This document shows positions 1 to 64,000 of a stretch of DNA of 64,000 bases, one piece after another (within the stretch, counting starts at the first letter, position 1; each line of letters starts with the position of its first letter). The translations under genes and the position numbers were made by a program. The notes under the pieces were generated by a model. That model saw only the letters and a list, made by a program, of their open reading frames with translations, did not search any database and was not told the origin of the DNA. Location: contig DAIDKE010000002.1 of assembly GCA_027450165.1 (NCBI GenBank), positions 1 to 64,000 on the forward strand. The letters run 5' to 3'. Source of the stretch: Candidatus Saccharimonadota bacterium (GTDB lineage: Bacteria > Patescibacteriota > Saccharimonadia > Saccharimonadales > Saccharimonadaceae).

Positions 1-219
1 CTGATTGTGAGTGCGTTCATAGGGGTTGCCGACCTCAAGATCGTTGACCGTCGAAGGGTTATTGTCGTAAATGTTATCAATTTGATGACGAATAACACTC
101 GCCGCCTGTTCGCGGTTATCGCTTTGGACGGGCTTAGGCGTCGGGGCGGCCATAAGCTTATCGACCAGTTTGTGGGCGGGCACGATTTGCGGCGAATTGT
201 TTTTATCGTCTGGATTCAT
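1..219 (-). CDS. Hypothetical protein, N-terminal fragment (runs off window start)
   Basis: An open frame of 73 codons starts at ATG 219 and continues past base 1. The N-terminus is hydrophilic and proline-rich (MNPDDKNNSPQIVP) with no signal peptide or membrane segment. An AGGA-type ribosome site (GTAGGAATC) precedes the ATG. The gene is divergent from tRNA-Leu, and the palindrome ATTGTACAAT between them can serve as a -10 element in both directions. No family is recognised from this fragment; it is called a gene because the frame is open and has a plausible promoter and start. Confidence 0.6.
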   Translation of the reverse strand, partial: MNPDDKNNSPQIVPAHKLVDKLMAAPTPKPVQSDNREQAASVIRHQIDNIYDNNPSTVNDLEVGNPYERTHNQ

Positions 220-245
220 ATCTGTCTAGATTCCTACTAGAATCT

Positions 246-255
246 ATTGTACAAT
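246..255. promoter_or_regulatory. Palindromic -10 element serving both directions
   Basis: The perfect palindrome ATTGTACAAT contains TACAAT on both strands. On the plus strand it lies 23 bases before tRNA-Leu; on the minus strand it lies about 27 bases before the partial gene's start. The bidirectional role is inferred from spacing. Confidence 0.45.
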
Positions 256-277
256 ACATTGGTACGCGTGAGTACAC

Positions 278-363
278 GCCGCGGTGGTGGAATTGGTAGA
301 CACGCTAGACTCAAAATCTGGTGTCCTCTGGACGTGCCGGTTCAAGTCCGGCCCGCGGTACCA
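278..363 (+). tRNA. tRNA-Leu (anticodon CAA)
   Basis: An 86-nt class II tRNA. The acceptor stem GCCGCGG pairs with CCGCGGT (one G-T pair) and is followed by A and an encoded CCA at 361-363. The anticodon arm CTAGA/TCTGG closes the loop CTCAAAA with anticodon CAA at 312-314, reading the Leu codon TTG. A long variable arm and the T-arm loop TTCAAGT are visible. The next ORF starts only 7 nt after the CCA. Confidence 0.97.
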
Positions 364-370
364 AGAAATT

Positions 371-835
371 ATGAAAAACACTTCACGTCACGGTGAATTG
401 GTTAGTGGGTGCTATATTGCACCCCATCTTTATTTTGCAACACCAGATGAATTAGAGCAGCTGGTTGATACTGGCGAGTATATTGACTTTACGGATTACA
501 AAAACGCCTGCGCTGACCTGCAATTATCCACAAGAAATGCCAGTCCGGCCTTTCGTACAACAGCGTTACACCTTGGCCGGGACCTGGATAGGTCCACTTA
601 TCATAGCCTTGATGATTCCCTGGGCTGGTACTGGGGTAATCCCAATCAGGGCATTCGCGACCAGATATTATTTGACACGCAATGGGTAGCCGACACGGTG
701 CTTAGGCATGATCGCGGCGAGAACGAACCGGCCTTTTCTAAGCGGACATGGCTGATTATGGGCGTTGCCCTGCGTGGCGTCGTGACACTCGAAGCGACGG
801 AGGCTTTAGCTAAGCCTCGCAAGAGCCGTCTTTAA
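371..835 (+). CDS. Hypothetical protein directly downstream of tRNA-Leu
   Basis: A 154-residue soluble protein of mixed charge, with no signal peptide, membrane segment or motif that I recognise. An in-frame extension to 284 would run through the tRNA, so ATG 371 is the sensible start. There is no room for a separate promoter or ribosome site in the 7-nt gap after the tRNA CCA, so the gene is probably co-transcribed with the tRNA; 3' processing would release an mRNA with a 7-nt leader. The 3' end overlaps the convergent prepilin gene by 26 bases. Codon use resembles the native genes around it. Confidence 0.65.
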   Translation: MKNTSRHGELVSGCYIAPHLYFATPDELEQLVDTGEYIDFTDYKNACADLQLSTRNASPAFRTTALHLGRDLDRSTYHSLDDSLGWYWGNPNQGIRDQILFDTQWVADTVLRHDRGENEPAFSKRTWLIMGVALRGVVTLEATEALAKPRKSRL

Positions 836-1664
836 CTGTTCCGCTTTCGTCGATATGCCAAACCTTATTACTACCGTCAGTGGTGGCTTCAATGCAAAAC
901 GAATCTTTAGTCTGCATGGTTGCTGGCAATGCTTGGTACATGACGCCGCCGTTTTTGCTGGTGGCCCATGAATCCCAAAATGTAGTTATCGGAAAGGCGC
1001 CGCCTTCAGACTGTTGGCGCTGCACCAGTTGCGTATAAAAGTTCTTAACAACGCCGATTTGGGCGTTATTCCAACTGTCGTTGGTAGTGAAACTATTGGC
1101 GTACTGTGTTAATTGGTCGCTGGTGACCGGCGTACTCCAAACCTTGGTGTTCCAGCCGGTGATCTGTATGCTTCCTTTGTTCCAGTTACCGCAACCAGTA
1201 ATGTAAGACTGCGTGTTGCCGCCTTTATCGACGCCTTTGCCGGTGCCTTTGTTGATCAAATCTTGGCAAATTTGCGCCAGCAGAACCCCGTTTTGAACAG
1301 AGGTTAAATTGGCATAAGACGTCAAAGTACCCGACCGCTTTAGGGTCAAGGTTGAGCCGCCGTTAGTGGTAGTGGTTGAACTGTCTGCGGGAGTATTGGT
1401 TGTATTAGCCATGGCGTTGGTGGTGTGCAGATTATTAGTAGCCGGGCTAATAGAAGTGTTTGGCAGCGTTGCCGGGTACTCACCGGCTGTTTGATAGGCC
1501 AATTGCATGGCCTCGGCCTCGGTTTGTAAATTGGCCTGGGCCACCCGCTCTATCGCCGCTGCTTGCACACCGTGATAAGCAACCACGCTGATGGCAGCCA
1601 AAATAGCAATCACCACCATAGCGATCAGAAGTTCAACGAGCGTAAAACCGCGTCGATACCGCAT
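810..1664 (-). CDS. Type IV prepilin-like protein
   Basis: A 284-residue protein with a class III signal: short basic leader MRYRR, cleavage/methylation motif GFTLVELLIAM with Glu at +5 of the mature protein, then a hydrophobic helix. The remainder is Ser/Thr/Asn-rich and probably forms the globular pilin head, with several cysteines that could form disulfides. In this family PilD cleaves after Gly and the helix packs into the pilus. TATAAT on the minus strand (1671-1676) ends 6 nt before the ATG, implying a leaderless mRNA. No pilus assembly genes are adjacent. Whether it is a major or minor pilin, or a pseudopilin, cannot be told. Confidence 0.85.
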   Translation of the reverse strand: MRYRRGFTLVELLIAMVVIAILAAISVVAYHGVQAAAIERVAQANLQTEAEAMQLAYQTAGEYPATLPNTSISPATNNLHTTNAMANTTNTPADSSTTTTNGGSTLTLKRSGTLTSYANLTSVQNGVLLAQICQDLINKGTGKGVDKGGNTQSYITGCGNWNKGSIQITGWNTKVWSTPVTSDQLTQYANSFTTNDSWNNAQIGVVKNFYTQLVQRQQSEGGAFPITTFWDSWATSKNGGVMYQALPATMQTKDSFCIEATTDGSNKVWHIDESGTVKDGSCEA

Positions 1665-1696
1665 ACGGTTATTATAGCGTGTTTCTTATGGTTTCT

Positions 1697-2491
1697 TTAA
1701 GATAATTCCAGCAAACTGGTAGTAACAGATTCGAGCAATTTATTGGGGTGCCATAGCCAGTAGACGGTTGCTCGGGCGGCCACACTTCCCCGCCAGATGG
1801 CCATTGGGTTTGGCCAAACCATGGTCACGACTTGCCCTTCCCTGGCAATTACGAGCCGCTCTTTGTGCAAAACCATAATCCCAACCGGGTACGTAATGGT
1901 AAATTTGTGGAGCGTTTCGACCAAACTCGACAGCTGCATGCTGAAAGTCAAAACACGCGGATAATAAACCTGCTGAAACAGCTTTTGTAATTGTGCGAAC
2001 GATACCACTAGTAAGGTGTTTGGTCGCTCGACCAGCACCGACGAGCTATTTTTAACTAAATCAACCGCGTCGCGTGTGATAACCAGCTGTCCACTGTAGT
2101 CGCGGATAAAATCTTCATATACAATTGCCGTTTCGCTGTTGCGGCCGGCATCGCCAACTAACAAAACGCCGTTACTCCAGGCGCCCAGGGCGTGCATATC
2201 GGCCGATGCGTCGCGTGACAGACTGCCAGACATGTTGCTGGCAGCGAAAACGGCATCGGTGATGACTGGTGGAATCTGTTTGCGCAGGGCGTCGGGCAGC
2301 AAAACTCGCACCTCACCCACTCCGGCCTTTGCAGCTACGCTATAAGCCTCGGCAACACCAGCGAAGCCAAGCTTATTGCCGCCGATGATTCCCAGGCGGC
2401 CGGCCATTGAGCGCTGCTCGGGTCGCGACCATTCGATATCTGGAAAAAGCGGTGTACCGGGCACTTGTTTACGCCAGTAGTCAAAATCCAT
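1697..2491 (-). CDS. Divergent NAD(P)H-hydrate dehydratase-like (ribokinase-fold) protein
   Basis: 264 residues. The N-terminal segment RLGIIGGNKLGFAGVAEAY followed by an AAKAGVGEV-like helix resembles the start of the ADP/ATP-dependent NAD(P)H-hydrate dehydratase (YjeF C-terminal, CARKD) fold, which repairs hydrated NAD(P)H. The usual C-terminal catalytic GTGDVL-type motif is not visible; the equivalent region reads WRGSVAARATVYW. It may therefore be inactive, or do something else. It begins 2 bases after the xthA stop codon, so the two genes are one transcription unit. Confidence 0.5.
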   Translation of the reverse strand: MDFDYWRKQVPGTPLFPDIEWSRPEQRSMAGRLGIIGGNKLGFAGVAEAYSVAAKAGVGEVRVLLPDALRKQIPPVITDAVFAASNMSGSLSRDASADMHALGAWSNGVLLVGDAGRNSETAIVYEDFIRDYSGQLVITRDAVDLVKNSSSVLVERPNTLLVVSFAQLQKLFQQVYYPRVLTFSMQLSSLVETLHKFTITYPVGIMVLHKERLVIAREGQVVTMVWPNPMAIWRGSVAARATVYWLWHPNKLLESVTTSLLELS

Positions 2492-2493
2492 CT

Positions 2494-3294
2494 TTAAAAC
2501 TCAATCTCCACGCTTACCGGGCAGTGGTCGGAGCCCATAACTTTAGGGTGAATCTGGGCGGTCTTAACATGTGGCATTAATTTTTGACTGGCGAGCCAAT
2601 AGTCAATCCGCCAACCAACATTTCGGGCCCGGGCATTGGCCCAGTGTGTCCACCAGGTGTAGGCGTCGGTCGTGTCGGGGTGTAAATGGCGAAAAGTGTC
2701 AACCAAACCAGCGGCTTCAAAGGCGTCAAAGCCGGCACGTTCTTCGTTAGTAAAGCCGTGCTTGCCGACGTTAGCCTTGGGGTTTGCCAGATCGATTTCG
2801 CTGTGGGCAACATTTAAGTCGCCGCAAAACAGCACCGGCTTAGACTTTTCTAACTCTTTGACATGCTCCAGAAACGCTGGATCCCACTGCTCGTGGCGTA
2901 ATTTCAGGCGCGATAAATCATCTTTAGAGTTCGGCGTGTAAACTGTGACAACCCAAAAATTATCGAATTCAGCCGAAATCACGCGCCCTTCGCGGGCTGG
3001 ATCGCCGTAACTGTCGCCTGCTAGGTTATATTTTTCGGCGATAGCGTCGGTGAAACCATTTAAAACTTGCAGCGGCTTAATTTTACTAAAAATTGCCGTT
3101 CCGCTATAGCCCGGTTTGTCGGCGCTGTTCCAGTATTCGTAGTAACCCGGCAGGTCAACCTCGGCCTGGCCTTGTTTGGCTTTGGTCTCTTGGAGACATA
3201 AAATATCTGGCTGGTGTTCGGTAATAAACGACTGAAAAGCGCCCTTGTTAATAACCGCGCGGATACCGTTGACATTCCAAGAATATAACTTCAT
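2494..3294 (-). CDS. xthA: Exodeoxyribonuclease III / AP endonuclease
   Basis: 266 residues, the usual length for the family. It acts in base excision repair, cutting at abasic sites and removing 3'-blocking groups. Visible family motifs: MKLYSWNVNGIRA at the start (metal/phosphate-binding Asn), LCLQETKA with the metal-binding Glu, CGDLNVAH with the Asp-Asn pair, and GWRIDYWLAS and GSDHCPV at the C-terminus (catalytic Asp-His). The start lies 6 nt after an extended -10, TGATACAAT on the minus strand (3301-3309), which predicts a leaderless mRNA. It is co-transcribed with the hydrate-dehydratase-like gene. Confidence 0.93.
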   Translation of the reverse strand: MKLYSWNVNGIRAVINKGAFQSFITEHQPDILCLQETKAKQGQAEVDLPGYYEYWNSADKPGYSGTAIFSKIKPLQVLNGFTDAIAEKYNLAGDSYGDPAREGRVISAEFDNFWVVTVYTPNSKDDLSRLKLRHEQWDPAFLEHVKELEKSKPVLFCGDLNVAHSEIDLANPKANVGKHGFTNEERAGFDAFEAAGLVDTFRHLHPDTTDAYTWWTHWANARARNVGWRIDYWLASQKLMPHVKTAQIHPKVMGSDHCPVSVEIEF

Positions 3295-3343
3295 ATGATC
3301 ATTGTATCACTGTCAGGAAAGTCTCATCACTATATAAGCTACA

Positions 3344-3371
3344 TTGACTTTTTGGTTTTTTGATGTATAAT
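3344..3371 (+). promoter_or_regulatory. Consensus promoter for the 3407 gene
   Basis: TTGACT (3344-3349), a 16-bp spacer and TATAAT (3366-3371). This is closer to the sigma-70 consensus than most promoters in the window, which lean on an extended -10 alone. Confidence 0.75.
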
Positions 3372-3406
3372 TTGCGTGTCCCGTACGCGCAAGTCGGAAG
3401 GATAGT

Positions 3407-3901
3407 TTGTTGTCGGTATCAACGCCGGTTTCGTCATTGAAGCCGTTCAACTCTCGCGAGTCGGACGTCCCCGAGCTGTTTAGGAAGTGGTCCATCAGGC
3501 CGATTGTTATTGCTGAACCGCTCACGCTAGTGCTGTGGTTCAGAGGCAAGTACGGCAGCTTTACGGAGCCGCCGGATGACAAGATCGAGCCGCGGCGTCC
3601 GCTTGAACCGCCACCGCCGTCAAAGTACGGGAAGCGGCGCGTTTGCGTGGTTGTGCCGGCTGGAACGACTCTGGAGAGCCACGGCCGGCCCGACAACCGG
3701 ACCGACAAGTGGTGGGAATTTGATGCCGAAGTTGACGGTTTGTCGGTTCGACTGCGGATCGACTTTCGTCAGACTGGCGGCAACTTCCACTGTGTCACCT
3801 GGCTGCCGAGTAGGTATGCCAAGGTGGCCGCCAGCGATGACGGAACTCCACTCCGGCGGCAACTCGAACGGCTCGCCTCATCGGCGCTCCGCCTTGACTG
3901 A
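3407..3901 (+). CDS. Hypothetical protein, isolated high-GC gene
   Basis: 164 residues, unrecognised. There is a proline-rich, charged segment near residues 54-75 (EPPDDKIEPRRPLEPPPPS), then a probable beta-rich C-terminal half containing many Arg and Asp. It has a TTG start (3407, or 3410 in another reading of the ribosome site spacing) after the strong site GGAAGGA at 3396-3402. The unit has its own consensus promoter and a GC-rich terminator that abuts smpB. Codons end mostly in G or C (GAC, TTC, CGG), unlike smpB and xthA. This pattern recurs in other isolated genes of the window and suggests transfer. The opposing minus-strand ORF lacks these signals. Confidence 0.6.
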   Translation: MLSVSTPVSSLKPFNSRESDVPELFRKWSIRPIVIAEPLTLVLWFRGKYGSFTEPPDDKIEPRRPLEPPPPSKYGKRRVCVVVPAGTTLESHGRPDNRTDKWWEFDAEVDGLSVRLRIDFRQTGGNFHCVTWLPSRYAKVAASDDGTPLRRQLERLASSALRLD

Positions 3902-3921
3902 GGCCTTCCGCGCGTTACGGG

Positions 3922-3959
3922 ATCCCCGCAGCCCATCTGGGCGGCGGGGATTTCCTTTT
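3922..3959. terminator. Intrinsic terminator between convergent genes
   Basis: ATCCCCGC and GCGGGGAT enclose an inner GCCC-ATCT-GGGC hairpin (3922-3951), followed by TTTCCTTTT. It terminates the 3407 gene and overlaps the smpB stop by one or two bases. Confidence 0.85.
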
Positions 3960-4437
3960 ATAGATGACTTTTGATGATTCGACTGGCGTCGCGCTCTTGG
4001 TCGCGGCGCTTGATGGTTTCGCGCTTGTCGTAATGCTTCTTACCCTTACCAACGGCAATCACCAGTTTGATAAACCGGCCCTGAGTAAGCAGTCGAAGTG
4101 GCACGATTGTAAAACCAGCTACCCGCTGGCGATCAAGGGCGTCAATTTGCTTGCGGCTAGCTAGGAGTTTGCGTGGTGAAGTATCAACCGCCGCTGCTCC
4201 GGGCTGGCCTTTTTGATTTAATTTCAAACTAAAACTGGCATTATTAAGCCACAATTCGTGGTTCCGGATTGTCACAAAAGAACCCTTTAGCTGAACCCGG
4301 CCATCGCGGGCAGCGCGCACTTCGGGCCCTGTTAATACCAAACCGGCCATTAGTTCGTCGCCTAGCGCATAATCAAAAGTCGCCCGTCGATTAACGATGG
4401 CTTTGGGTTTATCGGCTGACTTCTTCTTTTGCGCCAT
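3958..4437 (-). CDS. smpB: SsrA-binding protein SmpB
   Basis: 159 residues, normal length. SmpB binds tmRNA and brings it to stalled ribosomes for trans-translation. The family pattern is clear: NRRATFDYALGDELMAGLVL, TGPEVRAARDGRVQLKGSF, then a WLNNASFS stretch, a RKLLASRKQID segment, a GKGKKHYDKRETIKRRD basic region and a C-terminal tail that enters the mRNA channel. The start overlaps the end of the upstream glycosyltransferase gene by 29 bases. An extended -10 inside that gene (TGATACAAT on the minus strand, 4446-4454) gives a second, leaderless transcript. No tmRNA gene was recognised in the window. Confidence 0.95.
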   Translation of the reverse strand: MAQKKKSADKPKAIVNRRATFDYALGDELMAGLVLTGPEVRAARDGRVQLKGSFVTIRNHELWLNNASFSLKLNQKGQPGAAAVDTSPRKLLASRKQIDALDRQRVAGFTIVPLRLLTQGRFIKLVIAVGKGKKHYDKRETIKRRDQERDASRIIKSHL

Positions 4438-5524
4438 GATTATCTATTGTATCAGCAACTAACAGATTAATCGCATTAAGCAGCTGTCGGGCTGAATCAT
4501 GCCAGCTGTAGGTGTCGATATGGGCCTTACCGCGCGTAGACAGGCGCTCGCGCGTTTTAGTATCGTCTAGCTCCTGAATACGTTCAGCAAATTCCTTAGG
4601 GCTATACGGGTCAAAGTATAAGCCGCCGCCATTGGCAACTTCGTGAAAGACGTCAATATCGCTCACTACCACCGGTACACCGAGCGTTAAAGCTTCGGCC
4701 AGCGGCAGGCCGTAGCCCTCGTCGAAGCTAGCTGTTACTAAAACTCCCCTGTCGGCCAGTAGTTTCGCGTATTCTTCGTCGGTTACGCCGTTATGAAAAA
4801 CAACTTTGGCGCCCTTTGGCATCAACTTCTCTAGTTCGGCTTTGCGAGCCGGTTTAACTTTGCTCAGCAGGTGCAGTGTGTGCTCTGGCAGGTATTTCAT
4901 GCCCTTAATCAGCGTCTCGACGTTTTTATATGGCATAAACGAGCCCATGTATATCAAGTTGCGTGGTTTTTTATCGATTTGCACTTTTTCGATGTAGCGG
5001 TCGAGCTTTTGCGGGGCATTTGGCACTACGATAATCGGTCGCTTGGTCAGGTTTACCTGCTCAATTTGGCGCTGAGTTGTCTGGCTGACAGTGGCGACGA
5101 TATCGGCGCCATTGAGTGCCTGGCGTTCTGGTGCGTAGGTCAAATGGTACATTACCCAACCGGCGCGGATTAACGGATTTAGCATGCGTGGCGGCGTGCG
5201 ATGACGGTAATAAATCAGATCGTGGGTTGTTAAAATCAGTTTAAATTTGCGACCGGTGGCGCCCATAGTTTGCATTGGCGAAAAGACAACGTCGGGCTTG
5301 TATTGATTGAGCACCAAGGCCGTAAACGGCTCCATGACATTGGTTGGCTCGTGGATTTTGACGTAACGGCAGCCTTCGGGCAGTTTAGCTAGCTGGCGCT
5401 TGTCGGAAATAATAAAGGTTACAGTTGTTAAATTAGCCAGCGCCGTGCCCAACTCGGTGCTATAGCGGCTAATTCCATCGTGAAAATCTGGCCGAATATA
5501 TCGGGCGTCAAAAAATAGTCTCAT
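4409..5524 (-). CDS. Glycosyltransferase family 4 (GT-B fold)
   Basis: 371 residues from ATG 5524 (MRLFFDARYI). An N-terminal acceptor domain includes the HDGISRYSTEL glycine loop; the C-terminal nucleotide-sugar domain has GSFMPYKNVETLIKG, then VLVTASFDEGYGLPLAEAL with the E-x7-E signature that binds the donor, and GVPVVVSD. Family members move a sugar from an activated donor to a lipid or glycan; the acceptor here is unknown, presumably cell envelope. It is divergent from a second GT4 gene, and both have near-identical -10 elements. The ATG is about 4 nt from the predicted transcription start. Confidence 0.88.
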   Translation of the reverse strand: MRLFFDARYIRPDFHDGISRYSTELGTALANLTTVTFIISDKRQLAKLPEGCRYVKIHEPTNVMEPFTALVLNQYKPDVVFSPMQTMGATGRKFKLILTTHDLIYYRHRTPPRMLNPLIRAGWVMYHLTYAPERQALNGADIVATVSQTTQRQIEQVNLTKRPIIVVPNAPQKLDRYIEKVQIDKKPRNLIYMGSFMPYKNVETLIKGMKYLPEHTLHLLSKVKPARKAELEKLMPKGAKVVFHNGVTDEEYAKLLADRGVLVTASFDEGYGLPLAEALTLGVPVVVSDIDVFHEVANGGGLYFDPYSPKEFAERIQELDDTKTRERLSTRGKAHIDTYSWHDSARQLLNAINLLVADTIDNHGAKEEVSR

Positions 5525-5534
5525 AGTTAGACAC

Positions 5535-5591
5535 ATTTTAGCACATCGCTAAGCGGTCGCACATGATGGCCGGCGCAAATTGTGCTAAAAT
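5535..5591. promoter_or_regulatory. Mirror-image divergent promoters of two glycosyltransferase genes
   Basis: TGTGCTAAAAT occurs on the plus strand at 5581-5591 and on the minus strand at 5545-5535, forming a 10-bp inverted repeat (TTTTAGCACA/TGTGCTAAAA). Each is an extended -10 ending about 9-10 nt before its ATG (5601 plus, 5524 minus), so both mRNAs would be leaderless or nearly so. Confidence 0.65.
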
Positions 5592-5600
5592 ACAGGCTAT

Positions 5601-6767
5601 ATGAAAATTCTTATCGCGTCGGATCTTCATTACCCGACAATTAACGGTGTCGCCAAGTTTAGCCGTAACCTTGCCAAGGGTTTGGCTGACCGCGGCCACG
5701 AAGTATTAGTTATTGCACCGAGTCAAACCGGTCGGCGTTACAAAGAGGTTGACGGAAATCACGTTATCGTCCGCACGGCATCGGTGCCGTTTCCGTTTTA
5801 CCAGAACTTCCGCATCTCACCTACCCCTGGGCGTGAGGTCAAGAAAATTATTAAAGAATTTGATCCTGATGTCATTCATATTCAAATGTTGATGTGGATT
5901 GGCCAGGCGGCCATGAAATACGGCAATAAATACGGTATTCCAATCGTTAGCACCAACCACGCTATGCCAGAAAACCTGATGGACAATTTGAAGTTGCTGG
6001 CCCCTGTGGCGCGCCCGATTAACTATATGCTGCGTGAATATGGCGCCCACTTTCACTCGCGCGCCGATATCGTAACTATGCCAACTCAGTCGGCAATCGA
6101 TATGTTTAAGGCTGGTGACAAAGTTCATAAAACTATCGAAGCTGTTTCAAACGGTATTGATTTGTCCCGTTTTACGCCTGGCCAGATTGACCCGGCCGTT
6201 ATGCGCAAATTTGGCCTGCCAAACGACAAGCCAATCGTCAGTTACATTGGTCGGGTGGACGCCGAAAAGCATATTTCGGTGCTGGTGAAGGCTTTTGCTG
6301 AAATTCACGAGGAAACAAATTCCCACTTGATGATTGTTGGTGATGGTACCGACGCCGACCACTTGAAGGAAATGACTTATGCGCTAGGTATTCATTCGCG
6401 CGTGACATTTACCGGCAAGGTTACCGACGACGAAATCGTGCAGTTGCACAAGGTTGGTACGGTGTATTGTATGCCGTCGCCAGCCGAACTGCAGAGTATC
6501 GCCACGCTTGAGGCGATGGCGTCTGGGATTCCAGTCGTAGCGGTTGACGCCGGTGCCTTAAAGGAACTTTGCCAAGACGGCCGCAACGGCTTTTTGTGTC
6601 TTAAAGATAACGACCGCCAAATTGCCGACAGCTTGCGCAAGATTTTACTCGACAAAGATTTGCACGACAGGTTCAGCAAAGAAAGCTTGGCGATTGCCAA
6701 AACCCACGATATCTGTACGACGCTTGAGCGTTTCGAAAAAATTTACACTGATTTAATAAACGCCTGA
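5601..6767 (+). CDS. Glycosyltransferase family 4, diacylglycerol glucosyltransferase-like
   Basis: 388 residues. The N-terminus MKILIASDLHYPTINGVAKF and the HIQMLMWIG segment are typical of GT4 enzymes that glycosylate lipids (1,2-diacylglycerol or phosphatidylinositol acceptors). The donor domain shows YIGRVDAEKHISVLV, LMIVGDGTD, and a PSPAELQSIATLEAMASG stretch with the E-x7-E pair. The role in glycolipid or envelope glycan synthesis is inferred from the family. The last 25 bases overlap the convergent hydrolase gene. Confidence 0.87.
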   Translation: MKILIASDLHYPTINGVAKFSRNLAKGLADRGHEVLVIAPSQTGRRYKEVDGNHVIVRTASVPFPFYQNFRISPTPGREVKKIIKEFDPDVIHIQMLMWIGQAAMKYGNKYGIPIVSTNHAMPENLMDNLKLLAPVARPINYMLREYGAHFHSRADIVTMPTQSAIDMFKAGDKVHKTIEAVSNGIDLSRFTPGQIDPAVMRKFGLPNDKPIVSYIGRVDAEKHISVLVKAFAEIHEETNSHLMIVGDGTDADHLKEMTYALGIHSRVTFTGKVTDDEIVQLHKVGTVYCMPSPAELQSIATLEAMASGIPVVAVDAGALKELCQDGRNGFLCLKDNDRQIADSLRKILLDKDLHDRFSKESLAIAKTHDICTTLERFEKIYTDLINA

Positions 6768-7519
6768 ACCAGCGCCGCGACTTGATCCGGCGTTTCGTAG
6801 TGCGTTAAATGCCCGACGTTTTTAATGACCTTTAATTCGGCGTTCGGGAACATTTTTGCCAATTCTTGTTGCTTGGCAAGTGGCGTGATGTCGTCTTTAT
6901 CGCCGGCAATCAGTAAGGTTTTAGACGTCACCAGTGCTGCCGATTCGCGAACATTGTGTGAAATTGAAGTATTAAAGGCTTCCATGACGCTTTTGGTGTT
7001 ATGAAATTGACTGAAATAAGTGAAGTGTTGGTTGTGGATCCAGCTCCTAAGCTGGCGGTCGCGGGTTTTGGCCATGGTGGTGCTCATAATATAAACTACC
7101 GGTTTGGCGGCCAGCCAAGCGTGGGCGGCTTTATCTGGTAAAACGTCGCCTAGCCAATAGTAAAATTGGGCTAGTTTGGTTAAAGCTCCACGCGGACCTT
7201 CTAGTGCCGGTGCGCCAATTGGGTTGACGAGCACCAATTTATCGAAAGTCTCTGGATATTGTGCGGCATAGGCGGCGCAGATAATACTGCCAAACGAATG
7301 CCCGAGCAGAATTGGTTTTTCTGGTAGCCTGAGCTGCTCAATGTAGCTATGCAGCCACTGCACGTAACTTGTTAAATCATAGTGATCAAGCGTGTCGCCT
7401 TCGCCAAACCCCGGCAAATCGGGAATGATCGATTCGTAAGCTGGTAAGTTTTCGGCAATCAGCGCCAGCCCGTGGTGGGTGCCACGAAAGCCGTGGATCA
7501 TGATAATTTTTTGTGACAT
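6743..7519 (-). CDS. Alpha/beta-hydrolase
   Basis: 258 residues with the complete fold signature: IHGFRG oxyanion region, DLPGFGEGD, nucleophile elbow GHSFGS (Ser75), the acid Asp in LIAGDKDDITP and the catalytic His in VGHLTHYE, with a helical cap domain between. Substrate unknown; relatives include lipases, esterases and C-C hydrolases. It lies 6 bases downstream of the hypothetical gene at 7526-8101 and is probably co-transcribed with it. Its 3' end overlaps the convergent glycosyltransferase. Confidence 0.87.
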   Translation of the reverse strand: MSQKIIMIHGFRGTHHGLALIAENLPAYESIIPDLPGFGEGDTLDHYDLTSYVQWLHSYIEQLRLPEKPILLGHSFGSIICAAYAAQYPETFDKLVLVNPIGAPALEGPRGALTKLAQFYYWLGDVLPDKAAHAWLAAKPVVYIMSTTMAKTRDRQLRSWIHNQHFTYFSQFHNTKSVMEAFNTSISHNVRESAALVTSKTLLIAGDKDDITPLAKQQELAKMFPNAELKVIKNVGHLTHYETPDQVAALVQAFIKSV

Positions 7520-7525
7520 ATGCGT

Positions 7526-8101
7526 TTATTGTGCGCTATTACGCTTGGGTGGGCAAGCAATATCGTAAAGATTAGGGTGGTTATTATACAGGTATATCTC
7601 AACGGCCTGTTTAATATAGTCCGGACTATTGCCGCTGTATTCGCCATCTCCCTGTTCAGCCAGGCCTAGAGCGAGCTGCTCGATGTGCTGAATCGTTTTC
7701 ATAATGTAATCGATATCGCCATCGATGATAGCGCTCTCGTCTGGCCCCAGGCAGGAGATATCGCGTCTTAGCTGTTCGGCGTGGTTGTACAAGAGGACGA
7801 CCATTGTTCCGACGGCCTTGGTAACCGCACCCTCTACGCTAATCGGCGGCTCGACCGTGTGTAGTAGCGCACGTCTTGCTACTAATCCGTACTCCGTCCA
7901 AGCTAAGTCAGGCGGAGTTGAATCTTCTTCCGGTTCGTCACCGGGTTGCGTGGGTACGCCGCGACGGCGCAACTCAACTACGGGTGCTAGCTCTTCGTGT
8001 TCAATTGTTGGATTTTGACGCCACTTCGGACTATCGGCCAAATGTAAGACTTCCGCCACTTTATCTCCCCTATTTGCTTTAAATTTAAACCGCTTCGTCA
8101 A
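7526..8101 (-). CDS. Hypothetical soluble protein
   Basis: 191 residues from a TTG at 8101 (sequence MTKRFKFKANRGDK); no strong ribosome site is seen, so the start is uncertain. The N-terminal third is charged and proline-rich; the remainder (from about residue 65) is predicted to be helical, with an acidic GDIDYIMKTIQHIEQLAL stretch. No membrane segment and no family recognised. It is the first gene of a probable two-gene unit with the alpha/beta-hydrolase. Confidence 0.65.
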   Translation of the reverse strand: MTKRFKFKANRGDKVAEVLHLADSPKWRQNPTIEHEELAPVVELRRRGVPTQPGDEPEEDSTPPDLAWTEYGLVARRALLHTVEPPISVEGAVTKAVGTMVVLLYNHAEQLRRDISCLGPDESAIIDGDIDYIMKTIQHIEQLALGLAEQGDGEYSGNSPDYIKQAVEIYLYNNHPNLYDIACPPKRNSAQ

Positions 8102-8151
8102 ACGAAAACAAGAGTTATTTTTACCACACCGCCATCCAACAGAGGTAAAAA

Positions 8152-8160
8152 TGCTATAAT
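8152..8160 (+). promoter_or_regulatory. Extended -10 promoter, ABC-F gene
   Basis: TGCTATAAT ends 9 nt before ATG 8170, so transcription should begin within about 3 nt of the start codon. No ribosome site precedes the ATG. Confidence 0.7.
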
Positions 8161-8169
8161 ACTCCAGGT

Positions 8170-9810
8170 ATGATTGCCGATATTCAGATTAACGAAAAAT
8201 CGTTTGGCCCTAAAGTCTTAATGACCGGGGTTCACTTTAGTATTGATGACGGCGAAAAGGTTGGTTTGATCGGTCGCAATGGTGTTGGTAAGTCAACTTT
8301 GTTTGGAATTTTAAGTGGTCAGGACAAAGATTTTAGTGGTGAGGTTATTTACCGACGTGGCTTGGTGGTGGTGGCGACCAGTCAGGAATATCACGATGTG
8401 GCGGCCGACGAAACGGTTCTGCAATACATTCTAAAGGGCCTGCCGGAGTATGCCGAGTTGTCGCATATCATCGAAATCTATCCTTTAACCATGGGCGACG
8501 ACATGCGCAAAATTACCGAATATACGAACGCCCTGCAACGTTTTGATGACAAGGGTTTTTACCAAATCGAATCGGATATTGAGCGTGAATTAGATAATTT
8601 TCAGTTGAGCGGTATCGCCCACCGATTATTCCAGTCGCTCTCGGGCGGCCAGAAGCGCCTAGTTGAGGTGGTAAAAATCATGCATGCCCAGGCTGATTTA
8701 GCATTGATTGACGAGCCGACTAACCACATGGACTACGTCGCCAAACAGCAGTTTATTGACTGGTTAAAGCAAGCGCGCGAATCGGTTTTGGTTATCACCC
8801 ACGACCGCGATGTTTTAAAAGAGGTCGACCGGATCGTGGAAATTAAAGACGGTGGCAACGCCAGTTTTAAGGGCAATTATGATGCTTATTTGAGCCAAAA
8901 CGCCATTTCAACTGGTGCGGCCATGACCGAGTTTGAGCTGATTGAACGTCGCATTGCTAATTTGCGCGTTAAAGTCATCGATTACCAGCGCCTCAAAGAA
9001 AAGTCGCGCAATCCACCGACGATTCAACGCTTCAAGCATCTCGAGACTCAGGCGCGCACCGAACTAGCCGAGCTGCTCACCAAAGAAAAGCCAACTTTTT
9101 GGATTGATAAAGAATCGGTCGAAAACTTGAACTATAAAACAGCGGCTCGTTATCAAAAATTTAAAGCCCGCAACGTGCGGCTTAATCTAAAGAACGAGTC
9201 GTCGCGCTCGAAGCACGTTTTGGTGCGAGCGCGTGATTTGAGCTTGGGTTATGATCAGCCGCTGTTTGACGGCGTTGACATTGATCTGCGCGAAGGTGAA
9301 GCGCTGGAACTACGCGGCCGGAACGGTGCCGGTAAAACAACTTTGATTAAATATCTGCTTGGCGATCGCAGTGCTAAACTATTTGTCGGCGAATTGGAGC
9401 TCGACAAGCAAGTTCGGATTGGGATTTACGAACAAGAAGTAAGTTCTCATTATTTTGACTTACCGCTTGAAGAAGCGATCGAGCGGCTATATCTTGATCG
9501 TGGGTTGTCGATTACGACACCTAAAATTCGGGCCCTACTGCATGATTATCTGTTTGATGAAGGTGACGGCAAAATTCCAATTAGTAAACTTTCTGGCGGC
9601 CAAAAGGCGCGCTTTCAGCTGATTGGCATGCTGGCCAACGATCCACAACTTTTAATTCTAGATGAGCCAACCAACCACCTTGACCTGCCTTCAATCGAGG
9701 AGCTCGAGACATCACTTAGCAAATATAGCGGCGCCCTGCTTTATGTTAGCCACGACGGTTATTTTCGCCAGGCAATTGGCGGCAGCGTGCTAAAAATTGG
9801 CCAACAATAA
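8170..9810 (+). CDS. ABC-F family ATPase
   Basis: 546 residues with two ABC domains in one chain and no membrane segment, as in ABC-F translation factors (EttA, Uup, ribosome-protection proteins). Domain 1: Walker A GRNGVGKST near residue 36, signature LSGGQ, Walker B LALIDEPTNHMD. Linker of about 80 charged residues. Domain 2: GRNGAGKTT, LSGGQKARFQL, LLILDEPTNHLDL. These proteins act at the ribosomal E site. Whether this one serves housekeeping or antibiotic protection cannot be judged; the linker does not identify a subclass by eye. Confidence 0.92.
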   Translation: MIADIQINEKSFGPKVLMTGVHFSIDDGEKVGLIGRNGVGKSTLFGILSGQDKDFSGEVIYRRGLVVVATSQEYHDVAADETVLQYILKGLPEYAELSHIIEIYPLTMGDDMRKITEYTNALQRFDDKGFYQIESDIERELDNFQLSGIAHRLFQSLSGGQKRLVEVVKIMHAQADLALIDEPTNHMDYVAKQQFIDWLKQARESVLVITHDRDVLKEVDRIVEIKDGGNASFKGNYDAYLSQNAISTGAAMTEFELIERRIANLRVKVIDYQRLKEKSRNPPTIQRFKHLETQARTELAELLTKEKPTFWIDKESVENLNYKTAARYQKFKARNVRLNLKNESSRSKHVLVRARDLSLGYDQPLFDGVDIDLREGEALELRGRNGAGKTTLIKYLLGDRSAKLFVGELELDKQVRIGIYEQEVSSHYFDLPLEEAIERLYLDRGLSITTPKIRALLHDYLFDEGDGKIPISKLSGGQKARFQLIGMLANDPQLLILDEPTNHLDLPSIEELETSLSKYSGALLYVSHDGYFRQAIGGSVLKIGQQ

Positions 9811-9815
9811 ACAAT

Positions 9816-9847
9816 AAAATAGCCCGCCAGTGTGAGCGGGCTATTTT
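9816..9847. terminator. Bidirectional intrinsic terminator
   Basis: AAAATAGCCCGC and GCGGGCTATTTT form a perfect 12-bp stem with an 8-nt loop, giving A/T runs on both sides. It serves the ABC-F gene and the convergent glutaredoxin gene. Confidence 0.93.
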
Positions 9848-9862
9848 AGGTTTTGATACTAA

Positions 9863-10147
9863 CTAAGCAGCTACTGGTTCGATCTTGTGAACCTTAATGG
9901 CATCTTGCAGTTTTGGTCGATCAAAACCAAGTACAATATCGCCGGCGATATCGGTTACTGGCACGCCGCGGAAGTTCTCGGTGCCGCCAAGTTTGTTCAT
10001 TAATTCATTGTAGGCGTCTTGGTCGGCCTCGATGTCTTTGGCGACAAACGGAATCCCTAGGTGCTCCAGCCACTGAGCCTCGGTGTGGCAAAAGGCACAC
10101 CAGCTGGTGCGGTAAAGAGTGATTTGTGAATTGGTTGGTTCGCTCAT
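9863..10147 (-). CDS. Glutaredoxin-like / mycoredoxin-type thiol reductase
   Basis: 94 residues from ATG 10147 (MSEPTNSQITLY), chosen because GAAGGGA sits at the right distance; an upstream in-frame ATG at 10162 lies before that site. The active site is WCAFCHTE (CxxC), with a cis-proline segment GVPVTDI and C-terminal PKLQDAI, the thioredoxin-fold glutaredoxin pattern. It probably reduces disulfides or mixed disulfides in the cytoplasm. It is a monocistronic gene ending at a shared terminator. Confidence 0.88.
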   Translation of the reverse strand: MSEPTNSQITLYRTSWCAFCHTEAQWLEHLGIPFVAKDIEADQDAYNELMNKLGGTENFRGVPVTDIAGDIVLGFDRPKLQDAIKVHKIEPVAA

Positions 10148-10265
10148 GTTATTTCCCTTCATTTACTATACATTATACACTAAATCTTATTAGGACAAAA
10201 GTTTAATGATAGATACTACTATGATGCTTATGTTATACTATCTCTAAAGAAAGCGTAGCATATTG

Positions 10266-12320
10266 ATGATGGTGGATACAATCGTTTCAAAGCGCCACAC
10301 AGCCCGCAGGGGGTTTGCTTTGCCGACTGTGATTATTGTCTCACTAGTCATGATGTCGGTGTTGGCGGTTGCCGTGCAAACAGTCGATATTACGCGCAAT
10401 ACCCTTACTAACCAGTATTATTCCAAGCTAGCGCAAACAGCCGCCGAGGCCGGTATTTCCTATGCCCAGGCCTGCATGGCCGCCAACAACAATCAAGTTA
10501 CCTGGAGCAACTCGGCGCCACTGATGCCTAATACCGACTGTACCGGTGCCGCGACAACCACCTGTACCAATACATCAACTGCGGCCGCCTGCTGGGTAGC
10601 GGTTAACTCTAGTTTTCATACTACTTTTTCGGTTGGAGCGCCGGTGCAAACGGCGGCTGGCGATGCCATGCAGATTGCCGCCCAGGGTACAACCTCGCTG
10701 CTACGGGCCTCGAACGGTATTCCTTGGCGTGACTACAACAGTAGCCAAACGCTACGCTACGCCAACAGCTGTACGACGACTTTACAAAATACACCTGGCT
10801 GGGGCACGCCGGTTATCTATAGCGCTTTGACATCGGCTTCGTTCCCTAGCGGCACCGGCGCGCAACAAATTACCTACGGCAACGGTACATCAAACGGTGT
10901 GAATTCGCCGCCAGGATCTTACTGGTATCGCAAGGATTTCAACGTTACCACGCCGGGCACCTATGTCCTGCAGGCGGTTGGCGACGACCGGATAGCAGCC
11001 TTTGTTGACGGCAATAAGCTAATTGATTCACGTTCCATTAACCCTAGTCGTGGTTGGGATACGCTCGAAACCACAAACGTTACTCTCGGCACTGGCTGTC
11101 ACACGATTATGATTGATGTCGTTAATAATAATCACTTTGCAAATGGCAGTATGCTGGTGGCCGCTCTGACGCTTAACGGCGCTAGTTCACCGCTAGTGAC
11201 CACCGACACTACTTGGCGTGTCAAAACCGGTAACTTGTTGAATTTCTCGGATTATCGGGCGCGGGTACCGGGTACCGGTAGCTGGTATACAGCCGTTAGT
11301 ATGGGCGTCTATAATTCCGCCACGCCGGTTAGTATATGGGGGTCGATGGCATCTTGGACATCTGGGGGCGGTGACCCGACGGCCGAGTGGATTACGGCGC
11401 CAGGCGGTAATACCACGAGCGCACCCACAAGCGCCGGCGCTTATTTCTTGGATCGTCAGTCATTTACTACTACGAATGCTTCGACTCAGGTGACGTATTA
11501 CGCCGCGTGCGACGACTTCTGTTACGTGTATTTGGATGGTAATCAAGTTGGTTCGGTCTATAGTTACGCTTCGGATACGGCGGCCACCGTGACGGTTGGG
11601 CCTGGTACGCATCGTTTTGGAGTAATTCTAGTAAATAATAGTAGCTATTCAGCGTTCCTGTTTAGTGCTAAATATGCGTCGTCTAGCACAAATCAATACG
11701 GTACGATTGCTGCCGGTACGCGCATTACTAACAGCGGTCTTTCTTGGGAAAGTGTTCAAAGCTGGACGGCTGTAGCGTCCTTGAGCGCACTCGCGGTGCA
11801 GGTTTATGACCCTACCTACGTGCCGGATGGTTTACCGGCCACCAACGATACGGTAACAAACCTAGCCCCGACCAGCGACTTCGAAAGTGGTATTTCGGGC
11901 TACGCGGGTGGCAACGCCACGCTAAGTCAGAGTACGGCCTGGGCTGAGGGTGGTAGTAACTCACTCCTGATTACTCCTACCGGAGCTAGCTCTGACTCCT
12001 TTGCCCAACTTAGTCCAACTGCTAACTTGCAGGCTGGCTACACCTACACCTTAACTGGTACCGTTCACATTCCCACTGCGCCGGTCGGCTCGCTTTATGG
12101 TGGCCGAGGCTACGGTCTGTACGTTGGCTGGAGTAGCTCGGTTGGCGCCACTGTATTGCCACCGCCAGTTCCGGGCACCTATCGCTTAACGATGACCTTT
12201 ACTATTCCTGCTAGCGCTACAGGTATTAGTGTCCGACTTTACGATGGTTCGAACAACTCTGCCGATCAAGTCTATTGGGATAATGTTCAGTTGTCACAGT
12301 CCATCAGACCATATTGGTAG
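10266..12320 (+). CDS. PilX-like prepilin with large extracellular adhesin-like region
   Basis: 684 residues. The N-terminus has a basic leader with RRGFALPTVIIVSLVMMSVLAVAV, a prepilin-like site lacking the usual Glu5, as in PilX-type minor pilins, then QYYSKLAQTAAEAGISYA, typical of PilX. The remaining 600 residues are Ser/Thr/Asn/Gly-rich, with two PA14-like beta-sandwich blocks (each with a YWYRKDF/FFLDRQ-type strand and a DDR or DDF segment followed by a VDGN or LDGN loop) and a C-terminal carbohydrate-binding-like module from about residue 535. A role in attachment is inferred. Codon 10263 TTG or ATG 10269 are alternative starts; TGTTATACT lies at 10231-10239. Confidence 0.75.
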   Translation: MMVDTIVSKRHTARRGFALPTVIIVSLVMMSVLAVAVQTVDITRNTLTNQYYSKLAQTAAEAGISYAQACMAANNNQVTWSNSAPLMPNTDCTGAATTTCTNTSTAAACWVAVNSSFHTTFSVGAPVQTAAGDAMQIAAQGTTSLLRASNGIPWRDYNSSQTLRYANSCTTTLQNTPGWGTPVIYSALTSASFPSGTGAQQITYGNGTSNGVNSPPGSYWYRKDFNVTTPGTYVLQAVGDDRIAAFVDGNKLIDSRSINPSRGWDTLETTNVTLGTGCHTIMIDVVNNNHFANGSMLVAALTLNGASSPLVTTDTTWRVKTGNLLNFSDYRARVPGTGSWYTAVSMGVYNSATPVSIWGSMASWTSGGGDPTAEWITAPGGNTTSAPTSAGAYFLDRQSFTTTNASTQVTYYAACDDFCYVYLDGNQVGSVYSYASDTAATVTVGPGTHRFGVILVNNSSYSAFLFSAKYASSSTNQYGTIAAGTRITNSGLSWESVQSWTAVASLSALAVQVYDPTYVPDGLPATNDTVTNLAPTSDFESGISGYAGGNATLSQSTAWAEGGSNSLLITPTGASSDSFAQLSPTANLQAGYTYTLTGTVHIPTAPVGSLYGGRGYGLYVGWSSSVGATVLPPPVPGTYRLTMTFTIPASATGISVRLYDGSNNSADQVYWDNVQLSQSIRPYW

Positions 12321-12324
12321 TTAG

Positions 12325-12340
12325 TGTGAACTAAATCACG
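12325..12340. promoter_or_regulatory. CRP/FNR-type palindrome upstream of the atp operon
   Basis: TGTGA-ACTAAA-TCACG, one mismatch from TGTGA-N6-TCACA. Its centre lies about 62 bp upstream of the predicted atp transcription start, the spacing of class I CRP activation. It shares TAAATCAC with the box at 49104-49119, next to a Crp/Fnr gene. Function is inferred. Confidence 0.5.
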
Positions 12341-12360
12341 CTATAGTTAGCGTAAGCTCT

Positions 12361-12388
12361 TTGAAAATAACACTAGCTCTGGTATACT
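12361..12388 (+). promoter_or_regulatory. Promoter of the ATP synthase operon
   Basis: TTGAAA (12361-12366), 16-bp spacer, TATACT (12383-12388) preceded by TGG as an extended -10. The -10 ends 7 nt before the atpI ATG, so the operon mRNA should start at or next to that codon. Confidence 0.7.
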
Positions 12389-12395
12389 AGCAGCA

Positions 12396-12659
12396 ATGGT
12401 TAGGGCAAATACCGACGATAGTAAGGTCACGCCTATAACGCCGCCGGCACGATCGACGGTGCTTTTATTGCTAGCTACAATTGCCGACACAACTTGGCGT
12501 ATGTTCGGTCCGATTCTAGGCGGCATTTTTCTGGGGATTTGGCTCGATTATTCATGGGGCACCAAACCATGGGCGATGATCATTTGTTTGATTATTGGAA
12601 TTACTTTGACGTCTTGGCTGGTCGCGCTGCAGATTAAACGCGTGCGGAGGGCTTCATGA
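12396..12659 (+). CDS. atpI: AtpI/AtpZ-like ATP synthase accessory protein
   Basis: 87 residues with two membrane helices (about 33-55 and 60-80) separated by GIWLDYSWGTKPWA, the AtpI/AtpZ hairpin pattern. Such proteins assist c-ring assembly or Mg2+/Ca2+ handling and commonly open atp operons. The first 20 residues are polar. The stop overlaps the atpB start by 4 bases, indicating translational coupling. Sequence conservation in this family is low, so the assignment rests on topology and operon position. Confidence 0.75.
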   Translation: MVRANTDDSKVTPITPPARSTVLLLLATIADTTWRMFGPILGGIFLGIWLDYSWGTKPWAMIICLIIGITLTSWLVALQIKRVRRAS

Positions 12660-13474
12660 TAACTAACTTTGCGGCTTTTGATTTGCACGTCAGTATCGGT
12701 TCGCAAACTATCTGGACGATTTTTGGTGTGCCGATTACCAATGCCGTTGTGACAGGTTTTTTCGGTACCTTAATAATGGTGATCATTTTATTTTATGCTG
12801 CCGGTAAGGTAAAACACGGTAAGTATAATCGATTTGTTGGATTGGTGCAGTGGGTGTTTGAAGGACTGTTGGCGCAAATTGACAGCATCATCCCCGACGC
12901 CAAACTGGCGCGCAAGATTACGCCGCTGGCGGTAACAATATTTTTTAGCGTTCTGGTTAATTACTGGCTCAGTGTTTTGCCTGGGTTGGACAGCGTCAAG
13001 ATTAACGGCGTTCCGGTGCTGCGCAGTGTTACGGCCGACTTGAACTTCACTCTAGGCCTGGCGCTGATTACTATGGTGACCGTTCAGGCTTACGCCATTA
13101 AGCACCTGGGTGTGCTACGCAACAGCGAGCGTTATTTTCACAATCCAATTAAAGACCCGATTGGAGCTTTTGAAGGTTTGCTGGAGTTGGTTGGTGAAGT
13201 ATCGCGCGGCACAGCCTTGGCGCTGCGTTTATTCGGCAATGCGTTTGCCGGCGAAGTACTGTTGATCGTGATTGCGCTGCTGTCGAGCTATGCTTCGACG
13301 GTTGTACTGCCGGTGTTCATGGGCTTCGAGATCTTTATCGGTCTGATTCAGGCCTATGTTTTCTTTGTGTTGACTTTGATCTTTACTGCCCTTGCCCAAT
13401 CGTCTCATGGGCCCGATGAAATTTCGCCACATTCCCCTACTGCTGCGCTTCAGACGGTGGCCAAGCAGGAGTGA
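12656..13474 (+). CDS. atpB: ATP synthase F0 subunit a
   Basis: 272 residues and five to six membrane helices. The conserved helix contains GTALALRLFGNAFAGEVLL with the essential Arg that faces the c-ring carboxylate, followed by a helix with FEIFIGLIQAYVFFVLTLIF. The N-terminus has the usual periplasmic HV segment before the first helix. It forms the proton half-channels. The 37-nt gap to atpE holds an extra extended -10. Confidence 0.95.
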   Translation: MITNFAAFDLHVSIGSQTIWTIFGVPITNAVVTGFFGTLIMVIILFYAAGKVKHGKYNRFVGLVQWVFEGLLAQIDSIIPDAKLARKITPLAVTIFFSVLVNYWLSVLPGLDSVKINGVPVLRSVTADLNFTLGLALITMVTVQAYAIKHLGVLRNSERYFHNPIKDPIGAFEGLLELVGEVSRGTALALRLFGNAFAGEVLLIVIALLSSYASTVVLPVFMGFEIFIGLIQAYVFFVLTLIFTALAQSSHGPDEISPHSPTAALQTVAKQE

Positions 13475-13475
13475 A

Positions 13476-13484
13476 TGTTATAAT
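13476..13484 (+). promoter_or_regulatory. Internal extended -10 before atpE
   Basis: TGTTATAAT lies in the atpB-atpE gap, 27 nt before ATG 13512. AGGAG at 13501-13505 is the atpE ribosome site. An added transcript here could help supply the c subunit, which is needed in about ten copies per complex. Confidence 0.5.
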
Positions 13485-13511
13485 CATAAGTAATAAAACA
13501 AGGAGATAATA

Positions 13512-13724
13512 ATGAATCAACTAGCATTTGGGCTTGCCTACGCATTACCAGCACTTGGTGCGGCACTTGGTATTGGTCTGATCGGTGGTGCGGCCTTAAA
13601 CGCCCTTGGTCGTAACCCAGAAAAACTAAGCGATATTCGTACGCTGATGATTACAGCTATCGTGTTCTGTGACTCATTGGCCATTATTGGTATCATCGTG
13701 GCGATCGTCGCCAAGTTTATATAG
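13512..13724 (+). CDS. atpE: ATP synthase F0 subunit c
   Basis: 70 residues and two membrane helices joined by the polar loop GRNPEKLSD. Helix 1 carries the small-residue packing motif (GAALGIGLIGGAAL). Helix 2 contains the ion-binding carboxylate as Asp54 in VFCDSLAI, where many bacteria have Glu. The Gln and Ser/Thr ligands of Na+-type rings are not evident, so proton coupling is more likely. A strong ribosome site precedes the ATG. Confidence 0.96.
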   Translation: MNQLAFGLAYALPALGAALGIGLIGGAALNALGRNPEKLSDIRTLMITAIVFCDSLAIIGIIVAIVAKFI

Positions 13725-13733
13725 GAGTAAAAC

Positions 13734-14267
13734 ATGTTGGCAATGACCCAATTTGCTGCGGCCAGTAATAGCCTATTTGGCGTACTCGGTATCGACTGGA
13801 AGCTGCTTTTGTTGCAGATTGTGGCCTTTTTGTTGTTGGTCTGGTTACTTGGTAAATACGTTTATCCGTGGTTGCTGAAATCGGTTGACGCTCGCAAGCA
13901 AGCAATCGAAGACACCCTAGAAGCGGCCGATGAAGCTAAGCAAAAAGCCGACAAAGCCGAAAAAGAAGTTGCCAAAATGCTACAAAAAGCTCGCGAGCAG
14001 GCTGCCGATATCATTACAACGGCCAAAGATGAAGCCACGGCGGCGGTTGAGAATGCCGAAACCAAAGCTCGTCAGCATGCCGAAACTATCGTGTCGAACG
14101 CCCAGGCCGAGATTCAAAAGAATATTTCGGCGGCAAAGCGTGAACTCTATAACGAAACGCTTGATCTTGTGGCGGCTGCGACCGAAAAGGTGACGGTTGG
14201 CGCGCTGGCGAAAGACAGTCTTGATGAGAAACTTGTTAGTAGTGCGCTTGAGGATTCGAAGTCATGA
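13734..14267 (+). CDS. atpF: ATP synthase F0 subunit b
   Basis: 177 residues. One membrane helix near residues 20-42 is followed by a long charged Ala/Glu/Lys-rich coiled coil (AADEAKQKADKAEKEVAKML and beyond) forming the peripheral stalk. The ribosome site AGGAG precedes ATG 13734. The stop overlaps atpH by 4 bases. Confidence 0.95.
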   Translation: MLAMTQFAAASNSLFGVLGIDWKLLLLQIVAFLLLVWLLGKYVYPWLLKSVDARKQAIEDTLEAADEAKQKADKAEKEVAKMLQKAREQAADIITTAKDEATAAVENAETKARQHAETIVSNAQAEIQKNISAAKRELYNETLDLVAAATEKVTVGALAKDSLDEKLVSSALEDSKS

Positions 14268-14650
14268 TTGGCCGGATTAGTCGCCGCAAACTAGCCGATT
14301 ACGCGGCTCAAGCTATAGCTGAAAAACGTCCATTTATGAAGCAGCTGGCGGCCTATTTAGTCGTTTCAAATCGCATCAAAGAAGCCTCGCTGATTGTTCG
14401 CGATATCGAAGCGGCGCTAACTAAACATGGCATTGTGATTGCCGATATTGCCGCGGCGCGTGAGTTAGACGCCAGGCTGCGCGCGGAAATTAATTCCTTT
14501 TTATCGAAAGAGTTTGCCGACAGTCAAATTTATCTGCGGACCAAGCTTGAGCCGGATTTAATTGGCGGCCTAAGACTGCGCGTCAACGGTCAGGAATTGG
14601 ATAATACGGTGCGACGACGACTAACAAACCTAAAAGCAAGCAAGGTATAG
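14264..14650 (+). CDS. atpH: ATP synthase F1 subunit delta (short)
   Basis: 128 residues, shorter than the usual 170-180. The C-terminal part YLRTKLEPDLIGGLRLRVNGQELDNTVRRRL matches the conserved delta/OSCP ending, including the IGG-turn. The N-terminal helical domain that binds alpha appears reduced. It connects F1 to the b stalk. Position between atpF and atpA supports the call despite weak N-terminal similarity. Confidence 0.88.
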   Translation: MIGRISRRKLADYAAQAIAEKRPFMKQLAAYLVVSNRIKEASLIVRDIEAALTKHGIVIADIAAARELDARLRAEINSFLSKEFADSQIYLRTKLEPDLIGGLRLRVNGQELDNTVRRRLTNLKASKV

Positions 14651-14653
14651 AAA

Positions 14654-16179
14654 ATGAGTGAAATATCTGTAACTGAACTATCGAAAGAACTGCGCGACGC
14701 CATTGCTGGCCTTGAGGCAACCGAAGGCCTAACTGATGTAGGTATTGTTATTCGGGTTGGTGACGGTGTGGCGTGGGTGCATGGTTTAACCAGCGCCGGC
14801 TATAGCGAAATGCTGGTGATTGAAAGTGGCGATCAAAAAATCGAGGCTTTTGCGCTGAACTTAATGGAAGATGAAATTGGCGCCGTTATTTTGGGCGACG
14901 AATCGGCCGTGGCGGCTGGAGACAAGGTGCGACTAAAGGGTACCCTGCTCGAGGTTCCGGTTGGCGAAGCACTGCTTGGCCGAGTAGTTAATCCGCTTGG
15001 CGAACCGCTTGACGGCGGCCCGGCAATCGAAACCAAAAACCACGGCTTGGTGGAGCGTGAAGCTATCGGCGTTATGGGCCGTAAAGGTGTTAATGAACCG
15101 TTGATGACCGGTATTATGGCTATCGACACTATGATCCCGATTGGCCGCGGTCAGCGCGAGTTGATCATTGGCGACCGTCAAACCGGTAAAACAGCGATTG
15201 CTGTCGACACCATGATCAACCAGGCGAAACAAAAGACCGGCGTGGTTAATATTTATGTTGCCATTGGCCAGAAGCTGTCTAAGATTGCTCGGTTAGTTGA
15301 GCGCCTGAAGGACGAGGGCGTGATGGACCAGACGATCATTGTCGCCACCAGTCCAGCCGATCCAGCTTCCCTGCTCTATTTGGCGCCGTATGCCGCAACT
15401 GCCATGGGTGAATATTTCCGTGACAACGGCGGCCACGCTTTGATTATTTATGATGACTTAACTAAGCACGCCGTGGCTTATCGCCAAATGTCACTGCTCT
15501 TGCGCCGCCCGCCAGGACGCGAGGCCTTCCCTGGCGACGTCTTCTATTTGCACTCACGTCTACTCGAGCGTTCGGCGAAATTGTCCGATGATTTAGGCGG
15601 CGGTAGTTTGACGGCTTTGCCGATTATTGAAACCCAAGCTGGCGACATCTCGGCCTATGTGCCAACCAACGTTATTTCGATTACCGACGGTCAGATTTTC
15701 CTTGAAACCGACCTATTTTATCAGGGTATTCGACCGGCTATTTCGGTTGGTTTGTCGGTTAGTCGTGTTGGTGGATCGGCTCAAACTAAAGCCGTCAAAT
15801 CGGTTAGCTCGCACTTGCGCCTAAGCCTGGCTCAGTTCCGCGAACTGGCTGGTTTTGCCCAATTTGGCAGTGACCTCGACGATGATACGCGCCAGCAGAT
15901 TGAGCGCGGCCAGCGCTTAACCGAATTACTGAAGCAGCCGCAGTACCAGCCGCTAAGTGTTTGGGAGCAAACAATCAGCGTTTACACTGTAACCAGCGGC
16001 TTCTTCGATCACGTGAAGGTTAGTGCTGTACGCGAGGCCCAAGAAGCGTTAATTACCCGTCTATGGACCGATTACAAAGATGACATGCGAACCATCAACA
16101 AGGGCGACAAACCGACCGACGAGCAGCTAAAGAAGATCGAAAAAGTCGCCGAATCAGTCGCGAAGGGGTTTGAGAACTA

Positions 16180-16180
<1 letters not shown>
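14654..16180 (+). CDS. atpA: ATP synthase F1 subunit alpha
   Basis: 508 residues, normal length. The P-loop GDRQTGKTA is near residue 173. The nucleotide-binding and arginine-finger regions (PAISVGLSVSRVGGSAQ) are intact, as are the N-terminal beta-barrel and C-terminal helical domain. It forms the non-catalytic alpha sites. The last base of the stop overlaps the atpG ATG. Confidence 0.97.
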
Positions 16181-18431
<2,251 letters not shown>

Positions 18432-18435
18432 GCCA

Positions 18436-18858
18436 GTGCAGCTTGAACTAGTAACCTTACTTGGCGAGAAATTCAACGAGCCCGTTTACGAGGTTATGAT
18501 TCCGACTGCCAGCGGTGAGATTGCGGTTTTTCCGGGCCACGAGCCGCTAATAAGTATTGCTATGCCTGGTGTTTTGTCGGTTCGCCGTCAAAAGATCGAC
18601 GACGATGAACACCTAGAGTATTTTGCGATTTCTGGCGGTGTGATCGAGGTTAGCGGTAAACGGGTGCGCATTTTGGTTGACGAAGCTGATGCCGCACCAG
18701 ACATCATTGAAGCCGAAAGCCGCGCCGCACTCGAAGCCGCTATGCAGCTGCGCGACAACGCCAAGAGCCAAATGGAGCTCGAAAAAGCTACTCGCTTAAT
18801 CGACCGCCATGCCGTCCGTCTAAAGGTCGCTGGTTTGCGACGACACCACCGTCGCTAA
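18436..18858 (+). CDS. atpC: ATP synthase F1 subunit epsilon
   Basis: 140 residues with a GTG start at 18436 and AAGGA upstream. The N-terminal beta sandwich has the family's VYEVMIPTASGEIAVFPGHEPL pattern and the FAISGGVIEV segment; a C-terminal helical hairpin follows and can inhibit ATP hydrolysis. It closes the operon. No clear intrinsic terminator follows, and the next gene has its own promoter 12 bases after the stop. Confidence 0.95.
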   Translation: MQLELVTLLGEKFNEPVYEVMIPTASGEIAVFPGHEPLISIAMPGVLSVRRQKIDDDEHLEYFAISGGVIEVSGKRVRILVDEADAAPDIIEAESRAALEAAMQLRDNAKSQMELEKATRLIDRHAVRLKVAGLRRHHRR

Positions 18859-18869
18859 AATCCTTAAGC

Positions 18870-18898
18870 TTGAGTTTTGAGGGCTAAAAGACTATATT
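18870..18898 (+). promoter_or_regulatory. Promoter of the acyltransferase gene
   Basis: TTGAGT (18870-18875), a 17-bp spacer and TATATT (18893-18898). The leader contains the hairpin GGTCGC-CGTC-GCGACC (18910-18925) before the ribosome site. Confidence 0.65.
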
Positions 18899-18955
18899 TA
18901 CCCTACTACGGTCGCCGTCGCGACCGAGTACCCCAACAAGCAGGAAGGATATGCC

Positions 18956-19816
18956 GTGAACGACGACGTGATTGACTCCGCGACGGCCGAACCGTCTGAC
19001 GATGACTTCACCGATTTCCCCACGGACAAGCCGGCCAAGTTCTACAAGCGTTTCCGCCGGCTCGTGAGAGTCTTCGGTGGGCTTATCCGCTGGTATTCGT
19101 CCGTTCATGTAACGGGTGTCGAGAACCTCCCGTCTGACGGCGGGTTTGTGGTCGTCGCCAACCATCAGACGATCCTCGACTCACCGCTCATAACGGCCGT
19201 ACTGGCCAAGCTCGGCTATGTGACCCGGTTTCTGGCCAAGGCTAGTTATTGGGACAAGCGGATGAGCCGGATGGTGATGCAGGCGACCGGCCAGATCCAG
19301 GTTGATCGCTTGGAGCACGGCAAGAGGGTTGAGGTCAGCCTTGATCTTGGGGTGAAAACCCTCGGTATCGATGTTGGCGTCAAGCGTTGGGTCGTCGCTG
19401 GCCACCCTGAAGGCACTCGTTCTCGGGATGGTTTGCTTCACCGCGGACGTCCAGGGCTGGCGCTGATCGCCATTCGAGCGGGTGTGCCGATTGTTCCAAT
19501 CGGCATCGTCTTCGCCGACGACATCAGCCACTGGCCCAGGTGGCTCAAGTGGATGCGTCGGCCGCAAGTAACGCTCATCATCGGCAAGCCGATTCACCCT
19601 TCGCTCGATAGCAACAATCGGCTTAGTGAATGGGTCGAGAAGCATCAGCTGCTCAAGTACTACCGTGGCGTTGAGAGATATGCGGCCAGTCTCGAAGGGA
19701 CGAAGGCCGGCGAAGCGCTGACGGCGAGACTGGTGACCGACTACTTCATGCGTCAGCTTTCGAAACTGTCGCACCGCGAGTACGTCGCCGAGTACCTCAA
19801 GATCAAGGCACGGTGA
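18956..19816 (+). CDS. PlsC-type 1-acylglycerol-3-phosphate acyltransferase
   Basis: 286 residues with a GTG start 8-9 nt after GGAAGGA. Acyltransferase motif I is ANHQTILD (His70, Asp75) and motif III is GHPEGTRSRDG; a VPIVPIGIVF strand follows. These define the LPLAT/PlsC fold that transfers acyl chains to lysophosphatidate at the membrane. The first 27 residues are acidic and not part of the fold. The gene sits alone with its own promoter, leader hairpin and terminator. Its codons end mainly in C or G (TTC, GAC, AAG, CTC), in contrast with the adjacent atp genes, which suggests acquisition or a different origin. Confidence 0.87.
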   Translation: MNDDVIDSATAEPSDDDFTDFPTDKPAKFYKRFRRLVRVFGGLIRWYSSVHVTGVENLPSDGGFVVVANHQTILDSPLITAVLAKLGYVTRFLAKASYWDKRMSRMVMQATGQIQVDRLEHGKRVEVSLDLGVKTLGIDVGVKRWVVAGHPEGTRSRDGLLHRGRPGLALIAIRAGVPIVPIGIVFADDISHWPRWLKWMRRPQVTLIIGKPIHPSLDSNNRLSEWVEKHQLLKYYRGVERYAASLEGTKAGEALTARLVTDYFMRQLSKLSHREYVAEYLKIKAR

Positions 19817-19830
19817 TCTTGAGTCAAAAC

Positions 19831-19873
19831 GGGCGGGGGTGCATCACCAAGAAAGTTTGGTGCACCCCGCCCT
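19831..19873 (+). terminator. GC-rich hairpin after the acyltransferase gene
   Basis: GGGCGGGG and TGCA pair with TGCACCCCGCCC around a loop containing CACCAAGAAAGTTTGGTG, which itself pairs. It is a long stable hairpin; the following sequence is only moderately T-rich. Confidence 0.7.
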
Positions 19874-19891
19874 AGCGGCTTTCCTTCCTGT

Positions 19892-20854
19892 TTAAATATT
19901 TTCGATTAATTCACGCACCTCATCGGTGCTTTTTGTATGCATTAATTTTTCGCGTAGCTCTGACGCGCCGGGAAAATCACGCACATAAATTTTGAAAAAT
20001 CTTTTTAATGGCTCGAATTTGCGCGGCTCTAACTCGGCTGAATATTTATCGAATAAATCGAGATGCAGGTTTAGCAGATTTAATAATTCTTCTTTCTTTG
20101 CCAAAAGTTCGTCAGCCGCCGAGCTTTTGGCAAAAGCAAACGGGTTACTAAATATGCCGCGACCAATCATGATGCCGTCGACGCCGTATTTTTCGACCAG
20201 TTCTTCGCCGTGCTGGCGGTCTTTAATGTCGCCGTTGATCGTTATTAAAGTTTGCGGGGCAATTTCGTCACGCAGTTTAACGATATAGACAATCAATTCG
20301 TAGTGTGCTGGAACTTTACTCATCTCTTTGCGGGTGCGCAAATGAATCGTTAAATTAACGATATCTTGTTCGAGCAAAAACTTGAGCCAGTCGCGGTATT
20401 CGTCGATCTTTAACTTGCCGAGTCGTGTTTTGACGCTAACCGGCAGCCCGCCCTCTTTGGCGGCGGCAATTAATTTAGCGGTTAATTCATACTCGCCGAT
20501 TAAGGCACTGCCACTGCCCTGTTTTATAACCGTTTTGTCTGGGCAACCGGTGTTGATATCGATGCCAACAAAACCCTGTTTGGCTAAACCTTTAGCCATG
20601 AATGCAAAATGCTCGGGGTTGTTGCCCCAAATCTGCGCAACCATCGGCTGCTCATCGGCCGTAAAAGTCAGGCGGCCGCGGGTACTAGCGACGCCTTTTT
20701 CGCTGGCATAACTAGCGGCATTGGTAAATTCGGTAAAGAAAATATCTGGCTTGCCGGCGGCGGCCACGACGTGACGAAAAACTACGTCCGTAACCGCCTC
20801 CATCGGTGCGAGGGCGAAAAATGGACGTGGTAAATCTTGCCAAAAATTATTCAT
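19892..20854 (-). CDS. dus: tRNA-dihydrouridine synthase
   Basis: 320 residues of the FMN-dependent Dus family, which reduces uridines in tRNA D-loops. Visible: N-terminal [11 protein letters not shown] (FMN-binding), [10 protein letters not shown], the catalytic Cys near residue 104 in [17 protein letters not shown], and the FMN phosphate site [15 protein letters not shown]. The C-terminal helical domain recognises tRNA. The start is close to AT-rich -10-like sequence, so it may be leaderless. Subfamily (DusA, B or C) is not assigned. Confidence 0.93.
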
Positions 20855-20868
20855 AATCTTAGTTTAAA

Positions 20869-21469
20869 CGCTTCACACTGTTCACAAATTACTTTATGAA
20901 AACTGTGAAGCGGACAGAGGTAGTGTTCTTGGGTGGTATGATGCGGGGCGGACGTCATTGGCCGCCCCGCACCAGGTTGTGGGCGATCAGTGCACGAAGT
21001 AGCTGAGCGGCTTCGGCGTCTGGTGCTCACGCTCCATCGAGGCCACGTAGGCTTCGTAGGCTCTGGCGACCTTGATGGGATCGCCGGTCTTGGCAGCGTC
21101 GTAAATCCCCTGCTCCTGGTTGGCCAAGCTAATCACCCCCCTTCCGGGGTATCGAAGTTACCTAATAGGTCGGTCGTTCACAAAACCGTCGGGGGACGTC
21201 TTTGTACTCCGATTAGTTCGGTGAACGACCAGCTTGGTGGCTCCGCCGCAACATTTGCACCGGCTCGGAGTTCGGTGCGTAGTCCTCGGGGGTGAGGACC
21301 TATTTAGTTGTGTGTTGCGGCGGAGCCGTGACTCGCTAACCATGCCCACAGGGGGCAACGCGGTTAGGTCAACGAGCCATCCTGTCACTACCTCTGTCAA
21401 AGTGCCGACGAGGTTGTGAAATGCGGATACCAAAGCTTTGTTATCGGCGTTTCACAACCTCAAGTCAAC
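20869..21469 (-). ncRNA. Candidate large structured RNA with internal small ORF
   Basis: From a consensus minus-strand promoter the transcript would fold into: (1) a 5' hairpin, 12-bp stem 21461-21450 with 21421-21410; (2) a perfect 13-bp long-range helix, 21398-21386 with 20925-20913; (3) a CTCG-CTAACC-GCCC compound hairpin near 21379-21331; (4) a 15-bp stem (GGCTCCGCCGCAACA) enclosing two small hairpins; (5) a 10-bp stem GGTCGTTCAC/GTGAACGACC; (6) an ACCCC-GGAA-GGGGGGT hairpin covering the ribosome site of a 46-codon ORF; (7) a GCGGGGCGG stem after the ORF (20970-20943); (8) a 9-bp 3' hairpin CGCTTCACA/TGTGAAGCG (20912-20869) followed by TTTAAA. I do not recognise it as RNase P, tmRNA, SRP or 6S RNA. 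Confidence 0.6.
20987..21127 (-). CDS. Small ORF, 46 residues, within the structured RNA
   Basis: TTG start at 21127 preceded by GGAAGGGGGG at good spacing; a GTG 9 bases upstream is an alternative. The peptide begins MANQEQGIYDAAKTGD and ends PLSYFVH; it is soluble and mostly helical by composition, with no recognised family. Codons end in C or G (AAG, GAC, TAC, CTC), like the other isolated cassette genes. The ribosome site lies inside a short GC hairpin, so translation may be controlled by folding of the leader of about 340 nt. Too short for many gene finders. Confidence 0.6.
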   Translation of the reverse strand: MANQEQGIYDAAKTGDPIKVARAYEAYVASMEREHQTPKPLSYFVH

Positions 21470-21475
21470 TGTATT

Positions 21476-21504
21476 ACTATAGCGAAAAGTTGGCATAATG
21501 TCAA
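21476..21504 (-). promoter_or_regulatory. Consensus promoter for the structured RNA
   Basis: On the minus strand TTGACA (21504-21499), a 17-bp spacer and TATAGT (21481-21476). It is the best -35 match in the window. Predicted transcription start is near 21469, eight bases before the first hairpin. Confidence 0.75.
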
Positions 21505-21529
21505 TGCCTGGGTGGCGGTGAATTAATGG

Positions 21530-24500
21530 TTAAATCTTACCGTCAATCAGATCTTGCTCAAAAGCCAGCAGGCCCTTGTAGTTCTGGCTGTAGCTTGAAA
21601 CGTCGGGCAGGTTGAGGTTTTTGATGTGGTCCCAAACGGCAGCAATCAATTTAGTCAAATGCTCTAGCTCATCTTGATCAAATTCGGTGGTTAAAGTAAT
21701 CACTTCGCCGCTTTTAGTTGGTTGAATAAACTCTAGCGAGCAGTTTGTGACTTCGTAGCGGCTGTAGTCACGGGCGTGCTCGGCCATGAGTTTGTAGAAC
21801 AATAATTGCTGGCGGTATTTGTGGAGCTTAATTTTTTCGTAGTCCGTCTTGCCGGTCCAGTTGCGCACCGGCTTACCGGTTTTGTAGTCACTGATGGCGA
21901 TAGTTTTATCGCTGCTGTTGACTAACACTAAATCCAGAGACCCAGTCAAGATGGCTTCGCCAACGACCGAATTTTGTCCGGCAAAGTTGAGCTCGGTTTT
22001 TTGCTCGGGCACAAAAGTATCGTAACGGGCCTTAAAGTATGTCTGTAGCTCATCACTGCCCTGCTGCAAGTAGGTCTCGTAGTCCAGCATTGTTAGGCGC
22101 TGAGCCTGCAAATTGGTCTGAAAGTCGCCCAAAATATCTTCAACCGGCCGTCGTTCACCAGTGCGCGATAAGTGCACATGGGCCTGCTGCAGGGTTTGGT
22201 GTATTGCTCGCCCATAGGCTAATTGTGGACTTGGAGCCTGCGGAAAATGTAGCAAATGGCCAATTAAAAAGCTTTGCGGACCACCGTTAACAACATCGAC
22301 AAACGAATTCAGGTGTGTGGCGCTCAGCTTGTAGTTATGCAAAATTGGCGTCATAAGTTTAGCCAACTCGGGTGATGGTGTCGACAGATTGGCGTGCCAA
22401 GCGGTAGCCAGCATTTCGGTCGCTTCGGCAATAGTTTTTGGTGGCGTGATTGTTTCGATCGGCCAGTTGTCGTCGGCCAAAAAACTAACGCGCAGGCTAG
22501 CTTTATCTTTGTCGTCGTTTAGACTATAGCTAATATGGAGCGAGTTTTTAGCGCGAGTCAGTGCTACGTAAAACAGTCGCAGACGCTCATCGGTTGTTTC
22601 GCCCGCTGGCGCCAGCTGCTGCAAGTTTTCTGGATAGCCGATTAAGTGGCCGCCGCCGCGCGCCTTTTCGCCCCATGTGCCATCGACAGCCCCGACGATA
22701 TAAACGGTGTCAAATTCTAGTCCTTTCGAAGCATGCGCCGTCATAAGATTGACGCTATTTTCAATTTTCTCGTCACCCATGCCGCTGACGCGAATGGTAC
22801 TGCCGAGCCGACGGTGCAAATCAATAAAATCAGTCAGCGACTCAAGCTTGAGCGGCTCACCTGGTTTATAATCTTCTAGCTTGCTGTGTAAACTGCGCAG
22901 GCCGCTCAAAAATAGCAAATAGCTCTCGGGGTTCTTCGCTAGCGCCTCGGCCGAAAAGAAGAATTCATACAACGGACTAGTAAATGATAGCGTTACCCTG
23001 GCATCGGTTGGGTTGCCGATTAGCAAATCAATCATTGAGTCGAGCGGTGTATAACGCGAGCGCATGGCCATTTCGGTCAGCCATTCATGCAGATCGGCAA
23101 ACTGCGGCATCGAGGCCATCGTATCGATCCAGCGCGCTCGGTTGTCGTAGGCGTTGACGGTTAATTTCCAAATATCGTTGGCGCTGAAACCCCAGGCCGG
23201 ATGCGCCAAAAGTTCCGGCAGCAAACTGTCGGTTATTTCTAGTTGCCCGCGGGCCATGTTGATAATAACGCGCGCCAGATACTCTAACTGCACAATTGGC
23301 TCAAGGTTTAGTACGTTGTCGCGGCGATCATAGCGGACGTTGATTTTGGCTTTTGCGAAAAATGGTAATAACGCGGCAATGTCTCGGTGATGCCGTGTAA
23401 AGACGGCGATGTCGGTTGGCTTGGTGCCTTTTTTGATATCGGCGGTGATACTTTCGATTAGCCATCGTCGCTCGTCAACGGCCGTTGCGGCTTCATGAAT
23501 TGTGACTTTGCCGGCTTCTTTTTTGTTGGCCTTTAGATCTTTAGACAAATCTTCAAGCCGATTTTCCAGGCGGTCCTTACCAAGCTTAATGACCGACCGA
23601 GCGCGGCTCAAAATCTCGGCCGTTGAGCGATAATTGTCGGTCAAAACAATCCGTTTCAGACTTGGAAATTCATGTTCAAAATCTAAAATATTGCTCACCA
23701 ATGCACCCTGAAAACTGTATATCGCCTGGTCGTCGTCACCAACTACTAAAATATTTGGTCGGCCTTCATTTACAGGATTATCGGTTAGACTACGGACGAT
23801 ACGCATCTGAGCCAAGTTAGTGTCCTGAAACTCGTCGACCATAATGTATAAATATTTTTCTTGTAGATTGAAACGCAGATCATCGTTGACCGATAGTGCG
23901 TGCACAACCTGTAAAATCATGTCGTCAAAATCGTACAGCCCAGCCTGCTCCATTCGGGCAATATAGTCATAGTAAATTTGGTCGACAGCGCGCAATTTAA
24001 CTTGGCGTTCGCGGGCCTTCAAAATAAATTTGCCGACGTCGTCTTTTTTAAACCAGGCGTTACGCCAAGCTGTAACTGCCGTCGTTTTGCCGCTAGACTC
24101 TGCCTCTTCAACTGCCTGTTCGAGGCTTTGGCTTAGCAAAACTGATAGCCTGGGTATTTCGGGCAAAATTTGGTAATCGTCAATTTGACGCAATTGGTCC
24201 AGCTGGTCGGCTAATTTAGCAACCGTTTGCTTGCTGATTTTATCGTCAAAAATAGGCGCTAAATGTTTTTCAACGATTTCGATCGCTAAGTCGTTTATAT
24301 TTAAAATACCACGCAGTTCATCACTGGTTAAGCCGCTGCTTTTGAGTTGTGAAATGATTTTTTGCGTGTCACGCAGGTACGTAAATTCGTCATTCATGAC
24401 CGCTGATAGCGGATTGCTGTAGTCAAGCGTTTCAAAAATTGAATGCAAGATTTCATAAGTTGCGATTTCGTCGGCCGGCTTAAATTTGGCACCGCGATAA

Positions 24501-24817
24501 AAATAGTCACGATTATTGGAAATAATTTCGCTGCCGAAACTATGAAAAGTATGGACGGCAATTTTGTAGGCATCGCGGCCAATAATTTCGACCAAGCGTT
24601 CGCGCATAGCAGCCGCACCACTTTCGGTGAACGTCAGACACAAGATATTTTCCGGCAAAGTATCGGTTTTTTGCAGAATATTAGCTGCCCGCACACTTAA
24701 AAGTTCGGTCTTGCCGGTGCCCGGTCCGGCGATAACCATGATCGGTCCGTCGATCGTGTCAACGGCCTCCTTTTGCGCCTCATTTAAATTACGGTAGCGT
24801 GCGGTAAAATCCATCAT
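21530..24817 (-). CDS. UvrD/AddA-like helicase with C-terminal RecB-type nuclease domain
   Basis: 1095 residues, superfamily 1A helicase. Motifs in order: Q motif LNEAQKEAV, Walker A IAGPGTGKTE, LTFTESGA, Walker B MVDEFQDTN, DDQAIYSFQGA, NYRS, HASKGLEFDTVYI, and ALTRAKNSL. From about residue 890 a PD-(D/E)xK nuclease follows, with GSLDLVL and ISDYKTGKP carrying the Asp and Glu/Asp-x-Lys residues. This architecture belongs to double-strand-break processing enzymes (AddA, AdnB) and to mobile-defence helicases. No partner subunit gene is adjacent. ATG 24817 or 24814 starts 5-8 nt after TATAAT, leaderless. Confidence 0.9.
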   Translation of the reverse strand: MMDFTARYRNLNEAQKEAVDTIDGPIMVIAGPGTGKTELLSVRAANILQKTDTLPENILCLTFTESGAAAMRERLVEIIGRDAYKIAVHTFHSFGSEIISNNRDYFYRGAKFKPADEIATYEILHSIFETLDYSNPLSAVMNDEFTYLRDTQKIISQLKSSGLTSDELRGILNINDLAIEIVEKHLAPIFDDKISKQTVAKLADQLDQLRQIDDYQILPEIPRLSVLLSQSLEQAVEEAESSGKTTAVTAWRNAWFKKDDVGKFILKARERQVKLRAVDQIYYDYIARMEQAGLYDFDDMILQVVHALSVNDDLRFNLQEKYLYIMVDEFQDTNLAQMRIVRSLTDNPVNEGRPNILVVGDDDQAIYSFQGALVSNILDFEHEFPSLKRIVLTDNYRSTAEILSRARSVIKLGKDRLENRLEDLSKDLKANKKEAGKVTIHEAATAVDERRWLIESITADIKKGTKPTDIAVFTRHHRDIAALLPFFAKAKINVRYDRRDNVLNLEPIVQLEYLARVIINMARGQLEITDSLLPELLAHPAWGFSANDIWKLTVNAYDNRARWIDTMASMPQFADLHEWLTEMAMRSRYTPLDSMIDLLIGNPTDARVTLSFTSPLYEFFFSAEALAKNPESYLLFLSGLRSLHSKLEDYKPGEPLKLESLTDFIDLHRRLGSTIRVSGMGDEKIENSVNLMTAHASKGLEFDTVYIVGAVDGTWGEKARGGGHLIGYPENLQQLAPAGETTDERLRLFYVALTRAKNSLHISYSLNDDKDKASLRVSFLADDNWPIETITPPKTIAEATEMLATAWHANLSTPSPELAKLMTPILHNYKLSATHLNSFVDVVNGGPQSFLIGHLLHFPQAPSPQLAYGRAIHQTLQQAHVHLSRTGERRPVEDILGDFQTNLQAQRLTMLDYETYLQQGSDELQTYFKARYDTFVPEQKTELNFAGQNSVVGEAILTGSLDLVLVNSSDKTIAISDYKTGKPVRNWTGKTDYEKIKLHKYRQQLLFYKLMAEHARDYSRYEVTNCSLEFIQPTKSGEVITLTTEFDQDELEHLTKLIAAVWDHIKNLNLPDVSSYSQNYKGLLAFEQDLIDGKI

Positions 24818-24822
24818 TTACT

Positions 24823-24847
24823 ATTATACGCTAGACAGTGGTACAAT
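24823..24847. promoter_or_regulatory. Divergent leaderless promoters, helicase and 24856 genes
   Basis: Minus-strand TATAAT (24828-24823) lies 5 nt from ATG 24817. Plus-strand TGGTACAAT (24839-24847) lies 8 nt from ATG 24856. Neither gene has a ribosome site. Confidence 0.65.
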
Positions 24848-24855
24848 AACCCTAT

Positions 24856-25344
24856 ATGAACGACCAGATGTATGACGACTTTCATCTTGAAAAGCTGGTG
24901 CGGGCGCAGTTCGGGATTAGTCTAGAAGTTGACACAGTAATCGCTAGAAACATGCCGGTTAGCCGGACCGATGTAGCGACGCTTTTTTTGAGCAATAAAA
25001 AACAGCTCTATCTTTATATTCAGGGGCACTCCAAACTTTTACTCGATGACGTTAAGAAAATTGTTGCGCGTGTTGGGCTTAAGGCCGAGCTTTATGTTCC
25101 GCCAAAGGGCCGACCGCAATATTTTGAAGAAATCGGTGCCGAAAAGTTCCGAGTTGTTTTTCCGGGCCGTAGCAATATTACCAATCAAGATTTAGCTTTT
25201 TATAAAACCCTAGCGCCGTATAATCCGGCTCTGGTGATGATTAGTGAAGTGAAAAACGGCGAAATATATCAATACGACGCCGATGCTCGCGGTGGCTGGC
25301 GACCACATTCTAAATTCGCCTATCGACGAATCAAAACCAGTTAG
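24856..25344 (+). CDS. Hypothetical protein
   Basis: 162 residues, soluble, basic, two apparent alpha/beta subdomains: residues 1-75 and the stretch beginning YFEEIGAEKFRVVFPGRSNI. The C-terminal segment (YDADARGGWRPHSKFAYRRI) is aromatic and Arg-rich. No family recognised. It is divergent from the helicase-nuclease gene with 38 bases between starts, so a link to DNA repair is possible but only positional. Convergent with the fibronectin-type prepilin; 6 bases separate the stops. Confidence 0.75.
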   Translation: MNDQMYDDFHLEKLVRAQFGISLEVDTVIARNMPVSRTDVATLFLSNKKQLYLYIQGHSKLLLDDVKKIVARVGLKAELYVPPKGRPQYFEEIGAEKFRVVFPGRSNITNQDLAFYKTLAPYNPALVMISEVKNGEIYQYDADARGGWRPHSKFAYRRIKTS

Positions 25345-25350
25345 TCTTAA

Positions 25351-27438
25351 TTAGCGCAGCTTCGATAGTGCATAAGAGCCCGAGCAGCCCGCACTGCCGA
25401 AGACGCTACTACCTGGGCCGTCTGAACCAGAGTAGCCAATCGTCGCATTACCGTTGCCGTCGTGTTGCACGGTTAGACTGCTTGCCGCGATTGTTTCGGT
25501 AACACCCATAGCGGTGCTGTTCTTAAAGGCCACTGAATTGCTACTGCCGGACCAACCGGAGCCGTTGATACTTACCGACCATGGCCAGGTTTTGGTTTGA
25601 TCCCATGACTGGTAACTACCGGCCACGCGTATGCGATACAGTGTCCAGTTAACGTTACTTTGGTCGGCATCAAGATTGTAGCTAACCTCTTGCAGTCTCA
25701 GGCGAAGTTGAATCGTCCAGCTGGTGGTCGAACCGCCGTACCAACTAGCGCATTCTACCGGTCCGGATAGCGTGACATTTGGCGCGGCGTGTTGCGTCAC
25801 GTAAACGCCGGTGTTGACGGTTGCCGATTCGGCGCCCGAGCCAGTATTGACGCATTTACCATTAAAGTTGTATTGAAGCTGTGTCGAATAGCTGGCGATC
25901 GTGGAGCCATAAGTAAGGGTCTGCGAACTGCCGCCGTTAGACCCCCAGGCGGTGTATCCATTCCAAAATGAACCTGGCACACCGTCTTGGAACTGCGAAT
26001 AAATGCTTGTACCGGCTGGACAAAGTGCGGCCCCGCCGCTGTTATAGACCCAGTGATACCAACTTGGAAATGTATCGGTCTGACCCATGGCATTCCAGGC
26101 TGGGGTTGACGATATGCTCATGGTTGCGCCGGTTATATTAGACCAGGCACCAGCGTTGCCGTCTGGGTTAACAGCATGAACCTGAATCTCGATTTTGCTA
26201 CCTTGGGTTGTCGGCCCGGCTGTCCAGGTAGTGGCGCTGTTGTCATTGACAGTGGCTGACCACGCGCCGCCGTTGATCCGGTATTGAAATTCATAGCGTG
26301 AGGCGTTGGTGACCGATGTCCAGCTGTAAGCTATGGTGGTACTTGTAACCGTACCGGTTGACGCCGTTGGTGCTGCCGGCAGCAAATAGCCACTGGCGAT
26401 GCTTGACCAGCCCGATGTGCCGACCGGATTGATGACTCTGGCCTGCAATTCAATGTGCGCGGTATTTGATGATGTAACGGTTGCTGAGGTACTGGTAGTA
26501 GATTGAACACTTGACCAAGCGCCGCCATTAATTCGATATTGGTAATCATAACTGGTGGCGTATAGCTGGCTTGGCCATGAAAAAGCAACCGTCGTGGCGG
26601 TTTCGGTGCCGCGTGTCACGGTCGGCACGGTTGGTGCCGGCATTGGTATGGTATAAACCGCCTCGGGGCTTGGGCTACTGACATTGCCTAGTGTCAAGCC
26701 GACGTCGCAACGCCCTTCTACTTCGAAACCGTAGGTTGCCCCGACCGTCAAGCCGGTATAGGTGTAGCTAGAGCCGGTTTGAAATACCGTCCAATTGCCC
26801 CAAGTGCCGCCGTTTGGTCGATATCGGAAAGAATATTTAGCAACCGAGCCGGCGCCGCAATCGGCAGTCGACGACTGCGCCGTCACGACCGTGCTGTCAC
26901 TGTTGGCGCTCATCGTTAAGGTCATACCGACCGGTGCGTCGGCGATAGTACCTTCTGGGCGGCTGGAGCGGCGGCTGTTAATGGCTACGACCGAACCCGA
27001 CTCGTCGTGATAAGTTAAAACAAACCCATCACAACCACCGTTGGTGGCATTATGACAGGTGTAATTATTCAGTGTTGAAAATGGTTCGTAGGCGATCTTA
27101 CAAGGCGCAGCATTGGCCGCCGAGCTGACAAACGGGTTGGTATCTGTTGGGCAGCCCGGTAAATTTAGATTATCTGCCTTAATACCAAGTGTTGTGGCCA
27201 CGGCCTGGGCGGTATTGTCGGAATAATCGCTGACAATATTGCGCGCTGGCGGGTATTCGCCGTTCTTTTGGTAATATTGCTCAAATGCGTTGTCGAGTGT
27301 GGTCGCTAGGGCATCGCGCGCTGTGTCGCGTGAGTTTCTTTGGACGGTGGAATAAGTCACGATAGCGATCGTACTTAAGATACCAATGACCGCAATCACG
27401 ATCATCAATTCTATTAACGTAAAGCCGCGCTTTTTCAT
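25351..27438 (-). CDS. Prepilin-like protein with fibronectin type III repeats
   Basis: 695 residues. Class III leader MKKR, then GFTLIELMIVIAVIGILSTIA with Glu5, and the pilin helix continuing through EQYYQKNGEYPPA, a typical type IV/pseudopilin pattern. Residues of about 180-445 hold three fibronectin III-like repeats, each ending in a W-S-N or W-S-S-type strand. The rest (about 450-695) is a Trp/Ser/Gly-rich beta region with paired Cys. The domain layout implies a long surface-exposed adhesin anchored in or capped on a pilus. It closely resembles the gene at 42187-43809 in its first 60 residues. AT-rich -10-like sequence just before the ATG suggests a leaderless mRNA. Confidence 0.85.
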   Translation of the reverse strand: MKKRGFTLIELMIVIAVIGILSTIAIVTYSTVQRNSRDTARDALATTLDNAFEQYYQKNGEYPPARNIVSDYSDNTAQAVATTLGIKADNLNLPGCPTDTNPFVSSAANAAPCKIAYEPFSTLNNYTCHNATNGGCDGFVLTYHDESGSVVAINSRRSSRPEGTIADAPVGMTLTMSANSDSTVVTAQSSTADCGAGSVAKYSFRYRPNGGTWGNWTVFQTGSSYTYTGLTVGATYGFEVEGRCDVGLTLGNVSSPSPEAVYTIPMPAPTVPTVTRGTETATTVAFSWPSQLYATSYDYQYRINGGAWSSVQSTTSTSATVTSSNTAHIELQARVINPVGTSGWSSIASGYLLPAAPTASTGTVTSTTIAYSWTSVTNASRYEFQYRINGGAWSATVNDNSATTWTAGPTTQGSKIEIQVHAVNPDGNAGAWSNITGATMSISSTPAWNAMGQTDTFPSWYHWVYNSGGAALCPAGTSIYSQFQDGVPGSFWNGYTAWGSNGGSSQTLTYGSTIASYSTQLQYNFNGKCVNTGSGAESATVNTGVYVTQHAAPNVTLSGPVECASWYGGSTTSWTIQLRLRLQEVSYNLDADQSNVNWTLYRIRVAGSYQSWDQTKTWPWSVSINGSGWSGSSNSVAFKNSTAMGVTETIAASSLTVQHDGNGNATIGYSGSDGPGSSVFGSAGCSGSYALSKLR

Positions 27439-27478
27439 TAATATAATATTAAACCATAAGCGACGTAGTGTCTACGAA

Positions 27479-28780
27479 CTAGATACGGTCGAGCACAACA
27501 AGGTGCTCAATATGCGGAGTGCGCGGAAAGAAATTATAGCCCTTGTGATGGCGAACGCCATATTTCTCGGATAACATTGCCACATCGCGGGCTTGAGTAA
27601 CGGGGTTACAGCTAAGGTAAATAATCCGCTCTGGTGCAGTAGCTAAAATCTGTTCAATCACGGCGCTATGCAAACCGGCTCGCGGCGGGTCAACGATAAT
27701 CTGCGATTCACCGTTAATATATTCTAAGGCCGATTCACTAGCAGCCAGCACTGGCACTGCATTAGCATCGCGTCCCAAATCGTGAATATTGCGCTCCATT
27801 TCGCGGACGGCCGACTCATTAATTTCGACCAAAGTCACATTGTCGCCGCCAATCGTTAAGCCAATACTGCCAACGCCGCTATACAAATCAACGGTTGGCT
27901 TGTCGGACTTAACCCAAGCCTTCATGTCGATCAATGCTTTTTCGTAAACCGGCAGATTGATTTGAAAGAAACTCTCGGCTGCGTAATTAAATGGCACATC
28001 AAGTACGCTGTCGCGCAGAGTGACATCGCCAGCTTTTTGTAGACGTTTGGTAATTACACTAGCCGGACTTTGAGGGTTGCTAAAAATTAGCTCAAAACCC
28101 TGAACGTCAAGTTGCTGCAGCTCGGCTTCGCTAAGTGACGCAAAATCGTCGCGCATCGCGTAAAGCTGCATGACAACTTGATCGGTTTGACTGGCGCGAA
28201 TAATGACCGTTTTTAAACTAAACGCCGGCACTCGGCGAGCGCGTAAAATGTCCAAAAGTCGTAAGGCGGCTGCGTTGATGGCTGGCCTTGCTAGCGCACT
28301 ACCGCTAACCGGAATCTTACCGTGGCTGCCGCGTTTATAAAAAGATAAACTCACCTGGCCCGAGTCTTTATCCCACCAAAAACTAAATTCCATTTTGTTG
28401 CGATAATCATAAAATTCACCCGGATCCTCAACTTCGATTGGGTCGGGCAAAACAATATCATGCAACTCAAACGCCTCTTCAATCAAGGCCGCTTTGTAAT
28501 GTTGCTCGGCTTCCGGCTTCATAATTTGCCACGGACTTGTCGACAAAAAACTCTCCAGGTCGCGCGGCTCTACCCTATATTGGCTGGCTTCAAAAACCTG
28601 CGTCACGACGCCTTCGGCCATATGCGATTTCTTTTTGGTCAACTGGACTTCAACTTTTTCGCCAGGCAGACCGCCCCACAAAAATAGCTTGCGGCCGTCG
28701 TCCATAGTCGCCAGCGCTTGTCCGCCGCCAACAATTTTATCAACTGTAACAGTAACTTTTGGTAATTCTTTTTTTGGCAT
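27479..28780 (-). CDS. RlmD/TrmA-like RNA (uracil-5-)-methyltransferase
   Basis: 433 residues from ATG 28780 (MPKKELPKVTV), which lies 7 nt after TACAAT; the frame is open further upstream but that part overlaps the helicase gene. N-terminal TRAM-like beta barrel (VTVDKIVGGGQALATMDDGR), a Rossmann SAM site VDLYSGVGSIGLTI, the VEINESAVREMERN segment, VDPPRAGL, and the catalytic Cys in IYLSCNPVTQARD. The cysteine cluster of an Fe-S type RumA is not evident. It converts U to m5U in rRNA or tRNA; the exact target is unknown. Confidence 0.9.
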   Translation of the reverse strand: MPKKELPKVTVTVDKIVGGGQALATMDDGRKLFLWGGLPGEKVEVQLTKKKSHMAEGVVTQVFEASQYRVEPRDLESFLSTSPWQIMKPEAEQHYKAALIEEAFELHDIVLPDPIEVEDPGEFYDYRNKMEFSFWWDKDSGQVSLSFYKRGSHGKIPVSGSALARPAINAAALRLLDILRARRVPAFSLKTVIIRASQTDQVVMQLYAMRDDFASLSEAELQQLDVQGFELIFSNPQSPASVITKRLQKAGDVTLRDSVLDVPFNYAAESFFQINLPVYEKALIDMKAWVKSDKPTVDLYSGVGSIGLTIGGDNVTLVEINESAVREMERNIHDLGRDANAVPVLAASESALEYINGESQIIVDPPRAGLHSAVIEQILATAPERIIYLSCNPVTQARDVAMLSEKYGVRHHKGYNFFPRTPHIEHLVVLDRI

Positions 28781-28799
28781 TAGTTTAATTGTACTTGAT

Positions 28800-30014
28800 T
28801 TAATGGCGCGGTGCGATAAATGTATAAGCTTTGCCGCTAGCGCCACCGCGACCGGTTCGGCCAATGCGGTGCACGTAATCTTCGTAAGTCGCTGGTTGGT
28901 CAAAATTAATCACGTGACTAACGTTAGGAATATCCAAACCACGAGCCGCGACATCAGTTGCAACCATAATTTGCGCCTCGTTGTCTTTGAAAGATTTCAG
29001 GGCGCGTTGACGCTGAGATTGTGATTTATTGCCGTGAATAGCCACCGACTTAAAGCCCGATTTTTCGAGCTGGTCGGACAAGCGCTGCACGCCATATTTG
29101 GTCTCGCCAAAGACAAGTACCTTGCTAAACTCTTCGTCGCTCAGCATATTAGTTAGTTTTTCTAACTTCTCGTCTTTGCTGGCAGCCTCGATAACATCTT
29201 GCTCAACGTGCTCGCTAGTTTCGGCGGTGCGAGTCTGAATCTCGACCGGCTCACGCAAAAATTCTTGAACCAATTCGCGGATAGTCGGCGTAATTGTGGC
29301 GCTGAAAAATAGCGTCTGGCGGTTTTCGGGCGTTGCACTAACAATGGTGCGAATGTCGTTAATAAAACCCATGTCAAGCATGCGGTCGGCTTCGTCGAGC
29401 ACCAAGAATGAGATGTTTTTGAGTTGTAACTCGCCGCGCTTTAACAGGTCTTTTAGGCGACCCGGCGTACCAATAATCACGTTTGGACGGCGGCGCAAGT
29501 CGCGAATTTGGCGGTCGATGTTTGACCCACCAACACAAATTGCCGAGTACAAACCGAGGCCAGTTGAAAAAGCACGAAATTCGTCGTTAATTTGCTGGGC
29601 CAGCTCGCGTGTTGGCGCCATAATTAGCACCGTTGGCTTTAGCGTAATGCCGCTAATCCGTTCAATAATCGGCAAAATAAAGGCCGCCGTCTTGCCGGTA
29701 CCGGTGTTAGCCAAGCCAATAACGTCTTTGCCGTCAATAATGTATGGAATCGCCTGGTCTTGAATGGCGCTTGGTGCAACGTAACCCTTTAGGTCAATAT
29801 TGTGCTGTAAACTAGGGCTAAATGGAAAATCAGTAAAGCTATGCGTGGCGACGTAAGGGATTTCCTCGGCCGGCGCAACGGCTTTGTTTATAAATTTACT
29901 GGGGTGAATATAAGCACCGCGCTTGTTGTTGCGGACTGGTTTTGGTGAAAATGAGCGCACACCAGCACGGTGTGGACGGCCATTACGACGGCCGCCAGAA
30001 TGATAATTTGGCAT
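28800..30014 (-). CDS. DEAD-box RNA helicase
   Basis: 404 residues from ATG 30014 (MPNYHSGGRRNG). An Arg/Gly-rich basic N-terminal extension of about 60 residues precedes the core. Motifs: Q motif near FTDFPFSPSL...IQDQAIPYI, Walker A ANTGTGKT, PTRELAQQI, TPGRL, VLDEADRMLD, SAT, and HRIGRTGRGG. The protein ends soon after motif VI, with no C-terminal RNA-binding domain. It unwinds RNA during ribosome assembly or decay. The leader is about 100 nt, long for this genome, as is common for cold-responsive RNA helicases. Confidence 0.92.
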   Translation of the reverse strand: MPNYHSGGRRNGRPHRAGVRSFSPKPVRNNKRGAYIHPSKFINKAVAPAEEIPYVATHSFTDFPFSPSLQHNIDLKGYVAPSAIQDQAIPYIIDGKDVIGLANTGTGKTAAFILPIIERISGITLKPTVLIMAPTRELAQQINDEFRAFSTGLGLYSAICVGGSNIDRQIRDLRRRPNVIIGTPGRLKDLLKRGELQLKNISFLVLDEADRMLDMGFINDIRTIVSATPENRQTLFFSATITPTIRELVQEFLREPVEIQTRTAETSEHVEQDVIEAASKDEKLEKLTNMLSDEEFSKVLVFGETKYGVQRLSDQLEKSGFKSVAIHGNKSQSQRQRALKSFKDNEAQIMVATDVAARGLDIPNVSHVINFDQPATYEDYVHRIGRTGRGGASGKAYTFIAPRH

Positions 30015-30120
30015 AAATTCTTTCTTTTTAGATATATATAGTGGCTGCAGACGAACAGCGAGAACCATTTTGATATCTATACTTACATAGAGACGGTATC
30101 CATTCGGATGCAATGTAGCA

Positions 30121-30149
30121 ATTATAGCACAAGTGATATCGTTTGTCCA
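30121..30149 (-). promoter_or_regulatory. Promoter of the DEAD-box helicase gene
   Basis: On the minus strand TGGACA (30149-30144), 17-bp spacer, TATAAT (30126-30121) preceded by TGC. The leader of about 100 nt contains a GCATCC-GAAT-GGATAC hairpin. Confidence 0.65.
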
Positions 30150-30170
30150 GATGATCGTGTCCCGAAATAA

Positions 30171-30195
30171 AATATGACCCACGTAAGGTCATATT
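30171..30195 (-). terminator. Intrinsic terminator of the small basic protein gene
   Basis: AATATGACC and GGTCATATT form a 9-bp stem with a 7-nt loop; on the minus strand it is followed by TTTATTT. Confidence 0.8.
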
Positions 30196-30209
30196 GTTAC
30201 CTGCCGGAC

Positions 30210-30302
30210 TTAGGCGCGGTTCTTGCGGCGCTTTTCAGCTTTTAGCTTCTTGGCGCGAGCGCGCTTGATGTCAGCACCATGCCAACTTTTGTGTTTAGCC
30301 AT
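30210..30302 (-). CDS. 30-residue highly basic protein
   Basis: The frame encodes MAKHKSWHGADIKRARAKK followed by a Lys/Arg-rich tail. Over half the residues in the second half are Lys or Arg. GGAAG lies at the proper distance from ATG 30302, a consensus promoter precedes it, and an intrinsic terminator follows, so it is a complete small transcription unit. Size and charge resemble small ribosome-associated or ribosomal proteins (bTHX- or bS22-like), but I see no true match to these. Confidence 0.7.
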   Translation of the reverse strand: MAKHKSWHGADIKRARAKKLKAEKRRKNRA

Positions 30303-30331
30303 CTTACTTCCAATCTTTAAATACTCGGGTA

Positions 30332-30360
30332 ATTATAACCAAAATAGGCATTTATAGCAA
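30332..30360 (-). promoter_or_regulatory. Promoter of the small basic protein gene
   Basis: On the minus strand TTGCTA (30360-30355), a 17-bp spacer and TATAAT (30337-30332). Confidence 0.7.
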
Positions 30361-30372
30361 GCTATAAAAATA

Positions 30373-30450
30373 GCCCGCAGGCTACAAACGCGAGCCGTGC
30401 GGGCGTAAATCTGCCGCAAGGGCGGAGGAGCCCGAAGGCTCCCCTGCCCT
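30373..30450 (-). terminator. Tandem terminator hairpins after the 30455 gene
   Basis: Reading the minus strand, first a GGAGCC-TTCG-GGCTCC core within a longer GC stem (30450-30419), then GCCCGCA/TGCGGGC (30404-30373) followed by TATTTTTAT. The second is the better terminator. Confidence 0.8.
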
Positions 30451-30454
30451 TGCC

Positions 30455-30766
30455 TCACTTCCGGAACCTGGGGTGGTTCTGGATGACTTCCCAGTAGATG
30501 ACCGCCGAGAGCGCCATCACCAGCAGCGATGTGCTGACCGTGAAAAGGCCCGTGAAGAAGAAGTCGCTACCGAGGGCGCTCGGAAGCGAGCACCACGTCA
30601 CTACGAGAATCATCTCGGTGACCGCGCCGATGACGACGAAAGCCAGCGCTGTGTTGTGGAGGCTGATCTTGCTCAGGACAAACGCCGCACCATTGCTGAT
30701 CACCGTGGCAATCACCAGGATGGCGACCACGTAACCAGGGAGCAGGAAGACACCGATGTGCTGCAT
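30455..30766 (-). CDS. Small membrane protein, isolated high-GC gene
   Basis: 103 residues from ATG 30766 (MQHIGVFLLPGYVV), chosen because GAAGGGA precedes it. Three membrane helices are likely (about 8-32, 37-60 and 68-90) with a short basic C-terminal tail (NHPRFRK). No family recognised. It has its own consensus promoter, a leader with two hairpins (GCAC-AACTTCG-GTGC and TGCGC-CAGAA-GCGCA) and tandem terminators. Third positions are strongly G/C, like the other cassette genes. Confidence 0.72.
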   Translation of the reverse strand: MQHIGVFLLPGYVVAILVIATVISNGAAFVLSKISLHNTALAFVVIGAVTEMILVVTWCSLPSALGSDFFFTGLFTVSTSLLVMALSAVIYWEVIQNHPRFRK

Positions 30767-30834
30767 TTTGTTCCCTTCGGAGGTGCGCTTCTGGCGCATC
30801 TCACAGAGTTGGAGTTGGCACCGAAGTTGTGCAT

Positions 30835-30863
30835 ATTATACTAAATTTATAGTAAAAAGTCAA
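30835..30863 (-). promoter_or_regulatory. Consensus promoter of the 30455 gene
   Basis: On the minus strand TTGACT (30863-30858), 17-bp spacer, TATAAT (30840-30835). Confidence 0.78.
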
Positions 30864-30913
30864 TGGGAGCCGAATGTGAACGGTCAATATGCGCTAATCA
30901 ACCCTATCCCCGC

Positions 30914-30942
30914 TTGAGAAAACGTCCATAAACGAGTATAAT
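30914..30942 (+). promoter_or_regulatory. Promoter of tRNA-Gln
   Basis: TTGAGA (30914-30919), 17-bp spacer, TATAAT (30937-30942), 12 bases before the mature tRNA 5' end. Confidence 0.75.
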
Positions 30943-30954
30943 CTCAACCTGTAC

Positions 30955-31029
30955 TGGGGATTGGCCAAGTGGTAAGGCAACGGGTTCTGGTCCCGTCATT
31001 CGGGGGTTCGAATCCCTCATCCCCAGCCA
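30955..31029 (+). tRNA. tRNA-Gln (anticodon CTG)
   Basis: 75 nt. Acceptor stem TGGGGAT pairs with ATCCCCA, discriminator G, encoded CCA at 31027-31029. The anticodon stem ACGGG/CCCGT encloses TTCTGGT with anticodon CTG, reading CAG. The T-arm has GGTTCGAATCC. Stands alone with its own promoter. Confidence 0.96.
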
Positions 31030-31176
31030 AATTTGTTAATAGATGCCGAGGCGTACGAGTTTGTGCGTCTTTTATGTTTAATCGATTCGATACCCCATAG
31101 AGCTCACGCTGTTGATGAAGGCCCATCTTTAGTCGTATAATTAAAAGATTAGTTTCAACAGTAAAAACGGAATTTC

Positions 31177-31674
31177 ATGAATAGTATTGTTATCTTTTGT
31201 GCCGAATATCTCTTTATCTTTGTCATCCTTATCGCCGTTGTTGCCTGGCTTCGCGCAAAAGGCGGTGACGTTAAGCTTCGCTTCGTTGTTGTGACAATTC
31301 TGGCGGGTGTCATTGCGCTTGCTCTTGCCAGACTGGCTGGCGCGCTCTACTTCGACCCGCGGCCATTTGTTGCTGAGCATGTAGCGCCGCTTATCCCGCA
31401 TGCTCCGGATAACGGCTTTCCGTCGGATCATGCGCTGTTGACAATGACCTTGACTGCGGCGGTTTATTTCTTCAACAAGAAGGCGGCAGGCGCTATGCTT
31501 ATACTCACTATTATCGTCGGCATCGCGCGCGTACTCGCCAAGGTGCACAGCCCAATCGACATTGGCGCTGGCTGGGCTATTGGTATAATGGGCGCTATCG
31601 CGGGCTACTATGCCGGCGCATGGCTAGTTGACCGATACAAACATCGCCGCAAGCTACAAGGAAACGCCGCCTAA
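31177..31674 (+). CDS. PAP2-family membrane phosphatase (undecaprenyl-diphosphatase-like)
   Basis: 165 residues and five to six membrane helices. The PAP2 catalytic motifs are reduced but present: RPF near residue 66, FPSDHA near 86 with the catalytic Ser-x-His, and ARVLAKVHSPIDIGAG with Arg and His. BcrC-type members recycle undecaprenyl pyrophosphate for cell-wall synthesis. The downstream DUF347 gene starts immediately after the stop. A TATAAT sits about 40 nt before the ATG. Confidence 0.88.
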   Translation: MNSIVIFCAEYLFIFVILIAVVAWLRAKGGDVKLRFVVVTILAGVIALALARLAGALYFDPRPFVAEHVAPLIPHAPDNGFPSDHALLTMTLTAAVYFFNKKAAGAMLILTIIVGIARVLAKVHSPIDIGAGWAIGIMGAIAGYYAGAWLVDRYKHRRKLQGNAA

Positions 31675-31675
31675 G

Positions 31676-32440
31676 ATGCTTGAGCGATACGCGACAATTA
31701 GGCTTATGCGCAAGGTGCCGCAGATTACTGCTCTATTTTGGATCGTAAAGCTGCTAACGACAGCGATTGGCGAATCAACCTCAGACTATTTGGTTAATAC
31801 ATTTAATCCCTATATTGTAGTTATTTTAGGTTTTGTTGGCTTTGTGGCCGCACTTGTACTACAGTTCAGCACGCGCAAATATATTGCCTGGGTCTACTGG
31901 CTGACGGCTCTTATGGTGGCTATCTTTGGTACCATGGCTGCCGATGTAACTCACGTGGTGCTCGGGGTGCCCTACGCTGTTTCTACGATCTTTTTTGCGG
32001 CTGCGTTGGCGGTTATCTTTTACCTATGGAATAAAACAGAAGGTACGCTCTCTATCCACAGTATTACCACCCGGCGGCGGGAGGTATTTTATTGGGCGAC
32101 CGTACTCACTACATTTGCACTAGGTACGGCTGCTGGCGACCTGGCCGCTTATACCGCCAACCTCGGCTTCTTGTCTGCGGGTGTTATGTTTGCTGTTGTA
32201 TTCGCCGTGCCCGCACTTGGTCGTTGGTTATTTAAGTGGAACGCTATTTTCTGTTTTTGGTTTGCTTACATTATAACCCGACCGCTTGGCGCATCCTTTG
32301 CTGACTGGACGGGCAAAGCTAAAAGCGCCGGAGCGCTTGGCTGGGGCGACGGGCCGGTCATTTTAGTGCTTGGACTACTCATTGTTATACTCGTCGGGTA
32401 CTTGACAGTTTCACGCAGTGATGTTGAGAAGAGCCGGTAA
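31676..32440 (+). CDS. DUF347 / COG4705-type membrane protein
   Basis: 254 residues from ATG 31676, one base after the PAP2 stop codon. Eight or so membrane helices. The segment KVPQITALFWIVKLLTTAIG followed by ESTSDYLV is the hallmark of the DUF347 repeat, and a second copy is recognisable near TVLTTFALGTAAGDLAAY. Function unknown in the family; proposed links to metal or envelope stress are not supported here. It shares a transcript with the phosphatase gene. Confidence 0.85.
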   Translation: MLERYATIRLMRKVPQITALFWIVKLLTTAIGESTSDYLVNTFNPYIVVILGFVGFVAALVLQFSTRKYIAWVYWLTALMVAIFGTMAADVTHVVLGVPYAVSTIFFAAALAVIFYLWNKTEGTLSIHSITTRRREVFYWATVLTTFALGTAAGDLAAYTANLGFLSAGVMFAVVFAVPALGRWLFKWNAIFCFWFAYIITRPLGASFADWTGKAKSAGALGWGDGPVILVLGLLIVILVGYLTVSRSDVEKSR

Positions 32441-32491
32441 ATCTAGCTCTTTATTCCCGAGCTTGATTAGTCTATACCATATCGTTGTGTA

Positions 32492-32833
32492 TTGCCACGA
32501 TACATTACGACCAAGATCGTCGACGCAATCAGGTACCACAGCACTACGGGAAAGGCGCTCGCACGCAACCCTCACCAGAGGGTAATTCAGACGGCGGATG
32601 ACTACATGACCGGGCAGATACTGCTCGGTCCCAAGGACACCAGAACGTTTTTCGAAGCGTTCGGCGGCGACCCCGAGGTTGCAATGTGTTGCTTGCGAGC
32701 AGCGCTCCCGTCAGAGGTAGGTCGATTGCTGCCGAAGGGCGTCGACGGCCTTACCCTTCTGCTCGACAATCCTGGTGGCCACAAGGGCTTGGCTCTGTAC
32801 GCGACGCCGCCGTATGACAAGTGGCACAACTAG
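32492..32833 (+). CDS. Hypothetical protein, isolated high-GC gene
   Basis: 113 residues from TTG 32492 (MPRYITTKIVDAIRYHST). Soluble, mixed charge, no family recognised. Third positions are G/C-rich as in the other isolated genes. The start is uncertain: no clear ribosome site or promoter is visible in the 50 bases after the DUF347 stop, except a weak TATACC. An inverted repeat and a pair of near-direct repeats follow the stop. Confidence 0.5.
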   Translation: MPRYITTKIVDAIRYHSTTGKALARNPHQRVIQTADDYMTGQILLGPKDTRTFFEAFGGDPEVAMCCLRAALPSEVGRLLPKGVDGLTLLLDNPGGHKGLALYATPPYDKWHN

Positions 32834-32858
32834 CGCCACCAGTGCCAGGCTCGGATTG

Positions 32859-32943
32859 CCATGTAGTGGGTAAACCACACCCTCGTGAAAGGATGCGCGC
32901 CATAAGGAGCCCCTCAAACGAGGGTGTCTCCATGTTGTGGGTA
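32859..32943. repeat. Inverted repeat flanked by near-direct repeats
   Basis: CCATGTAGTGGGTA (32859-32872) and CCATGTTGTGGGTA (32930-32943) differ at one base and flank the perfect 10-bp inverted repeat ACACCCTCGT/ACGAGGGTGT (32877-32886, 32918-32927). It may act as a transcription stop for the upstream gene, but there is no T-run. It could also be a regulatory RNA element. Confidence 0.55.
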
Positions 32944-33002
32944 TATAGCTAATTCTGATCAAGTTCTTATTTTTTGCTGCTTGTGCTACACTGAAATTGC
33001 TT

Positions 33003-34085
33003 ATGTATAAACCGCGACGGCAATCTGGTTTTACACTCGTCGAGCTACTAATTGTTATTGTGGTGATTGCTATTCTGGCGGCGATTACCTTGGTTAGCTA
33101 TAACGGCGTTCAAGCCAAGGCTAACGCGTCAGTGCTGCAGAGTGATTTATCGGAAAGTGCGACAACTCTTAGCCTTGCCAAAATAGACAACGGTTATGTG
33201 TATCCGGCTAGTCAATCCAGCGCCGGTCTGACGGCTAGTTCTGGTGATACTTTGACGTATAACGTTAGCGCCGATGGTTTGACCTATTGTCTGCAGGCCG
33301 TTGGGTTTAATTTGGGCTACGCTTTAACCAACGGTGACACACGCCCTCAGGTTGGCTACTGTAGCGGTACGAGTTTTGTTTCGGGGACTTACACTCCACC
33401 AGCACAGTTACCGGCGCCAGTGTTGGCATCGGCCGGTTCGTTTGGTCATATTTCGGGCAATACGATTAGTGTGCCGGTGCCGTCTGGTGTGGCCAGCGGT
33501 TCGTTGGTGGTGATGGATATTCACGCCATGTGGCCGACTACAACCGCACCAACCGCTGCGGCAATTAGTTTACCTGCGGGCTGGACGGTTGGTCCACTCT
33601 ACACTTATTACGAGACCGTCGACAACTATTCGGTCGGTTTATTTTTCGCTTATAAGCATGCCACAGCCGCTGATAGTGGTTATTACACACTTACGCTTAA
33701 CACCGTTGCCGGTGTCGCCGCCGACAGCACGTATTCCTTGGCGAATGCCATCCAGATTACTGGTGCGCCAACAACCGGCAGCCCGTTTGTCGACGGATCA
33801 TACGGTAATGGCGTAACATCGAGTAACCCAATCGGTGTAGCTAGCTTTACGCCTGGGGCAAACAACTCGTTAATCATTGCTATGGTTGGTGCCGAATGGG
33901 CATCGATCAACCCAACCGGCCCTAGCGGCTGGACGAAAAAGGCCGATTCGGCCAGTAATACCGATACCGAGATCTGGGCAACGACGCAGTCAACGGCCGC
34001 TGCAACTGGCGCTTTGTCATGGAATTATGGTCAAAATATCGACGGTCTTGAGGTGCTGGTGGCGCCAATTCGACCCGGAACTTAA
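33003..34085 (+). CDS. Type IV prepilin-like protein with C-terminal beta domain
   Basis: 360 residues from ATG 33003. Leader MYKPRRQS, then GFTLVELLIVIVVIAILAAI with Glu5 and the continuation SYNGVQAKANASVLQSDL. Residues of about 45-125 form a minor-pilin head with paired Cys; residues of about 140-360 are a Ser/Thr/Gly-rich beta-sandwich module repeated in some surface proteins (VPSGVASGSLVVMDIHA...). TGCTACACT lies 13-21 bases upstream. The first 35 residues match the broken gene at 38428. Confidence 0.85.
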   Translation: MYKPRRQSGFTLVELLIVIVVIAILAAITLVSYNGVQAKANASVLQSDLSESATTLSLAKIDNGYVYPASQSSAGLTASSGDTLTYNVSADGLTYCLQAVGFNLGYALTNGDTRPQVGYCSGTSFVSGTYTPPAQLPAPVLASAGSFGHISGNTISVPVPSGVASGSLVVMDIHAMWPTTTAPTAAAISLPAGWTVGPLYTYYETVDNYSVGLFFAYKHATAADSGYYTLTLNTVAGVAADSTYSLANAIQITGAPTTGSPFVDGSYGNGVTSSNPIGVASFTPGANNSLIIAMVGAEWASINPTGPSGWTKKADSASNTDTEIWATTQSTAAATGALSWNYGQNIDGLEVLVAPIRPGT

Positions 34086-34109
34086 TCTGGTCTATAATCT
34101 TAATAAGAT

Positions 34110-34574
34110 ATGAACCATTCACACGAGCATCACCAGCTAGATTCAAGGCGCATGGCGTTAAGTGCGACACTGCACTGTTTGCTGGGCTGTGCGATCGGTG
34201 AAATGATCGGCGTAACCATTGGCACGAGTTTTGGTTTTCAGCCGCACCAAACGGTAATATTAGCAGCGATTTTGTCATTCGTTTCGGGCTATTCGGTTTC
34301 CACTACCCCGCTCCTCAGGGCCAAGCTATCTTTTCCGAAGGCCCTAAAACTAGTTTTCGCGGCCGATACGTTATCGATTTTAACTATGACGATTGTTGAT
34401 AATATAGTCATGTTGACGGTGCCGGGTGCTATGGATAAGAATCTGGCTAATCCAGTTTATTGGCTGAGCCGGGTTTTGTCTTTGAGCGCTGCTTTTGTGG
34501 TGGCTTTTCCGGTTAACGCCTACCTACTCAGGCGCGACAAGGGTCACGCCCTAACTCACGAATACCACCATTAA
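34110..34574 (+). CDS. DUF4396-type membrane protein
   Basis: 154 residues. His-rich cytosolic N-terminus (MNHSHEHHQLDSRR) and C-terminus (HALTHEYHH), four membrane helices, and the LHCLLGCAIGEMIG segment typical of DUF4396. The His clusters could bind a metal ion; the function is unknown. A TATAAT lies about 13 nt before the ATG, so the mRNA leader is very short. Confidence 0.83.
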   Translation: MNHSHEHHQLDSRRMALSATLHCLLGCAIGEMIGVTIGTSFGFQPHQTVILAAILSFVSGYSVSTTPLLRAKLSFPKALKLVFAADTLSILTMTIVDNIVMLTVPGAMDKNLANPVYWLSRVLSLSAAFVVAFPVNAYLLRRDKGHALTHEYHH

Positions 34575-34634
34575 TTGATTAAAAATCAATTATGGTAATG
34601 CTATAATTACTATAGAAAGTGATGGACCATAAGA

Positions 34635-36734
34635 ATGCACAAAAAAGATGCTAAGTCTGTTATCTGGCGTATTATTTTACCGATTGTAGTTGTCTTAGTG
34701 TGGTTGGGCGCGTCTGGGGTTGGCGGCCCTTACTTTGGACGAATTAGTGAAGTCTCGAGTAACGATATGGCAACCTTTTTGCCAACAAGTGCCGAGTCGA
34801 CCCAGGTTAATAATGATTTAGCGAAGTTTCGTGATTCAAAAACCATCCCTTTGGTGGTTGTGTTCGCATCACCAAAGCCACTCGGGTCTCAGGGCTTAAA
34901 TCAGGTTAAATTGGCATCAAACAGTATCGACAAGACCGGCCAGGTTGTCGGCACGATGTCGCTGCCAATTGTTTCTGACGATAAAAAGGCCGCTTTTATA
35001 GTCGTGCCACTTAGCTCTAGCAGTGAGTTTGCAAAGGTGATTCCACAACTACAGACGGCTGTCGACAACACCAATCCATCGCTTGAATATAAGTTTACTG
35101 GTCCGGCAATGTTTGCCCAGGACTTGAACAAGGCATTTAGCGGTATTGACGGTGTCTTGCTGTTGGTGGCCCTAGCGGTGGTATTTGCGATTCTGTTTAT
35201 TGTCTACCGCTCGCCTATTCTGCCGATAGTGACATTGCTTGGTGCGATGTTTGCTTTGTCGGCGGCGATATTGGTGGTTTGGCACCTGGCAAAGGCCGGT
35301 GTCGTACAGCTCAACGGTCAGGTGCAAGGTATCTTGTTCATTCTGGTGATTGGCGCAGCCACTGACTACGCGTTGCTCTATATAGCTCGCTACCGCGAAG
35401 AATTAACGCGTAACGTTGATAAATGGTCGGCTACTAAAGCCGCCTGGAAAGCTTCTTGGGAACCGATCGTGGCTGCCGGTGGAACGGTTTCGCTAGGGCT
35501 GATGTGCTTATTGGTTTCAGATCTTGGCTCCAACAAGGCGCTGGGACCTGTCGGCGGTATTGGTATTGTGTTTGCGATTCTTTCAGCACTGACTTTCCTG
35601 CCGGCCATATTGTTGCTATTTGGCAAAAAGGCTTTTTGGCCGCGCGAGCCAAAAGCCAACTCTCTTAAAGTTGATAATTATCACCTCAATCACCCAACCT
35701 GGACTAAGGTTGGCAAGCTGGTTAGCCGACATCCGCGACGTTTGTGGGTTGGCCTGGTAACATTGTTGGTGGTGGCCTGTTTGTTCATGCCGCAGCTTAA
35801 GGCCGATGGTGTCGCTCAGAGTGATTTCGTTTTGGGTAAGTCTGAGGCGCGCGATGGCCAGACTCTATTAGACCAACATTTCCCTGCCGGATCTGGTTCG
35901 CCGGCCTATGTAGTGGCTCCATCTAAGGATATGGTTAATGTAACCAAACTACTCAAGGCTGATAGCGGTGTTGATGCGGTTACGCCGATGTTCGCATATA
36001 CCGCAAAAGGTCCCGTACCAAAAGTCGTCGATGGCGACGTCGTTCTCCAGACGACCTTAAAGGATCCAGCCGACTCATTGCCGGCTCGTCAAACGATCGA
36101 GCGTTTGCGTAAAGATATTCAACCCGACTATCCATCGGTTAAATTTGGTGGCGTAAGCGCTGTTCAGCTCGACACTAATAATGCTGCCATGCATGACCTG
36201 CGCCTGATTATTCCACTAATATTGATTGTGATTACGATTATTCTGATGTTGCTGCTAAGGTCGATTGTTGCGCCACTGGTGTTACTTTTGACGACGGTTC
36301 TATCGTTTGGCGCGACACTTGGAATTGCTGCCATAGCCTTTAATCACATCTGGCAATATCCAGGCGCCGACCCTTCGGTCGTGATCTTTGGTTTCGTTTT
36401 TCTAGTTGCTCTGGGCATCGATTACAATATCTTTCTGATGACTCGCATTCGCGAAGAAACGATCAAAAACGGCGTCCGCAATGGCACGATCAAGGCTTTG
36501 GTGGTAACTGGCGGTGTTATATCAAGCGCCGGTATCGTTCTGGCTTCAACCTTTGCGGCACTCTACGTTATTCCGATTCTGTTTTTGGCACAAATTGCCT
36601 TTATTGTTGCCTTTGGCGTGTTGCTTGATACACTCATTGTTCGCTCACTGATCGCGCCAAGTTTGACGCTCGAAATCGGCCGCTTTATGTGGTGGCCGTC
36701 AAAATTAGCTCGCAAAAATAAGCAGCAAAATTAA
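34635..36734 (+). CDS. MMPL-family (RND) transporter
   Basis: 699 residues in two homologous halves: one helix, an extracellular domain, then five helices, repeated. The proton-relay motif occurs in both halves, GAATDYALLYIARYREEL and VALGIDYNIFLMTRIREE (Asp-Tyr pairs). Relatives (MmpL3, HpnN) export lipids. The substrate is not known; the adjacent MprF-like gene and nearby PAP2 and glycosyltransferase genes point to envelope lipids. A TGCTATAAT promoter and a 20-nt leader precede the ATG. Confidence 0.92.
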   Translation: MHKKDAKSVIWRIILPIVVVLVWLGASGVGGPYFGRISEVSSNDMATFLPTSAESTQVNNDLAKFRDSKTIPLVVVFASPKPLGSQGLNQVKLASNSIDKTGQVVGTMSLPIVSDDKKAAFIVVPLSSSSEFAKVIPQLQTAVDNTNPSLEYKFTGPAMFAQDLNKAFSGIDGVLLLVALAVVFAILFIVYRSPILPIVTLLGAMFALSAAILVVWHLAKAGVVQLNGQVQGILFILVIGAATDYALLYIARYREELTRNVDKWSATKAAWKASWEPIVAAGGTVSLGLMCLLVSDLGSNKALGPVGGIGIVFAILSALTFLPAILLLFGKKAFWPREPKANSLKVDNYHLNHPTWTKVGKLVSRHPRRLWVGLVTLLVVACLFMPQLKADGVAQSDFVLGKSEARDGQTLLDQHFPAGSGSPAYVVAPSKDMVNVTKLLKADSGVDAVTPMFAYTAKGPVPKVVDGDVVLQTTLKDPADSLPARQTIERLRKDIQPDYPSVKFGGVSAVQLDTNNAAMHDLRLIIPLILIVITIILMLLLRSIVAPLVLLLTTVLSFGATLGIAAIAFNHIWQYPGADPSVVIFGFVFLVALGIDYNIFLMTRIREETIKNGVRNGTIKALVVTGGVISSAGIVLASTFAALYVIPILFLAQIAFIVAFGVLLDTLIVRSLIAPSLTLEIGRFMWWPSKLARKNKQQN

Positions 36735-36739
36735 CCCGG

Positions 36740-38374
36740 CTAGTTTTGCTCAGAAGTTTTAAACTGTAGCAGCTGGTTTAGTGACCTAGCGATAATAACC
36801 AGGCTGGCTGGCGATCCTTGGTATGCAATATACATAGGTTCCCAATTGGGGTTAAACTTTTGCTTGAATTGGCGCAGACCTTGAAAGGAATACCAGCGGT
36901 TAGCCATTTTGTAGATTGTGTTTAAACCGCGCTCGCCTATTGCCTCGGCGTCGGCGAGCCCGGACAGCGGCGCCAGCCCTAGATCAAATTCACGCCAGCC
37001 CTCTTTAACTAAATGTTCATGGAGCGACTGCAATAGAAAATCGATGGTGTTTGGCGGTGCCTGAGGCGAAATTCTGAGCATGTCCAAAGAGGCGCGGCCA
37101 GAGCGAGAGTAATTTGGCTGCAAGTTCACGAAAGCCATTAGCTGCTGATATTTGTCTAAAACAATAAAGATGCGGCTATCTTTTAAATAGTTTTCATCAA
37201 AATAGCCCATAGCAAAGCGATACTCACGCCGGCCGCGTTGCGATTTCCAGCCATCCGATATAGTTTTTAGCTCGCGTAGCATTTGCGGGGACATGGTATG
37301 TAAAAACCGCCCCTGATAACCGCCGGCCTGAAAGCGATTAATGACGTTGCGCAGATTCTTTCGGTTTTTAGCCGGTAATTTAGCCGATAAATCAACAACC
37401 GCCGACTCGCCGATTTTCACAAACGAAAAACCAGCTTGTTCGTAAATTTCGCGTTCGGTTTTGGTTACGCCCAGAAATGCTACCGACCAGCCCGCCCGAG
37501 CGCAGTAAGCGACAAATTCGGCGAGCAGTTTTTGTCTAGCCTGTTTATTGGGGCCGATTGGGTCGGCTAGCGCCACGCAAACACCGTTCTCGACGGCGTA
37601 AGCCACGAATCCCTCGACCGTATCACTGAAAAAATATGATTTGTCGTGAGGAAAATACTTGAAGTAATCTTCGCTGGAATTACCGTAGCTTTCCAGCAGA
37701 TCCAAAACTTTGCGCTCGGCTTGTGGGCTATGAATATAATAATCGCTGATTGGCTGCAGCAAAGCATACGTCAAAAGGCTGTAGTTAACAATGCCGATTG
37801 TCGCTAAAAGCACATAAGCCGGATAGTGGTGCAGCAAAGTTGGCTTGAACAGATACGAAAAATCATACATGTGCTCAATGGTTGCGGTGGCTAGAACCAT
37901 TGGGTGGTAGAGGTCGTGTTCGAGCGCCGCAAAGAGCAAACGGGCCAACACAACTATCAGCGTAATTACTAGTGTAAAGGTTAAGGTGGACAAGAAGTTG
38001 GCCGATCGAAAACCGCGCCCGACCGGCAATCGGTAATAGTTTTTGGTGATTAATAACAAGCCAATCGTGATGAGCGGAAGAAGGCTTAAAAAGCTAATCA
38101 AGTGCGTCGATTCAAGTGTAAACCATGCTGCGGCGCTGGCCAGCACGATTATTGACAGCCGCCACGCTACTCGCCGACCGCGGACTAGGCCGATTGCGCA
38201 ATAAAAAGTCGCCGCCAATATCAGCGAGTCGACTAACGACGAAAGGTGTAACCAATAAAATGGCGCTGGATATTCAACCCGCGATGGCCCGTACAACAAG
38301 TCAACACTGGCGCAAAAAAATGTTGCCGCCGCGGCTAATAAGCGCAGAATTTTTTGAAGACGAATACTGGGCAT
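36740..38374 (-). CDS. MprF-like membrane protein with DUF2156 (GNAT-fold) domain
   Basis: 544 residues. The N-terminal 215 residues have six to seven membrane helices; the C-terminal half matches the DUF2156 aminoacyl-phosphatidylglycerol synthase domain, with FSDTVEGFVAYAVENGVCVA, DPIGP, the GESAVVDLS segment, KNRKNLRNVINRF and DMLRISPQAPPNTIDFL. MprF/LysX proteins transfer amino acids from aminoacyl-tRNA to lipid, changing surface charge and peptide resistance. It converges on the MMPL gene, 5 bases apart. No lysyl-tRNA synthetase domain is fused here. Confidence 0.88.
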   Translation of the reverse strand: MPSIRLQKILRLLAAAATFFCASVDLLYGPSRVEYPAPFYWLHLSSLVDSLILAATFYCAIGLVRGRRVAWRLSIIVLASAAAWFTLESTHLISFLSLLPLITIGLLLITKNYYRLPVGRGFRSANFLSTLTFTLVITLIVVLARLLFAALEHDLYHPMVLATATIEHMYDFSYLFKPTLLHHYPAYVLLATIGIVNYSLLTYALLQPISDYYIHSPQAERKVLDLLESYGNSSEDYFKYFPHDKSYFFSDTVEGFVAYAVENGVCVALADPIGPNKQARQKLLAEFVAYCARAGWSVAFLGVTKTEREIYEQAGFSFVKIGESAVVDLSAKLPAKNRKNLRNVINRFQAGGYQGRFLHTMSPQMLRELKTISDGWKSQRGRREYRFAMGYFDENYLKDSRIFIVLDKYQQLMAFVNLQPNYSRSGRASLDMLRISPQAPPNTIDFLLQSLHEHLVKEGWREFDLGLAPLSGLADAEAIGERGLNTIYKMANRWYSFQGLRQFKQKFNPNWEPMYIAYQGSPASLVIIARSLNQLLQFKTSEQN

Positions 38375-38427
38375 AAACCTTAGTATACACCGCGGTTGGT
38401 GCTAGTGGTTTGTGATATACTACACAC

Positions 38428-39426
38428 ATGAAACATCGCAGGGCATCCGGTGCTTTAGTTGGCTTTACTCTAGTGGAGCTGCTAATTGTTATTGTCGTGA
38501 TTGCTATCTTGGCGGCCATCGTGACGGTGTCTTAAAACGGTGTTGTGCAGCGGGCGCATGTTGCCGTACTGAAGAGTGATTTGGCCAGTAATTACGATAT
38601 TCTCGCAAAATACGATATCGACAATAATGCCTATCCATCTAGCCAAACCTTGGCTGGACTACAGGCTAGCACTGATACTACGCTGACTTATACGCCGGGC
38701 ACCAGTAATAAATCGTATTGTCTGCAGGCATCTAATACTTCGGGTACTTATTACATAACAGACTCCAATAATATTCCGGCTACCGGCACCTGTCCGTTGT
38801 CGATTCCTCCAGCTATTGTGGCCTACAATTTCGACGCTGGTACCGGTACCACAATCACCGATAACTCTGGCAATGGCAATACTCTAACCTTTGGCAGTCC
38901 AAGTAGCTGGTCGACTAGCGGCCACACCAATGACGCCTTTAACGGCGGTGGCAGTGGCGGAGTTGGCGCCTATATCACAAGTGGCACGACTAATCCGTCG
39001 CCAGCAATTACTATTATGGGCTGGGTCAATCCGACGGCATCAGACAATACGGACGTTCGATTACTATTTGGCTTTTTTGACTCATCGCAAAACACCTATT
39101 TTGCGATTTATCAAAACCGCAACGACTGGGGCACCAATGGCGTTTTGCAAGTCAACGCTCGTGTTAATGGCACGCTGCAGGAGCTGGACTACCCAGCGCT
39201 AGCTGTTGGCACATGGGTGCACCTTGCGGCAACTTATGATGGGTCAAATCTTATTCTATACGTGAACGGTAGTCAGGTCGCCACTAAGGCCATCAGCGGT
39301 ACACTTTCAACTGCCAACTCAATTGATATTGGCGCTGGCGCAGAAGCGCTCATTGATGACGTTCGGGTTTATAACTCTGCCCTATCGGCTAGTCAAATTA
39401 GCTCGCTCATGAACACACCGGTATAG
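38428..39426 (+). pseudogene. Prepilin with LamG-like domain, interrupted by in-frame TAA
   Basis: ATG 38428 starts a normal prepilin signal (GFTLVELLIVIVVIAILAAI), but codon 36 (38533-38535) is TAA where the paralogue at 33003 reads TAT in SYNGV. Reading then continues without a frame change as NGVVQRAHVAVLKSDL to a TAG at 39426. The downstream part carries a pilin head with Cys and a LamG/concanavalin-like module (FDAGTGTTITDNSGNGN, WVHLAATYDGSNLILYVNGS). A single base change would restore a 332-residue protein. Extended -10 TGATATACT lies 8 nt before the ATG. It is a recent pseudogene, a readthrough case or a sequencing error. Confidence 0.75.
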
Positions 39427-39446
39427 TGGCGCTTAAGCTATATTGA

Positions 39447-39455
39447 TGTTATAAT
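39447..39455 (+). promoter_or_regulatory. Extended -10 of the Gam-like gene
   Basis: TGTTATAAT with no good -35. The predicted leader is about 42 nt. Confidence 0.6.
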
Positions 39456-39503
39456 TACATTGCTAGTCCTTTGACAGAACATCTCAAGAAGGTGGTGGTT
39501 GTT

Positions 39504-40088
39504 GTGGCACGGGATTCACTGCCGCCGACGCTATTTGCGCTCGGCACGATCCCCGCTACCCAGGCCGGGGGTATTGAGGAGATCATGCACCTGGTTGAAC
39601 GGCGGGCCGAAGTAGTGGCCTTGCAACGCTCTGCTCACGAAAGACTCGCCGAAGCGCAGGCCATGGTCGCCTCTGCACATCAACCAGAGATAGAGACGCT
39701 GCACGATCAGCAAACCGAGCTTGATCGCCGCTTGACAGCTCTACTCATCCTCCACAAGCGTGCCTTCACCAACCGATTCGGCAAGGTGGCCGAGCTTCCC
39801 GGTGGTGTGGTTCGCTACCGGCGTGACGCCAAGTCGCTTGACACGCCCAAGAGCGTGACCGCCATCATCAACTTTTTGCTGATGATGCGCGGAGGCAAGC
39901 GCTACCTGACTCTGAAGTGGTCACTGAATCGCGACGCCCTGACTCAGGCCAACGCTTCTCTGCTGCGCAAGCTGCGGCCGCTCGGCGTGCGCGTCGCTCG
40001 GCACGACATCATCACCATCAAGTCTGACGGTCAAGATGAACCGACGACGCTCTCGCGGCGACCCTACCGTGAGCCGAAGAAGTCCTGA
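39504..40088 (+). CDS. Mu Gam-like DNA-end-binding protein
   Basis: 194 residues from GTG 39504, which is 8 nt after AAGGTGG; a TTG at 39471 would add 11 residues. A long helical region (about 25-75, RRAEVVALQRSAHERLAEAQ) is followed by a compact C-terminal domain with GGVVRYRRDAKSLDTPKS and RYLTLKWSLNRDALTQANAS, then GVRVARHDIITIKS, the pattern of phage Mu Gam family host-nuclease inhibitors. Gam dimers bind double-stranded ends and block exonucleases; bacterial homologues are Ku-like. No ligase gene is adjacent. Codon use is G/C-ended, unlike neighbours, and the gene has its own terminator. Confidence 0.75.
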   Translation: MARDSLPPTLFALGTIPATQAGGIEEIMHLVERRAEVVALQRSAHERLAEAQAMVASAHQPEIETLHDQQTELDRRLTALLILHKRAFTNRFGKVAELPGGVVRYRRDAKSLDTPKSVTAIINFLLMMRGGKRYLTLKWSLNRDALTQANASLLRKLRPLGVRVARHDIITIKSDGQDEPTTLSRRPYREPKKS

Positions 40089-40100
40089 TGGACTGGCAAA

Positions 40101-40128
40101 TGCCCCGGGTGGTAAAACATCCGGGGCA
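40101..40128 (+). terminator. Hairpin after the Gam-like gene
   Basis: TGCCCCGGGTG and CATCCGGGGCA form an 11-bp stem (one G-T) with a 6-nt loop. Outer GACTG/CAGTC may extend it. No strong T-run follows. Confidence 0.75.
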
Positions 40129-40151
40129 CAGTCATGTTCAGGCCAGACAAA

Positions 40152-41291
40152 TTACTTAATCGTGTAGTTGGGCCTTGGCAATCGTTTTTGAATATTCATC
40201 AAGACGAGGCCGCTACCTAGTAGCATGGCCAGGAATCCGACGAATACGCCTAGGAATGGAATGGCTATTAAGATAGCCAAGGCAATTACGCCAATCATCA
40301 TTACGAGAATGGCGTTGGTTTGTTTGCGCCAAATTAGGCGGCCAAACCAGTAAGCTGAAACAATTAGTGATACCAGGCCAACAACCACCCAACTGGCTAG
40401 CATCAAGAAGCCGAGCGGTATGCCAACTACGGTTGTCATAGAAATCAAGATCAGCACAGGTACAACAATCATTGCTACCAAGCCGACTAATAGCGGCTTC
40501 CAGACGTCGGTGTTTTTGATTGATGTTGTCGAGTTGAACAGTCTTGGTGCGATTAGGATTAAGATCAGGCCCATGAATAGTAGCGCCACTAGCATAAACA
40601 GATCAAAGGCGACCTTACCCCAGAACATATCAACGGCCGTGTTGCGCTGCGAATAGGTTGGCTCGGTTCGTGCGGTGGTGCCGCCTACTTTGGCGCCACT
40701 GGCTAAGCTAACCGTATTGTGACTGGTGTAATCCAAGTTGCCGGTAATGTTAGCGGTGCTGCCTAGGCTTAGATCTGTAATGTCGGCATTTACATTGCGG
40801 CCGATCGAGCCGTCTATCCTGACAGCGTTGCCGCCTAGTATAGCGTCGCGTCCAACGGTACCGCTCAGGTTGATGTTAACGCCACCGATGGTTGCGTCAC
40901 CACCAATACTGCTGCTAGATGTTTGAGTAAAACTTTGGGCGCCAATCGTGGCATTGCCGCTTACGGTGCCTGTCATGGTTAGGGTCGATGCCGCGACGCG
41001 TACATCACCGTTCACCTTACCGGATATTGTAACGGTCTGACCGGCACAAATAACATCGCCGTTCACTTGACCGCTAATGACAACGTCTTGACCGGCGCAG
41101 AAAAGATCGCCGTTGACGCGCCCAGCAATGTCGACTGTTTGGCCGGCAATCCAAAGTGTATTGTCGACCACCTGGTTGGCGCCGACACTCGGTGATGTGC
41201 CAGCTTGAAAGTTGCTAGCGTGCGCAACTCCTACGAAACCAAGCGCTAAGATGACTGCTATAAATGTGATCCCAAAAATCTTTCGCCACAT
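40152..41291 (-). CDS. Bactofilin-like beta-helix protein with signal peptide and membrane helices
   Basis: 379 residues. Signal sequence cleaved after about HAS (residue 26). Residues of about 40-200 form a left-handed beta-helix-like repeat, with units of about 17-18 residues such as VVISGQVNGDVICAGQ and VTISGKVNGDVRVAAS, typical of polymer-forming (bactofilin/DUF342-like) domains. Four membrane helices fill residues 225-365. Cytosolic bactofilins lack the signal and helices, so this variant would place the helix outside the membrane. TATACT and GGGGG sites precede the ATG, giving a normal leader. Confidence 0.85.
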   Translation of the reverse strand: MWRKIFGITFIAVILALGFVGVAHASNFQAGTSPSVGANQVVDNTLWIAGQTVDIAGRVNGDLFCAGQDVVISGQVNGDVICAGQTVTISGKVNGDVRVAASTLTMTGTVSGNATIGAQSFTQTSSSSIGGDATIGGVNINLSGTVGRDAILGGNAVRIDGSIGRNVNADITDLSLGSTANITGNLDYTSHNTVSLASGAKVGGTTARTEPTYSQRNTAVDMFWGKVAFDLFMLVALLFMGLILILIAPRLFNSTTSIKNTDVWKPLLVGLVAMIVVPVLILISMTTVVGIPLGFLMLASWVVVGLVSLIVSAYWFGRLIWRKQTNAILVMMIGVIALAILIAIPFLGVFVGFLAMLLGSGLVLMNIQKRLPRPNYTIK

Positions 41292-41353
41292 TTTAACCCC
41301 CTTATTAATACCTTTAGTATAATCCCGGCTCAGTTTTTTATCAAACTGCTGCC

Positions 41354-42193
41354 CTATTGAATGTATTTATCAAGAAAAGCTTTGTCGGGCGAAGCATCAA
41401 TCGAAGCACGTAGCTTATCTGGTATCGCGAAACTGTTTTTATCATCAACCGATGGTGTTGGCCGCAAACCGATATAGTTCCAGTCTGAGCCGTTTTTCAA
41501 AAAATATAATGTCGACGAAGTGTTATTTTTATTACTTGTTGTCAGGACATCGAGCTGCTTGTCGCCGTCAACGATTTGCTGCATGGATATGGTTTTAATC
41601 GTTGTGTCAGATATGTCACTGGTGGCTTTTGCGAGCAAGGCGTCGATTTCTTTGTACCGACTGCTGATTGCGGTTTTATCAAGACAGGCCAAAATATAAG
41701 CCGTAGGTTGACCGCCAACTTTGCTTATGTCGCTTATTTGGCAGACAACTTTGTCGTTAGCAAACAGACTTAGGGCAATACCGTTAAGCTTGGTTGAATT
41801 AATCTGCTTGAGTTGCATGCTGGTAACGGACTTTGTTATGTCTTTGGTGGTTTGAGCGTCGTTAGTCTGCGTTTTGTCATTTTGGTACTTGATATATTGA
41901 CCGCTGTTTACCGAAAGATATACGGCATATTGCTGCGAATCATTGTATAGCAAGTAGGTGCTAGCCGGTTTGTCCGACTTGACGTAGCCGGCCTTGCTCA
42001 GCACCCCAGCCTCTTGCTTACTGAATTGACTGAGCGCGGCTTTTGCCGACTGCGCGCCTGTATTAGTCTTTTTTGGACTTAATAATACGAGCGTAACGGT
42101 GGTCGCGGCGCTTACTAGTAAGAAGATTACCAAGCCAAGTACTACGGTCTTAAGATGTGACTTGTGCGTTGGAGCGATTGAACTATCTACCAT
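41354..42193 (-). CDS. Single-pass membrane protein, unknown
   Basis: 279 residues from ATG 42193 (MVDSSIAPTHKSH), with GGAG upstream; this ATG overlaps the stop codon of the prepilin at 42187. One helix near 17-40 (VVLGLVIFLLVSAATTVTLVLL), then an extracellular domain of 235 residues rich in Ser, Lys, Asp and Thr with two Cys. No family recognised. The overlap with the prepilin gene suggests a joint role at the surface, possibly pilus assembly or adhesin anchoring. Confidence 0.75.
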   Translation of the reverse strand: MVDSSIAPTHKSHLKTVVLGLVIFLLVSAATTVTLVLLSPKKTNTGAQSAKAALSQFSKQEAGVLSKAGYVKSDKPASTYLLYNDSQQYAVYLSVNSGQYIKYQNDKTQTNDAQTTKDITKSVTSMQLKQINSTKLNGIALSLFANDKVVCQISDISKVGGQPTAYILACLDKTAISSRYKEIDALLAKATSDISDTTIKTISMQQIVDGDKQLDVLTTSNKNNTSSTLYFLKNGSDWNYIGLRPTPSVDDKNSFAIPDKLRASIDASPDKAFLDKYIQ

Positions 42194-43809
42194 GTGCACT
42201 CCGATCGGGTAATAGTTGGTACGCAGCCCGACCCAAATGGTGCCGGCGCCGAGTCTGCCCGGGCGTCACCCCATGGTCCGTAACAATGTATTGAAGCCCT
42301 AATATCGCCATCACCCCAAGTGTAGGCGGAACCATTCCAGCTGGTGTAACCAACACCACCAACAAGTTGGTAGCCTACGGTACCGGTTCCATGAACACTC
42401 CAGTCATAGGCGGAAGATGTTGTCCATGCTGGGCACGAACCACCCCATGCCGCAGTTCGGTATCCACCAAGCCACGCACTAACCGATGGCCACGGCAGCG
42501 AGGCGCTAGCTGATCCACCGGCCCAGACAAAGCTACTACTGGTCGCACCGGTAATGCATTGCGTCGCCACGCTTAGGCTGATGTTATCGTTCCAGCCCAT
42601 GTAATAGTCAACAATTTGGTATTGTGTGCCGCTTACCCAGAAGCTATTGGTGCCATTAACATTATGGTACCAGTTGTAAGATGGTGTTGTGCCGGCTGGA
42701 CAAACGGCCTGGTCAGCCGAGCCGCGCAAGACATTAAAGTGTGCCGAATCCCATTTTTGAATAGTGTCTATATTGTATGCCGCCGGGGGGTCGATTGTTG
42801 TGACGGTGTTTGTCGTATTTGACCAGCTGCCGGCGTAGGAGCCGTTAACTGCCTGCACGCGCCCGTAATAGCGATAACCCTGGGCAACGCCCGCCGAAAA
42901 TGTATTTGATGTTCCAGTGAAGCTGTATTGCCAGTTGCTGCTCCAACTTGTGCCGTCGGATGATAACTGCAGGATATAGCTAGTTGCGTGAGGTACGGCC
43001 GTCCACGACATGGTAAAGCTCGTACTTGAATTGGTGCTAGAGGTCAAGGTCGGGGCGGTTAGTGTCCAGGTGGTCGCCGAGGTTACATTCGACCACGAGC
43101 CGCTACCCGACGCCGCGTTAACGCGTACCCTAAAGTAATAGGTTGTCCCCATTGATAAGCCGCTAATGGCGGCAGTGTTGGTCGTATAGTTGGTCTGGAC
43201 GTCGTTTTGGGTAAAGCCGCTGTCGGTAGCTCGGTCAAGTGTGTAGCTTAGAGCGCTCGAAACCGTTGACCAAGTGGCGTTAATGTTAGAAAAGTCGACT
43301 GTACTGACGGCTAAGGCCGGCTTACCAGAGGTGTCAATATTAACCTGGTGCTGGCTGTTAATAGATACGATTTTTTGGTCGGAATCTTCACGGTATTTGA
43401 TGGTAAACGTCAAACACGCAGTACCCTGTTGGCAGGTGGCGCTGCTATCGCCGACGTATGCAAAGAAATCGGACTGCGAAAGGCTCGTCAGGTCCTGGCA
43501 TTTAATTGAGTTAGTTTCGCCGCTTGTGTCATTAGGCGCTACGAGGGTTGAGGCCTGCATATTTGGCAACACATTGCTAATGACGCTGCTAGCTGCACCG
43601 GTTAAGTTCGTACAGCCTGGGTATTCACCATACTTTTGATAATAGGCCTCAAGTTGGTTGGCAATAATTTTTGCCTGCGACGCCCTTTGTGAGTCGGTAG
43701 CGTTAACCTTAACGGTAGAATATGTGACGATTGCGATCGTCGATAAGATACCAATAACAGCAATGACTATTATAAGCTCAACCAAAGTAAAGCCACGCCG
43801 ATGTTTCAT
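42187..43809 (-). CDS. Prepilin-like protein with fibronectin type III and C-terminal Trp/Cys-rich region
   Basis: 540 residues. Leader MKHRR, then GFTLVELIIVIAVIGILSTIA and IANQLEAYYQKYGEYPGC, with Glu5. Residues of about 165-345 carry two fibronectin III-like repeats (SGLSMGTTYYFRVRVNAAS, WSNVTSATTWTLTAP). Residues 345-540 are Trp/Gly/Ser-rich with paired Cys, resembling the C-terminal region of the 25351 protein. An extended -10 TGCTAAGAT lies 6 nt before the ATG, so the mRNA would be leaderless. Probable pilus-linked adhesin. Confidence 0.85.
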   Translation of the reverse strand: MKHRRGFTLVELIIVIAVIGILSTIAIVTYSTVKVNATDSQRASQAKIIANQLEAYYQKYGEYPGCTNLTGAASSVISNVLPNMQASTLVAPNDTSGETNSIKCQDLTSLSQSDFFAYVGDSSATCQQGTACLTFTIKYREDSDQKIVSINSQHQVNIDTSGKPALAVSTVDFSNINATWSTVSSALSYTLDRATDSGFTQNDVQTNYTTNTAAISGLSMGTTYYFRVRVNAASGSGSWSNVTSATTWTLTAPTLTSSTNSSTSFTMSWTAVPHATSYILQLSSDGTSWSSNWQYSFTGTSNTFSAGVAQGYRYYGRVQAVNGSYAGSWSNTTNTVTTIDPPAAYNIDTIQKWDSAHFNVLRGSADQAVCPAGTTPSYNWYHNVNGTNSFWVSGTQYQIVDYYMGWNDNISLSVATQCITGATSSSFVWAGGSASASLPWPSVSAWLGGYRTAAWGGSCPAWTTSSAYDWSVHGTGTVGYQLVGGVGYTSWNGSAYTWGDGDIRASIHCYGPWGDARADSAPAPFGSGCVPTITRSECTW

Positions 43810-43932
43810 AGTCCTATCTTAGCATAACAACGCTTGTGTTTAATATGTTTAGCTTGAATTAACTGAACTCGACTTTACTAGAATCTAACAACTTGCTCTG
43901 ATATTATTCGCCCTGTAAGATAAGGAGTAAAT

Positions 43933-44634
43933 ATGAGTTACGAAGCCGATGCCCACCAGGCGCAAATGCAAATTTTACGAAAGTTGTTACTATCCCCTAG
44001 TGCCAGTTTTGCGGCACTACAAAAAGCGACCGATTTAACCTCTGACCACTTTAATTTTCACCTAAAACAGCTGGTTGAAGTTGGTTATGTTGCCAAAAAA
44101 GATGATCATTATGAATTGACGCGCGCCGGCAAAGAATACGCCAATCGTATGGATACCGATAATAATGTGATTGAAAAGCAGCCGAAACTGTCGGTAGGAC
44201 TGATGATAAACGACGGTCAGGGCAAAATAGTTGGCCAGCAGCGTTTAAAACAACCCTTTTACGGCTTTTGGGGGTTACCAACCGGCAAAATTCGCTGGGG
44301 CGAGCCCTTACTTGAGGCTGGCGCTCGTGAGCTGCTCGAAGAAACCGGCTTAACCGCCGATCTGAAATTAGGCGGTTTTTACCATAAAATCGACGTTGAT
44401 AAAACCACCGGCGAACTGTTAGAAGACAAGATTTTTGTCGTAATTTACGGCACTAACCCGCGCGGCGAGCTAATTACCGACGACGAAGGTCATCACAACG
44501 AATGGATCAAGACCGAAGATTTGGTCAAAAAAGATAAAGTTTTTGACTCAATTGCCGAGGTTACTCAACTAGCGACCGGTGATGGCGTAGGCTTTATGGA
44601 GCAAGTATATAAATATACAAGCGAAGAATATTAA
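43933..44634 (+). CDS. Winged-helix plus Nudix hydrolase
   Basis: 233 residues. Residues 1-75 are a winged-helix DNA-binding-like domain (ILRKLLLSPSASFAALQKAT, HFNFHLKQLVEVGYV). Residues of about 85-233 are a Nudix domain with the box GKIRWGEPLLEAGARELLEE followed by TGL, matching G-x5-E-x7-REUxEExGU. NrtR regulators pair these domains in the reverse order. It may hydrolyse a nucleotide metabolite and regulate transcription, or the wHTH may only aid dimerisation. AAGGAG precedes ATG 43933. Ends next to the convergent GlsB-like gene. Confidence 0.88.
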   Translation: MSYEADAHQAQMQILRKLLLSPSASFAALQKATDLTSDHFNFHLKQLVEVGYVAKKDDHYELTRAGKEYANRMDTDNNVIEKQPKLSVGLMINDGQGKIVGQQRLKQPFYGFWGLPTGKIRWGEPLLEAGARELLEETGLTADLKLGGFYHKIDVDKTTGELLEDKIFVVIYGTNPRGELITDDEGHHNEWIKTEDLVKKDKVFDSIAEVTQLATGDGVGFMEQVYKYTSEEY

Positions 44635-44901
44635 TTAAGCTTCGTTTCGGCGACCGCCGGTGACCATGCCCCATAGCCAAATAAAGACAATCGCGCCAAC
44701 AACGGCCACTACAAAGCTCCAAATATTGAAGCCGGTAATGCCGATGCCGCCGAGTAGATTAAAGATCCAGCCGCCTATAAAACCGCCGACAACACCTACG
44801 ACAATATTACCTAGTAGACCCTGACTGGCGTCGGTTCGCATGATAATTGATGCCACCCAACCGGCTAGACCGCCTAGTATAATCCATCCTAAAATTCCCA
44901 T
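44635..44901 (-). CDS. GlsB/YeaQ/YmgE-family small membrane protein
   Basis: 88 residues with three membrane helices and the glycine-rich pattern GWIILGGLAGWVASIIM, followed by IVVGVVGGFIGGWIF, which marks this transglycosylase-associated/stress-induced family. Function is poorly known; members are membrane proteins induced by envelope stress. GGGGAGG gives a strong ribosome site. The stop abuts that of the convergent Nudix gene. Confidence 0.9.
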   Translation of the reverse strand: MGILGWIILGGLAGWVASIIMRTDASQGLLGNIVVGVVGGFIGGWIFNLLGGIGITGFNIWSFVVAVVGAIVFIWLWGMVTGGRRNEA

Positions 44902-45027
44902 TTTGTACCTCCCCTCTTGGTTACGGTTTACCCCCTTATTATAGACCTATGTGACTTAACGCACAATTAAGCCCACAGCTTACCCTGGGCATAACTTGGC
45001 TACATTTACTAGTTGACAAATTTGCCT

Positions 45028-45033
45028 TATAAT
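45028..45033 (+). promoter_or_regulatory. -10 element of the P-loop kinase gene
   Basis: TATAAT ending 7 nt before ATG 45041; no -35 at usual spacing. Predicted leaderless start. Confidence 0.6.
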
Positions 45034-45040
45034 CAACTAT

Positions 45041-45673
45041 ATGGCGGGAATTGTAGTAGTTCATGGTTTTCCGGGTGCTGGCAAGTCGACTAATTCGGCG
45101 CGCATGGCCGCCGAAGGTCTTGAGGTTGCCGGTCAAACTTTTTCCGTAGTTCACGCCTCGGCTGGTGACCGTTTGCGAGCGATTCGCTTAGGTGCGCAAG
45201 TCTCTGAATACAGTGGTTTTATTAATAGTCCCGAAGCTCCCTCGCCTTTGCCGGATGAGGTGGTGAGCGGCACCCTATTTGAGATGGTTCACGATAAAGA
45301 TGAGCCGCAATTGGTATTATTTGACGGCTATCCGCGTTTCGAAGGTTCGGTTGATGGGTTTATTGATGCAATCAAAGAGCGCCAGCATCGTCTGCTCGGT
45401 TGTGTCGCGCTGAGTGTATCGCCAGAAACTAGCGTAAGGCGTATTTTGGCGCGCGGCCCTCGCCTGGGCGACCGTGAGGATATCAGGACGGAGGCCGAAC
45501 TACGAGAGCACGCCATGCGTCGCTACGCGGAGGACTTCACGACCACCCAATTGGCGATTAAAAAGTTAGCCGATTATGTGCCGGTTGAGCGGATTAAGAC
45601 CGGCAGCAGCTATGAACGAGTTTGGCGCAAATTTAGTCAGGCGGTCACCCGCTTAGCCTTAAGGGCTCTTTAG
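45041..45673 (+). CDS. Adenylate-kinase-like P-loop nucleotide kinase
   Basis: 210 residues. Walker A GFPGAGKST near residue 9, a LVLFDGYPRFEGSV segment like the D-G-F-P-R of adenylate kinases, and a lid-like ARGPRLGDREDIRTE region with R-x2-R-x2-D. It probably transfers phosphate to a nucleoside monophosphate or related small molecule; the substrate is not evident. It differs enough from Adk that it is unlikely to be the main adenylate kinase. Leaderless promoter, monocistronic in appearance. Confidence 0.75.
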   Translation: MAGIVVVHGFPGAGKSTNSARMAAEGLEVAGQTFSVVHASAGDRLRAIRLGAQVSEYSGFINSPEAPSPLPDEVVSGTLFEMVHDKDEPQLVLFDGYPRFEGSVDGFIDAIKERQHRLLGCVALSVSPETSVRRILARGPRLGDREDIRTEAELREHAMRRYAEDFTTTQLAIKKLADYVPVERIKTGSSYERVWRKFSQAVTRLALRAL

Positions 45674-45722
45674 AATCTGTGTTTAATATGAGTTATAATT
45701 TATTACATAAAGGGAGGTGTTT

Positions 45723-45980
45723 ATGGCAACAAGTGAAGAGATTCGTGAAGAACGCCGAGCCGCCGCACGCGACCGGCGCGAGATGCGTATGCTATTGAAG
45801 CGCGGTGGCGGTTCAGATGCCTGGGGCTATGTGTTATTTGTAGCCTGGGTTGGCGCGCTGTTTTACTTTGTCCAGCACTCTGACGGCACATTTTGGAACG
45901 TCATTTTAGCGTTCCTTAAGGCCTGTGTCTGGCCGGCTTTGGTGATGTTCAACGTCTTGGGTGCACTGGGCATTCATTAG
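45723..45980 (+). CDS. Small membrane protein, unknown
   Basis: 85 residues from ATG 45723 with GGGAGG upstream. Highly charged basic-acidic N-terminus (EEIREERRAAARDRREMR) then two membrane helices (about 35-52 and 60-82). No family recognised. Probably anchors a charged cytosolic helix at the membrane. Confidence 0.75.
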   Translation: MATSEEIREERRAAARDRREMRMLLKRGGGSDAWGYVLFVAWVGALFYFVQHSDGTFWNVILAFLKACVWPALVMFNVLGALGIH

Positions 45981-46045
45981 CCAGTTTACTTTTATTATTG
46001 CGTAGCGGATAATTAGAATATCACTAACCATAAGGAATATTACTC

Positions 46046-46519
46046 ATGGATTCTAATGACGTTAAACCGTCGTCAAATACCGATCAATCGCCAGATACGG
46101 TCACCATACCAGATATGGAGCCAACGACGACTGAACCTAATGATTCAAGCTCGGTAGCTGAATCGGAACCAGTTACGCCAACCGAAGCTCCAGTAGCAAC
46201 AAAGACTGTCAAAAAGCCGCGCAAGGGCCTAATGATTGCCGGTGCGATCGTACTAGTTTTACTAGTCGCGGGCGGCGTGGTTTATTTATTGCACAATAAT
46301 GATGATCGCAAAACAGCTAGTGACATTAAGTCGAGCAGCCAGTCGAAAACTACTGCCCCAACCTCTCTGACGTCGGCCGTAGACCAAGCCACCAACAGCA
46401 TTACCGGTAGTGCGACCAGTGAAACAAGTATAACCAGCACCGACGATAGCGGCGTCGCCAACGACGCAAGTAATACAGCCGCCTCTGTAGGAGATAGTGT
46501 TAATGAAAACTCTTTCTAA
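46046..46519 (+). CDS. Single-pass membrane protein with low-complexity flanks
   Basis: 157 residues. An acidic Pro/Thr/Ser-rich cytosolic segment (1-65), one helix at about 66-90 (GLMIAGAIVLVLLVAGGVVY), and a Ser/Thr/Asp-rich outer segment. No family recognised. The 3' end overlaps the next gene by 17 bases and its ribosome site GGAG lies within this gene, so the two are translationally coupled. Confidence 0.75.
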   Translation: MDSNDVKPSSNTDQSPDTVTIPDMEPTTTEPNDSSSVAESEPVTPTEAPVATKTVKKPRKGLMIAGAIVLVLLVAGGVVYLLHNNDDRKTASDIKSSSQSKTTAPTSLTSAVDQATNSITGSATSETSITSTDDSGVANDASNTAASVGDSVNENSF

Positions 46520-47273
46520 ATCAATCACATTCGTCATCTTGGGCGTTGTTAGCGTAACGGCCGTTTTGTCGGCTGTGGGCCCGGTTTTTGCCGACCCAGT
46601 CAGCGGTAGCGGCGACGGCACCGGCAGCACTACCGCTGGTAACAACTCGGCAGTTTGTAAACAAATTCAGAACGACGACACCACCCGTCAGGCGGCTGTT
46701 GCCACAAAGATTACGGCCATGCAGAGCGACTTCGCCAGCCGTATAGGCAGTATCGAGAATCGCCAGCAAACGATTGATCCAAAAGTAGCGGCTGCTCGAT
46801 TAAAAGCCCAAAATGACTTCGATGTCAAAATTCAGGCCCTGTTGGAGCGCAGCGGTTTAACCGACGCCCAAAAGACGGCCATTACAACCTTCCAGTCTCA
46901 GGTTAAGCAAGCCGAAAAGACCCGCGAAGACGCTGTCGATGCGGCTCGTACGACTTACCGCAACGCCTTAATGGAGGCAGTCGGCACCCACCAAAACAAC
47001 TTGGTTGCCGCAGCCAACACCTTTAAGGAATCTATCGCGTCGGCTTTCACGACCGCTGAAACAACCGGTTGTGATGATGCAACTATGGCTACTCTGCGCA
47101 ATCAGGTTCGCGAAGCTCGAACGGCCTTTGCGTCTAACCGAACGGCTGCCAATGTCACTAGTGATATCAAGACCTTGATGCAAGCTCGCGACCAAGCGAT
47201 TAAAGATGCTAACACCGCTTTTGCCAAGGCCGTAGCCGGTTATGCCACGACCTTAAAAGAAGCTCTTAAGTAA
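46503..47273 (+). CDS. Secreted helical (coiled-coil) protein
   Basis: 256 residues from ATG 46503, GGAG upstream. Signal peptide with cleavage after about VFA (residue 30). The rest is Ala/Gln/Lys/Thr-rich and helical, with long coiled-coil-like stretches (VAARLKAQNDFDVKIQALLE and TREDAVDAARTTYRNALMEA) and two Cys. No family recognised. The partner upstream is a membrane protein with a low-complexity outer part, so both may act at the cell surface. Confidence 0.78.
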   Translation: MKTLSKSITFVILGVVSVTAVLSAVGPVFADPVSGSGDGTGSTTAGNNSAVCKQIQNDDTTRQAAVATKITAMQSDFASRIGSIENRQQTIDPKVAAARLKAQNDFDVKIQALLERSGLTDAQKTAITTFQSQVKQAEKTREDAVDAARTTYRNALMEAVGTHQNNLVAAANTFKESIASAFTTAETTGCDDATMATLRNQVREARTAFASNRTAANVTSDIKTLMQARDQAIKDANTAFAKAVAGYATTLKEALK

Positions 47274-47293
47274 GATCTTCAATCCTAATTAAT

Positions 47294-47926
47294 CTATTCG
47301 ACGTCTTTGAGAATAATTCGTCCGCGCTTTAGTTCAAGCAGACCTTGGTCCTTGAGTTTCTTAAGCGTGCGGCTGACTGTTTCGCGGGCCAAACCGGTCT
47401 GTGAGGCTAAACCGGCCTCGGTAATTGTAATACCGTCTTCGCCACCAAAGCGGGCCTGCATAATATCTAGTTCTTGCAAGATTCGTCCCTCGGCCGTACC
47501 TTCCATGAGGCGGGCTAGGCGCATCAGCAAACCGTCGGTGCCGCGGTAAACACGAGTTAATAGGTCAAACAAGACATCGGGGTTGTTTTTGACGTACTGC
47601 AATACTTCGTCGGCCGGCGCGACGCGCACCTTGACTTTGGTGTGGGCTTCAAAAAAGAAAGGCGTTGGCTCGTCGGCGGTGGCGGTGGACATCGGGAAAA
47701 AGGCGTTCGGTTTGAATAAATTCAAAATTAGCTTATCGCCAGATTCGGCGATATCATATTGCGACACTGTGCCTTCGCGCAACAAGAAAATTGACGGTTT
47801 AGTGCCGGCTTGAATTAAAATGTCGCCTTTTTCGTAAGTTTTCTCTGGAAAGCGTTCGAAAAAGATCGCTACTTTTTCTGGTACCGTCATTGATACCGTA
47901 TACCACCTATTGATTTGATTAGTCAT
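47294..47926 (-). CDS. Crp/Fnr-family transcription regulator
   Basis: 210 residues. N-terminal cyclic-nucleotide-binding-like beta roll (about 20-115, KGDILIQAGTKPSIFLLREG), a dimerisation helix, and a winged-helix with recognition helix in ITEAGLASQTGLARETVSR. No Cys cluster for an FNR-type Fe-S and no clear RxS cAMP-phosphate site, so the effector is unknown. ATG 47926 follows the pyrD stop directly with GAGG upstream; an internal ATG at 47890 is an alternative. A CRP-type palindrome lies upstream of its operon, suggesting autoregulation. Confidence 0.92.
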   Translation of the reverse strand: MTNQINRWYTVSMTVPEKVAIFFERFPEKTYEKGDILIQAGTKPSIFLLREGTVSQYDIAESGDKLILNLFKPNAFFPMSTATADEPTPFFFEAHTKVKVRVAPADEVLQYVKNNPDVLFDLLTRVYRGTDGLLMRLARLMEGTAEGRILQELDIMQARFGGEDGITITEAGLASQTGLARETVSRTLKKLKDQGLLELKRGRIILKDVE

Positions 47927-49033
47927 TTAAGCCTCACTGCCTATGGCGTCTTGGATTGATTTATAACCGTCGCTAGCTAACAGTTCCACCAATTTACAGT
48001 TAATATCCCCAACGATTTGCGGTCCTTGGTAAATAATACCAGTAATTAGACCAACAAGGCTAGCACCAAATTTAATTTTACGGTAGGCATCTTCAGCTGA
48101 AAACACTCCGCCTACGCCAATGATAATCAATTTTTGGCCATAGGCCCGGTAGGTTTGTCGAATTAATTCGTCACTGGCAGCTTGAAGCGGTTTGCCGCTC
48201 AGGTTACCCTTGATGTCTTCACCAAGCTCGATATCGCGACGATCCTTTTGTAAATTACTAATCGTTACGCCGACAACTTTGTGCTTAACAACGACATCTA
48301 GCAGTTTTTGGAACTCCGGCCAGTTAAGATCGCTTGGCATTTTAATAAATACTGGCGGCTTGAGATTAAGGGCGTCAACACCTTTTAGCAGACGGTTTAG
48401 CTTGGCCGGCTTGTTGAACGGCTCGCCGCCGTAGGTGTTCGGACACGATATGTTAATTTCAATCATGTCAGGGGTGTCGCCTAGCCTTTTTAGGCAGTCC
48501 AAGTAGTCTTTTATGCCGGCTTCGTCTTTAATAGTTTTGGCATCGTTGGTTCGGGCGACTGAAATATTGAGCGGTAAATCGGCTGGTCGCCTGCTGTTAC
48601 GTAAACGCTGCAAGATAAGCCTACTGCCGTCATTAGCTAAACCGGCGTTAACTACCAGCGACTGTTCTTTGGGCAAACGATGAAACCACGGTCGCGGATT
48701 GCCAGCGCAAAAACGATTAGTAATTGACCCACCGGTCATAAAGCCGAAGCCAATCGCCCGCATAAGTGGCGGTAATTGGATATTTTTATCAAAGCCAGCC
48801 GACAAACCAACTGGGTTTTTAAAGTGAAGACCAGCAATATCCTGGGCCAAAACAGCTTCGTTTTGATAGGCCCAAGACCAGTGAATTAGTTTGCGTAACA
48901 GGGCGCTTTTTTGAACTATCTCACCTAGTTTGACGGTGTCGGTGTGCACACTGTCTGGTGAACGACGAAATAATAATGGTTTGGCCACACGCTGATAAAA
49001 GCTACCGGTCAGCGCTCGAACAAAAGAACTCAC
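47927..49033 (-). CDS. pyrD: Dihydroorotate dehydrogenase
   Basis: 368 residues from GTG 49033, which has GAGG at the proper spacing; the ATG at 49087 lies upstream of the likely -10 (TATAGT, 49073-49068). FMN/orotate motifs: GLSAGFDKN, GGSIT, NPRPWFHR, INISCPNTYGG, VFIKMPSDL and GVGGVFSAEDA. The N-terminal helix region and overall layout follow the membrane-linked class 2 enzymes, but the catalytic base position in NISCPN is Cys as in class 1; class 2 usually has Ser. It oxidises dihydroorotate to orotate for pyrimidine synthesis. The electron acceptor is unclear. It is co-transcribed with the Crp/Fnr gene. Confidence 0.9.
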   Translation of the reverse strand: MSSFVRALTGSFYQRVAKPLLFRRSPDSVHTDTVKLGEIVQKSALLRKLIHWSWAYQNEAVLAQDIAGLHFKNPVGLSAGFDKNIQLPPLMRAIGFGFMTGGSITNRFCAGNPRPWFHRLPKEQSLVVNAGLANDGSRLILQRLRNSRRPADLPLNISVARTNDAKTIKDEAGIKDYLDCLKRLGDTPDMIEINISCPNTYGGEPFNKPAKLNRLLKGVDALNLKPPVFIKMPSDLNWPEFQKLLDVVVKHKVVGVTISNLQKDRRDIELGEDIKGNLSGKPLQAASDELIRQTYRAYGQKLIIIGVGGVFSAEDAYRKIKFGASLVGLITGIIYQGPQIVGDINCKLVELLASDGYKSIQDAIGSEA

Positions 49034-49103
49034 GAATGGAACCTCACAATCGATACGGTATAAATCTACTATACCTATGGTAGCCATATATTTATTATGA
49101 AGC

Positions 49104-49119
49104 TGTGATGTAAATCACA
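49104..49119. promoter_or_regulatory. CRP-type palindrome between pyrD-crp and ackA
   Basis: TGTGATGTAAATCACA is an exact TGTGA-N6-TCACA site. It sits between the pyrD/Crp-Fnr operon and ackA. -10 candidates on the two sides are TATAGT (49073-49068, minus) and TGCTATAGA (49163-49171, plus). It could control both directions. Confidence 0.7.
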
Positions 49120-49209
49120 CAAGACCCAAGTGATGGCTTGTTTATAAAATCAATATTATCTTTGCTATAGATAGAGACAAACGTAAACATTTTCAGTATC
49201 ATTAATAAC

Positions 49210-50382
49210 GTGAGTAAAAATATCCTAAGTATTAATGCTGGTTCGTCGAGTGTCAAAATGACCGTCGCAAATGCCGAGTCGCTGGAAGTCTTCTTTGAAG
49301 CCTCAATCGATCACATTGGACCGGAAGCAACTATAACCACTAAATTTAATGATAATAAACAAAAAGATCACGCCGAGGCCAATGATTCGATTCAGGCCAT
49401 CGACGCCTTGCTAAACGCTGCTTTAGCGGTCACCGACTTCGCATCAATCGCGGCAGTCGGTCACCGTATTGTTCACGGTGGTGGTCACAGCGAGACGGCA
49501 GCTGTCGTTGACGATGCCTTGATTGCTGATCTTGAGTCGTTTGCCGACTTTGACCCCGAGCACGCTCCGGCGGCGCTATCGATTATCGAGCACTTAAAAA
49601 CTAAATTGCCCGACGCTCTGCAGGTTACCTGCTTTGACACAGCGTTTTTCCACGACATTCCAACCGTGGCCCAGATTACCTCTTTGCCGCGTGAGTATCG
49701 TGAGTTAGGTCTGCGCCGTTATGGTTTTCATGGTTTGTCGTACACTTACCTGCTCGAGCAAATTCGCGCTAAATATGGCGATGACGAGGCCAACAAAAAG
49801 ATTATCTTTGCCCACCTAGGTAGCGGCTCTAGTTTAGCCTCTGTTTCTGGCGGCAAGGCGGTTGATATGACGATGAGCTTTACGCCGACCGCTGGTGTAG
49901 TGATGAGCTCACGTTCGGGCGATGTCGACCCGGGTGTGGTTGGCTTTTTGGCGCACCACACTGGTATGACTGTCGACGAATGGACCAACATTACCAATAA
50001 AAAATCCGGCCTACTGGGAGTTTCGGGGATTACGGCCGACATGAAGACTCTGCTCGACCGCGAGGCCGAAGGCAGTGTTGAAGCAAGTGAAGCTGTCGAG
50101 CTGTTTATTTATAGCATTCAAAAAGCCATCGGTGCCCTAGCGGCAACCATGAATGGTGTCGACCGCCTAGTGTTTGCCGGTGGCATTGGCGAGCAATCGT
50201 TTATTTTGCGTCGCCGAATTTGTGAAGACCTTGGGTTCCTTGGTATTGAAATTGACGGTGAGGCCAACGACGCGCAGGCCGAAGTTATTTCGACTTCGAA
50301 TTCGCGAATCCCGGTCAACGTTATTCCGACCAATGAAAACTTTGTGATTTTAAAGCGTGTACAAGCACTGATCGAACAATAA
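49210..50382 (+). CDS. ackA: Acetate kinase
   Basis: 390 residues, GTG start. ASKHA-fold motifs: ILSINAGSSSVKM, VGHRIVHGGG, CFDTAFFHDIP, RRYGFHGLSY, FAHLGSGSSLASV, and FAGGIGEQS. It makes ATP and acetate from acetyl phosphate. The gap to the phosphoketolase gene is 12 bases, forming one operon; phosphoketolase supplies acetyl phosphate directly so no phosphotransacetylase is needed. The upstream region holds the CRP-type site. Confidence 0.96.
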   Translation: MSKNILSINAGSSSVKMTVANAESLEVFFEASIDHIGPEATITTKFNDNKQKDHAEANDSIQAIDALLNAALAVTDFASIAAVGHRIVHGGGHSETAAVVDDALIADLESFADFDPEHAPAALSIIEHLKTKLPDALQVTCFDTAFFHDIPTVAQITSLPREYRELGLRRYGFHGLSYTYLLEQIRAKYGDDEANKKIIFAHLGSGSSLASVSGGKAVDMTMSFTPTAGVVMSSRSGDVDPGVVGFLAHHTGMTVDEWTNITNKKSGLLGVSGITADMKTLLDREAEGSVEASEAVELFIYSIQKAIGALAATMNGVDRLVFAGGIGEQSFILRRRICEDLGFLGIEIDGEANDAQAEVISTSNSRIPVNVIPTNENFVILKRVQALIEQ

Positions 50383-50394
50383 AAGGGAGGCAAC

Positions 50395-52764
50395 ATGGAG
50401 ACAAACGATCAACCGCTAACGAGCGAGGAACTGCGTAAGCTGAACGCCTATTGGCGAGCAGCTAACTACTTGTCCGTCGGCCAAATTTACCTGCGCGACA
50501 ACCCGCTTTTGAAGCGGCCGCTCGAGATGTCAGATGTCAAAAAAATGATTCTGGGCCACTGGGGCACAACGCCTGGTCAGAACTTTATTTATGCGCACCT
50601 GAACCGAGCAATTAAAAAGTACGACCTTAATATGTTGTATATTTCTGGTCCTGGTCACGGTGGGCCGGCGCTGGTTGGTAACACCTACATGGAAGGTACT
50701 TTTAGCGAGTATTACCCAGAGGTAACGCAAGACGAAGCTGGCATGAAAAAGTTGTTCCAGATGTTCTCTTGGCCATATGGTTTGTCGAGCCATGTTTCAC
50801 CGCAAGTTCCAGGTTCAATGCACGAGGGTGGCGAGCTTGGCTACTCGATCGCCCACGCCTTTGGTGCGGTTTATGACAACCCTGATTTGATCACGGCTTG
50901 TGTAGTTGGTGACGGCGAGGCCGAAACTGGCCCGCTGGCTACTTCATGGCATTCCAACAAGTTCCTCAACCCAAAGACCGATGGTGCAGTTCTACCAATC
51001 CTACACCTTAACGGCTACAAGATTAGTAACCCGACTGTCTTAGCGCGTATTGAGCACGAAGAGCTCGAACAGCTTTTCCGCGGCTATGGCTGGAATCCAT
51101 ATTTTGTCGAGGGCGATGAGCCGGAGCGTATGCACCAGCTGATGGCTTCGAAACTTGATGAAGCAATCGAAGAGATCAAGCGTATCCAGAGCAACGCTCG
51201 TGACAACGACGATGCTACTCGCCCACGCTGGCCAATGATTGTCCTGCGTTCGCCAAAGGGCTGGACTGGCCCTAAGACCGTCGACGGTTTTGCGATTGAA
51301 GATAACTTCCGCGCTCACCAGGTGCCAATTTTGGTTGACGACCAGCACCCAGACAACGTCAAGTTGGTTGAAGAATGGCTCAAGAGCTATCACCCAGAAG
51401 AATTGTTCGAGAGCGATGGACGTTTGAAACCAGAACTAGCCGAGTTGGCGCCAGTTGGCAAAAAGCGCATGGGCGCTAATGAAAACGCCAATGGCGGCGA
51501 AATGCTGCGCGAACTTGTCTTGCCTGATTTCCGTAAGTACGCCGTTGAGCCGCATCGCGGTGCTGGTTCGACTGTCGGTAATATGCACGCTCTAGGGCCA
51601 TACCTGCGCGACGTGATCAAGCTGAACCTTGATCATCATAACTTCCGCGTGTTTGGTCCAGACGAAGCGGTTTCCAACCGAATTGAGCAGATTTTTGAAG
51701 GCACCAACCGTCAGTGGGAAGCCCGAACTCGTCCAAACGATGAGTTCTTGGCGCCTAGTGGTGCAGTGCTCGACTCGATGCTGTCCGAGCACATGGCCGA
51801 GGGCTGGCTCGAAGGTTACCTATTGACTGGCCGCCACGGTGTTCTGCACAGTTACGAGGCGTTTATTCGTATCGTTGACTCAATGGTTAACCAGCACGCT
51901 AAGTGGATCAAGATGTCGCGTGAGCTAAGCTGGCGCCGACAAATTCCATCACTTAACTATCTGCTAACGTCGCACGTTTGGCGGCAGGACCACAACGGCT
52001 TTACCCACCAAGACCCGGGCTTCATTGACCACTTGGTTAACAAAAAAGCCGACACCGTCCGGATTTACTTGCCTCCAGACGCCAACACCTTGCTGTCGGT
52101 GATGGACCACTGCTTAAAGAGCCGCAACTACATCAACCTAACAGTTACCGGTAAGCACGACGCACCGCAATGGCTGACCATGGAAGATGCTGTTACCCAC
52201 TGTACCAAGGGTATCGGCGAGTGGACCTGGGCCAGTAACTGCGGCGACCAAGAGCCGGATGTCGTTATGGCTTGTGCTGGCGATATTCCAACGCTTGAAA
52301 CAATGGCCGCGGTATCGATTTTGCGCGAACATCTGCCAGACCTAAAGGTTCGTGTTGTCAACGTTGTTGACCTAATGCGTTTGCAAGACCCAACCGAGCA
52401 CCCACACGGCCTCGCTGACATGGAATTTGACGAATTGTTTACGCGCGATAAAGAGGTCATCTTTGCCTACCACGGTTACCCGTGGCTAGTGCACCGCTTG
52501 ACCTACCGCCGCGCCAACCGCAACATTCACGTTCGTGGCTACAAAGAAGAAGGTACCATTACCACCGCCTTTGACATGACGGTTCGCAACGACATGGACC
52601 GCTTCCACTTGGTGATGGACGTCGTCAATCGCTGTGGCTTGACCGACCCTGCCGCGCAGGAACTCAAGACGCTAATGGAAGAAAAGTTGATCGAGCACAA
52701 GAACTACATCACCGAAAACGGCATCGATATGCCAGAGGTGCTGAACTGGACCTGGAAAGACTAG
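50395..52764 (+). CDS. xfp: Xylulose-5-phosphate/fructose-6-phosphate phosphoketolase
   Basis: 789 residues, standard length. ThDP-dependent. Family signatures: [19 protein letters not shown], the ThDP pocket [39 protein letters not shown], and the C-terminal [20 protein letters not shown]. It cleaves xylulose-5-P or fructose-6-P with phosphate to acetyl-P plus glyceraldehyde-3-P or erythrose-4-P. GGGAGG precedes the ATG. With AckA it gives one ATP per cleavage and bypasses part of glycolysis. Substrate preference is not inferable by eye. Confidence 0.97.
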
Positions 52765-52781
52765 CTCAGGTGCGCATACTA

Positions 52782-52814
52782 CAAAACCTCGTGTCTGCTG
52801 GGCGCGAGGTTTTG
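52782..52814 (+). terminator. Intrinsic terminator after xfp
   Basis: CAAAACCTCG and CGAGGTTTTG form a perfect 10-bp stem with a 13-nt loop, followed by TTTAG. Confidence 0.88.
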
Positions 52815-52890
52815 TTTAGCTTGACGAAGCCTCTCCTAGCGCCTATGCTTTTAACATAAGCTTGATCGCAATCTAATAAATGTGAGGTAA

Positions 52891-55245
52891 ATGGTGGATT
52901 TTGAAACTGAAGCGAAGCGCATTGTAGCCGGACTAACGCTTGAAGAAAAAGCCTCGCTGCTTTCCGGTAAAGATACTTGGTCGACACGGGCCATTGGCGA
53001 AATACCATCGATTTTTATGACCGATGGGCCTTATGGTCTGCGCAAATCTTTGACCGGTTTGAACGGTCTACCAGCGACCTGTTTCCCGACTGCTAGTGCC
53101 CTAGCGTCAACCTGGAATTCGGAGTTAGTCCAGCGCGTTAGCTCGGCGATTGCGGTCGAGGCTCAGGCGGCCGACGTTCAAGTAGTCTTGGGTCCAGGCA
53201 CCAACATGAAGCGCTCACCGCTGGGCGGGCGTAATTTTGAGTACTTTAGTGAAGACCCGGTTCTAGCTGGCGAGATGGCGGTTGCGCATATTAACGGTTT
53301 ACAGAGCCGGGGTGTCGGTGCCAGTCTGAAGCATTTTGCCGCCAACAATCAGGAGTATGAGCGTTTTCAGAACAATTCGGTTATTGATGAACGGACACTC
53401 AACGAAATTTATCTTAAGGCGTTTGAGATGGCCGTTAAGCGCGCCAAGCCTTGGTCGGTGATGGCCTCTTACAATATGGTTAACGGCGTTCATTCATCGG
53501 AAAGCGAATGGCTGCTACAGAAGACTCTGCGCGACAAATGGGGCTACAAAGGCGTTGTAGTGTCCGACTGGGGCGCGGCGGCGGTTGGGCGTGTAGAAGG
53601 CGTCAATGCCGGGCTGCACCTTGAGATGCCGGGCGGAAGCACCGAAAATACCAAACTAATCGTTCAGGCGGTGTTGGCCGGCAAGCTTAAAGAACACGTA
53701 TTAAACGCTCGCTTGCGTCAGCTGGTAGCGGCCATCCTCAAGGTTGACAGTACCAAGCGGCCAGAAACCAAGTTTGACACCGATGAGCATCACGATATAG
53801 CTCGCCAGGCAGCTAGCGAAGCGGTTGTCCTATTAAAGAACGATTCTCACCTATTACCATTAAAAGCCGCTCGCCTCAAGAAGGTGGCGGTTATCGGCCA
53901 GCTTGCCAAAGAGCCGCGTTTTGAGGGCGGCGGTAGCTCACAAATTACGCCAACCAAGGTCGATAATTTGTATCAAAAATTACAGGATTTGTTTGAGGGC
54001 AAGGTTGAGTTAACCTATGCCAAGGGTTATCAGCCCAAAGATGGCTCAACGACGCCTAAGCTACTGAGTGATGCCGCCCTGGCGGCCAGTGGTGCCGATG
54101 TGGTGATTGTATCGGTTGGTTTGCCGGCTAGTTTTGAAATTGAAGGCATAGACCGACCTCAGCTGGGTTTGCCGGCCGGTCACGATGAATTGATTGAGGC
54201 AGTCGCCAAGGTTAATCCAAAGACGATTGTCGTTTTAACGAACGGTTCGGCGGTAACGATGCCATGGCTTAGTAAAGTGCCGGCGGTGCTTGAAGGCTGG
54301 CTGCCGGGTCAGGCCGGTGCCGGCGCGATTGCCGATGTCTTAACTGGTCGGATTAACCCGTCCGGTAAGCTGTCCGAAACTTTCCCGCGCCGCATTGAAG
54401 ATACACCGGCGTACCCTGATTTTCCGAATCGCACCGGTAATGCGCGCTATGGTGAGGGCATTTTTATCGGTTATCGTTGGTATGATAAACGTGACATCGA
54501 TCCCTTGTTTGAGTTTGGTTACGGCCTCAGTTATACAACCTTTAAATTCTCTAATCTAAGGCTGTCGAGCGAGCAGATCTTTGACGACGGTCAGCTGACG
54601 GTTGAAGTGGACGTCAAAAACACCGGCGACGTTGCTGGTAAAGAGGTCGCCCAGCTATATATTGGCATACAAGATGTAGGCGAGGTGCATCCGCCTCGTG
54701 AACTCAAGAAATTTGAAAAAGTCTACTTGCGCCCTAGCGAGGAACAAACGGTTAGCTTTACGCTCAAGCCGTCAGACCTAGCTTACTTTAGCGAGTTCAA
54801 AGGCGACTGGCGCGTGCCAACCGGTGTGGTTGATATTTACGTTGGTAATTCGTCGCGTAATTTGCCGCTGCATCGAACGGTGGCGATCAGGCCGCGCCGC
54901 GAAGAGATTCCAGAGCTGTCGCCGTCTTCACCGCTGAAAGATTTTGCCCGCCATCCGCGCGGCAAACACTTCTTTGATTTACTTGGTGGCCAGTTGGCCA
55001 AATCGTTTGGCGGTGTCGATGAAAAACAAAGCAAAAAAGAAGCCGACGCCATGACGATGAGTTTAATTGGCGACCTGCCGCTTGATCGTTTGCCGGGTCT
55101 GTCGGGCGGTATTATGTCGCGCGATTTTGTTGACGCCGTTATGGGCTACGTCAAATACGAAAACGGCCTGCACCCGCTTGAATCATTCCGCTACTACAAA
55201 GAACTAGTCAAATTATTACTGCGCGCCCTTAGGTCGCTCAGGTAA
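52891..55245 (+). CDS. GH3 beta-glucosidase-like glycosidase
   Basis: 784 residues: GH3 N-terminal TIM barrel, alpha/beta C-terminal domain, then a fibronectin III-like domain (about 550-680). Nucleophile Asp226 in VVVSDWGAA, substrate-site residues in TDGPYGLRK and FEYFSEDP, GPGTNMKRSP and KHFAANNQE. No signal peptide, so it acts in the cytoplasm on imported oligosaccharides. It retains anomeric configuration. The extra ~120-residue C-terminus is unusual. It lies 8 bases upstream of the MFS transporter gene, which probably imports its substrate. Confidence 0.94.
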   Translation: MVDFETEAKRIVAGLTLEEKASLLSGKDTWSTRAIGEIPSIFMTDGPYGLRKSLTGLNGLPATCFPTASALASTWNSELVQRVSSAIAVEAQAADVQVVLGPGTNMKRSPLGGRNFEYFSEDPVLAGEMAVAHINGLQSRGVGASLKHFAANNQEYERFQNNSVIDERTLNEIYLKAFEMAVKRAKPWSVMASYNMVNGVHSSESEWLLQKTLRDKWGYKGVVVSDWGAAAVGRVEGVNAGLHLEMPGGSTENTKLIVQAVLAGKLKEHVLNARLRQLVAAILKVDSTKRPETKFDTDEHHDIARQAASEAVVLLKNDSHLLPLKAARLKKVAVIGQLAKEPRFEGGGSSQITPTKVDNLYQKLQDLFEGKVELTYAKGYQPKDGSTTPKLLSDAALAASGADVVIVSVGLPASFEIEGIDRPQLGLPAGHDELIEAVAKVNPKTIVVLTNGSAVTMPWLSKVPAVLEGWLPGQAGAGAIADVLTGRINPSGKLSETFPRRIEDTPAYPDFPNRTGNARYGEGIFIGYRWYDKRDIDPLFEFGYGLSYTTFKFSNLRLSSEQIFDDGQLTVEVDVKNTGDVAGKEVAQLYIGIQDVGEVHPPRELKKFEKVYLRPSEEQTVSFTLKPSDLAYFSEFKGDWRVPTGVVDIYVGNSSRNLPLHRTVAIRPRREEIPELSPSSPLKDFARHPRGKHFFDLLGGQLAKSFGGVDEKQSKKEADAMTMSLIGDLPLDRLPGLSGGIMSRDFVDAVMGYVKYENGLHPLESFRYYKELVKLLLRALRSLR

Positions 55246-55253
55246 GGAGTAAA

Positions 55254-56501
55254 ATGGCAAAAAAGTTAGCTAACGAACCAACTAAACCGGTCGGCGCTTG
55301 GTTTATGGTGCGCTATGCCCTGGCCATGACAGGCGTCTGGGCGGCACTCATGACACCGGCGATGATCGGGCTGCAGCTTAAGATGATTAGTATCGACAAG
55401 GCCTCGGCGTCGGCAAGCTTGGCGCTGGTATTGGCCGTCGGCGCAATCCTGGCTTTAATCGCTAATCCATTCTTTGGCCGTTTGTCCGACCGCACGACAT
55501 CACGTTTTGGTATGCGCCGGCCGTGGATTATTGGCGGTACACTAGTCTCGCTCGTCGGCATGCTGACTATGGCGCTGAGTCCAACCGTTGCGGGTGTACT
55601 GATTGGCTGGTCGGTCGTACAAATCGCTTTTAACGCTGCTCTGGCGCCATTGGTGGCGATTCTGGCCGACCAAGTACCCGTTAAGCAGCGCGGACTAGTT
55701 TCCGGCCTTATGGGCATGGCTAATGGCCTGGGCATTTTGCTAGGCGTGGCGATCGCCAATATCTTTAGCGACAATCCGCTGTGGTATTTTATGGTACCGG
55801 CGGTGATTGGCACAGTTCTGATTTACCTATTTATCCTTACGATTCATGACAAGCGTTTGGCGCGCCGGCCGACGGAGAATTATAATTGGCGATCGTTCTT
55901 AAATAGTTTTTGGGTTAACCCGTTCAAGGCGCCGGCCTTTGGCTGGACCTGGATGAGTACCTTCTTGGCTTTTATCGGTATGGCGATGGTGCTCGCCTAC
56001 CAGCTCTACTTCTTGATTGATCGCTTTGGCTTTTCGACCCAAACCGCTGGCGACAAAGAAACGATTAGTCTGGCTGTGGCGGTGATTGTAATGTTGGTTG
56101 GGGCCGTCGTTGGCGGCCTACTGTCTGACAAATTTGGTCGACGCAAACTGTTCCTTTATGGCGCCTCGCTGCTGTCGGTTGTCGCTCTATTACTGGTAGC
56201 TGGCGTGCAGTCTTTCGGTATGTACTTGGTGGTAGCCGGTATGGTTGGTTTGGCGCAGGGTATTTACACGGCTGTCAGCTTGGCGCTGGTAACGCAAATT
56301 CTACCAGATAAAAAAGACACTGCTAAAGATTTGGGCGTCTTTAATATTGCCACCACCCTGCCACAGTCGATTGCTCCGGCTATTGCGCCGCTACTGCTAG
56401 CAATCAACGGGCCACACAACTACGCGTCGTTGTTTGTGTCGGTGGCCTTGATTGGCGTCGTCGGTGTGCTGACGCTGATTCCAATTCGCGGCGTCCGCTA
56501 G
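55254..56501 (+). CDS. MFS sugar transporter (GPH/SUT-like)
   Basis: 415 residues and 12 membrane helices. The signature GRLSDRTTSRFGMRRPW after helix 2 is like that of glycoside-pentoside-hexuronide and sucrose transporters, and GLLSDKFGRRKLF repeats after helix 8. AAGGAG precedes the ATG. Coupling to GH3 suggests import of a beta-glucoside such as cellobiose; the specificity is inferred from the neighbour only. Confidence 0.87.
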   Translation: MAKKLANEPTKPVGAWFMVRYALAMTGVWAALMTPAMIGLQLKMISIDKASASASLALVLAVGAILALIANPFFGRLSDRTTSRFGMRRPWIIGGTLVSLVGMLTMALSPTVAGVLIGWSVVQIAFNAALAPLVAILADQVPVKQRGLVSGLMGMANGLGILLGVAIANIFSDNPLWYFMVPAVIGTVLIYLFILTIHDKRLARRPTENYNWRSFLNSFWVNPFKAPAFGWTWMSTFLAFIGMAMVLAYQLYFLIDRFGFSTQTAGDKETISLAVAVIVMLVGAVVGGLLSDKFGRRKLFLYGASLLSVVALLLVAGVQSFGMYLVVAGMVGLAQGIYTAVSLALVTQILPDKKDTAKDLGVFNIATTLPQSIAPAIAPLLLAINGPHNYASLFVSVALIGVVGVLTLIPIRGVR

Positions 56502-56518
56502 CATGCTAAACTAAAAAC

Positions 56519-57286
56519 ATGGCTTTTGGTGAGAAACTAGTTGCCGAGGTAACCACTCCTTACGCGCACTACCGCGTGGTTGATGGTCGTTATAACGGCC
56601 GGCCGGCGCGGGTCTTGTTTGGCAGTGGCGCTTCACCCCAGTCTGGACTAGCGCTCGACGACGACCCTGAGCTTTTATTTGATTACATCCAGCGTTTTTT
56701 GGAAATTGCCGAAAGTGTTCGGCCGGCTTCGATTCTCTTGATTGGCGGCGGAGCCTTTACTCTGCCCAAGGCTATGTTAGAGCATTTTCCAGATGCCAGG
56801 GTTGATGTGGTTGAAATTGACCCAGAGCTGCCCCAGTTGGCCCGTGATTACTTTAATTTGCCAATTGATGACCATTTGCATATCTACACCGAAGATGGTC
56901 GACACTACCTGGAGCGTACCGACACACAATATGATTTGATCGTGCTCGATGCCTTTGCCGGCTATACGATACCGACTCAGTTATTGACGCTCGAAGCGGC
57001 CGAAAAATACCACGACCACCTCAGTGACACTGGTGTCTTGACGATCAATTTCATTTCAGGCTACGAACGTTACCACATGTCATTAGCGCAGCGGCTGGTG
57101 GCGACATTTGGCGCGGTTTTTCCGGTGGTTGAAATGTACCGCGCCGGCCGTGAACTGCCGGTTGACCTGGAGCAGAATTTATTACTTGTTACCTCTAATC
57201 ATAAGCCGGCTCTTGATTACTTACAGGCTGGCGAAGAACGCTTATGGCAAGCGCTTGACGACGCGATTTTGCGCGATGTATACTAA
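56519..57286 (+). CDS. Spermidine-synthase-like Rossmann methyltransferase-fold protein
   Basis: 255 residues. The SAM/dcSAM site ILLIGGGAFTLPKAM (GGG-type) and VDVVEIDPEL with acidic residue, then DGRHYLERT and YDLIVLDAFAG are typical of the spermine/spermidine synthase superfamily. True aminopropyltransferases show GGGxG plus a conserved Asp; here GGGAFT is atypical, so it may be a related methyltransferase-fold protein, not a polyamine synthase. No decarboxylase partner is nearby. TAAACT lies about 8 nt before the ATG. Confidence 0.8.
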   Translation: MAFGEKLVAEVTTPYAHYRVVDGRYNGRPARVLFGSGASPQSGLALDDDPELLFDYIQRFLEIAESVRPASILLIGGGAFTLPKAMLEHFPDARVDVVEIDPELPQLARDYFNLPIDDHLHIYTEDGRHYLERTDTQYDLIVLDAFAGYTIPTQLLTLEAAEKYHDHLSDTGVLTINFISGYERYHMSLAQRLVATFGAVFPVVEMYRAGRELPVDLEQNLLLVTSNHKPALDYLQAGEERLWQALDDAILRDVY

Positions 57287-57550
57287 ATATAGTCATGTGG
57301 GTACTGGTGTGGGCATACCCCTAGCCTTTCCACCTACAGGCTTACGTTAAGCCAAATAAGCGGTCATGCACACTGGTCTAAAAGCTAAGCGCCCCTGAAT
57401 CGCTCTACAAAATTAAGTGAAACGGTCAACAGATAGCGGTGAAAACGGCACGCGCGTCCTTTCCGAATCACTCCTCCATCACCTCCGTTTGCTGGGAATT
57501 TAAACTTCTTAGCCTCTTCTTTATAAACATTATTTTGGGGGAATAATACA
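57287..57550. other. Intergenic stretch, no gene seen
   Basis: 264 bases. A short hairpin, GGCTTA-CGT-TAAGCC, occurs at about 57340. The sequence just before 57551 has TATAAA and GGGGGAAT, the likely promoter and ribosome site of the next gene. No convincing ORF on either strand. Confidence 0.5.
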
Positions 57551-57802
57551 ATGACAAACACTATGATTAACGAACCGGTTGCTGTAACTAGCCTGGGATT
57601 TAAACACAACCTAGCCGCCTACCCGCGCCGGATTGAGTTCCGCGGCGCCATTTACGAGTTCATCGACTCCGGCCTGCGCTGCTTGATTCGTAAGGGCGAC
57701 CGTATGAGCGAAGTTCTAACCATGAGCGACGGACGCTCGACGTTTCGTTTGCGCCATGACAGCCATGAGGGCAATTGGACATTATTGACGATCTCAGCGT
57801 GA
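57551..57802 (+). CDS. Small hypothetical protein
   Basis: 83 residues from ATG 57551; an in-frame ATG at 57563 is an alternative. It is basic and apparently all-beta (RIEFRGAIYEFIDSGL, STFRLRHDSHEGNWTLLTI). No family recognised. Codons lean to G/C-ending in places (TAC, GAC, CGC), somewhat like the cassette genes. The leader is long compared with neighbours. Confidence 0.65.
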   Translation: MTNTMINEPVAVTSLGFKHNLAAYPRRIEFRGAIYEFIDSGLRCLIRKGDRMSEVLTMSDGRSTFRLRHDSHEGNWTLLTISA

Positions 57803-57812
57803 GTTATCGCGG

Positions 57813-57821
57813 TGCTATAAT
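57813..57821 (+). promoter_or_regulatory. Extended -10 for the 57828 gene
   Basis: TGCTATAAT ends 6 nt before ATG 57828; predicted leaderless. Confidence 0.65.
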
Positions 57822-57827
57822 GGCAAT

Positions 57828-58196
57828 ATGCCTAACCTAGGAATGGGTGCCTTAGACATTTCATTAGCTGGTATATTGCTATACGTTGCCGTCGCGTTCG
57901 GTTGGCGAAAACTTAATTATATTTGGAGCGCTATTATTACGATAGGTGCTCCATTTTTATACAATTTGCTGCTAGCTTCAATTCAGTCCTCGGCGCTTCA
58001 TACGCCAATTAACATGCCCTTGTCGTTGTTGATGGCTACCCTAATTCAATTGATTGTCGCGCTCGGCGTATTCTACTATATACGTAAAGAGCAGTCCAAC
58101 GGCCAGCTAGTAACCACGGTTTTAGTAATCGCCGGTTTTATCATTTTGTTTATGGTGGTGCCGTCGATCATTGGTCTAGTAACTAGGTTTATGTAA
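57828..58196 (+). CDS. Four-helix membrane protein, unknown
   Basis: 122 residues, four predicted membrane helices (about 10-27, 32-50, 65-86 and 95-118) with a short basic loop (YIRKEQSNGQ) before the last. No family recognised. Monocistronic, leaderless promoter, shares a bidirectional terminator with the convergent Gre-like gene. Confidence 0.78.
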   Translation: MPNLGMGALDISLAGILLYVAVAFGWRKLNYIWSAIITIGAPFLYNLLLASIQSSALHTPINMPLSLLMATLIQLIVALGVFYYIRKEQSNGQLVTTVLVIAGFIILFMVVPSIIGLVTRFM

Positions 58197-58197
58197 A

Positions 58198-58227
58198 AAA
58201 TAACCACCCGGCAAAGGGTGGTTATTT
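58198..58227. terminator. Bidirectional terminator
   Basis: AAATAACCACCC and GGGTGGTTATTT, a perfect 12-bp stem with a 6-nt loop, A/T runs on both sides. Confidence 0.92.
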
Positions 58228-58244
58228 AAGTTACAGGGCTAGCT

Positions 58245-58727
58245 TCAAACTATACGCACCAGTCGAACCTGGTTCTGGCGTAGGCCGGCGCTCCATTCGA
58301 CCATGTCGTGAACGGTTTTACCCAGTAGGCTGCGCCCTAGTGGACTGGCGATCGAAATACGTCCGTCACTTGGGTTGGCTTCGACTGATTCAACTAAGGT
58401 GTAGCGAAACAGTCGTCCTTGCTGGTCGATTAAATCGACAACCGAGCCAATGGCTACGCGTAGCCGCGCTCTTGTTGGTGGGATCAATCGTGCTTTCTGT
58501 AAAGTTGCTTTTTTGTCCGCCAGTTCGGCGTCGACCAATTCAAGCTGGCCGAGCCTTTCGATGCGCTCCAAGCGGCTATCGTGGCTGTTGGACTTGTCTA
58601 GGTCGCGCAGGCTAACTATCAATTGCCCGCGGTCGTGTTCAAGTTGCGAAATTGCTTTTTTTAATTCCTTCATACCCTTTTTACTGAGTAGGACAGGTTT
58701 GCTTTGTGCGATGGTGGTGGTGTTCAT
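58245..58727 (-). CDS. GreA/GreB-family-like factor
   Basis: 160 residues from ATG 58727 (MNTTTIAQSKPV), selected because GGAGGGGAG precedes it; the frame extends further upstream. An N-terminal coiled coil (KELKKAISQLEHDRGQLIV... RIERLGQLELVDAEL) and a C-terminal FKBP-like domain with AIGSVVDLIDQQGRLFRYTL and ISIASPLGRSLLGKTVHDMV match Gre factors that rescue backtracked RNA polymerase. The tip acidic pair is altered (NSHDSRLER), so cleavage activity is uncertain; it may be a Gre-like regulator similar to Rnk or TraN-type factors. Confidence 0.82.
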   Translation of the reverse strand: MNTTTIAQSKPVLLSKKGMKELKKAISQLEHDRGQLIVSLRDLDKSNSHDSRLERIERLGQLELVDAELADKKATLQKARLIPPTRARLRVAIGSVVDLIDQQGRLFRYTLVESVEANPSDGRISIASPLGRSLLGKTVHDMVEWSAGLRQNQVRLVRIV

Positions 58728-58863
58728 AATGGACTCCCCTCCTTTCACTGCTGCCGGCCAAAGGTTCAGTCGGCTTATTTTGTGTTGGTAGCTCACCTTT
58801 TGGTTTACGGATTGCTACTGTCTTCATTATAGCCACTTCGGCTTGGCGCGAGCTGAGAGTTAA

Positions 58864-59538
58864 CTATTGCTTCGTTGTAATTTTTCCGTCTTTTAACATG
58901 AAAGTCTTATCGGTCTTGCCAGCAATATCCAGGTCGTGAGTAACGGCGATAATGGTGGTGTTTTTACTGCGCGACAACTTGTGCAGTAGGTCAAAAATCT
59001 TTTGACCGGTTTCTGAATCTAGGTTCCCGGTCGGCTCATCGGCCAAAATCAGCGCCGGGCTGTTGGCGATGGCTCTGGCGATAGCAACACGCTGCTGTTG
59101 ACCACCGCTTAGGCGGGTCGGTTTGCGTTGTATCTCTTGCTCGTCTAGACCGACTTGTTTTAGTAACCGAGTCGCCTCGTCTCGCCTAGAGGCCGGCTTG
59201 GTGCCGCCGAACTCCAGCGCCAACATGACGTTCTCGAGCGCCGATAAGTTAGGTATTAGGTTGTACTGCTGAAAGACAAAGCCGATCGTCTTGGCGCGGT
59301 AACTGGTTTGCTGCCTGCTGGATAGCTTAGCCAGGTCAACGCCGTCAACCTCAAGGCTGCCACTGGTTGGCGTATCAAGCGCGCCCAGCATGCTCAGCAA
59401 GGTGCTTTTGCCGCTGCCCGACTTGCCGATGATACTGACAAACTGGCCACGGTCTACCGCGAAATTGATATCCCTGAGCGCCATAACGTCCCCGCCGGGA
59501 GTGTTAAATGTCTTAGTAAGGTTTTTGACTGCTAACAT
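58864..59538 (-). CDS. ABC transporter ATPase (LolD/MacB type)
   Basis: 224 residues from ATG 59538 with GGAG upstream. Walker [11 protein letters not shown]-loop FQQYNLIPN, signature [14 protein letters not shown], Walker [14 protein letters not shown] and H-loop VTHD. It drives the FtsX-like permease encoded immediately upstream (the ATG is 2 bases after that stop). MacB/LolD type transporters move peptides or lipoproteins by mechanotransmission. It ends the RR-HK-permease-ATPase gene group. Confidence 0.93.
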
Positions 59539-59540
59539 AA

Positions 59541-60932
59541 TTACTCCGTCCTTAATACTTCGGCTGGGCGAATTCGTGCGATTAGCCAAGCCGGTAATAA
59601 ACTACCAATTATTGCTACTGCTAAGGTAATGCCCATTGCTGACAGAAAGATTTGTGGCGTTAAGCTGGCGGTAACGTTCGTGATATTGGTGCGCAACTGG
59701 TTTAAGCCGCGGCCAAAGCCGCCAAAATCTCCAGCTGGTCGGGCTACTGTTGCCGTACTGCCGCTACCGTTACTGATGATGACGGTTGAGCTGTTGCTTG
59801 AGCTGCTGGCCAGAGCCGTTGTCATTGGTCCGCTAACTAGTACGCCAAGGGCCAAACCAACAACTGCGCCGATGATGGTGATCGTTAAGGACTCGACGAC
59901 AAACTGGCCGATTACCTTGAAGTTGCTGCCACCAATTGCTTTCAGGACGCCGATCTCGCGGCGGCGTTCGCGCACGATCAAGATCATAGCCAGCAAAATA
60001 ATAGCCGTCGCGGCGATTGCAGCGCCAATAACGCCGGCAAGCGACAGACTGGCAATACCCTTTAGGGCTGAAACGCTGTTTTCAGCCTGTGCCGCCTCTG
60101 ATGTGACATCGACACTGCTGCCTAACTTACTTTTAAGTGCGCTCACTGTGCTATCGACATTTTCGCTACTATCAATCGTGGCCACAACACTCGTAACGGC
60201 GCCCGGTTGACCAGTTAAGTTTTGAACAGTCGCCAGCGGCATAATTATGCCATTATCAGTAAAACTATTATCGGTAGAATAGATGCCGTTGACCGTAATG
60301 GTTTTGCCGTAGGCCGTAAAGGTGCTACCTGCCGACAAATTGTTTTTTGTTGCTAGATTTTGACCAATCAAGGCAACTAAGTCACTGCTATTGCCGTCAA
60401 TCGTTTTACCGCTGCCGATCACCAGTGTGCCGCCGTTAACCGACGCTACATTGGGATTGGTCGTACCGGTGACGTTAATGCGTGAACGCATTGTCTGGCG
60501 GTCGGTCGTCGTCGAGCTACCGTTAGATGTACTATCGGCCGGCGGGGTTGGCACTGAACCATCAGAAAAGCGGTTTTGTCGTTCGCCAAAGCTGCCTAAT
60601 TCAAGTGAAGATTGCAGGTTGGTGTCAGTCGATCCTAGCTGGTCAGTTAGTGTTGATGAAATACTCGCAACGTGAGCCGTATTTTTAATTGTTGTTACGT
60701 TGTCGGCGGTTAATGGATTGCCACCGCCCGCAAAGCCGTTAATACCGGCGGCGTTAATGGTGACCTTGGTGCCAGCCGACGCCAGAACGTCGTTAATTTT
60801 GGTTTGGACACTGCTACGCGCTACCATCATACTAAGTACTAGGCCAATACTAATGGCCAGCATCAGCACAATAGCGCCGCCGCGCAATGGACTACGAGTG
60901 GCGTTTTTAATGCCACGGGAGACAACATTCAT
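59541..60932 (-). CDS. ABC transporter permease (FtsX/MacB type)
   Basis: 463 residues: an N-terminal helix (GGAIVLMLAISIGLVLSMMV), a large extracytoplasmic domain (about 45-285), then three C-terminal helices with REIGVLKAIGGSNFKVI, the FtsX-domain signature. AAGGAG lies before the ATG. It pairs with the ATPase; a periplasmic adaptor gene is not seen. Adjacent to a two-component system, as in peptide-sensing and detoxification modules. Confidence 0.92.
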   Translation of the reverse strand: MNVVSRGIKNATRSPLRGGAIVLMLAISIGLVLSMMVARSSVQTKINDVLASAGTKVTINAAGINGFAGGGNPLTADNVTTIKNTAHVASISSTLTDQLGSTDTNLQSSLELGSFGERQNRFSDGSVPTPPADSTSNGSSTTTDRQTMRSRINVTGTTNPNVASVNGGTLVIGSGKTIDGNSSDLVALIGQNLATKNNLSAGSTFTAYGKTITVNGIYSTDNSFTDNGIIMPLATVQNLTGQPGAVTSVVATIDSSENVDSTVSALKSKLGSSVDVTSEAAQAENSVSALKGIASLSLAGVIGAAIAATAIILLAMILIVRERRREIGVLKAIGGSNFKVIGQFVVESLTITIIGAVVGLALGVLVSGPMTTALASSSSNSSTVIISNGSGSTATVARPAGDFGGFGRGLNQLRTNITNVTASLTPQIFLSAMGITLAVAIIGSLLPAWLIARIRPAEVLRTE

Positions 60933-60996
60933 GCTTACTCCTTTATATAGGTTTACATGAACATTGTAGCGACCTTAGCTTAAAATGAAGCGACAG

Positions 60997-61995
60997 TTAC
61001 CTTAATTTAGGCAGTAAAACTGTAAAACTTGTCGTTTTGCCGGGGCGGCTGCTGGCGATAATCTCCCCATCATGAAGGTCGACAATCTGTTTAGCCAGTG
61101 CCAGGCCAAGCCCAAAACCGGGTGTCTTACTACTGGTACGCGACGAGTCGGCGCGATAAAAACGTTCGAAGATATGTGGCAAAGATTCGGGCGGAATCCC
61201 CTCGCCGCCGTTGGTAACTGTCAGTTTAGCACGGTGCTTGTCGCCGGTAACTTTGACGTTAACAACCGACTTAGCAGGGCTATATTTGACGGCATTATCA
61301 ATTAAAATTGACACAACTTCGCCAATTGCTACGCGATCGGCAACCGCAATGTGATCTGTCTTACCATCAAATTTAATTCTACCTTTCGGCAGGTGCATAC
61401 CGTCGATGGTTTCTTGGGTCAGTTTGCCTAAATCAACCGGTTTTAATTCCAATTTGCCGTAGTCCAGACGCGACAAATCAAGCAGCATGCGCGACAAATT
61501 GCTAAGTTTATCGACTTCTTCCAGGTTGCTCTGCAGAATCTCGCGCAGATCTTCTTTGGTGGCATCGGGGTCGCGCAGTGTCAGCTCGAGCTCAGTGCGC
61601 ATAGTGGTTAATGGTGTGCGCAGCTCATGACTGGCGTCACTGGTAAAACGGGCTTGGGCCTCGTGAGCCGCTTCAATCGGTCGGAGCGTTCGTTTGGCAA
61701 AATAATAGCTCGCCAAACCACCGCTGCCTAAGACAACGATATTAATATAGAACAGCAACATCAAAGTATTTTGCGAAGCGGCCTCGCGCTCGCTGGTAAC
61801 CAGGCTATCGTTTGGATCCAGGACGCGTAAAATGCCAGATGCCGATGGCCGATCAACTTGGGTTTGATAATGTTCAATCCTGGCCCCAACCTCATGATTG
61901 GTAATCTGGTAAATCATGAAGCTAAAAATCAAACTAATAGCCATGATTATGCCGAAGTACCAAAGCGTCAATTTGGCGGTGGCTGATTTGAACAT
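60997..61995 (-). CDS. Sensor histidine kinase
   Basis: 332 residues. Two membrane helices (about 12-30 and 78-98) bound a short extracytoplasmic loop of 45 residues. The HisKA motif FTSDASHELRTPLTTMR has the phospho-His near residue 125; HATPase motifs follow: LIDNAVKYSP (N box), GEGIPPESLPHIFERFYR and GFGLGLALAKQIV. It starts 3 bases after the response regulator stop and pairs with it. The small loop implies sensing at the membrane, as in bacitracin or peptide sensors. Confidence 0.94.
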   Translation of the reverse strand: MFKSATAKLTLWYFGIIMAISLIFSFMIYQITNHEVGARIEHYQTQVDRPSASGILRVLDPNDSLVTSEREAASQNTLMLLFYINIVVLGSGGLASYYFAKRTLRPIEAAHEAQARFTSDASHELRTPLTTMRTELELTLRDPDATKEDLREILQSNLEEVDKLSNLSRMLLDLSRLDYGKLELKPVDLGKLTQETIDGMHLPKGRIKFDGKTDHIAVADRVAIGEVVSILIDNAVKYSPAKSVVNVKVTGDKHRAKLTVTNGGEGIPPESLPHIFERFYRADSSRTSSKTPGFGLGLALAKQIVDLHDGEIIASSRPGKTTSFTVLLPKLR

Positions 61996-61998
61996 TAA

Positions 61999-62673
61999 CT
62001 AAATGGCCTCGAGCTTGTAACCAAAACCGCGAACGGTGTGAATTAGCGGAGTCTTGAATGGCGCATCAATTTTATTGCGCAAGTACTTAATATAAACTTC
62101 GACGGTGTTAGGCAAGATATCGGCGTCATAGTCCCAAACGTGGCTGATGATCACCTCTTTCGATAGTGGTCGTCCTGGATTGCGCAGCAGATATTCAAGC
62201 AGAGCAAACTCTTTGCTGGTGAGCTGAATTGGCTTGCCGGCACGCTGAACAGCAAAAGTCACGGTATCGAGTGTCAAGTCGCCCATACCTAAAATGTGAG
62301 ACTGTTGTTCGGTCGGTCGACGCAGCAGCGCACGTACACGAGCCAATAACTCTTCTAAGGCAAATGGCTTTACCAAGTAATCATCGGCACCGGCATCTAG
62401 GCCTTCAGCGCGGTCCGAAACGCTGCCAAGTGCGCTCAAAATCAAAACTGGTGTGTGGATCTTGTCTTCACGTAGGCGCTTAACAAGTTCAAGACCATCG
62501 GTTTCACCTGGTATTAAACGGTCAACAATTAAAACGTCATATGGTTCGGTGTCGATTAACGAACGGCCTTCGGTGCTGTCGAAACTGACATCAACGGCAT
62601 AATGCTCTTGTTCCAAGGCTTTCTTCAGAGCCCTAGCAATCTTGTGCTCATCTTCTATAATTAAAATTCTCAT
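61999..62673 (-). CDS. OmpR-type response regulator
   Basis: 224 residues. Receiver domain with Asp51 in VLIVDRLIPGE, acidic pair ED at 7-8, and Lys in YLVKPF. C-terminal winged helix: LTSKEFALLEYLLRNPGRPL, VWDYDADILPNTVEVYIKYLR and RGFGYKLEA. Probably controls the downstream ABC transporter. TATAAT lies about 8 nt upstream of the ATG, leaderless. Confidence 0.95.
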   Translation of the reverse strand: MRILIIEDEHKIARALKKALEQEHYAVDVSFDSTEGRSLIDTEPYDVLIVDRLIPGETDGLELVKRLREDKIHTPVLILSALGSVSDRAEGLDAGADDYLVKPFALEELLARVRALLRRPTEQQSHILGMGDLTLDTVTFAVQRAGKPIQLTSKEFALLEYLLRNPGRPLSKEVIISHVWDYDADILPNTVEVYIKYLRNKIDAPFKTPLIHTVRGFGYKLEAI

Positions 62674-62718
62674 ATCTTTATTATATTTACCTTAGATTAA
62701 AAAATGCTTAAAAAATGC

Positions 62719-63033
62719 CTAACAATGGGCGTATCTTTCGCTCCACGACTCCATACTACGGAGAATCGGCAGCAAATCGCGACCCTTTTTGGTCAGGCTG
62801 TACTCACAGCGCACAGCCGAAGTGGTTGGGCTTTTAATAATCACGCCCTCTTGTTCGAGCATGTTTAACCTTGCCGAAAGAGTACGCGGATTAATACCGT
62901 CTACGAGATCTTGTAGCTGGCAAAAGCGAACATTCTGTTCGTTAACAAAAAAACGTAGCAACTGAGGCGTCCACTTATCGCCCAAGATACGCGACGCTTC
63001 CTTGACACATCCTACAGTTTCTATAGTAATCAT
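62719..63033 (-). CDS. HxlR-family transcription regulator
   Basis: 104 residues with the HxlR hallmark CVKEASRILGDKWTPQLLR, then a winged helix FCQLQDLVDGINPRTLSARL and EYSLTKKGRDLLPILRSM. One Cys near the N-terminus (Cys9) is conserved in redox-sensing members. Divergent from the AI-2E-type permease gene with 37 bases between starts, so it may control that gene. Confidence 0.93.
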   Translation of the reverse strand: MITIETVGCVKEASRILGDKWTPQLLRFFVNEQNVRFCQLQDLVDGINPRTLSARLNMLEQEGVIIKSPTTSAVRCEYSLTKKGRDLLPILRSMESWSERYAHC

Positions 63034-63040
63034 AAATACT

Positions 63041-63064
63041 ACTATACCATCTTTATGCTACAAT
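63041..63064. promoter_or_regulatory. Divergent extended -10 promoters
   Basis: Minus strand TGGTATAGT (63049-63041), 7 nt before HxlR ATG 63033. Plus strand TGCTACAAT (63056-63064), 6 nt before ATG 63071. Both genes lack ribosome sites and are probably leaderless. Confidence 0.65.
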
Positions 63065-63070
63065 GGTGAC

Positions 63071-64000
63071 ATGAAAGTCAAAATCGACATCGACACACGT
63101 ATCTTCGTTCGCTTTTGGTTAGTTCTAATCGGCTTCGGCCTGGCAGCGCTGCTGATTTTTCAAGCTCGCACAGCCCTATTTATTATTGGCGCGGCTATAT
63201 TCTTAGCCTTAGCGCTTAACCCGTCGGTTAACTGGATTGCTCGTATTATTCCTGGCGGCAAAAAGCGTCGCGGTCTGAGTACGGCCATCGCTTATGTGAT
63301 TGTGGTTGTTCTGTTGTCGGCGTTTGTTTTCTTGGCAGTACCGCCGATGATTCAGCAGACCAACAAAGTAGTGGCGACGATTCCGCAGTGGGTTGACACC
63401 GCCAGCCGCCAATATGAAGGCGTCAATAATTTCATTCAGCACTATCACTTGCAAGGTCAGGTTGACAGTGCCGTTCAATCGCTAAAAGATAGTGCCGCCA
63501 AGATTGGCAGTGGCCTTGGCAGCAACCTATTAACCGGCATCGGTTCGCTGCTATCGTTTGTAACGGCCGGGATTCTGACGCTTGTCATTGCATTCTTTAT
63601 CTTGATTGAGGGCCAGACTTGGCTGCGCTGGATTTGGAGTCTTTACGGCGACAAATCGAAAATGCAGTATCACCGCGGAGTTGTGCGTCGGCTTTATTCA
63701 GTCGTTACTGGGTACGTCACCGGTCAACTCTTGGTATCGGCGCTCGATGGTTTTTCGGCTGGTGTGGCCGTGTTTGTCTTAAGTTTGTTCTCTAACGTTC
63801 CGGCTAGCCTGGCTATTCCAACGGCCGTGATTGCGTTTTTGTTCTCGCTGATTCCGTTATTTGGCGCCACCATTGGTGCGATTATCGTTGGCTTGGTTCT
63901 GGCCTTTAACAGCTTAACGGCGGCAATAATCTACATTATTTTTGTTATTATTTACCAGCAACTCGAGAGCAATTTCATCGTTCCAAAGATTCAGTCAAAG
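63071..64000 (+). CDS. AI-2E/PerM-family membrane protein (truncated by window end)
   Basis: 310 codons to the window edge with no stop. Membrane helices at about 10-30 and 32-50, a soluble region with VPPMIQQTNKVVATIPQWVD, then LLSFVTAGILTLVIAFFILIEG, SVVTGYVTGQLLVSALDG and FSLIPLFGATIGAI, the AI-2E transporter family pattern. Members export or import autoinducer-2 or act as Na+/H+ antiporters; the substrate here is unknown. Length so far is most of the family's typical 350. Confidence 0.9.
   Translation, partial: MKVKIDIDTRIFVRFWLVLIGFGLAALLIFQARTALFIIGAAIFLALALNPSVNWIARIIPGGKKRRGLSTAIAYVIVVVLLSAFVFLAVPPMIQQTNKVVATIPQWVDTASRQYEGVNNFIQHYHLQGQVDSAVQSLKDSAAKIGSGLGSNLLTGIGSLLSFVTAGILTLVIAFFILIEGQTWLRWIWSLYGDKSKMQYHRGVVRRLYSVVTGYVTGQLLVSALDGFSAGVAVFVLSLFSNVPASLAIPTAVIAFLFSLIPLFGATIGAIIVGLVLAFNSLTAAIIYIIFVIIYQQLESNFIVPKIQSK

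Follow-up and report, generated by a model that had tools for sequence, protein, structure and literature searches.

The window analysed here, a 64,000-nucleotide stretch of DNA, carries on its minus strand a member of an RNA family that recurs across related genomes, in which covarying helices frame a slot where unrelated small open reading frames (ORFs) are exchanged for one another. The family is undescribed so far within the open-licence literature and Rfam 15, and its members are probably end-clamped, protected mRNAs, each carrying an exchangeable small protein. A first-pass annotation of the window had described a large RNA with extensive structure, in which a long-range helix closes a domain of about 490 nt; this description is supported by strong covariation across relatives. 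The exchangeable ORF cassette, the fixed chromosomal position, the tRNA-like domains of some copies and the GC-ending codons of the ORF are features that are invisible in one sequence.

Layout and folding of the locus

The minus-strand segment 21504-20869 looks like a self-contained transcription unit, composed of a promoter, P1, P2 and a terminator-like P3. The minus-strand promoter reported in the first-pass annotation is present at 21504-21476, with a -35 element TTGACA (21504-21499), a 17-nt spacer and a -10 element TATAGT (21481-21476), and is kept in the sister species. P1 is a 5' hairpin (21469-21404) that consists of a 6-bp outer stem, a UU bulge and a 12-bp stem. P2 is a 13-bp long-range helix, supported by covariation, in which a 5' strand (GACAGAGGTAGTG, 21398-21386) pairs with a 3' strand (CACTACCTCTGTC, 20925-20913), closing 486 nt. 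Enclosed by P2 are branch hairpin a (21379-21330, about 13 bp), where the sister species has no sequence conservation; branch hairpin b (21327-21239), whose 15-bp stem pairs 21327-21313 with 21253-21239 and whose position is occupied in the sister species by a stem of differing sequence; and branch hairpin c (21230-21172), a perfect 10-bp stem (GGTCGTTCAC/GTGAACGACC) in which the sister species has U-A in place of one C-G pair. A helix between CCAAGCT (21237-21231) and AGCTTGG (21130-21124) includes the first ORF codons and is partly retained in the sister species as CAAGC/GUUUG. P2 also encloses the 46-codon ORF of the earlier description, found at 21127-20987 downstream of the Shine-Dalgarno-like (SD) sequence GGGGGGTGAT (21141-21132); it has a TTG start and a TGA stop and encodes the 46-residue protein MANQEQGIYDAAKTGDPIKVARAYEAYVASMEREHQTPKPLSYFVH, of cargo family F1. 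A hairpin at 20974-20939 (GCGGGGCGG/CCGCCCCGC, loop CCAATGACGT) shows a compensated change in the sister species, and P3, the terminator-like 3' hairpin (20912-20869), has a conserved apex, CAUAA...UUGUG. The perfect stems of 12, 13, 15, 10 and 9 bp listed previously were all found. By sequence and synteny, the upstream neighbour is a UvrD/PcrA-like helicase gene (1095 aa, 24817-21530, minus strand), and the downstream neighbour is a tRNA-dihydrouridine synthase-like gene (dus; 320 aa, 20854-19892, minus strand), which starts about 15 nt beyond the end of the RNA.

The minus strand of 20869-21469 has a predicted folding energy of -286.3 kcal/mol versus -195.5 ± 7.7 kcal/mol for dinucleotide shuffles (z = -11.8). 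The complementary strand folds equally strongly (z = -11.5); because both strands fold well, the direction of the RNA was assigned from its promoter, its ORF and the terminator-like P3.

Comparison with the 4227 models of Rfam 15, including GOLLD, ROOL and OLE, at the required gathering score bore out the earlier impression that the RNA fits no known class: two distant tRNAs were matched in the window and nothing else, and only tRNAs were matched in 23 related loci. Below that threshold, the region contains a single match, to RsmW, which scores 35.8 bits where 52 are required and appears fortuitous. The true tmRNA and RNase P RNA of this genome lie elsewhere (G000:C1:357054-357457 and G000:C1:353893-354225, respectively). 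Searches of phage and plasmid records with the RNA and its ORFs (blastn and tblastn) returned nothing similar, the two pattern matches in IMG/VR scans were both due to chance, as was a 13-residue match of the ORF in Prevotella, and the publication on the TM7x transcriptome does not mention non-coding RNA.

Relatives, chromosomal position and covariation

By blastn, a single homologue was detected among 100 related genomes; it belongs to the one further species of the genus that the search included. The homologue occupies the same position, between the helicase gene and dus, and keeps the promoter and the stems, the latter with compensatory changes, while its ORF encodes a different protein. 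Covariance models reached further: model R1 (3' part) matched 27 of 395 genomes, R2 (5' part) matched 13 of 395, and R3, comprising the P2 3' strand and P3 and built from 27 sequences, matched 64 of 395 related genomes at E ≤ 0.01; the E-values of these models are approximate. Nearly all matches of R1 and R2 fall between the helicase gene and dus. Fifty-seven of the R3 matches fall in the window's family (f1) and seven, one or two of them weak, in other GTDB families of the order. No convincing R3 match beyond the order was obtained among 240 genomes drawn from the phylum; the one candidate, G499, is weak and lacks the neighbour genes. Among 19 R3-negative f1 genomes, where the helicase gene and dus still adjoin, the gap often keeps an SD-led small ORF.

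Within f1, nearly all R3 matches share the order UvrD-like helicase-RNA-dus. Such an arrangement could be that of a cis-regulatory leader or attenuator of dus, with the tRNA-like parts as decoys for the Dus enzyme: the RNA ends just short of dus in the window, P3 is terminator-like, and Dus acts on tRNA. In the other families of the order, however, the RNA is flanked by pheT and an ABC transporter gene or lies beside other genes, which argues that it is not a dus leader; moreover, other small ORFs separate P3 from dus in some f1 genomes, and the cassette changes family while dus stays. We regard this reading as very improbable.

Individual loci show further variety. The neighbourhoods of L095 (G354), L096 (G294), L097 (G370) and L098 (G077), all from other families of the order, contain pheT/ABC-transporter genes or a cation antiporter-like gene. 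Two tandem elements, each with its own P2 and P3, occupy the helicase-dus gap at L035 (G024) and L038 (G110). At L022 (G150), L021 (G206) and L041 (G224), additional small ORFs, some with a strong SD and none assigned to a cassette family, lie between P3 and dus. L164 (G019) and L162 (G020) are minimal elements, in which a P2-like helix surrounds little beyond the SD and ORF.

P2 is present in 53 elements, usually as 12-16 bp enclosing roughly 270-960 nt; four unconvincing R3 matches (G093, G192, G144x and G239) were excluded from the helix table. In the 51 elements used for covariation (G014 and G182 were excluded from the set, and G104 from the counted alignment), all 13 pairs of P2 show changes on both sides and 97.2% of cells are paired. 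The covariation value was 0.640 versus 0.206, and every measure exceeded 500 of 500 shuffles and all slid versions. Because the P2 partners had been located for the alignment partly by complementarity, a separate permutation test was run in which the 5' strand was taken as the first ACAG[AG] downstream of the helicase gene, with pairing ignored; 203 paired positions were obtained, against a maximum of 197 in 20,000 permutations. P3 shows double changes in 16 of 17 pairs. The covariation analysis was confined to these two helices, since the interior branches vary too much to be placed in a single global alignment. Of the refuting outcomes named in the first-pass annotation, two were looked for, stems lacking covariation across homologues and a match to a known Rfam family; neither was found, P2 and P3 both covarying.

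The outer parts of the element also recur. A P1-like 5' hairpin sits between promoter and P2 in most relatives, and the promoter pattern lies upstream of P1 in 36 of 53 relatives versus 3.7 expected. At least five T residues occur within 8 nt after P3 in 25 of 53 elements. Between P2 and the SD, folding is far stronger than in shuffled sequence (mean z -8.0, with 43 of 43 elements below -2), and the ORF folds slightly more strongly than synonymous shuffles (mean z -1.2).

Exchange of the small ORF and tRNA-like inserts

In nearly every element the corresponding slot is filled by a single SD-led ORF, about 42-78 codons long, and the SD of most relatives is GGAGGTGA or longer, up to the full AAGGAGGTGATC. 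The hairpin over the ribosome site (CCCCGGAAGGGG) noted in the first-pass annotation exists in the window and the sister species but does not hold as a general feature, most relatives having plain GGAGGTGA. Because the SD hairpin is confined to the window and its closest relative, the proposal that leader folding gates translation finds no support as a general mechanism.

The cargo ORFs belong to at least seven unrelated protein families (F1-F7), sorted by eye and alignment, of which F6 and F7 rest on few members. Related ORFs of the window type, F1, occupy the same slot in G077 and G294 of another GTDB family; F2 is marked by an NAD(H/F)EA motif; F3 is Cys-rich with three subtypes; and F4, F5, F6 and F7 make up the remainder. 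Profile searches with F2, F3 and F4 recovered a single copy in each genome, almost without exception in this slot, and some of these genomes had been missed by the RNA model. Against Pfam, PHROGs and NCBIfam, the cargo proteins gave weak matches or none besides a zinc-ribbon resemblance and one match to phrog_2283, a family of unknown function; a PDB profile search of these proteins gave nothing useful. Two observations on the ORFs weigh against the carrier mRNA. Some elements have no recognisable ORF (G129, and element a of G110, in which a tRNA takes the place of the ORF), and counts of synonymous and non-synonymous changes are convincing for G185/G218 only (15 to 1), those of other pairs being near neutral or indicative of fast evolution.

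Codon usage sets the ORFs apart from their surroundings. Their mean GC3 is 0.74 versus 0.50 for the flanking helicase and dus genes, with the ORF higher in 39 of 41 cases, and shows no correlation with that of the genome (r = -0.08). In the window, the ORF has a GC3 of 0.87, whereas 49 long ORFs have a median of 0.54 and reach at most 0.72; an ATP synthase beta-like gene has 0.56. Possible causes of these GC-ending codons are recent import from GC-rich sources, selection acting inside the folded RNA, or translation by a GC-rich partner. The last of these would fit a putative exported carrier, a nuclease-resistant, ribosome-capturing mRNA that a GC-rich partner bacterium receives and translates. 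We consider export very improbable; if true, it would explain why the RNA is so heavily armoured, why its Shine-Dalgarno match is long, why the ORF favours GC-ending codons and why the cargo is exchanged in the manner of an arms race.

Mapping of the cargo family onto a tree of 61 Dus proteins requires about 35 switches, where the minimum is 8 and the mean for shuffled assignments is 41.3; the cargo is thus nearly, though not wholly, independent of ancestry. The sister pair G018/G161 illustrates the event: in the 120 nt that precede the start codon the two share about 89% identity, which is lost through the ORF and a short trailer, where the sequences are unrelated, and returns at the P2 3' strand. 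Comparison of the window with its sister species gives the same picture. These alignments display the precise replacement of a single ORF, from start codon to P2 3' strand, for which recombination between shared SD-side and P2-side sequence is our simplest guess.

Very fast in-place replacement by unrelated small proteins, together with the Cys-rich, zinc-ribbon-like members and the single copy per genome, recalls a polymorphic arms-race set (toxin, immunity protein, inhibitor or anti-phage factor), which the RNA would serve to express or silence, much as at toxin loci under RNA control. The proteins, however, match no toxin or defence family in Pfam or NCBIfam, look soluble and hydrophilic, and have no conserved partner gene in the locus, and we judge this reading improbable. 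Exchange of the content between the P2 strands, which are inverted repeats, would also be expected of a DNA-level mobile element or integron-like hotspot, the repeats being transposon ends and not RNA. That account hardly seems credible, given that the promoter and terminator-like hairpin are conserved outside P2, that P1 and P3 are situated outside the repeats, with covariation in P3, that nearly all genomes have one copy at one locus, and that no integrase or transposase was found beside the RNA in the window.

At least nine copies enclose tRNA-like domains, often with abnormal anticodon loops. ARAGORN calls tRNAs within P2 for 8 of 53 elements, and further ones in related gaps; the window copy has no such domain. 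The acceptor, D and T arms of these inserts are regular, whereas the anticodon arm is often irregular, which makes decoding unlikely as a common function. The anticodon loop has 8 nt in G130, G038, G077, G294, G152 and G036, and other odd sizes or inserts in G119, G032, G112 and G047; ordinary 7-nt loops occur in G051, G110 and G139. At loci L020, L023, L096, L098, L133 and L136, cloverleaves that are regular apart from 8-nt anticodon loops lie in the RNA or in the same gap. In G110, what one tandem element holds is a tRNA-Gly, not an ORF. L054 (G248) and L055 (G242) contain T-arm and acceptor-like sequence near the 3' end (GGGTTCGAATCCC...CGCCGCCA in G248), which suggests a degenerate tRNA-like domain, uncalled by ARAGORN.

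The carrier mRNA leaves these inserts unexplained, and so much structure would be needless for a merely coding transcript. The functional molecule may instead be an ornate RNA like GOLLD or ROOL, perhaps forming a multimeric particle, with the ORF and tRNA-like parts as passengers in a variable interior. Its size, its folding (z about -12), the conserved ends around a variable interior and the tRNA inserts that recall GOLLD keep this alternative standing, though we think it unlikely. Against it, there is no Rfam match, interior branches are unconserved even between sister species, the SD-ORF survives shrinkage of the RNA to almost nothing else (G019 and G020), and the locus is a fixed chromosomal one, not a phage.

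A candidate mechanism and known systems

The RNA has P1, P2 and P3 as its conserved core, with P2 tying the 5' leader to the 3' trailer. In the carrier mRNA that we favour, these helices together would lock both RNA ends while the folded branches hold the leader, and the strong SD inside P2 would recruit ribosomes so that one small protein is made. The ORF is a plug-in cassette, swapped in evolution from start codon to P2 3' strand, and the tRNA-like domains are a second, optional insert. That G019 and G020 are pared down to P2 around an SD-ORF argues for ORF carriage as the core task. We infer from this arrangement that the unit is transcribed and translated and that the RNA is stable, with the clamp protecting or presenting the mRNA, and that the encoded proteins have a function.

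To our knowledge, no bacterial RNA described so far unites a conserved, covarying scaffold, a slot of interchanging unrelated protein genes and optional tRNA-like inserts. The family provides a conserved RNA gene for a largely uncultivated, reduced bacterial order and opens a class of very small protein families largely missed by Pfam, NCBIfam and PHROGs. It also raises two questions: what allows one ORF to be replaced with such precision, and why the ends of an mRNA need locking.

GOLLD is the nearest likeness: it too is a very large folded bacterial RNA with a conserved and a variable part, its linker sometimes holds phage tRNAs, and it binds ribosomes in pull-downs, according to the sections of Kretsch et al. 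(2025; PMC12286853) drawn on here. In those sections, GOLLD is phage- or prophage-encoded and often near tRNA islands, whereas the RNA described here has a fixed host-chromosome locus. Other differences are the missing Rfam match, the long-range P2 between two terminal hairpins and the exchangeable SD-led ORF in nearly every copy. Homo-oligomeric cages characterise GOLLD and ROOL. ROOL and OLE are alike in size class and amount of structure (PMC12286853, same sections). ROOL is reported there from phages and prophages near tRNA islands; the present RNA has no match in Rfam, and the same sections describe no exchangeable ORF for either ROOL or OLE.

tmRNA likewise unites tRNA-like and coding parts in one RNA. 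Here, however, SD, start and stop all belong to the ORF itself, a tRNA-like domain is an optional addition, and the genome's tmRNA is separate. Dual-function bacterial RNAs are structured RNAs that also encode a small protein, and the RNA described here similarly joins structure and a predicted small ORF in one transcript, the predicted translation being supported by the strong SD and the recurring ORF families. In the dual-function cases known to us, one protein is conserved, whereas here the same RNA encodes now one, now another of several unrelated proteins. Integron gene cassettes are single genes exchanged at a fixed site; no integrase gene was found adjoining the RNA in the window, and unlike integrons, the present system has a single slot, whose boundaries are the SD/start codon on one side and a strand of an RNA helix on the other.
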